A stretch of 24,101 nucleotides of DNA from a virus, in IMG/VR virus record IMGVR_UViG_3300025118_000144, positions 1-24,101 of that record, one strand, 5' to 3'. Made by a program: the position numbers and the translations under genes. The notes beneath the pieces were generated by a model. That model did no database searches and was not told the DNA's origin. It worked only from the letters and a program-made list of their open reading frames with translations. Shown here in pieces: positions 1 to 24,101 of the stretch. The number at the start of each line of letters is the position of its first letter. Positions within the stretch are counted from its first letter, which is position 1.

Positions 1-126
1 ACGGTCCCTGTGATACAGGATTTAATTAATTTCCCCGCAGGAGCGCGGGTTCTGACGGAGAGCTATGGGGTTGCAGGTGGGGACACTGTTTCTACCCAAG
101 CGACAATAAAACAGGTTAAATTGTAG
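1..126 (+). CDS. C-terminal end of an upstream gene (partial, probable virion protein)
   Basis: Frame 1 is open from the first base to a TAG at 124-126 and gives 41 residues ending in ATIKQVKL. The peptide is rich in Gly, Ala, Val and Thr (for example NFPAGARVLTESYGVAGGD), which would suit a beta-rich structural protein such as a tail or baseplate component. That is composition only, and the family cannot be named from so short a tail. The stop lies 21 bases before the next start codon, and the gap holds a GTGTAAATA motif, so a new transcript may begin here. I am fairly sure that it codes, but not of what. Confidence 0.55.
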   Translation, partial: TVPVIQDLINFPAGARVLTESYGVAGGDTVSTQATIKQVKL

Positions 127-131
127 TTTAC

Positions 132-140
132 GTGTAAATA
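132..140 (+). promoter_or_regulatory. Putative phage late-type promoter motif (GTGTAAATA)
   Basis: GTGTAAATA starts 15 bases before the ATG at 147 and is followed by TCTATA. It differs from the T4 late promoter TATAAATA mainly by G in place of A in the second position (TGTAAATA). If it worked with T4-like spacing, transcription would begin within a few bases of the start codon. Its role is inferred from recurrence of the motif across the window. Confidence 0.4.
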
Positions 141-146
141 TCTATA

Positions 147-863
147 ATGGCACGTAAAGACTTGTCTAATATTGAGTTAACGCCGCATTTTCATCACTCC
201 ATCAAATTTAAAGAGAGGAAGTTCAAGTTTACCCCAAAACAGAAGAAATTTCTGAGCACTCTTTTAAACCCCACCGTTAAAGTTCTTTTTGTGGCGGGGC
301 CAGCGGGATCGAGTAAAACATACATGTCCCTTTATGGGTGTTTGAGACTTTTAGCAGAGGACGCCAATAAGGAGCTATTATATGTGCGGAGTATTGCAGA
401 AAGTGCAGACAAGGGGCTAGGGAGTCTTCCTGGAGACATAACGGATAAGTTTGATCCTTTTTCGATGCCCCTGTATGATAAGTTGGATGAAATCGTTTTT
501 GAGGGCGACACAGCCTTTCTCAAACAACAAGGGCGTATTTCAGCGATCCCGATAAACTTTCTTCGTGGAGCGAACTGGAACAACAAGTTAATTGTAGCAG
601 ATGAGGCTCAGAACTTCACCTTCAAAGAATTGACTACGTTAGTTACCCGTATCGGTGAAGAAAGCAAGCTGATTATAAGCGGAGACTTTATGCAAAGTGA
701 TATTAATGGGAAAACGGGGTTTGGTGAGATGTTTGATTTGTTTGGGGATGAAGACTCTATTGAGAATGGCATTCACTCCTTTAGGTTTAACCGTAACGAC
801 ATTGTGCGTAGCAAAATTTTAAAATTTATCATTTCTAAATTAGAAACATACAAACCTGTGTAA
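147..863 (+). CDS. phoH: PhoH-like P-loop ATPase
   Basis: A 238-residue protein of the PhoH family, ATPases common in marine phages whose role in infection is unsettled. Walker A is GPAGSSKT at residues 51-58. A family segment follows at about 85-110 (ADKGLGSLPGDITDKFDPF). Walker B is LIVADEAQN at 148-156, then an ISGDFMQSD segment at about 177-185. Its length is normal for phage PhoH, and these motifs cover the whole ATPase core. The ATG at 147 has no Shine-Dalgarno but follows a GTGTAAATA motif. The last codons are GTG TAA, which form part of another such motif. Family assignment is secure. Function beyond ATP binding is not. Confidence 0.92.
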   Translation: MARKDLSNIELTPHFHHSIKFKERKFKFTPKQKKFLSTLLNPTVKVLFVAGPAGSSKTYMSLYGCLRLLAEDANKELLYVRSIAESADKGLGSLPGDITDKFDPFSMPLYDKLDEIVFEGDTAFLKQQGRISAIPINFLRGANWNNKLIVADEAQNFTFKELTTLVTRIGEESKLIISGDFMQSDINGKTGFGEMFDLFGDEDSIENGIHSFRFNRNDIVRSKILKFIISKLETYKPV

Positions 864-866
864 TAT
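858..866 (+). promoter_or_regulatory. Putative late-type promoter motif (GTGTAATAT)
   Basis: GTGTAATAT overlaps the PhoH stop codon and starts 12 bases before an ATG at 870, which opens a 21-codon reading frame. It could drive that micro-ORF or the zinc-ribbon gene at 984. Assignment rests on similarity to the other GTGTA motifs in the window. Confidence 0.35.
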
Positions 867-869
867 CAT

Positions 870-935
870 ATGTATATAATCAAGAGCAAACGTCAACGCG
901 ACAGCGGCGAACAGCTTCTATACTCACAGGACTAG
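870..935 (+). CDS. Possible 21-residue micro-ORF
   Basis: An ATG at 870 opens a frame that ends at TAG 933-935 and encodes MYIIKSKRQRDSGEQLLYSQD. It lies in the 120-base gap between the PhoH gene and the zinc-ribbon gene. The only support is that its ATG has the same relation to a GTGTAATAT motif as the starts of larger genes. There is no Shine-Dalgarno and no recognisable family, and so short a frame could occur by chance. Otherwise the gap holds only AT-rich sequence. Confidence 0.2.
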   Translation: MYIIKSKRQRDSGEQLLYSQD

Positions 936-970
936 GATCTTGTTTATTTTAGAAAAAAACCCTAAATAAC

Positions 971-980
971 ATATAAAATA
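971..980 (+). promoter_or_regulatory. AT-rich late-promoter-like motif (ATATAAAATA)
   Basis: ATATAAAATA starts 13 bases before the ATG at 984 and resembles TATAAATA more than the GTGTA variants do. A second AT-rich stretch, CTAAATAACA, lies just upstream at 962-971. In so AT-rich a leader a chance match is quite possible. Confidence 0.25.
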
Positions 981-983
981 ATA

Positions 984-1322
984 ATGAGCCATCTATTTTG
1001 TCATAGCTGCGGAGGCAAGCTTTCTTACAGTCATGCAAAGCCAAATTTTTGTGGAAAGTGCGGACAGCAATTAAACATGAGTGCAACAACTAATATTGCT
1101 GCGGCGGCGTCTACGGTTGAAAAGTCAGTAGTTATATCAGAGAATGAAACAGACGCAACATCTGTTCCTCATATTTCTGATTTTCAAGTTGAATATAGCG
1201 CGGGACAACGTTCTGTAACTTTAGGTTCATTAATTGGGGAGCAAACCCCTCCCGATTACCAAAAGAGCAAAAGGGCTCTCTCAGTTAATGAATTTATTGA
1301 TGAAAAGAAAAAAGAAAGGTGA
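984..1322 (+). CDS. Small zinc-ribbon protein
   Basis: A 112-residue protein with an N-terminal zinc ribbon: C6-x2-C9 and C23-x2-C26, each followed by a glycine (HSCGGKL and GKCGQQL). The remainder is polar, rich in Ala, Thr and Ser, and looks disordered, ending in a basic stretch (DEKKKER). Such ribbons often mediate nucleic-acid or protein contacts, but no specific role can be assigned. The 3' end overlaps the sigma-like gene (start at 1300) in another frame, which suggests translational coupling. One possibility is a partner of that factor, but only adjacency supports it. Confidence 0.75.
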   Translation: MSHLFCHSCGGKLSYSHAKPNFCGKCGQQLNMSATTNIAAAASTVEKSVVISENETDATSVPHISDFQVEYSAGQRSVTLGSLIGEQTPPDYQKSKRALSVNEFIDEKKKER

Positions 1323-2004
1323 ATATACCTACGAAGATTTTTCGGACATCATAGATGTCGCCATAAAAAAGCAGCAGTATAAGTGGAGGCTAAATGCTGT
1401 TAAGTGGTTCGACTTTGAAGACGTAGCTCAGATAATAAAACTACACATATCCAAAAAGTGGCATATGTGGGATCAAGAGCGTCCACTGGAACCGTGGATA
1501 GGACGTATTATTTCTAATCAGATGCGGAACCTGATAAGAAATCATTATGGAAATTATGTGAGGCCCTGTTCTAATTGTAAGTTTGCGTTAGGGGAGGGTT
1601 GTTCTTTGACAAAGAGCAGAAAACAAGACTCTACCTGCACATCATATTTGAAATGGGAAAAATCCAAGAAATCAGGGCTAGAGTTAAAAACGCCTCTATC
1701 TACCGAGGACTTTCCAAAGGAGGTGCAGGGTAGGCCGTATGAGGATTTTGATTTTGGTTCTTCTCTGAAAAAGCTTAATTTTTATATGGAGATCAAGTTG
1801 AGCAATAATCACTACGTTGCCTACCGCATGTTGTATTTTGAGGACAAGACCGAGGAGGATGTGGCCCGTTTTATGGGATATAAGATATCACCCCAAAAAA
1901 GCAAGCTAGGATACCGCCAAGTTAAAAACCTTAAGAAAAAGTTCCTAGAGTTAGCTTTAGAAATCTTAAAAGAGCAAGATATCATAAAAGATGGACCTGA
2001 GTAA
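1300..2004 (+). CDS. Sigma-70-like RNA polymerase sigma factor with Cys4 insert
   Basis: With the ATG at 1300 the protein has 234 residues. Residues about 33-84 (WFDFEDVAQIIKLHISKKWHMWD, then PWIGRIISNQMRNLIRNHYG) match sigma region 2, including the helix that contacts the -10 element. Residues 90-113 hold C90-x2-C93-x7-C101-x11-C113, a likely zinc site where region 3 would be expected. Residues about 170-220 (YRMLYFEDKTEEDVARFMGY, then basic helices) look like region 4. Small sigma factors of this kind, such as T4 gp55, direct phage late transcription. In-frame starts at 1234 and 1288 are possible; 1300 was chosen because it precedes a natural basic N-terminus and gives the least overlap with the zinc-ribbon gene. 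Confidence 0.72.
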   Translation: MKRKKKGEYTYEDFSDIIDVAIKKQQYKWRLNAVKWFDFEDVAQIIKLHISKKWHMWDQERPLEPWIGRIISNQMRNLIRNHYGNYVRPCSNCKFALGEGCSLTKSRKQDSTCTSYLKWEKSKKSGLELKTPLSTEDFPKEVQGRPYEDFDFGSSLKKLNFYMEIKLSNNHYVAYRMLYFEDKTEEDVARFMGYKISPQKSKLGYRQVKNLKKKFLELALEILKEQDIIKDGPE

Positions 2005-3040
2005 AGAACAGAAGGATTTTTTGCGAGAAAACGCCGCTCGGATTCCAGATTTAATCGACTTAACGAGACAGTGTTTCAATAGGAGTGATTTAGACGGTCG
2101 TTCGAAGGAGGGGAGAGCAGTAAGAAAATTCTTGGCCGATAATTCTATAGAATATAGGACGAGGGAGAAGCTTCCTGTCGAGGCAGTTGAGTTTACCCAA
2201 GAGCAAAAGGATTTTATTCTTGATCAGGCCAAAGACGGCCTTTCTTCTTTGGGGATTGCGCGGATCGTTTTTCCTGATCGCCAAGTAGGGCCGTTAAGCG
2301 CAGAACAAAGAGCGGTGCTCGCAACAATTAGAGAAGTAAATCCAGACATTATGCCATCTCAAGATAGCGGAGCATTGACTTCATACATTCCACCGAAGGC
2401 TGTTTCCCGAATCATCAAAAAAATCAATGATGCTACTGGAATTGGATTAGAAGAGGCAAAAATCAACAGACAAAAACAAATTTGTGTTGAAAGGCTTATG
2501 GTAAATCTGTCGAATTCTAGATTTCTTAAAATCATTAACAACTACCTTAATGAAGGGGACAGGGTGTTGTTCGAGCATGAGTTCATTCGTTTGACTTGGG
2601 ACAAACCTGATTTGACGGCGGATGAGATTAATTTGTATTTAAATGTCTGCAAGGAGGTGATTAATTTGGAGGTAATTAGCGGCAACCTTAATAAATTAAA
2701 TAACATGTTTGATGAGGCTGACGAACAGGCGGAAATGTCTATACGTCTTGCTGAAATCATCAAAGCAAAGAGTTCGGAGTATCATCAGTGCGAAACTCGC
2801 ATCGAAAACCTTACGAAAAAACTTCAGGGTGACCGTGGCGAGCGAATGAAGAAAATGCACAAAGAAAACGCTTCGTTTCTCTCTATCGTCCACCTTTTCC
2901 AAGAGGAAGAGGAAAGAAAAACGATGATAAGGATAGCAGAGATGCAAAAAGAAGCAGTAAAGCAAGAAGCCGAAAGATTAGAGGGAATGGCAGAGTGGAA
3001 AGCAAGAGTTTTAGGAATTGGTCAACAAGATGTCTTATGA
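1991..3040 (+). CDS. Putative small terminase subunit with duplicated helical DNA-binding-like domain
   Basis: 349 residues. The N-terminus carries two similar units of about 50 residues: residues 3-52 (LSKEQKDFLRENAARI, later SKEGRAVRKFLAD) and 67-117 (FTQEQKDFILDQAKDG, later SAEQRAVLATIRE). Each looks like a helix-turn-helix bundle. The middle is alpha-helical, and the C-terminal 120 residues are highly charged and likely coiled-coil (LTKKLQGDRGERMKKM, EEEERKTMIRIAEMQKEA). It lies upstream of the large terminase, separated only by a nuclease gene, where small terminase subunits usually sit, and a DNA-recognition domain with an oligomerising helix would fit. Family membership is not proven. 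The ATG overlaps the sigma-like gene by 14 bases, which suggests coupling. Confidence 0.5.
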   Translation: MDLSKEQKDFLRENAARIPDLIDLTRQCFNRSDLDGRSKEGRAVRKFLADNSIEYRTREKLPVEAVEFTQEQKDFILDQAKDGLSSLGIARIVFPDRQVGPLSAEQRAVLATIREVNPDIMPSQDSGALTSYIPPKAVSRIIKKINDATGIGLEEAKINRQKQICVERLMVNLSNSRFLKIINNYLNEGDRVLFEHEFIRLTWDKPDLTADEINLYLNVCKEVINLEVISGNLNKLNNMFDEADEQAEMSIRLAEIIKAKSSEYHQCETRIENLTKKLQGDRGERMKKMHKENASFLSIVHLFQEEEERKTMIRIAEMQKEAVKQEAERLEGMAEWKARVLGIGQQDVL

Positions 3041-4040
3041 TTGCAAAGAGTGTGGGGATTCATTTGATTCTTTAAGGAGTCTCCACGCACATATAAAAAA
3101 ACACGGGAAGTTTCTCGGGGATTACTATGTGGAGTATTTCGCACGAAGAGATAAACTAACACAAGAGCTTCTCCCATTTAAAAAATACGATCAGTATTTC
3201 GCTGCTGACTTTCTCAATAAGGACAATATGGAAAAATGGTGCGACAAGGCACCTTACGAAGAAGTCAAAGAATACATAATAAAAACCCTAGGACAAAAAA
3301 AAGAAGACAAGAAACTAAAAGGAGGACCACCCTCCGTTTATTTGCAAACAGCAGAAATTCCCGATATAGACGTATGCAAGAAGGTTTTCGGAAGCTATGC
3401 CAAAGCCTGTAAGGAGTTAAGCATGGTCCCGATGCTGGCAGGACAGCTACCAAGTGAATTTAAAAACGATTACTCAAAAACAACTATCCTTGTGGATACA
3501 AGAGAGCAGAAGCCCTTGTCTTTCAGGAATTCAGAGTCCCTTAAGTTGGATGTGGGAGATTACGGAGTTGGGGGAGATTTATATGACTATACATTCGTGG
3601 ATAGGAAATCATACCAGGACTTCTGTGCAACTATAACCCACAGTTATAACCGATTTGTAAAAGAACTTAAAAGATGCAAGTCTTTGGGGTGTTATTTATT
3701 TGTGGTAGTGGAAACCTCTTTCGGAGACATGGAGGGGGAGAATAGGCGGGGGTATAAAAAGTTCAATCTTGATTATGTCTACCATATGATGAGACAGATC
3801 CAAGCTGAGTATTCTGATTGCTGTCAGTTTATATTTAGCGGCTCGCGAGAAAAAAGCGAAGAGCTTGTGCCCAAGATTCTTGTTTTAGGAACGAAACTCT
3901 GGAAAGTAGACGTTCAATACTTTTGGGATAAACAAATTAAAGATTATGGCGTGGATAGAAGGAAAACAAAAACTAAGTCGAGAGTTCAAGGATATAAACC
4001 AGTTAATTCTAGGCGAAGAGGGATATTTAGAGGAGACTGA
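3030..4040 (+). CDS. C2H2 zinc-finger / ERCC4-type nuclease
   Basis: With the ATG at 3030 the protein has 336 residues; a TTG at 3018 is a weaker choice. Residues 5-25 form a classical C2H2 finger, C5-x2-C8-x12-H21-x3-H25. Residues about 110-132 (IPDIDVCKKVFGSYAKACKE) resemble the FGS-type repeat found beside homing endonucleases. Residues about 152-290 match an ERCC4/XPF-type nuclease: VDTREQ at 155-160, GDY at 176-178 and VDRKSYQDF at 190-198, a variant of the GDX(n)ERKX3D active site with Asp for Glu. The C-terminus is very basic. It lies between the putative small and the large terminase genes, overlapping the first by 11 bases and the second by 95. A role in packaging, junction resolution or DNA trimming is plausible but inferred. 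Confidence 0.75.
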   Translation: MSYDCKECGDSFDSLRSLHAHIKKHGKFLGDYYVEYFARRDKLTQELLPFKKYDQYFAADFLNKDNMEKWCDKAPYEEVKEYIIKTLGQKKEDKKLKGGPPSVYLQTAEIPDIDVCKKVFGSYAKACKELSMVPMLAGQLPSEFKNDYSKTTILVDTREQKPLSFRNSESLKLDVGDYGVGGDLYDYTFVDRKSYQDFCATITHSYNRFVKELKRCKSLGCYLFVVVETSFGDMEGENRRGYKKFNLDYVYHMMRQIQAEYSDCCQFIFSGSREKSEELVPKILVLGTKLWKVDVQYFWDKQIKDYGVDRRKTKTKSRVQGYKPVNSRRRGIFRGD

Positions 4041-5811
4041 GGCGAAGATTTTGCTTTATAAGTTTCTGAGGGAAAATCCTTCCTTTGCTTGTGAATTGTT
4101 TACTGGTGTTAAGCTATTCCCTTTTCAGCACATGGCTATTAAGGCTATGATGGACTCTGACTACTTTTTGGGCATCTGGAGTCGAGGAATGTCTAAAAGC
4201 TTTTCTACGGGTGTTTTCGCGCTTCTAGACGCTATTCTGAACCAAGGTGTCCAGATAGGTATTTTGTCTAAGTCTTTCAGACAGTCAAAAATGATCTTCA
4301 AAAAAATAGAAGACATATCTAAAAGCCCCAAGGCCACCTTTTTTGCTCAATGCATAACTAGGGTTTCTAGAATGAATGATGAGTGGGTGATGGAAATTGG
4401 TCGGAGTAGTATTCGCGCCCTTCCTCTTGGGGACGGTGAAAAACTTAGGGGTTTCCGCTTCCAGCGCATAATTATTGACGAATTGCTTTTGATGCCTGAA
4501 AAGATTTATAACGAGGTTATTATCCCTTTCTTGTCCGTGGTGGAGAACCCTACTGAGCGCCAAGAGGTTTATGATTTGGAAACCCAGCTGATCGAAAAGG
4601 GTAAAATGAAAGAAGAGGAGCGAAGGACTTGGCAGGGCAACAAAATTATTGGTTTGTCCTCCGCTTCTTACAAATTCGAATACCTTTACAAGATATATCA
4701 ACAATACGAGACTTTAATTCTTAACGAGAACAAGCAGGACGGGGCGCATCGAACCATTATGCACTTTAGTTATGATTGTGCGCCCGAGCAACTTTATGAT
4801 CAAAATCTGATTAGCCAATCTAAGGCTACAATGAGCGATGCACAATTTGAGAGGGAATTTGGAGCGATATTTACAGATGACAGTTCGGGCTACTTTAAGG
4901 TCAGTAAAATGGCCAGCTGCACCCATCCAGATGGAGAGGGTCAGTGCGTAGAGGTACATGGTAATCCAAAAGACGAATATATTTTAGCCTTTGACCCTTC
5001 GTGGTCTGAAAGTGAAAGTTCTGACGATTTTGCGATGTTACTTATCAAGCTTAATAGGGACACAAGGAAGGGGACTGTGGTTCATGGCTATGCTTTGGCG
5101 GGAGCTAATTTAAAAACCCACATAAAGTATTTAGCCTTTGTTTTGACTCACTTCAACGTGGTAGCAATCGTAGGCGATTACAATGGCGGTGTCCAATTTA
5201 TCAACTCCTGTAATGAAAGCGAGATCTTTAAAAAACTGAATATCCACTTGGGTGTTATTGAGGCTGAATTAGATAAGGCTCAGGATTACGAAAAAAACCT
5301 TCGCAAATTAAAACATCAATATAATCTTAGCGCAAAAAACATTGTCTTTTTAAGAAAGCCAACTTCCCAGTGGATTAGAATAGCAAATGAATCTCTACAG
5401 GCAGCTTTTGACCACAAGCGGATATTTTTCGCGGGAGCAGCCATGAATGATGACTACCATATTCAGCGAAAGGCAAAAGTCCCTATTAAAGATTTAAAAT
5501 TTATTCAAAACGATCCTAATGAAAAGGGCACCGTTGGCGCGAGAATGATTGATTTCGTGGAACACCAGAAGGATATAATGGATTTAATTAAGGTTCAATG
5601 TGCCCTTGTCCAAATCACAACTTCTTTACAGGGAACTCAAAGTTTTGATCTTCCCTTGAATCTAAGAAAACAAACAGGTGCTGGCAAGGCCCGCAAAGAT
5701 TCCTATTCTGCCTTGGTTTTAGGCAATTGGGCGATGAATGTTTTTTATGACATGATGTCTGATGATGTGGCTGATATCCAAACTACCTTTACTCCAATGT
5801 TCATTTCTTAA
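3946..5811 (+). CDS. terL: Terminase large subunit
   Basis: 621 residues, full length for the family. This motor cuts concatemeric DNA and pumps it into the prohead through the portal. The ATPase domain shows a divergent Walker A-like segment with K84 (SRGMSKSF, 79-86), Walker B with D178-E179 (RIIIDELLL) and coupling motif III at S238-A240 (GLSSASYK). The nuclease domain shows D350 (YILAFDPSW), D411 (VVAIVGDYNGG) and a probable third acidic residue, D585 (KARKDSYSAL). The adenine-binding region is near residues 55-70 (KLFPFQHMAIKAM). The ATG at 3946 lies 95 bases inside the nuclease gene. It is kept because the next ATGs fall too close to the ATPase core and residues 30-60 look family-typical. 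Confidence 0.93.
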   Translation: MAWIEGKQKLSREFKDINQLILGEEGYLEETEAKILLYKFLRENPSFACELFTGVKLFPFQHMAIKAMMDSDYFLGIWSRGMSKSFSTGVFALLDAILNQGVQIGILSKSFRQSKMIFKKIEDISKSPKATFFAQCITRVSRMNDEWVMEIGRSSIRALPLGDGEKLRGFRFQRIIIDELLLMPEKIYNEVIIPFLSVVENPTERQEVYDLETQLIEKGKMKEEERRTWQGNKIIGLSSASYKFEYLYKIYQQYETLILNENKQDGAHRTIMHFSYDCAPEQLYDQNLISQSKATMSDAQFEREFGAIFTDDSSGYFKVSKMASCTHPDGEGQCVEVHGNPKDEYILAFDPSWSESESSDDFAMLLIKLNRDTRKGTVVHGYALAGANLKTHIKYLAFVLTHFNVVAIVGDYNGGVQFINSCNESEIFKKLNIHLGVIEAELDKAQDYEKNLRKLKHQYNLSAKNIVFLRKPTSQWIRIANESLQAAFDHKRIFFAGAAMNDDYHIQRKAKVPIKDLKFIQNDPNEKGTVGARMIDFVEHQKDIMDLIKVQCALVQITTSLQGTQSFDLPLNLRKQTGAGKARKDSYSALVLGNWAMNVFYDMMSDDVADIQTTFTPMFIS

Positions 5812-5836
5812 CTTTTAAAAGTTGAAAGTTAACTTT
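5809..5836 (+). repeat. Overlapping palindromes between terL and portal
   Basis: Two perfect palindromes lie almost end to end: AACTTTTAAAAGTT (5810-5823) and AAAGTTAACTTT (5825-5836). TTAACTTT (5809-5816) can instead pair with AAAGTTAA (5825-5832) around an 8-base loop, so the stems exclude each other. The terL stop codon is part of the structure. It could be a terminator-like or processing element or a protein-binding site. No U-tract follows, so a standard intrinsic terminator is unlikely. Confidence 0.5.
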
Positions 5837-5839
5837 GGG

Positions 5840-5848
5840 GTGTAATAT
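5840..5848 (+). promoter_or_regulatory. Putative late-type promoter motif (GTGTAATAT)
   Basis: GTGTAATAT starts 21 bases before the portal ATG at 5861 and runs into the inverted repeat at 5847-5862. It matches the motif near 858 in all nine bases. A promoter role is inferred. Confidence 0.35.
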
Positions 5849-5862
5849 GGAATACATTCCAT
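5847..5862 (+). repeat. Inverted repeat running into the portal start codon
   Basis: ATGGAAT (5847-5853) and ATTCCAT (5856-5862) are a perfect 7-base inverted repeat around AC. The right arm includes the first two bases of the portal ATG. As RNA the stem would cover the initiation site, although a 2-base loop would have to open. As DNA it could be an operator. The ATG at 5847 opens another frame that soon stops. Confidence 0.45.
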
Positions 5863-7855
5863 GGCTAAAAGAAAATATACCAAACGCTCAGAATATTGGA
5901 ACCAATTTGATGCTAATGAGCACCCCTCTCTTCCCCCAAAAGAAGAGATGACGCCCGAACTTTTAGGAGAACCCTTCTATACTTCGACCGCCTCCTATGA
6001 ATATATTTCTAAGGCGCGGCGACAAGCAATGACCGATCAAGGTTTTAAGGGATCGCGGACCAACAGGGTGGCTTACAACAACCCGAAAGATAGATTTTCT
6101 AGCATTAGAGTAGGAATGCTCCCATATGAGTATGCCTCTGATGGAGTTACGGCTAGAGACGGTATTGAGCTGTGTCAAAAAGCTTACGCAAATGTAGCAG
6201 TTTTTAGAAATGCTATAGATATAATGTCGGAGTTTACCAACACTGATATTTATTTAGAGGGTGGGAGTCGCAAAAGCAGAGAGTTTTTCTACGAGTGGTT
6301 TAAGAGGGTTAATATTATTAACCTAAAAGACCAGTATTTCCGCGAATATTACAGGAGTGGCAATATCTTTCTTTATAGAATAGATGGAAAATTCAAAGCC
6401 GAAGACTATGCGAAATTAATAAACCAAGTGGGGTCCATAAATGCTTCTACAAATAAAATTCCTCTTCGATATGTTTTGCTCAATCCTTTTGATGTTGTAG
6501 CTAGAAGGGCCACGACTTTTACTTATGGAGGGGCTTACCAAAAAGTTTTATCCGAATATGAAATAGCTCGTCTCGCTAGCCCCCAAACAGATGAAGATTT
6601 GGCTATTTTCCAAGGACTCGACCCCGAGGTTCAGGGGATGATACGAGACGGTTCTTATTCTGGGGTGGGCATCCACATGAATTTAGATCCCAAGAGGCTT
6701 TCTTATTCTTTTTATAAGAAGCAGGATTATGAGCCTTTTGCCATCCCGTTTGGATTCCCTGTTTTGGAAGACATTAATGCCAAACTGGAATTGAAGAAAA
6801 TGGATCAGGCTATTACCCGCACGGTAGAAAATGTTATTTTGCTTATAACGATGGGGGCTGATCCAGATAAAGGAGGCATTAACCCCAATAATATGGCGGC
6901 AATGCAGAACCTTTTCAAAAATGAAAGTGTGGGGCGCGTATTGGTTTCCGATTATACTACTAAGGCGGAATTTATCATTCCAGAGCTTAATTTGGTGTTG
7001 GGGCCAGAAAAATACCAGATACTCAATGATGACATTAAACAAGGTCTCCAAAACATTGTGGTTGGGGAAGAGAAGTTTAATTCTACTCAGGTAAAGGCTC
7101 AAATCTTTATTGATCGTTTACAAGAGTCTCGTTATGGGTTTTTAAATGATTTTCTTAATCGCGAAATCAAAAGAATTGCTAAAGACCTTGGTTTCCGATC
7201 ATGGCCTGAGGCGAAGATGAAAGATATTGACATGAGAGATGAGGTGCAGCTTATGAGGGCTTCTACTAGGCTTATGGAGCTGGGAATCATTACTCCCAAA
7301 CAAGGAATGGAAATGTTCCAGAATGGGAGATTCCCCGACTCAGAAGATCTTGTCAGTGCTCAAAAGGACTTCGTGGAGGAAAGGGAAAAAGGTTATTACA
7401 ATCCTATAGTGGGGGGCGTTCCTGTTATTGCCCCTGCTGGTGATAAGGCGACTGGTCCCAGAAAGGAGGCGGGTAGGCCAGAGGGGACTACTGATATCCC
7501 TCTCGCTGAAGCATCCTACTCTAGGGCTAATATACAAACCACGATTTATGAGATTGAGAGTTTTGTTGATGAAGCCAAGGCGAAAATGCTTAAAAAGCTG
7601 AAGGCTGAAAAACTTAGTGAGTCTCAAGAGGAGATGGTGAATAGTTTATGTGAGTCCATCGTGTGCTCTCAGAGCAAAGAATATTGGGGAGAAACCCTAG
7701 AATCGTGTGTAAAAGATTTTAACAAAATAGAGAGCCTTCAGCCTTCTAAAGGGGTTTTGGACATTTCAGCAGAACATTCTTTAGAGGTTTATCCAGCAGC
7801 AATCTTATATCATAGCCATGAAACAACTGGAACGACAAAAAGTAATGAACTATAA
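5861..7855 (+). CDS. Portal protein
   Basis: 664 residues. The portal forms the ring at one capsid vertex through which DNA enters and leaves and to which the connector attaches. Support comes from its position directly after the large terminase, its length, and the portal-type body: a helical segment at about 105-120 (AVFRNAIDIMSEFTNTD), YYRSGNIFLYRIDG near 163-176, LRYVLLNPFDV near 200, and the long stem helices near 300-345 (ELKKMDQAITRTVENVILLI). After about residue 540 comes a low-complexity stretch (GPRKEAGRPEGTTDIPLAEA) and then a separate helical C-terminal segment to 650 that is not needed for the core fold. The ATG has no Shine-Dalgarno. The 3' end overlaps the protease gene by 11 bases. 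Confidence 0.88.
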   Translation: MAKRKYTKRSEYWNQFDANEHPSLPPKEEMTPELLGEPFYTSTASYEYISKARRQAMTDQGFKGSRTNRVAYNNPKDRFSSIRVGMLPYEYASDGVTARDGIELCQKAYANVAVFRNAIDIMSEFTNTDIYLEGGSRKSREFFYEWFKRVNIINLKDQYFREYYRSGNIFLYRIDGKFKAEDYAKLINQVGSINASTNKIPLRYVLLNPFDVVARRATTFTYGGAYQKVLSEYEIARLASPQTDEDLAIFQGLDPEVQGMIRDGSYSGVGIHMNLDPKRLSYSFYKKQDYEPFAIPFGFPVLEDINAKLELKKMDQAITRTVENVILLITMGADPDKGGINPNNMAAMQNLFKNESVGRVLVSDYTTKAEFIIPELNLVLGPEKYQILNDDIKQGLQNIVVGEEKFNSTQVKAQIFIDRLQESRYGFLNDFLNREIKRIAKDLGFRSWPEAKMKDIDMRDEVQLMRASTRLMELGIITPKQGMEMFQNGRFPDSEDLVSAQKDFVEEREKGYYNPIVGGVPVIAPAGDKATGPRKEAGRPEGTTDIPLAEASYSRANIQTTIYEIESFVDEAKAKMLKKLKAEKLSESQEEMVNSLCESIVCSQSKEYWGETLESCVKDFNKIESLQPSKGVLDISAEHSLEVYPAAILYHSHETTGTTKSNEL

Positions 7856-9335
7856 GTATACCACCACTTTTGAGTCTCCGCTCTTGGCGTGTGAGATTAA
7901 TGAATCCTCATTAATTTCTAAGGCATCCCTAGAAACTTTAGCGCCCCTTGTCCCCACTGATATTGATTATGAGAGCAATCTAGACTTGTTGGGGGTGGCA
8001 TTTAATGCCGCCGTCGTAAACAAGTTCAATAAAAATGGAGATGGGATGAACGCAGCAACAGCTGTAGAATATACAAATAATTTTATCCACAAGCCCACTA
8101 ATATCGAACACGACAAGCATAAGATAGTGGGACATATAGCCGCTGCGGGTTATAGTAAATTTGGATCTAACGAATTGCTGTCTCAAGAACAAGTAAAAGA
8201 CACCACAGAACCATTCAATATCGCCTTGGGTGCCGTTTTATACAAAACGATTAATGAAAATTTTACCATTTTGGTGGAAAAATCTCTTGACCCCGATGAT
8301 GCTGCTTTTCAGAAGGTTTCTGCAAGCTGGGAAGTTGGATTCAATGATTATGTTTTGGCGGTGGGGAGTGACGTTTTAAGTGAGGCTAGAATAGTGGCAG
8401 ATCCTGATGAAATTTTAGAATTACAAGGGTTTTTAAGAAGTTGTGGAGGCAATGGAACGACAGATGAGGGTGAAAGTGTTTATAGATTAATTATGGGCGA
8501 TATTTATCCATTGGGTATTGCATATACGCTTAATCCCGCCGCAGACGTAAGGGGACTATATGGTGGAAATCCCTCAAAAACCCAAGTTTTTATAAACGAT
8601 AAAAGGGATAAAATTTCACAAAACAATAAATTAAATGTAAACAACCAAAAGAACTTTATTAACATGGAAATGGAAAAGACTCTTAATGAACTTAAAGAAC
8701 TTCTTTCTGAGAAGAAATTCTCCAAAGAAGCGGTCGCCTCGATGACTGACACTTTTGCTGAAGCTATCCGTGAGCGGGATGAACAATACCGCAAGGATAT
8801 CGAAACGCAAAAGGCAGCTAAAGAAGGCGTGACGAAGGAATACGAGGAATTAAAGTCCTCCGTTTCTGAGCTGGAAGAAAAACTAAATGCCGCTAATGAG
8901 CGTATTTTAGTTTTTGAAAAAGATAAAAAAGCCGAAGAGGCCGTCGCATCTTTTAATACATATATGGACAAATTGGACGAAAAGTTTGAACTCGATGACC
9001 AAGATCGCGAGTTTCTTGCTACCGAACTGAGAGGTCTGGAAGATGCAGAGGCTTATGAAGCTTTTGCCTCCAAGCTTGAAGTTTTATGGAAGCATAAAAA
9101 CAAGGAAGTCCAAGCAGAGTTCGACGCGCAAATCCAAGCCCGCATTGATGAGGAAGTGGCTAAGAGAATTTCCACTGCCTCTACTGAAGAGGTGAAAATT
9201 GAAGAGGCTCTTGACGCAGCCGAAACAACCGATTCGGATGTTTCTAACTCTAACGAAGCTGTCGCATCTGAGGAGAAATCCTTCCGAGATAAGTTTAAAG
9301 CCGCCTTTTCCCGCGACAATATTGAAATTTCTTAA
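7845..9335 (+). CDS. Prohead protease fused to scaffold
   Basis: 496 residues from the ATG at 7845; an in-frame ATG at 7818 would add nine. The N-terminal 240 residues look like a herpes-assemblin-type prohead protease: NKNGDGMNA near 62-70, a His-rich stretch IEHDKHKIVGHI at 87-98 holding the candidate catalytic His, and KVSASWEVGF at 157-166 with the candidate catalytic Ser. A low-complexity Asn/Lys/Gln linker (about 250-272) leads to a charged coiled-coil half (274-496; EELKSSVSELEEKLNAANER), as in capsid scaffolds. The protease would mature the head and degrade its own scaffold. The gene overlaps the portal gene by 11 bases and is followed by the head structural genes. An internal start at 8664 may give scaffold alone. 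Confidence 0.75.
   Translation: MNYKYTTTFESPLLACEINESSLISKASLETLAPLVPTDIDYESNLDLLGVAFNAAVVNKFNKNGDGMNAATAVEYTNNFIHKPTNIEHDKHKIVGHIAAAGYSKFGSNELLSQEQVKDTTEPFNIALGAVLYKTINENFTILVEKSLDPDDAAFQKVSASWEVGFNDYVLAVGSDVLSEARIVADPDEILELQGFLRSCGGNGTTDEGESVYRLIMGDIYPLGIAYTLNPAADVRGLYGGNPSKTQVFINDKRDKISQNNKLNVNNQKNFINMEMEKTLNELKELLSEKKFSKEAVASMTDTFAEAIRERDEQYRKDIETQKAAKEGVTKEYEELKSSVSELEEKLNAANERILVFEKDKKAEEAVASFNTYMDKLDEKFELDDQDREFLATELRGLEDAEAYEAFASKLEVLWKHKNKEVQAEFDAQIQARIDEEVAKRISTASTEEVKIEEALDAAETTDSDVSNSNEAVASEEKSFRDKFKAAFSRDNIEIS
8635..8643 (+). promoter_or_regulatory. Intragenic late-promoter-like motif (ATGTAAACA)
   Basis: ATGTAAACA lies in the AT-rich linker of the protease-scaffold gene, 29 bases before an in-frame ATG. 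Its spacing is close to that of CTGTAAACA before the tail tube gene (28 bases) and GTGTAAATA before the tape measure gene (27 bases). It could drive a scaffold-only transcript. Confidence 0.25.
8664..9335 (+). CDS. Possible nested scaffold product (internal start)
   Basis: An in-frame ATG at 8664, with another 6 bases on, would give a 223-residue protein made of exactly the coiled-coil scaffold half of the protease-scaffold gene. The start falls where the protease-like part ends and an AT-rich, Asn/Lys-rich linker resembling intergenic DNA begins. Phage lambda makes scaffold Nu3 in this way from within protease gene C. There is no good Shine-Dalgarno, but most genes here also lack one. This is inference from layout and precedent. 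Confidence 0.35.
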   Translation: MEMEKTLNELKELLSEKKFSKEAVASMTDTFAEAIRERDEQYRKDIETQKAAKEGVTKEYEELKSSVSELEEKLNAANERILVFEKDKKAEEAVASFNTYMDKLDEKFELDDQDREFLATELRGLEDAEAYEAFASKLEVLWKHKNKEVQAEFDAQIQARIDEEVAKRISTASTEEVKIEEALDAAETTDSDVSNSNEAVASEEKSFRDKFKAAFSRDNIEIS

Positions 9336-9352
9336 TTTAACCAAAAAAAATT

Positions 9353-9991
9353 ATGGCATTACGCATTCTACCATTCAGACAATACTCTGATCACGATGTC
9401 GTGAACCTCTATTCTGTCATTGACAGTGATGTGAACGACCAAACGACCGACGCGGGGGCTGGCGATGCTGGCCTCTTCGTAAAGGTCTCCGCTGGTAACT
9501 TCGATGCTGATCCGATTACCTATCAAACAAACAGCTATCTCGGTAAAACCGATTATCCGTTTGTTGGTACTACGGAGATGTATCCTGAAGTTAATCTTAA
9601 GATTACAGGTTCTACTTCAGGGGATATTCCCCTTGGTCTTACCCTGTATCAAACGGCCAAAAAGGACGAAAACGACGAGAAGTTGCTTTACCATCCACAA
9701 AAAGCCGCCGAACTCCAAGCCATGCTTCCAGGGCAGGCAGTTCCCGTTCTAACGAAAGGGATTGTTACTTTGGCGGCTGAAGCTTTCGACGGGACTACCG
9801 CAAGTTATACTCCAGGAACTGCTATCATTACTTCTAATAATACTAATGGCAAGATTACTGGTGCGACTCGGGGAGACTCCAAGACTTTTGGACACGTTCT
9901 AGGCACGGGCACCCGCTCTAATGTTGGAATCACCACTGACCAGTTCTCTGGTGATTATATCGTTGTATCTTTTGATTGTAACGCCACCTAA
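9353..9991 (+). CDS. Putative capsid decoration or head stabilisation protein
   Basis: 212 residues, acidic and beta-rich, with many Gly, Thr and Asp and no predicted membrane segment. It sits between the protease-scaffold and the major capsid protein, where phages commonly encode a head decoration protein. The start follows an A-rich leader (aaccaaaaaaaattATG). The ATG-to-stop span and codon use match the neighbouring capsid gene, with regular Ala/Gly/Asp-rich codons that suggest high expression. No family motif is recognised. Alternatives are a head fibre base or another minor capsid protein. Confidence 0.5.
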   Translation: MALRILPFRQYSDHDVVNLYSVIDSDVNDQTTDAGAGDAGLFVKVSAGNFDADPITYQTNSYLGKTDYPFVGTTEMYPEVNLKITGSTSGDIPLGLTLYQTAKKDENDEKLLYHPQKAAELQAMLPGQAVPVLTKGIVTLAAEAFDGTTASYTPGTAIITSNNTNGKITGATRGDSKTFGHVLGTGTRSNVGITTDQFSGDYIVVSFDCNAT

Positions 9992-10012
9992 AACTAGAAA
10001 GACTTTATAATC

Positions 10013-11176
10013 ATGAAAATTACTTTAAAAAGAACTCCCGAACAAGTCGAGCTTGTTAAAGCTATGGCTTCTCGTAATCGGAATGTTGCATACGAGGCTC
10101 AAGTGGCCCTTGCTGAATTCATCGGACCAGTTTTGGCCGAAGTGCTCAACAATGCCCCTACCGTGAGCAACCTGTTCCAATCACTTCAATTCGATGCTGA
10201 TGACAATCCAAGCATCCCTCTTGATCTCTACTACGATATCGCTGACGAAGATTACGTCAGGGTTTGGAGTCAGAATCATGCAGGTGGTCTTCCTAGCAAC
10301 CAAGTGCTGCCGACCGCTTCTGAACTGAAGCTGTCTACTTACAGCCTTGATTCCGCAGTTGATTTTGATCGGCGTTACGCGGCCAAAAGCCGTTTAGATG
10401 TTGTGGGTAAGACCTTTGCTCGCGTTGCACAAGAGATTCTTCTTAAGCAGGAGCGGACTTCCGCTAGCCTTCTTATGACCTCTCTTGCTGGCGCTACCAT
10501 TAAGACTTCGCCGCTAACTGCTGACGTTCAAGTTTTCAAGGGAGCAGTCGCAGATGCCTTCCTCATGGATGACGTTAACAACTTGTTTACTCTCGCGAAG
10601 CGCATTAATAGTTCGTGGATCGCAGGAACTCCTACTTCTCGCACTAAAGGAATTACAGATATTATCTGTTCTCCTGAAGTCGTGGGCAGTATCCGCGCCA
10701 TGGCTTACAATCCTGTAAATACACGGGGTGGCCGAGGAGACGCAACTGCTGGAAATGGAAGCACTGCCTTTCCTCTGGCAGCTACCGACGAGGTCCGCAA
10801 CGATCTTTACAGGAATGCTGGTATTAGCAGCTTCATGGGTCTGAACATCTTGGAATATAACGAGATGGGTGAGGGCCAGAAGTTCAACACTCTCTTTGAT
10901 ACCGCTGCTGGTAGCACTGCCTATACCAAGTGGGATGGCACTGATTCAGGAGCGTTCGCTGCTACTGATGAGATTGTGGTGGGTATTGACCGCACTCGCG
11001 ATTCTCTTATCCGCGCCGTTGCTACGGACGCTGATAGTGGAAGCGAATTCACCTTAATCGCTGATGATCAGTATAGCATCCGTCAGAATAAGATCGGATA
11101 CTTCGGTTCTGTCGAAGAAGGCCGTGTCATTCTTGATAATCGCGTTCTCTGCGGTGTTATTGTTGATCGTGCTTAA
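10013..11176 (+). CDS. Major capsid protein (HK97-fold expected)
   Basis: 387 residues. Its position after protease-scaffold and decoration genes, its length, and a strong terminator directly behind it all point to the major capsid protein. The N-terminal 50 residues are helical (EQVELVKAMASRNRN, ALAEFIGPVLAEVLNN). The body has segments typical of HK97-like coat proteins, such as the mixed basic helix KSRLDVVGKTFARVAQEILL near 125-145 and DIICSPEVVGSIRAMAYNP near 219-237, and it ends in a beta-rich P-domain-like region. No motif by itself is decisive. The ATG follows TTTATAATC and a weak AGAAAG. Confidence 0.8.
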   Translation: MKITLKRTPEQVELVKAMASRNRNVAYEAQVALAEFIGPVLAEVLNNAPTVSNLFQSLQFDADDNPSIPLDLYYDIADEDYVRVWSQNHAGGLPSNQVLPTASELKLSTYSLDSAVDFDRRYAAKSRLDVVGKTFARVAQEILLKQERTSASLLMTSLAGATIKTSPLTADVQVFKGAVADAFLMDDVNNLFTLAKRINSSWIAGTPTSRTKGITDIICSPEVVGSIRAMAYNPVNTRGGRGDATAGNGSTAFPLAATDEVRNDLYRNAGISSFMGLNILEYNEMGEGQKFNTLFDTAAGSTAYTKWDGTDSGAFAATDEIVVGIDRTRDSLIRAVATDADSGSEFTLIADDQYSIRQNKIGYFGSVEEGRVILDNRVLCGVIVDRA

Positions 11177-11202
11177 TAGAAACCCTTCTATAATAAAAAA
11201 AG

Positions 11203-11228
11203 GCCGCTCCTTCGGGGGCGGCTTTTTT
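11203..11228 (+). terminator. Intrinsic terminator with UUCG tetraloop
   Basis: GCCGCTCC (11203-11210), loop TTCG and GGGGCGGC (11215-11222) form an 8-pair stem with one G-U pair and a C(UUCG)G loop, a very stable type. Six T follow, and a run of seven A precedes, so it could also work on the opposite strand. It sits 26 bases after the major capsid protein stop and should separate capsid from connector transcription. Confidence 0.9.
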
Positions 11229-11247
11229 GTTGTAATTTATTAGTTAA

Positions 11248-11258
11248 GTGTATATAAT
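11248..11258 (+). promoter_or_regulatory. Putative late-type promoter motif (GTGTATATAAT)
   Basis: GTGTATATAAT starts 16 bases before the ATG at 11264 and 20 bases after the terminator T-run. A gene that follows a strong terminator needs its own promoter, which makes this one of the better-supported motif copies. Confidence 0.5.
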
Positions 11259-11263
11259 ATTGT

Positions 11264-11710
11264 ATGGCTAAGAAAAAAGCAGCTAAAAAGAAATCGCCCC
11301 CCTTCAAGGAAGTAACTACGGGGCAGGAGCAACCTGCGAAAAAAGGTTTGCTGGAAGAGCTGGAAGAGCTTAGAAACAAAGGGGAAACGAGTAGCGCTCG
11401 CTACCAAGAGGTATTAAAAGAAGTAGAAGTCATCTTCGGAGCGGGAGAAACCAATTCTTTTGGGACCACTGATATTAATATCCTAAAAGGAAATCTTGAT
11501 GAAATGAGCAAAGTTGAGTTGCAAGAGTTGTGCAAAAAGGTGGGCATTAACCCTTTCTATGAGAAGGATATCGTTATAGGTAACATCTTAAGAGAATTCC
11601 GCCGTTTACACAGCGGTAGTATCTTTACAGCCCCACAGTCTATTCCTACGCCCGAGCTGAACCCAGAGAACCCCAAGCATAAAGAAATTCTTGATTGGTT
11701 AAATAGCTAA
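11264..11710 (+). CDS. Small basic-tailed protein with SAP-like helical segment, unknown function
   Basis: 148 residues. It begins with a lysine-rich tail (MAKKKAAKKKSPP), then acidic helices (residues about 27-50), then a segment at about 78-110 (LDEMSKVELQELCKKVGI, FYEKDIVIGNILREFRRL) that resembles a SAP or Rho-N type helix-extended-helix fold, which often binds nucleic acid. The C-terminus is proline-rich. It is the first gene after the capsid terminator and precedes a connector-type gene, so a head-completion or DNA-end-binding role is possible but unproven. The ATG lies 6 bases after a GTGTATATAAT motif, with no Shine-Dalgarno. Confidence 0.6.
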   Translation: MAKKKAAKKKSPPFKEVTTGQEQPAKKGLLEELEELRNKGETSSARYQEVLKEVEVIFGAGETNSFGTTDINILKGNLDEMSKVELQELCKKVGINPFYEKDIVIGNILREFRRLHSGSIFTAPQSIPTPELNPENPKHKEILDWLNS

Positions 11711-11712
11711 AC

Positions 11713-11729
11713 ATAGTGTAATACACTAT
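11713..11729 (+). repeat. Perfect inverted repeat abutting a start codon
   Basis: ATAGTGTA (11713-11720) and TACACTAT (11722-11729) are exact inverted copies around one A, and the next base is the A of the ATG at 11730. The repeat contains a GTGTAATAC motif on the plus strand and GTGTATTA on the minus strand. This symmetry suits a dimeric DNA-binding protein better than an RNA hairpin, since a 1-base loop would have to open. Confidence 0.6.
11716..11724 (+). promoter_or_regulatory. Putative late-type promoter motif (GTGTAATAC)
   Basis: GTGTAATAC starts 14 bases before the ATG at 11730 and lies within a perfect inverted repeat. With T4-like spacing the transcript would start at about the ATG. 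Inferred from recurrence of the motif. Confidence 0.4.
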
Positions 11730-12221
11730 ATGCCCAATGTATTAGAAGATCTCGCTTCGGGAATTGTGGTCACTGAATTTGATAGTGACACAGGGATAGC
11801 TACAGTTAGCGCTGTGAGCGGATGGTTATATGAAAACCTTGGTCAGGCTAACACTTATTTATATACTGATTTCAGTGGCGAGGGGGCTAGTGGAACATAT
11901 GGGGTAATGGATATAGAGGCCCAAAATGTTCTCAAAGAGTTATACCTTGGTAATTACTATAATAAGCAGGCGAGAAATGCTCTCAGAGGCATTGCAAGTT
12001 CAAGCGTGAGCGGAGATAACGTTTTGTCGCTAAAGGACGGAGAAAGCGCTGTGACGTTCGTTAACCGTAATGAGGTGTCGAAGGTCTATAGAGGGCTTGC
12101 AAACGATTGTATGGACAAGGTGACGCAATTGGCGGCACAGTATAATATCTACCAAGCACAGCCCCGTCAATTAGGGGGCATAGATGCCAGTGGGTATGCG
12201 ACACCCTACCCTATCACATAG
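11730..12221 (+). CDS. Putative head-tail adaptor (connector) protein
   Basis: 163 residues. The N-terminal 50 residues are beta-like and acidic (VVTEFDSDTGIATVSAVSGWL). The centre is helical (IEAQNVLKELYLGNYYNKQARNAL, about 70-95), and a further helix follows at about 125-150 (LANDCMDKVTQLAAQYN). A helical protein of this size after the major capsid protein is usually the adaptor that docks under the portal. Placement is the main evidence. The ATG directly follows a perfect inverted repeat, with no Shine-Dalgarno. The stop overlaps by 8 bases the stop of the convergent minus-strand gene, with no terminator between. Confidence 0.5.
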   Translation: MPNVLEDLASGIVVTEFDSDTGIATVSAVSGWLYENLGQANTYLYTDFSGEGASGTYGVMDIEAQNVLKELYLGNYYNKQARNALRGIASSSVSGDNVLSLKDGESAVTFVNRNEVSKVYRGLANDCMDKVTQLAAQYNIYQAQPRQLGGIDASGYATPYPIT

Positions 12222-12438
12222 CCCCTTTAATAGCGGCGTGATTTTTCAAGTATTCAGCGCGAAGTGCTGGCAAATTTGCATTCGGAGCCTGTCTGTCTGC
12301 CGTGTATTTTTTCTTTAGCTCCTCAATAGTTTGAGGGGTCGCGCTTTTAGGGGTCTCCTTCTTAGGGGCTTCCTTCTTAGGGGCTTCCTTCTTAGGGGCT
12401 TCCTTCTTGGCTGTGGGCTTCTTTTTTGACTCACTCAT
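12214..12438 (-). CDS. Small lysine/proline-rich protein with KKEAP repeats
   Basis: 74 residues, last gene of the minus-strand block. The N-terminus has pentapeptide repeats (KKEAP three times, then KKETP) encoded by a 15-base tandem repeat. The C-terminal 35 residues look folded and helical (TIEELKKKYTADRQAPNANL). Extended Lys/Pro/Ala tails resemble histone-H1-like linkers that bind nucleic acid or give a flexible spacer. It lies 4 bases after the 59-residue gene and follows the tail tube, so a minor tail component is possible. Function unknown. Confidence 0.6.
   Translation of the reverse strand: MSESKKKPTAKKEAPKKEAPKKEAPKKETPKSATPQTIEELKKKYTADRQAPNANLPALRAEYLKNHAAIKGAM
12349..12408 (-). 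repeat. 15-base tandem repeat, four units
   Basis: Four head-to-tail 15-base units (12349-12363, 12364-12378, 12379-12393, 12394-12408), plus-strand form AGGGGCTTCCTTCTT with one variant (TCTCC) in the first unit. Each unit encodes one KKEAP or KKETP pentapeptide on the minus strand. The unit is a multiple of three, so copy number could change without breaking the frame. Confidence 0.9.
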
Positions 12439-12442
12439 AATT

Positions 12443-12622
12443 CTATGCGTCTGGGTGTGTATCGAACCAATCTCTGCCGTCGTTGAGGATTCTGTTTTTG
12501 CGCCTCATCGGAACCGAAGGATCGTTAAGGCGTTTCTTCGGCTCTTTCTTGGGCTCTTCAATAGGCTTTTCTTCTTTCTTTTCAAAGAAAGAGCTTTTGT
12601 GATCTTTATCTTTATTTCCCAT
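12443..12622 (-). CDS. Small charged protein (59 residues), unknown
   Basis: ATG at 12622-12620 and TAG at 12445-12443 give 59 residues: a Lys/Glu-rich first half (FFEKKEEKPIEEPKKEPKKR) and a more structured second half (VPMRRKNRILNDGRDWFDTH). It fits the gap between the tail tube stop (23 bases away) and the KKEAP gene start (4 bases away), on the same strand, and the mixed composition resembles its downstream neighbour. No family is recognised. The position after a tail tube gene is where small tail-assembly proteins occur. Confidence 0.6.
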   Translation of the reverse strand: MGNKDKDHKSSFFEKKEEKPIEEPKKEPKKRLNDPSVPMRRKNRILNDGRDWFDTHPDA

Positions 12623-12645
12623 TAAAAGTAGAGGTTATAGTATTC

Positions 12646-13806
12646 TTAGATAAATATTGGAGCGCTGCCGCAGCCGCTCATAAAGAAGCCGTTAGCAACA
12701 TCGTTAGGACCGCCTACCTGAGCAGTAAAGGTAAGGTCAACAGTTTTATTAGATCCGATACTGGAAGAGAACGACTGGCTGTCGAGTTTTACTCCTTTGA
12801 GTTCTCCTCTGATGGCTGGCGCAGTCCCCGATCCGTTAATGAAGAAGGAAACGTCTTGGACTCCTGAGTCTAAAATATTGACAAGGTTAGCTGTGTGTGC
12901 ATCGTTCATTACGGCACTAACATTCATGCTAACATCGACAGGGAAATCAACTGAACGGGAGAAGGGGAATTTACTCCCTAAGCGCTGAATTGGGGTTCTG
13001 GAAAGAGGCAAACTAACAGAAACGCTTTGGATATGAGCGCCATCATTGCCATCAATATCTGCGAGGCTTTCGCCATCGACATCAGCCAGAGAAACACTAA
13101 CATCTCCTGGGCGTAATGCTGTAATTGCAGCGCTACCTACTTCCACCCCCTCGACTCCCCCATTTGTAGTCGCGTTGGGAAGTGCGATGTAGTGCGGGTA
13201 AGCAGTTCCTGACTCCTGATTAATGGCGGGACTGCCAGTATTCCCCACATCAGAAGAAGAGCGCATATTAGCCCCTTCCATGGTAACACTAACAGTGGGT
13301 AAAGAACCCACTGACAAATCAAGGCTATAATCACTAAGGTAGCAGTTACCAATCCCGATAACACTATCGGAGGGATCCATAGCTTCTCCTGCGCCAGCTT
13401 TGTTCAAGTCTTCTCCATCGGGAGAAGTGACAATATACAGATTAACGCCCGAGGTATCCGTTAAGTGGCCAGAAGCAAAGTTTCCTTCAGCATCAGGAGC
13501 ACCTGTGGGAATTCCTCTATTAGAAGCTACTCCACTATTCTGGACAAAGAAACCCAGAGCCCTCTCATTAAAACCATCCGCGAGATAATAACTAAAATCA
13601 ACGTTTACGGTGGGAGGATCAATTACCATTGAATCAATCCTCGCGAGGTCTCCAAATTGGTTTACGTCCTGTCTATTGATAGTAAAGCTGTAGTTAGCGC
13701 TCTGCACTCTGCCTAACTGTTCAGCATCACCTGCGCCAGTTAAAGAGGCATCCTTGCTAACGAATAAGCCTTCTGATTGATAAATTACTCGGTTTCTATT
13801 GGCCAT
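12646..13806 (-). CDS. Putative tail tube (major tail) protein
   Basis: 386 residues, beta-rich, with Gly, Ser, Asp and Val abundant. Near the N-terminus, RVQSANYSFTINRQDVNQFG (about 33-52) followed by PTVNVDFSYYLADG (about 65-78) has the look of a tail tube beta-sandwich. The second half (DVSVSLADVDGES, SVSVSLPLSRTPIQRLG, FPVDVSMNVSAVMND) seems to repeat a similar strand pattern, so the protein may hold two tube-like domains or a tube domain plus an Ig-like one. It lies downstream of the terminator-type gene in the minus-strand block. A CTGTAAACA motif and AAGGGAAAG precede the ATG. A different beta-rich virion protein is the alternative. Confidence 0.62.
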   Translation of the reverse strand: MANRNRVIYQSEGLFVSKDASLTGAGDAEQLGRVQSANYSFTINRQDVNQFGDLARIDSMVIDPPTVNVDFSYYLADGFNERALGFFVQNSGVASNRGIPTGAPDAEGNFASGHLTDTSGVNLYIVTSPDGEDLNKAGAGEAMDPSDSVIGIGNCYLSDYSLDLSVGSLPTVSVTMEGANMRSSSDVGNTGSPAINQESGTAYPHYIALPNATTNGGVEGVEVGSAAITALRPGDVSVSLADVDGESLADIDGNDGAHIQSVSVSLPLSRTPIQRLGSKFPFSRSVDFPVDVSMNVSAVMNDAHTANLVNILDSGVQDVSFFINGSGTAPAIRGELKGVKLDSQSFSSSIGSNKTVDLTFTAQVGGPNDVANGFFMSGCGSAPIFI

Positions 13807-13825
13807 GATAAAAGATTCTTTCCCT

Positions 13826-13834
13826 TGTTTACAG
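13826..13834 (-). promoter_or_regulatory. Putative late-type promoter motif (CTGTAAACA, minus strand)
   Basis: On the minus strand CTGTAAACA starts 28 bases before the tail tube ATG at 13806, followed by a purine-rich AAGGGAAAG that could serve as Shine-Dalgarno. It lies in the 49-base gap after the preceding gene. Tail tube protein is needed in large amounts, so a separate promoter would make sense. Confidence 0.35.
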
Positions 13835-13855
13835 TTTTATTATTAAAATATGAAA

Positions 13856-14704
13856 TTAGGAGAAGCGATATCTGTGCTGTTCTATATCAAAATCTATAAA
13901 TCCCACATAAAGCTCATTAGCTAAAACCTTTCTGGTCCTATCACTTAGCTTCGAAGTCCTTACTTTGTTTACATAAAATGTTGTTTCTCCTACGTAGTCA
14001 CTTTTTATTTCTGTGTAACTATAGTCTTCTCCTTTTAGGTCTCCTAATTCCGTAATGGGATATCCTGACATAGGTATTGCGGCTATCGTTTCATCTACAG
14101 AATCCATAAAAATAGATAAAACCCCATCCAATTGATAAGTGTCTTCTGCTAGTATTACAGCCTTTGCTAGGACCACGGTGTCCTGCATTCCCCCAAAGGC
14201 AAAAGGTTTGTTCTCTGTTTCTGATGTAGAAAGGAAGATGGCGGGAACCACATCGTCGTAGGGTTCGATGTAAGTCCACGGTCCAGAGGGGAGCCTAGAG
14301 TTAATGGTATATTTATTTTCTACAATTAAATCATCCTCTGTGTCATTGGTGAGATAAACATTAAAATCCTTTACGGCAAAATTTCCTGTAATTGAAGAAT
14401 CTGTCGTATCTCCAGAGATTAGCGCCCTTCCATTATCGAAATCTAGAACAACACCATCATTTCTGCCCGAAAAATCCCCGTCTATGAAGACTCCCGAGGG
14501 GATTGTGGCTCCCGTAATTGAAGAATCAGTAACCCATTGCTTGTAGGGGCTCCCATAAGCGACGTATGTGGAATCAAGGTGGGGGTCGGCATAATAGAAA
14601 AAGTCTCCCGTAGTATTTGTATATGCCTCTCCCTTTTCCAAAAGGAAGTTGTCGAACCACAAGAAAAAAGAAGTGGTTAATTTGTGCTGGAACTGTTCAA
14701 TCAT
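13856..14704 (-). CDS. Putative tail terminator or neck protein
   Basis: 282 residues. The first 25 residues are a helix with aromatics (LTTSFFLWFDNFLLEKGEAY), followed by a beta-rich body. TDSSITG occurs twice (residues about 59-65 and 101-107), preserved also in the DNA. The C-terminal part (TFYVNKVRTSKLSDRTRKVL, then YVGFIDFDIEQHRYRFS) is mixed. It lies between the completion-type gene and the tail tube gene, where phages encode the tail terminator. The ATG overlaps the previous stop as ATGA, so translation is coupled. Assignment rests mainly on gene order. Confidence 0.45.
   Translation of the reverse strand: MIEQFQHKLTTSFFLWFDNFLLEKGEAYTNTTGDFFYYADPHLDSTYVAYGSPYKQWVTDSSITGATIPSGVFIDGDFSGRNDGVVLDFDNGRALISGDTTDSSITGNFAVKDFNVYLTNDTEDDLIVENKYTINSRLPSGPWTYIEPYDDVVPAIFLSTSETENKPFAFGGMQDTVVLAKAVILAEDTYQLDGVLSIFMDSVDETIAAIPMSGYPITELGDLKGEDYSYTEIKSDYVGETTFYVNKVRTSKLSDRTRKVLANELYVGFIDFDIEQHRYRFS
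14385..14404 (-). repeat. Direct repeat, copy 1 (encodes TDSSITG)
   Basis: This 20-base stretch matches 14511-14530 at 18 of 20 positions, and both copies encode TDSSITG in the same frame of the terminator-type gene, 42 codons apart. The near-identity at DNA level suggests a fairly recent duplication or conversion. Confidence 0.7.
14511..14530 (-). repeat. Direct repeat, copy 2 (encodes TDSSITG)
   Basis: Second copy of the repeat at 14385-14404, differing at two positions. It lies just upstream, in the gene's sense, of the PSGVFIDGDFSG segment. Confidence 0.7.
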
Positions 14705-15291
14705 TTCAATTCTTCAAATCTTTTTTTGTATTTCCTTATAAAAGAGGAGATATAGGGAGTGTTTTGAAATCCACCGCCCCTTATTTTCTTTACACGACTT
14801 TGAACCGCAGCCCCCGATCTGCCCCCACTTTTTCGCACTAAGTAGCCTAATCCTGAAATTCCTCTTTCAATTCCCTCTGCCCAGCTTCTGCCCGAGGCCC
14901 ATGGAAGGGGGGTGATGGCAAAAATTTCTTCTGCTGTGGGTAAATTAACCTTAAGGTTGATGCCGTATCCCTTTGCAGATCCCCTGAGGTCAGAATCATA
15001 TTGAAGGGTCACTCTTTCTAGTATTTCCAAAATGGGAGTTATTGGGCTACTTCCTTGACTAAACCCTATGAAGGCAAAAAGATTGCTTGTGCCTCCCAGT
15101 GTGCCGCTTATGTTGGACGCATTTGGTCCTGCCAGAATTTCTTGGGTAATCGGATGTGCCCTGAATTCGTTTATCATTTCTTGTTTAAGCTTATTGAATT
15201 TTTGTTTAGCCCTCTTCTCCAAGTCCCTTCTTGTTAATTTGGGAAGTTGGCGCTTAAGGGCTGAGGTAACATCTGCTTCTAGGGAGGACAT
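14701..15291 (-). CDS. Putative tail completion / neck protein (HK97 gp10-like)
   Basis: 196 residues. The N-terminus is a long basic helix (SALKRQLPKLTRRDLEKRAK). A Gly/Ser-rich loop near 57-80 and a central beta part (YGINLKVNLPTAEEIFAITP) follow. The basic Gly-rich C-terminus (SRVKKIRGGGFQNTPYISSF) ends in a helix. This layout and size recall the HK97 gp10-type tail completion proteins that join head connector to tail. It is second in the minus-strand block: its ATG overlaps the preceding stop by one base (TGATG) and its stop overlaps the next start (ATGA), so three genes look translationally coupled. Family call is tentative. Confidence 0.5.
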   Translation of the reverse strand: MSSLEADVTSALKRQLPKLTRRDLEKRAKQKFNKLKQEMINEFRAHPITQEILAGPNASNISGTLGGTSNLFAFIGFSQGSSPITPILEILERVTLQYDSDLRGSAKGYGINLKVNLPTAEEIFAITPLPWASGRSWAEGIERGISGLGYLVRKSGGRSGAAVQSRVKKIRGGGFQNTPYISSFIRKYKKRFEELK

Positions 15292-15761
15292 CAGGACTCT
15301 ATGGGGCTAAGAATAAAGGTATAAAACTGATTAGAGGTAAATCCTCTGGGACGCCCGTCACTTTCAATTATAAATTTGTTTCCATCAAATTCTACTCTGC
15401 GAGCTTCCCTTAGGTAGTCATATGCGGTTTCTTTAACCACAATTCTTACGGTTCCATCGGGAACAACCACTTTATTTTGGGTTCCTGCTTGTTCTGAGGG
15501 ACCGTCATTGGTTAGATAAGATGTATCCATATCATCGTAGTAAATTCTCGCCTCAAAAGAATCGGATACGGTGGTATATTCTACAGAACTATTTGCTCCC
15601 GTGTTGGTTTTGCGATACAGAGAGTTCCAAGCCGTAGTGGAGGCTATTAGGGTCTTTTTTGCGTTCTTGTAGACTGTAATAGTGCGGGCGAAAGTGGTGT
15701 GTAGTGTATCGGCCAAATCCCTAACTTTTATAATTTGGTCTGCTGATAAAAATCCTGCCAT
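15291..15761 (-). CDS. Putative head closure (stopper) protein
   Basis: 156 residues, first gene of the minus-strand block. After an N-terminal helix (SADQIIKVRDLADTLHTTF) it is mostly beta strands (RTITVYKNAKKTLIAST, GTVRIVVKETAYDYL, RRVEFDGNKFIIES), as expected for the small beta-barrel closure proteins that seal the connector. In canonical order this gene follows the adaptor, here encoded at 11730-12221 on the other strand. A GTGTAAAAA motif starts 14 bases before the ATG at 15761. The diverging plus-strand gene starts at 15807, so the 45 bases between must hold promoters for both directions. Confidence 0.5.
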   Translation of the reverse strand: MAGFLSADQIIKVRDLADTLHTTFARTITVYKNAKKTLIASTTAWNSLYRKTNTGANSSVEYTTVSDSFEARIYYDDMDTSYLTNDGPSEQAGTQNKVVVPDGTVRIVVKETAYDYLREARRVEFDGNKFIIESDGRPRGFTSNQFYTFILSPIES

Positions 15762-15766
15762 ATTGA

Positions 15767-15775
15767 TTTTTACAC
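15767..15775 (-). promoter_or_regulatory. Putative late-type promoter motif (GTGTAAAAA, minus strand)
   Basis: On the minus strand GTGTAAAAA starts 14 bases before the ATG at 15761, the same spacing as the plus-strand copy at 11716. It is the only promoter-like element seen for the start of the minus-strand block. Confidence 0.45.
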
Positions 15776-15780
15776 TTTTA

Positions 15781-15790
15781 TTTATATAAT
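15781..15790 (+). promoter_or_regulatory. Putative promoter motif (TTTATATAAT)
   Basis: TTTATATAAT starts 26 bases before the ATG at 15807 and resembles the TATATAAT part of the motif at 11248. It is back to back with the minus-strand motif at 15767, as expected for divergent transcription. AGG triplets between it and the ATG could aid ribosome binding. Confidence 0.35.
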
Positions 15791-15806
15791 AAGATAGGTT
15801 TAAGGT

Positions 15807-16094
15807 ATGGATGCTAAAAAAAATTTAAACGAGGTGTCTAATGAGGAAATTTCTAGGCTGTTTAAAATGATGTTAATAATGGTAGAGGACATGAAAAGAG
15901 ATCATGACTTTCATTATGAAAAGCTCTACGAGAATATTCCCATCGAATATCACGGAATTATCAATACAGCCAATCACTTCACCCCCCAAAAGGTAAATTG
16001 GATTAGGAAAAGAATTTTAGACGTTGGGAACGAATCAATTAGAAATTTAGGGTCTAAACTAGATAATTATACTGTAAGTTTCATTTTTAATTAA
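15807..16094 (+). CDS. Small helical protein, unknown function
   Basis: 95 residues, predicted helical and charged: EEISRLFKMMLIMVEDMKRD near 14-33, then DFHYEKLYENIPIEYHGIIN and a basic segment (TPQKVNWIRKRILDVGNE). No known family is recognised. It is the first plus-strand gene after the minus-strand block and lies 11 bases before the chaperone-type genes, so it probably shares a transcript with them and the tape measure gene. A tail-assembly accessory is possible from position only. Confidence 0.6.
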   Translation: MDAKKNLNEVSNEEISRLFKMMLIMVEDMKRDHDFHYEKLYENIPIEYHGIINTANHFTPQKVNWIRKRILDVGNESIRNLGSKLDNYTVSFIFN

Positions 16095-16105
16095 GGAATA
16101 AGATT

Positions 16106-16861
16106 ATGCCATTCAAGGAATTATATTCGTTCGATATCGACGAAGAGAAGGAGGTGGAAAAAACCCACACTCGCAAAAACAAGAAGACGGGTGAGGAGAC
16201 AACTGTAACTAAAAAAGTTAAGGAGAAAGTCCCTATCAAGGTAAGGTTAAAACGCCCTTCGCGCAGGGAGTTAGAAGACGCCGAGCTGGAATACTCTGTC
16301 GAAATGAGCCGTTGTGTCAAGCGGGGGATTTTGACGAAAGCCATGCTTTACAAGAAGTATAGCGATACGGGGGGAGTGTGGAGCGAGGATGATGCAAAAG
16401 ATTATGGAAAGCTCTACAGGGAAATTTTTGATATTCAGAATGAATATGCTCGCCTCGAAACGGTAGAAAAGAAGACAGAGAAACAAGAAAAGAAATTAGA
16501 GGATCTCAAAAATCGGCTTGCGGAAACAAAAAGACAGATTGTAGAGGCTGAATCTGCGATGCAAACATTGTTTGATCATACTGCTGACATCAAGGCCCAA
16601 AACCGCCTCCTTTTATGGTATACCTTAATGCTCACCCATATTCAAGGCGAAGAGGAAGATGATCCCATTACTTATTTTAAGGGAGAAAGTTTTGAAGAGA
16701 AAATGGAAGATTTTTACCTGAAGGAGGACGAGCTTTCTGATTTTTATGTAACCCTTGTAAAAAAGGTTAGCACCATTTTTGCCTTCTGGTTCTTCAATCA
16801 GGCTTCCACCCCAGATGAGTTTAACAAGCTCATCGAGGATGTGGAGAAGGGCGATCTTTGA
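16106..16861 (+). CDS. Coiled-coil protein in the tail assembly chaperone position
   Basis: 251 residues. The N-terminus is very charged (EKTHTRKNKKTGEETTVTKK). The centre has VKRGILTKAMLYKKYSDTGG followed by VWSEDD, then a strong coiled coil (about 118-152; VEKKTEKQEKKLEDLKNRL). The C-terminal half is acidic and aromatic. It sits just before the tape measure gene with one related gene between, which is where tail assembly chaperones are encoded. AAGGA upstream of the ATG is a reasonable Shine-Dalgarno. It shares a pattern with its downstream neighbour, (R)G(I/L)xTK followed by G(V/I)WxExD and a coiled coil, so the two may be paralogues. Role inferred from position. Confidence 0.5.
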   Translation: MPFKELYSFDIDEEKEVEKTHTRKNKKTGEETTVTKKVKEKVPIKVRLKRPSRRELEDAELEYSVEMSRCVKRGILTKAMLYKKYSDTGGVWSEDDAKDYGKLYREIFDIQNEYARLETVEKKTEKQEKKLEDLKNRLAETKRQIVEAESAMQTLFDHTADIKAQNRLLLWYTLMLTHIQGEEEDDPITYFKGESFEEKMEDFYLKEDELSDFYVTLVKKVSTIFAFWFFNQASTPDEFNKLIEDVEKGDL

Positions 16862-17844
16862 AAGAAGAGTTCTACATCTCTCTAATAGGTGAGGCTTTTG
16901 ACGGCTATACAGAGGTCGAATTTTTGGGCTCACCTCTTTACATTAAGCATGTAAGCATTACCGATCAAAGATATTTACATAAATATTATGAAAAATATCG
17001 CCAATTAGCAATAAATAGGGGGTTGGAAACAAAGGAGGAGCGAACAGCTTATGTTATAGAAGAGGGTATCTGGGAAGAGAAGGATGATATGGAAATCCAA
17101 AGCTTGGAGTTTGAGATCGAAAATCTAAAGAGAACTATAAAGAGTTTATTTTTACCTTCCCAGAAGGAGTCACTGAAAAAAAATATTGATGAAAAGCTTA
17201 AAAAGCTAGAGAGACTTAGACTCAAAAGACAAGAGGTTGTGGGACAAACCGCCGAAAACTATGCAACCAAGCGGAGTGGGGATGAAATCTTAAGATATTT
17301 ATTGTTTAAAGATAAAGAATTAACCCAACACCTTTATAACGAGGATGAGTTTGGGGAATTAGAGGTTTGGGAAGTGGCTAACTTGACTCTGCTTCAAGCG
17401 AGTATCCAAGAGAGATTGGATGATGCTCGGATTCAAGAGGCTGTTTTGCGACCATTTTTTAGTATGTATCTTTCTTTGTGTGAAGATGCAGCTGGTTTTT
17501 ATAGAAAGCCAATAACACATCTGACCATCTATCAGCTTCGTGTGGTATTATTTGGAAAAATGTTTTTTAATATTTTCCAATATACAGATGATATACCAGA
17601 TAACTTAAGGGAAGACCCCGAAAAGCTAATGGCCTTTTCTGAGGCTCAGAGAAATAAAGATTCGGGCCATCAAGGGAAAATTCGTGATGATGCAGATGCT
17701 TCGGTGGCGTTTGGGGCCACCAAAGACGATCTGAAGGCTTTATCTGCTGATCCCAACGCCGTTTCTCTTTCTGAAGAGGCAAAAAAACATGGGGGTCAGC
17801 TAGATATGAAACAAATGATGAGATTAGCTGGGCACGATGTGTAA
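16858..17844 (+). CDS. Second coiled-coil protein in the chaperone position (TTG start)
   Basis: 328 residues from a TTG that overlaps the previous stop (TTGA) and is preceded by GGAGAAGG. The first in-frame ATG would remove about 75 residues that look coding, so TTG is preferred. Residues about 50-75 hold RGLETKEERTAYVIEEGIW, matching the pattern in the upstream protein, then a coiled coil at about 80-130. A helical segment (ILRYLLFKDKELTQHLYNED) and an aromatic one (YLSLCEDAAGFYRKP) follow. The C-terminus is polar. The reading frame is -1 relative to the upstream gene, as in G/GT frameshift pairs, but no slippery heptamer is seen. It likely assists tape measure or tail assembly. Confidence 0.5.
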   Translation: MKEEFYISLIGEAFDGYTEVEFLGSPLYIKHVSITDQRYLHKYYEKYRQLAINRGLETKEERTAYVIEEGIWEEKDDMEIQSLEFEIENLKRTIKSLFLPSQKESLKKNIDEKLKKLERLRLKRQEVVGQTAENYATKRSGDEILRYLLFKDKELTQHLYNEDEFGELEVWEVANLTLLQASIQERLDDARIQEAVLRPFFSMYLSLCEDAAGFYRKPITHLTIYQLRVVLFGKMFFNIFQYTDDIPDNLREDPEKLMAFSEAQRNKDSGHQGKIRDDADASVAFGATKDDLKALSADPNAVSLSEEAKKHGGQLDMKQMMRLAGHDV

Positions 17845-17859
17845 ATCCTTGTGTAAATA
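17839..17859 (+). promoter_or_regulatory. Tandem GTGTAAAT motifs before the tape measure gene
   Basis: GTGTAAATC (17839-17847) and GTGTAAATA (17851-17859) are direct repeats 12 bases apart. The first includes the stop codon of the preceding gene. The second matches the copy at 132 in all nine bases and starts 27 bases before the ATG at 17878. They may form a double promoter or binding site. Confidence 0.4.
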
Positions 17860-17873
17860 ACACAAAGGTTTAC
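17841..17873 (+). repeat. Long imperfect hairpin before the tape measure start
   Basis: GTAAATCCTTGTGT (17841-17854) pairs with ACACAAAGGTTTAC (17860-17873) around AAATA. The 14-position stem has one G-U pair and one C-A mismatch. It ends four bases before the ATG, and the AAAGG that could serve as Shine-Dalgarno lies in the 3' arm. In RNA it could lower initiation. As DNA it could be an operator or a weak terminator lacking a U-tract. Confidence 0.6.
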
Positions 17874-17877
17874 GGTT

Positions 17878-20800
17878 ATGCCACTAAGAATACCAGCAAC
17901 AGTAACGGGGCTAGAAGCTAGCATCCGAGCCCAAGCCAAGAAGGCTGGCAACGCGATGAAGATCGATATGGGGGCGGGGTCTAAAAGCATCAATAGTTTA
18001 TCTCAACCCTTGGGCCGAATCACTGGTAAGGCAGACCAGTTTACCAAATCAATGGAGGCGGCTAATGCCCGTGTTTTGGCTTTCGGGGCATCTGTGGGAG
18101 TATTGTCTGCTGTTACGCGAGGGTTCAAGGAATTAGTTAATACGACTATTGAAGTAGAGAAACGATTGGCTAGCATTAATGCAATTCTAGGAGGTACAGG
18201 CGCACAACTAGACCAATTTAAAAAAACTATCTTTGAGGTGGCTCGTAATACTGAGCAATCCTTTGATACTGTATCCCAAGCCGCCTTGGAATTAAGTCGC
18301 CAAGGCTTAAAAGCGGAAGAAGTTACGAAGAGGCTTGGTGATGCGATGATATTGACTAGGTTGTCGGGACAGGGTGCGGCAGAAGCTGTAGCTGGTTTAA
18401 CCGCAGCGGTAAACAGTTTTAAAAAATCGGGTATAACCAGCGCCGAAGTCGTCAATAAATTTTCAGATGCCGCTAAAAACGCTGCGGTTTCAGAGAGAGA
18501 TTTAGCCGAGGCTGTTAAAAGGGCGGGTTCTGTGGCTCAGATCGCGGGGGTGAGCTTTGATGAGTTAATCGGTATTGTCAGTGCGGTGCAACAAAAAACT
18601 TCGCGTGGCGGTGCTGTTATCGGTAACTCCTTTAAAACTATTTTTACTCGCATTCAAAGTCTGGACAAGCTCCAAACCATGCAAAAGTTAGGTGTTCAAG
18701 TAACGGATACTTCGGGGGACGTATTAAATGCCACACAATTAATAAAAAATTTAGCTACGACTATAGAAGACCTCCCCGACGCGAGAAGACTACAAATCGC
18801 AGAGAACTTAGTGGGAAAATTTCAAGTTGCCCCATTTGTCGCAATTTTAGAAGATTATAATGACCAAGCATCAATAGCAGTACGATTAACAGATGTTTCC
18901 CAAAACGCTGCGACAGCCGCTTATGAGCGAAATGCGGCTCTAAACAAAACCTTATCAGCAGCTATTAACGAGGCCACAGTTAACTTAAAAGAGTTAGCTA
19001 ATACATTGGGAGAAATAGGTGTCACCGATAGCCTTAAAAATATTCTTAGCTTTTTCAACTCTTTAGTGGGCAACATTAAAGAGCTGATGGAGGGAGAAGG
19101 AATTGGTAGTGACTTCGCCCGAGGGATAGTAAAAGGCATAGGTAATATCATTAGCGGACCTGGGTTGGCTATCTTCGGAGCCGTTATTGCTAAGCTTACC
19201 CTTGATTTGGCTAGGTTTGGAGTGGGTTCTTTGCAAACTTTCTTTGGTTTAAACAAGGCCGCGAAAGAACAGTCTGCGCTGCAAGGGCAAATAGCCTCGA
19301 CTCTTATGAACAGTAAGAGTATTCAAAAACAGATTTTAGCTATTGAAAATAGTTCTTTAACCACAGAGCAAAAACGAGCGGCACAAACTAAGTTTTTCAC
19401 CATCGCCCTTAATGAACAGTTGCGGATAATGACGCAAATGCAAGCTATATCAGCCAGAGTTGCTCCTGGTGTGGCAAGGGGTATTGGGGGCAAAAGAGGA
19501 AGAGCGGCTGGAGGGTTTATTCCTAATTTTAATATCGCACAGAGTTATGGAAACGAGCAAGCTGATATAGCGAGGGGGGTGGGTGGTGCACCGAAAAGTG
19601 CTCGTCCTGTTACAATGCCCAACTTTAATTTCGGTGGGGGTCAGCGCGGGACGATGGTGGCTAACACTAGTGAGTTTGTGGTTCCTGATTTCGCGGGTGG
19701 GGGATCTGCTATATTTAATCAGAATATGGTTAGCTCTATGGGATTGCCAGCTGGTGCGAAAAAAGTAGGCGCTGCGGGGGGATATATTCCTAATTTTGCT
19801 GGCCCCACCGCTATACTTAGGAATTTAGGTATTACCACACAAGCCCAATTTAATGCTGCGGTTAAAGCACAGGGAGGAACGGGGACCACACTAAAAACCG
19901 CAGAGGGAAATGTTTCTCCTGCTCAAGCCAAAAACACTTTTAAGAGAGGGGCGGGACAAAAGGGAATGCTAACAATTTCTCAGGGCTACAGATATGGTGT
20001 CGCAGCTTTATTTCCTAGCAAAAAAACAAGCGATACTGCGGCTACTTTTGCAGGAGAGAGTGAAAACGAAGGCATTCTGGGATTGAGGCAACGGGGGTTC
20101 ACAGGGATGACACTGAAAGGTGTCCAAATCTCTGATTTGCAGACCATGCAGAGGAAAAAGAGAAGGGGGATGAAGGAGTCTGAAAACAGAAAAAAGCTTG
20201 GTCGTCTCTTCGCTGAACCATTGCTTAGATATGGAAGTGAACTTATAGGAGAAACATTCAGCAATGACGAAGCTAGACAAATAAGAGGTAAAATAAAATC
20301 AACTGGCGGTCGGGGCCGAGAAGGTTCAAAATTATTTAGCACCGCTGTCGAAGGCGGCATTTTTGAATCTGCCATAAGTCTTGTCACCAAGGGCGCTGGA
20401 GCTATTCCTGAATTTAAAAGTCACAACACTGAAAGAGAGCCGTTTGATTTCGAAGAAGGAGGACGGGCAGATAATAAATTCAAAAAGGCATTTGGATTTA
20501 GAAATGATTTAGTCAGAGCTGACGCGAAAAGAACCTCTTCTAACAGCGCTGTTCAGTCATTAATTTTTAAAGCTTTAAATGATCGCGCTGAACGCACCTA
20601 TATTTTTCAGAGGGCCACCGCACAGCAAAAAGCAGGTAAAGGTTTAAAGCCCTTAAAGCTCGCTGCTGGAGGATACATCCCTAATTTCGCTGGGCCGCTA
20701 GAAGACGCAATAGCCAGAGAAAGCGCAACTGGGGTTCCCATTAACCAAGTCAGGGTTAATCAAGCGCCCAAGCTGCGTAATGCAGGAAACCCAATGGGTC

Positions 20801-23800
20801 TTGCTGTGACCAACATGAGAGATGAGCCTACTGGAAGGGTTCCTAATTTCGCCAAAGGAGGTGCGGGAGGAAGTGGGGGAGGTATAGGGGGGGCTACCAG
20901 TGATTTGTTGACAAAGTTTATTGTGTTACAAATGGTGGTATCTGGATTGAGCGGGATTGTCAGTGAGACAAGTAGCAATGCCGAAACCTTTAACAAGGCA
21001 TTGAAAGCCATGAATCTTGCTATGACAGCTATGTTTGCTGCGTCTGCTTTCGGGGGTGTCGGGAAAACATTTAGTAGCGCAGGACGTTTATTAACTGGGA
21101 AAACTGGCGCGGATCTGGCGGCAAGGGGGAGGAGGATGACGGATCTCGGTAGAGTGAAACTTTCCCGTCCATCAACTAGCATGTTACCTCCCGCTAAGGG
21201 AGTTGGAATGGTTGCGGGAGGAGCCGCCAGAACCCTTGCAGGATCGTTTTTATCGGTAGCTGGTCCTGTGGCTGCGGTCGGTATTGCGGCATACTCGCTC
21301 TCTAAAGCCTTTGATTATTCAAGCGGAAGAAGTAATTTGGCGGCTCTTAATACAGAAGCACTAGCTACCAGCACAAGGATAGCAGAAAAAGAACTGGCCG
21401 CTTTAAAAGTCCCCGAAAGCTTTAAAGCATTAATGCGCCAAGATGCTAAAGCTATGGATAGGGATGTACAGGGATATACAGAAATGAGAAGGGCGGGGAT
21501 GGGTCTTTTTAAACCCTTCGGGGATTTTAAAGGGAGCATGGACAAAGAATTCAAGGCGGATATCGGAGGAATGTCGGCGGCAGCGATTACAGAGGGTATT
21601 TCCCGACGAGAAATATATACGAGGTTGGGGAAAATGAACCAAGAGCGCTTAGAAAGAGGGGATATCGCTAAATTCGATCCCAAGGAAGAGGTCCAAGCCT
21701 TTTTCGAGGGGCTGGAGACACTGATGATGAAGTTTAATGCTCAAACAACCATATCTACAGTGGCTAATGCGTTGCCTCCCGCATTGCTGAAAGAACTTAC
21801 AGAGACCAGCAGGTTGGAGGCCGAGGGTATATCATCAGGGCTGGGGATGAAGCCTGAAGATAAACGACGAAGATCAGCAGCGAATCGACAACTAAGAGAG
21901 TTCGCTGTTGGGGCGGGAATCGAAGGAGCAGATGTAATTAGTTCATCGCTTCTCGCGAAGGGAGTAAGAACCGCTGTTAAGACTGGAGATACTCCCGCAC
22001 AAAGACAAGAAAGAATAAGAGCGGATATGGCCAAAATCCGACTGACGACAGAAATAGACATCGCCAAAATAAAAGCTAAAGCTATAAGCAAGGATCAAAT
22101 AGCCTTGCAAAACGCGAGAGCGCTAGGAGAAGCCAGTAAACTACAATTACTTGATTTAGAAAAGAGGGTTGAGCTAGACGAGGGCCGAACAAAGAGGGAG
22201 TCATCTATAGTAGACATTCAAAAAACGCAGATATCGAACTTAGAAAGTTTAAATTTTGGGGTTGAAGAGGAAAAAGCTCTAAAAGAACTTATAATGAGTA
22301 AAGACTTAGAACAATTGGCTAGTTCTGAAGATAGGAGAGCCGTTCTATCTAACATTATAGATCTTGACAAAAAAGGAGCAAAAGAGGCAGCTCTTATTCT
22401 CCAAAGATTCGAAGAACAAGTAAGATCCATCAAAAAGAAAGGGGAGGCTCAAGATGAAAACTTGGAAAAAGACTACGAGGCCAAGAGAGTAAGCCTAGAA
22501 ATAGCGCGAGCGGAAGAAAGAAGATTAAGAACGCTCAAACGAGAGGCAAGAATACGGGCAGATTTGAGAGATGCTCTTTTGGAAAGATCTGAAATAGGAA
22601 CCGCAGCGGCTAGAGGATCTATAGAAAGAAATGTAAACTTAACCAGCAGAGAACGAGCAAGGGCTTTGTTTGATATATTACCCCAAGCTCAAGCTGATCA
22701 AAGACAAGGGTTTGAAAATAGATCGCTGAAAGAGATTAATGATCTTCTGAATAGCATTGATGCGAATAAATCTGGCTTAAAGCGCTTTACAGACGATCTG
22801 CGAGAAATTTTGTCCGATCCCGAGCTTGGCAAACAAGGGCTTGGAGCGGTGCTTACAAAATTAGAAAAGTTGACAGGAATTGAAAGGGGGCTGTTCCCTG
22901 AGTCAATTTTGCTGGAGGGAGGCTATGATAAAAGAAACACAGCAATGAAGGATATTATAGACCTCTTTAATCGGTTAGGAATAAGTTTGGAAAATTTTGG
23001 GCTAAAACTTGATGCTGAGGCGGATGCCATCAAGGACGGCTTAGGCAAATTTGCTAAAGCCCCCGAAATACTGGCTGAGACGGTCCAAGGACTTGCAGAG
23101 TCGACACAGCGACTTAGAGCTAATGCTGCGTTAGCTACAACAGCGGGAGAGTTTATTTCTGGGGCTAGAGGGATTAGAGAAAACGTTCATAGGGGACGGG
23201 TTGACGGCAGAGATCTAGCTGGCCAATTTTCTATAACCCGAGAGTTTGCTCTACAAGGTTTGCGGGACACAGCTAGAACGGGAATCACTAAAGCAGAAAG
23301 AAATCAAGCGGGGAGAGAGCTGGGATTCGTCAACCAACAATTTGACTTACAAGAACAGCTTATCGAATTATATAAAAATGAAAAAGACAATTTAGAGGAG
23401 ATCAAAAGAGTCGAGGACGAAATACTAGACATCGACAGAAAAAGAAAAATGGTCAACCAAAGTATTGCCGCTTTGCTTGAGGATACTTTTATTAAGAGCG
23501 CTGAAGATATCGAAAGAGAATTTGGAAGAAACATGGTGGCAAGTGCAGAACAATTTAAGAAGACCATAACCGATGGAATGGTTGACGCAATTGTTTTGGG
23601 GCAAGATTTAGGGGACATTCTGAGATCGGCTGCTACAGATTTTTTCACCCAAGCAGCCAAGCACAATATGGCGGCGGCTTTCGATAGTCTTCTGTCGGGA
23701 ATCGGCGGGGGAGGTAAGAAGAAGGACAGTGGCGGTGGAAATGTATTGAGTTTTCTGGGGGGGATTTTTGGCTACCAAACAGGTGGTTTAGTAAGGGGAG

Positions 23801-24096
23801 GTTCTGGAACAAGAGATGATGTTCCAACGTTACTAACGGGTGGCGAGTTTGTTGTTCAAAGAGATGCTGTAAGCCAATATGGAGTAGGATTCCTAGAGGG
23901 TCTCAATAGGGGAAATGTCGGTCAAATGCAAAGAGGAGGCCTCTTTACCCCAGGAACTTATGGACAGGGAGCTATTAGCGGCAAGGGAAATCTTTTAGAT
24001 TTCGCTACTCAGTCTTTCACTAGCGGTCAATTCGACCAAATTAGAGGGGGTACTGGATTTGGATCAGTATCGTTAGAACCACAAAGCGAAATCTAA
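17878..24096 (+). CDS. Tail tape measure protein with embedded nuclease-like region
   Basis: 2072 residues, which at about 0.15 nm per residue suggests a tail near 300 nm if all of it spans the tube. The N-terminal 340 residues resemble the TP901-type tape measure core (VEKRLASINAILGGTGAQLD, SRQGLKAEEVTKRLGDAM). Hydrophobic segments lie near 425-445, 1012-1030, 1044-1061 and 1123-1140. Long charged coiled coils fill about 1170-1920. The C-terminus (YQTGGLVRGGSGTRDDVPTL, then GGEFVVQRDAV, 1966-2000) is a common tape measure ending. Odd features are GG(F/Y)IPNF repeats at 543-552, 632-643 and 929-940, with a weaker copy at 986-993, and between the second and third a PD-(D/E)XK-like signature. 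The stop at 24094-24096 lies 5 bases before the window ends. Confidence 0.85.
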   Translation: MPLRIPATVTGLEASIRAQAKKAGNAMKIDMGAGSKSINSLSQPLGRITGKADQFTKSMEAANARVLAFGASVGVLSAVTRGFKELVNTTIEVEKRLASINAILGGTGAQLDQFKKTIFEVARNTEQSFDTVSQAALELSRQGLKAEEVTKRLGDAMILTRLSGQGAAEAVAGLTAAVNSFKKSGITSAEVVNKFSDAAKNAAVSERDLAEAVKRAGSVAQIAGVSFDELIGIVSAVQQKTSRGGAVIGNSFKTIFTRIQSLDKLQTMQKLGVQVTDTSGDVLNATQLIKNLATTIEDLPDARRLQIAENLVGKFQVAPFVAILEDYNDQASIAVRLTDVSQNAATAAYERNAALNKTLSAAINEATVNLKELANTLGEIGVTDSLKNILSFFNSLVGNIKELMEGEGIGSDFARGIVKGIGNIISGPGLAIFGAVIAKLTLDLARFGVGSLQTFFGLNKAAKEQSALQGQIASTLMNSKSIQKQILAIENSSLTTEQKRAAQTKFFTIALNEQLRIMTQMQAISARVAPGVARGIGGKRGRAAGGFIPNFNIAQSYGNEQADIARGVGGAPKSARPVTMPNFNFGGGQRGTMVANTSEFVVPDFAGGGSAIFNQNMVSSMGLPAGAKKVGAAGGYIPNFAGPTAILRNLGITTQAQFNAAVKAQGGTGTTLKTAEGNVSPAQAKNTFKRGAGQKGMLTISQGYRYGVAALFPSKKTSDTAATFAGESENEGILGLRQRGFTGMTLKGVQISDLQTMQRKKRRGMKESENRKKLGRLFAEPLLRYGSELIGETFSNDEARQIRGKIKSTGGRGREGSKLFSTAVEGGIFESAISLVTKGAGAIPEFKSHNTEREPFDFEEGGRADNKFKKAFGFRNDLVRADAKRTSSNSAVQSLIFKALNDRAERTYIFQRATAQQKAGKGLKPLKLAAGGYIPNFAGPLEDAIARESATGVPINQVRVNQAPKLRNAGNPMGLAVTNMRDEPTGRVPNFAKGGAGGSGGGIGGATSDLLTKFIVLQMVVSGLSGIVSETSSNAETFNKALKAMNLAMTAMFAASAFGGVGKTFSSAGRLLTGKTGADLAARGRRMTDLGRVKLSRPSTSMLPPAKGVGMVAGGAARTLAGSFLSVAGPVAAVGIAAYSLSKAFDYSSGRSNLAALNTEALATSTRIAEKELAALKVPESFKALMRQDAKAMDRDVQGYTEMRRAGMGLFKPFGDFKGSMDKEFKADIGGMSAAAITEGISRREIYTRLGKMNQERLERGDIAKFDPKEEVQAFFEGLETLMMKFNAQTTISTVANALPPALLKELTETSRLEAEGISSGLGMKPEDKRRRSAANRQLREFAVGAGIEGADVISSSLLAKGVRTAVKTGDTPAQRQERIRADMAKIRLTTEIDIAKIKAKAISKDQIALQNARALGEASKLQLLDLEKRVELDEGRTKRESSIVDIQKTQISNLESLNFGVEEEKALKELIMSKDLEQLASSEDRRAVLSNIIDLDKKGAKEAALILQRFEEQVRSIKKKGEAQDENLEKDYEAKRVSLEIARAEERRLRTLKREARIRADLRDALLERSEIGTAAARGSIERNVNLTSRERARALFDILPQAQADQRQGFENRSLKEINDLLNSIDANKSGLKRFTDDLREILSDPELGKQGLGAVLTKLEKLTGIERGLFPESILLEGGYDKRNTAMKDIIDLFNRLGISLENFGLKLDAEADAIKDGLGKFAKAPEILAETVQGLAESTQRLRANAALATTAGEFISGARGIRENVHRGRVDGRDLAGQFSITREFALQGLRDTARTGITKAERNQAGRELGFVNQQFDLQEQLIELYKNEKDNLEEIKRVEDEILDIDRKRKMVNQSIAALLEDTFIKSAEDIEREFGRNMVASAEQFKKTITDGMVDAIVLGQDLGDILRSAATDFFTQAAKHNMAAAFDSLLSGIGGGGKKKDSGGGNVLSFLGGIFGYQTGGLVRGGSGTRDDVPTLLTGGEFVVQRDAVSQYGVGFLEGLNRGNVGQMQRGGLFTPGTYGQGAISGKGNLLDFATQSFTSGQFDQIRGGTGFGSVSLEPQSEI
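19504..19533 (+). repeat. IPNF peptide repeat 1 (AAGGFIPNFN)
   Basis: Tape measure residues 543-552 read AAGGFIPNFN. Weaker relatives follow at MPNFNF (580-585) and VPDFAGGG (602-609). This copy opens the Gly-rich stretch that separates the N-terminal tape measure core from the inserted region. Confidence 0.75.
19771..19806 (+). repeat. IPNF peptide repeat 2 (AAGGYIPNFAGP)
   Basis: Tape measure residues 632-643. The peptide is identical over 12 residues to repeat 3, but 7 of the 12 codons differ by synonymous changes. It forms the left edge of the nuclease-like region. Confidence 0.85.
19807..20661 (+). other. Embedded PD-(D/E)XK nuclease-like region in the tape measure gene
   Basis: Tape measure residues 644-928, between two identical IPNF repeats. 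The region holds GGIFESAISLV with E830 in a likely helix, then PFDFEEGG with D857, then RADAKRT with D882-A-K884, followed by a helix (SAVQSLIFKALNDRAE). Order and spacing (E, then D, then D-x-K, then helix) match the PD-(D/E)XK nuclease core. A basic helical part precedes it (KKRRGMKESENRKKLGRLF). The assignment is by eye and needs profile or structure comparison. A non-catalytic relative or a chance pattern remains possible. Confidence 0.45.
20662..20697 (+). repeat. IPNF peptide repeat 3 (AAGGYIPNFAGP)
   Basis: Tape measure residues 929-940, identical in peptide to repeat 2 but recoded at most synonymous positions. It forms the right edge of the nuclease-like region. A degenerate fourth copy (GRVPNFAKGG, 986-995) follows 46 residues later at 20833. 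Confidence 0.85.
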
Positions 24097-24101
24097 AAGA
24101 T

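Follow-up and report, generated by a model that had tools for sequence, protein, structure and literature searches.

Does the tape measure protein (TMP) of an uncultured phage carry an enzyme of its own, and could that enzyme enter the host during infection? The question arises from a 24,101 nt stretch of viral DNA (IMG/VR record IMGVR_UViG_3300025118_000144, positions 1 to 24,101; hereafter the window), in which an initial annotation had read part of the TMP as a PD-(D/E)XK-like nuclease set within the helical tape, and had proposed that it might be delivered into the host from the virion. The ORF encodes a TMP domain and a long helical tape, the tape being judged by composition only (Table 1). 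Residues 644-928 correspond to the coordinates first given for the segment, and E830, D857, D882 and K884 lie at the positions assigned to them. The description of this segment, hereafter the cassette, as unlike the helical tape around it was correct in part. It is strongly basic and was predicted by AlphaFold to be mixed alpha/beta, in contrast to the Ala/Glu/Lys/Leu/Arg-rich tape at approximately residues 1150-1880; however, it is located in a Gly/Pro-rich region ahead of the tape and does not interrupt it.

The cassette is flanked exactly by two identical 12-residue copies of AAGGYIPNFAGP, encoded by different codons. In general form this boundary motif reads [AG][GS]G[YF]IPNFA. The flanking repeats had been missed in the first reading of this DNA and extend it.

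Table 1. Features of the TMP gene and of related cassettes. Coordinates are window positions unless a locus is named.
Feature	Coordinates	Strand	Evidence
Tape measure protein (TMP), 2072 aa	17878..24096	+	Pfam PhageMin_Tail 9.4e-29; PHROG tail length tape measure 2.8e-44
Conserved TMP N-terminal domain, residues 118-313	18229..18816	+	Pfam PF10145 match
Linker motif 1, AAGGFIPNFN, residues 543-552	19504..19533	+	418 occurrences of the motif, spread over 167 ORFs in the fetched loci
Linker motif 2, AAGGYIPNFAGP, residues 632-643; left boundary of cassette	19771..19806	+	Corresponding motif marks where swaps break on the left
Exchangeable nuclease-type cassette, residues 644-928	19807..20661	+	Invariant E-D-(D/E)xK-(K/Q) site in 131 homologues; AlphaFold models; pI 10.35
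G826-G-I-F-E830, predicted catalytic Glu in long helix	20353..20367	+	G 127/127; E 124/127, D 3/127
D857, predicted metal ligand	20446..20448	+	D 128/128
D882-A-K884, (D/E)xK on predicted strand	20521..20529	+	D 85/127, E 42/127; K 127/127
K898, conserved K/Q in following helix	20569..20571	+	K 114/121, Q 7/121
Linker motif 3, AAGGYIPNFAGP, residues 929-940; right boundary of cassette	20662..20697	+	Right breakpoint of swaps
Linker motif 4, EPTGRVPNFA, residues 983-992; end of conserved C-linker	20824..20853	+	
Helical tape region, ~1150-1880 (approximate boundaries)	21325..23517	+	Composition only: G+P 8%, A+E+K+L+R 51%
Conserved C-terminal region, ~1880-2072	23515..24093	+	Present in 68/120 ORFs searched, many of them truncated
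P-loop cassettes of related TMPs (examples)	L016:6538-7005, L066:2786-3253, and 14 others		

Relatives were fetched by scanning IMG/VR with a degenerate DNA pattern for the linker motif. The pattern occurred at no fewer than 119 loci, and among the matches listed nearly all came from one TMP family and had the motif in a single large ORF homologous to this TMP. These homologous ORFs, again among the matches listed, conserved the N-terminal 641 residues and the linker after residue 929, and differed in the intervening sequence. Single-sequence searches of IMG/VR that used either the cassette or the N-terminus of the TMP as query returned no relatives, a search of 50,697 phage isolate records gave no match to the cassette, and the C-linker had no credible match among phage isolates. 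No cultured relative with this slot was found, as matches from isolates covered only the general TMP domain, at approximately 23-28% identity. The cassette-bearing TMPs belong to an uncultured group of tailed phages. Only three matches to the linker-motif pattern were present in approximately 85,000 prokaryotic genomes, and these phages are therefore hardly ever seen as prophages. The terminase large subunit encoded in the window (3946-5811, +) had distant isolate matches to Bacillus, Lactococcus and Clostridioides phages, some of them annotated YonF; since the terminase matches were distant only, the lineage is remote from cultured phages. Elsewhere the window contains a PhoH-like gene (147-863, +; PHROG, 5.4e-56) and a possible phage sigma factor (1234-2004, +), with a marginal match to sigma-70 region 2 (4.5e-5) just under Pfam's cut-off. 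Four minus-strand ORFs (12646-15761, -) break the otherwise plus-strand module, and Pfam was blank for the three that were scanned.

PD-(D/E)XK nucleases share a pattern of a Glu in a helix, an Asp, a (D/E)xK on a strand and a K/Q in a helix, in which D and E are interchangeable before xK. We identified 153 cassette matches, 131 of them distinct, by iterative HMM search over all fetched loci. These homologues were very divergent, with a median pairwise identity of 18%, and only four of the 118 well-filled alignment columns reached at least 95% identity. Among these columns G826, E/D830, D857, D/E882, K884 and K/Q898 were chemically invariant, with few other conserved positions. The order E, D, (D/E)xK held across the homologues, with spacings of 18-33 residues from E to D and 19-36 from D to DxK. 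Neither D857 nor D882-x-K884, the loss of which had been named at the outset as grounds for abandoning the nuclease reading, was lost in any homologue covering the site, and E830 was replaced by D in three.

Some of these loci (45) had come from a search pattern containing GxxFE, and we therefore recounted using only the 99 rows that the linker motif by itself had fetched. Where the residue was present, the site was invariant in this subset too (G826 95/95, E/D830 95/95, D857 96/96, D/E882 95/95, K884 95/95, K/Q898 89/89), so its conservation is not a product of GxxFE-based fetching. As judged from these alignments, the conserved residue set is not a chance pattern. It is a predicted PD-(D/E)XK-type active site, a description that applies to the site and not to the fold. 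A basic pI was found in 83% of cassettes.

AlphaFold2 modelled the cassette with a pLDDT of 80 and pTM of 0.65 from 21 sequences, and with a pLDDT of 86 and pTM of 0.81 from 120 sequences. The canonical PD-(D/E)XK core is alpha-beta-beta-beta-alpha-beta, with D and (D/E)xK on adjacent strands. In the model E830 lies in a long helix, D857 in a loop, D882-x-K884 on a strand and K898 in the next helix. The layout first described, D882-A-K884 followed by a helix, is present, but the customary beta hairpin that would link the Glu helix to the Asp is missing and three strands lie N-terminal to the helix instead. Foldseek searches of PDB and BFVD with two cassette models, together with VIA-align, found no PD-(D/E)XK or other related fold. 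Profile-profile comparison with hhalign, for the Mrr and UPF0102 families only, was not significant for the cassette, while these two profiles matched each other with 94% probability as a positive control. Short local matches, themselves non-significant, placed GxxFE over the helix of Mrr and DxK over the ExK of UPF0102. The cassette had no sequence match in Pfam, PHROG, PADLOC or PDB; scans of 126 cassettes against Pfam, PHROGs and PADLOC gave weak matches only, and PDB sequence searches with the nuclease cassette were empty or spurious. The cassette therefore resembles Mrr and UPF0102 in the order E, D, (D/E)xK, K/Q and in its GxxFE helix, which is like that of Mrr, and differs from them in having no significant profile or fold match, in its predicted strands N-terminal to the Glu helix and in being internal to a TMP.

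One alternative is that the cassette is not a nuclease at all but a structural tail domain of new fold, in which the invariant residues make up a metal or nucleotide site of another kind. A confident AlphaFold model with no Foldseek match, and the absence of a profile match to the two PD-(D/E)XK families, are what this would predict. However, the residue order and the D/E interchange before xK are the established PD-(D/E)XK pattern, and the surroundings of the site vary freely whereas the site never does. We regard this alternative as distinctly unlikely. The nuclease reading of the initial annotation is thus upheld in its residue conservation and unconfirmed in its fold.

Nuclease-type cassettes occupied the slot in 71 of the 72 complete TMPs (both flanks present) fetched by the linker motif, among the matches listed, and in 113 of 114 when loci fetched by the cassette were included. 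The sole exception, L024, did not match the nuclease profile and holds cassettes of other kinds. Some relatives had been expected to be without the segment, but none was seen: the slot is always filled, and it is the occupant that is swapped. TMP pairs with N-terminal domains 96-98% identical had cassettes only 25-29% identical. Four independent swaps could be followed at the DNA level in TMPs with 85-96% flank identity, where similarity ended 1-5 nt past the upstream motif and returned 5-16 nt before the downstream motif. Between L030 and L048, for example, identity was 94.7% until 3 nt past the motif, was followed by approximately 750 nt of unrelated sequence, and was back at 95.6% starting 6 nt ahead of the next motif. 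L016/L067, L053/L114 and L012/L055 showed this breakpoint pattern too. Positions at most 9 nt from a motif edge make up approximately 1.3% of the swap-pair ORFs. On this comparison of sequences, the cassette is exchanged precisely at the motifs between near-identical TMPs. A survey of TMP mosaicism reported a mosaic signal in TMPs without its authors confirming genuine recent cases (PMC10684548), whereas here swaps with near base-level boundaries were seen.

Swap breakpoints at the motifs could also be expected of a selfish, homing-type nuclease unit that cuts the motif-coding DNA and so spreads from one TMP gene to another, and nuclease genes have been reported where phages exchange sequence (PMC10448857). 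Against such a unit, empty target alleles, the mark of a homing endonuclease or intein, were absent: an empty slot was seen in none of the 114 complete TMPs. The motif is conserved mainly as protein, with a third-base identity at matching fourfold sites of 0.41 versus a background of 0.34, and these synonymous differences mean that there is no conserved DNA target. Cassettes that are not nucleases also share the same boundaries. Homing is therefore very improbable as an explanation of the slot. An intein-like reading was dropped separately, as inspection of the junctions by eye revealed no residues of the splicing type.

The reading that we favour, with a probability of roughly 60%, is that residues 644-928 are a modular, metal-dependent nuclease held in a motif-delimited cargo slot of the TMP, borne in the virion and delivered into the host. 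The predicted catalytic set would be E830, D857, D882 and K884, with K898 assisting. As part of the TMP, the cassette would be packaged in the tail tube; if the TMP leaves the particle before the DNA does, the cassette would reach the cell envelope or cytoplasm and could then, at an early stage of infection, cut nucleic acid of the host, of plasmids or of rival phages, its most likely target being DNA already in the cell. It is as protein that the constant motif would be recognized, whether for processing, for docking or as a joint between modules, and any cassette between two copies would therefore be tolerated. Several copies of a folded 30 kDa domain may not fit in the tail lumen, and processing at the motif would solve this. 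The rapid replacement of cassettes suggests an arms race over a target or inhibitor, and its frequency is in keeping with a conflict in which the opponents are host inhibitors, plasmids or other, rival phages.

A nuclease could also be retained for the phage's own purposes, acting in assembly or on its own genome (end processing, ejection control or the binding of DNA ends in the tail) instead of serving as an effector against the host. Near-universal presence fits such a housekeeping role. Comparison of the examined swap pairs over approximately 4 kb upstream and 1.7 kb downstream showed no neighbouring gene that changed along with the cassette, and there is accordingly no sign of a cognate immunity gene. 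However, housekeeping enzymes are rarely found at 18% median identity and replaced wholesale between TMPs that are otherwise 95% identical, and the filling of L024 with cassettes other than the nuclease type also argues against such a role. We consider an own-genome function unlikely, although it deserves more weight than the structural and homing alternatives.

Delivery of the cassette as a virion-borne nuclease would have parallels in other phages. Virion-injected enzymes such as T4 Alt are likewise carried in the particle for immediate action on the host; unlike the cassette, Alt is a head protein in its own right, with ADP-ribosyltransferase activity. Thermus phage P23-45 has a virion RNA polymerase fused to its TMP, so that, as in our case, an enzyme domain is built into the TMP and is presumed to leave the tail with it; the polymerase is N-terminal, and the accessible text of that report describes no exchangeable, motif-bounded cassette (PMC10770324). 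The lambda TMP has been labelled near the inner-membrane protein ManZ (PMC13190303). By analogy, the P23-45 and lambda TMPs may serve as precedents for the delivery that we infer. MuF polymorphic toxins of temperate phages follow a similar logic, in which a phage structural protein carries variable effector domains with proposed delivery into host bacteria (PMC5576092). MuF belongs to the packaging module of temperate phages, whereas the cassette is internal to a TMP, was seen with no immunity gene and is bounded by a motif nearly absent from prokaryotic genomes. The TMP also departs from the MuF arrangement of an N-terminal MuF domain and C-terminal toxin, as Pfam found only the tail domain. 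An adjacent cognate immunity gene, as polymorphic toxins have, was not found in the swap pairs, where the flanks are constant; a distant gene is possible. The openly accessible literature that was searched did not describe a nuclease slot bounded by motifs in TMPs. If the favoured reading is correct, the tape measure doubles as a cargo carrier, and virtually every member of this group brings a swappable nuclease-type domain in its virion. Phages would then have a natural, modular code by which enzymes are loaded into their tails. The TMP mosaicism that the recent survey could not confirm would gain an explanation, and effector injection by siphophages, in the style of contractile injection systems, would become testable.

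Multiple cassettes occur in some TMPs, every one of them flanked by motifs. The second common type, a cluster of 16 with the same bounding motif, has the P-loop GPAGSGKST and conserved arginines, with weak matches to AAA_30 and a P-loop match at 6.9e-6. A broader and more tentative proposal, which we hold at somewhat less than even odds, is that the motif ([AG]GG[YF]IPNFA) marks a general TMP cargo slot, serving as a protein-level address or processing site. Injected enzymes would be exchanged and stacked there: a nuclease as the default, P-loop proteins, and perhaps domains resembling kinases, phosphatases or ADP-ribosyltransferases. The result would be a polymorphic effector system with the tail as injector.

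Several further cassettes were inspected by eye. Kinase-like features (glycine-loop, GDLHGSN and IDxG-type motifs) were noted in L113:1099-1674 (-), L026:2622-3194 (+) and L024:6772-7419 (-), ADP-ribosyltransferase-like features in L107:1715-2242 (-) and L024:7927-8550 (-), and an HAD phosphatase-like DYDYT in L066:935-1531 (-). PDB and other database searches gave no support for the names HAD, kinase and ADP-ribosyltransferase, and we do not claim them for these cassettes. Replacement can also extend beyond the slots: in some pairs of close relatives the tape beyond the last motif is likewise replaced, starting at a motif, as in L016 and L067 downstream of the fourth motif (L016:7964-10023).
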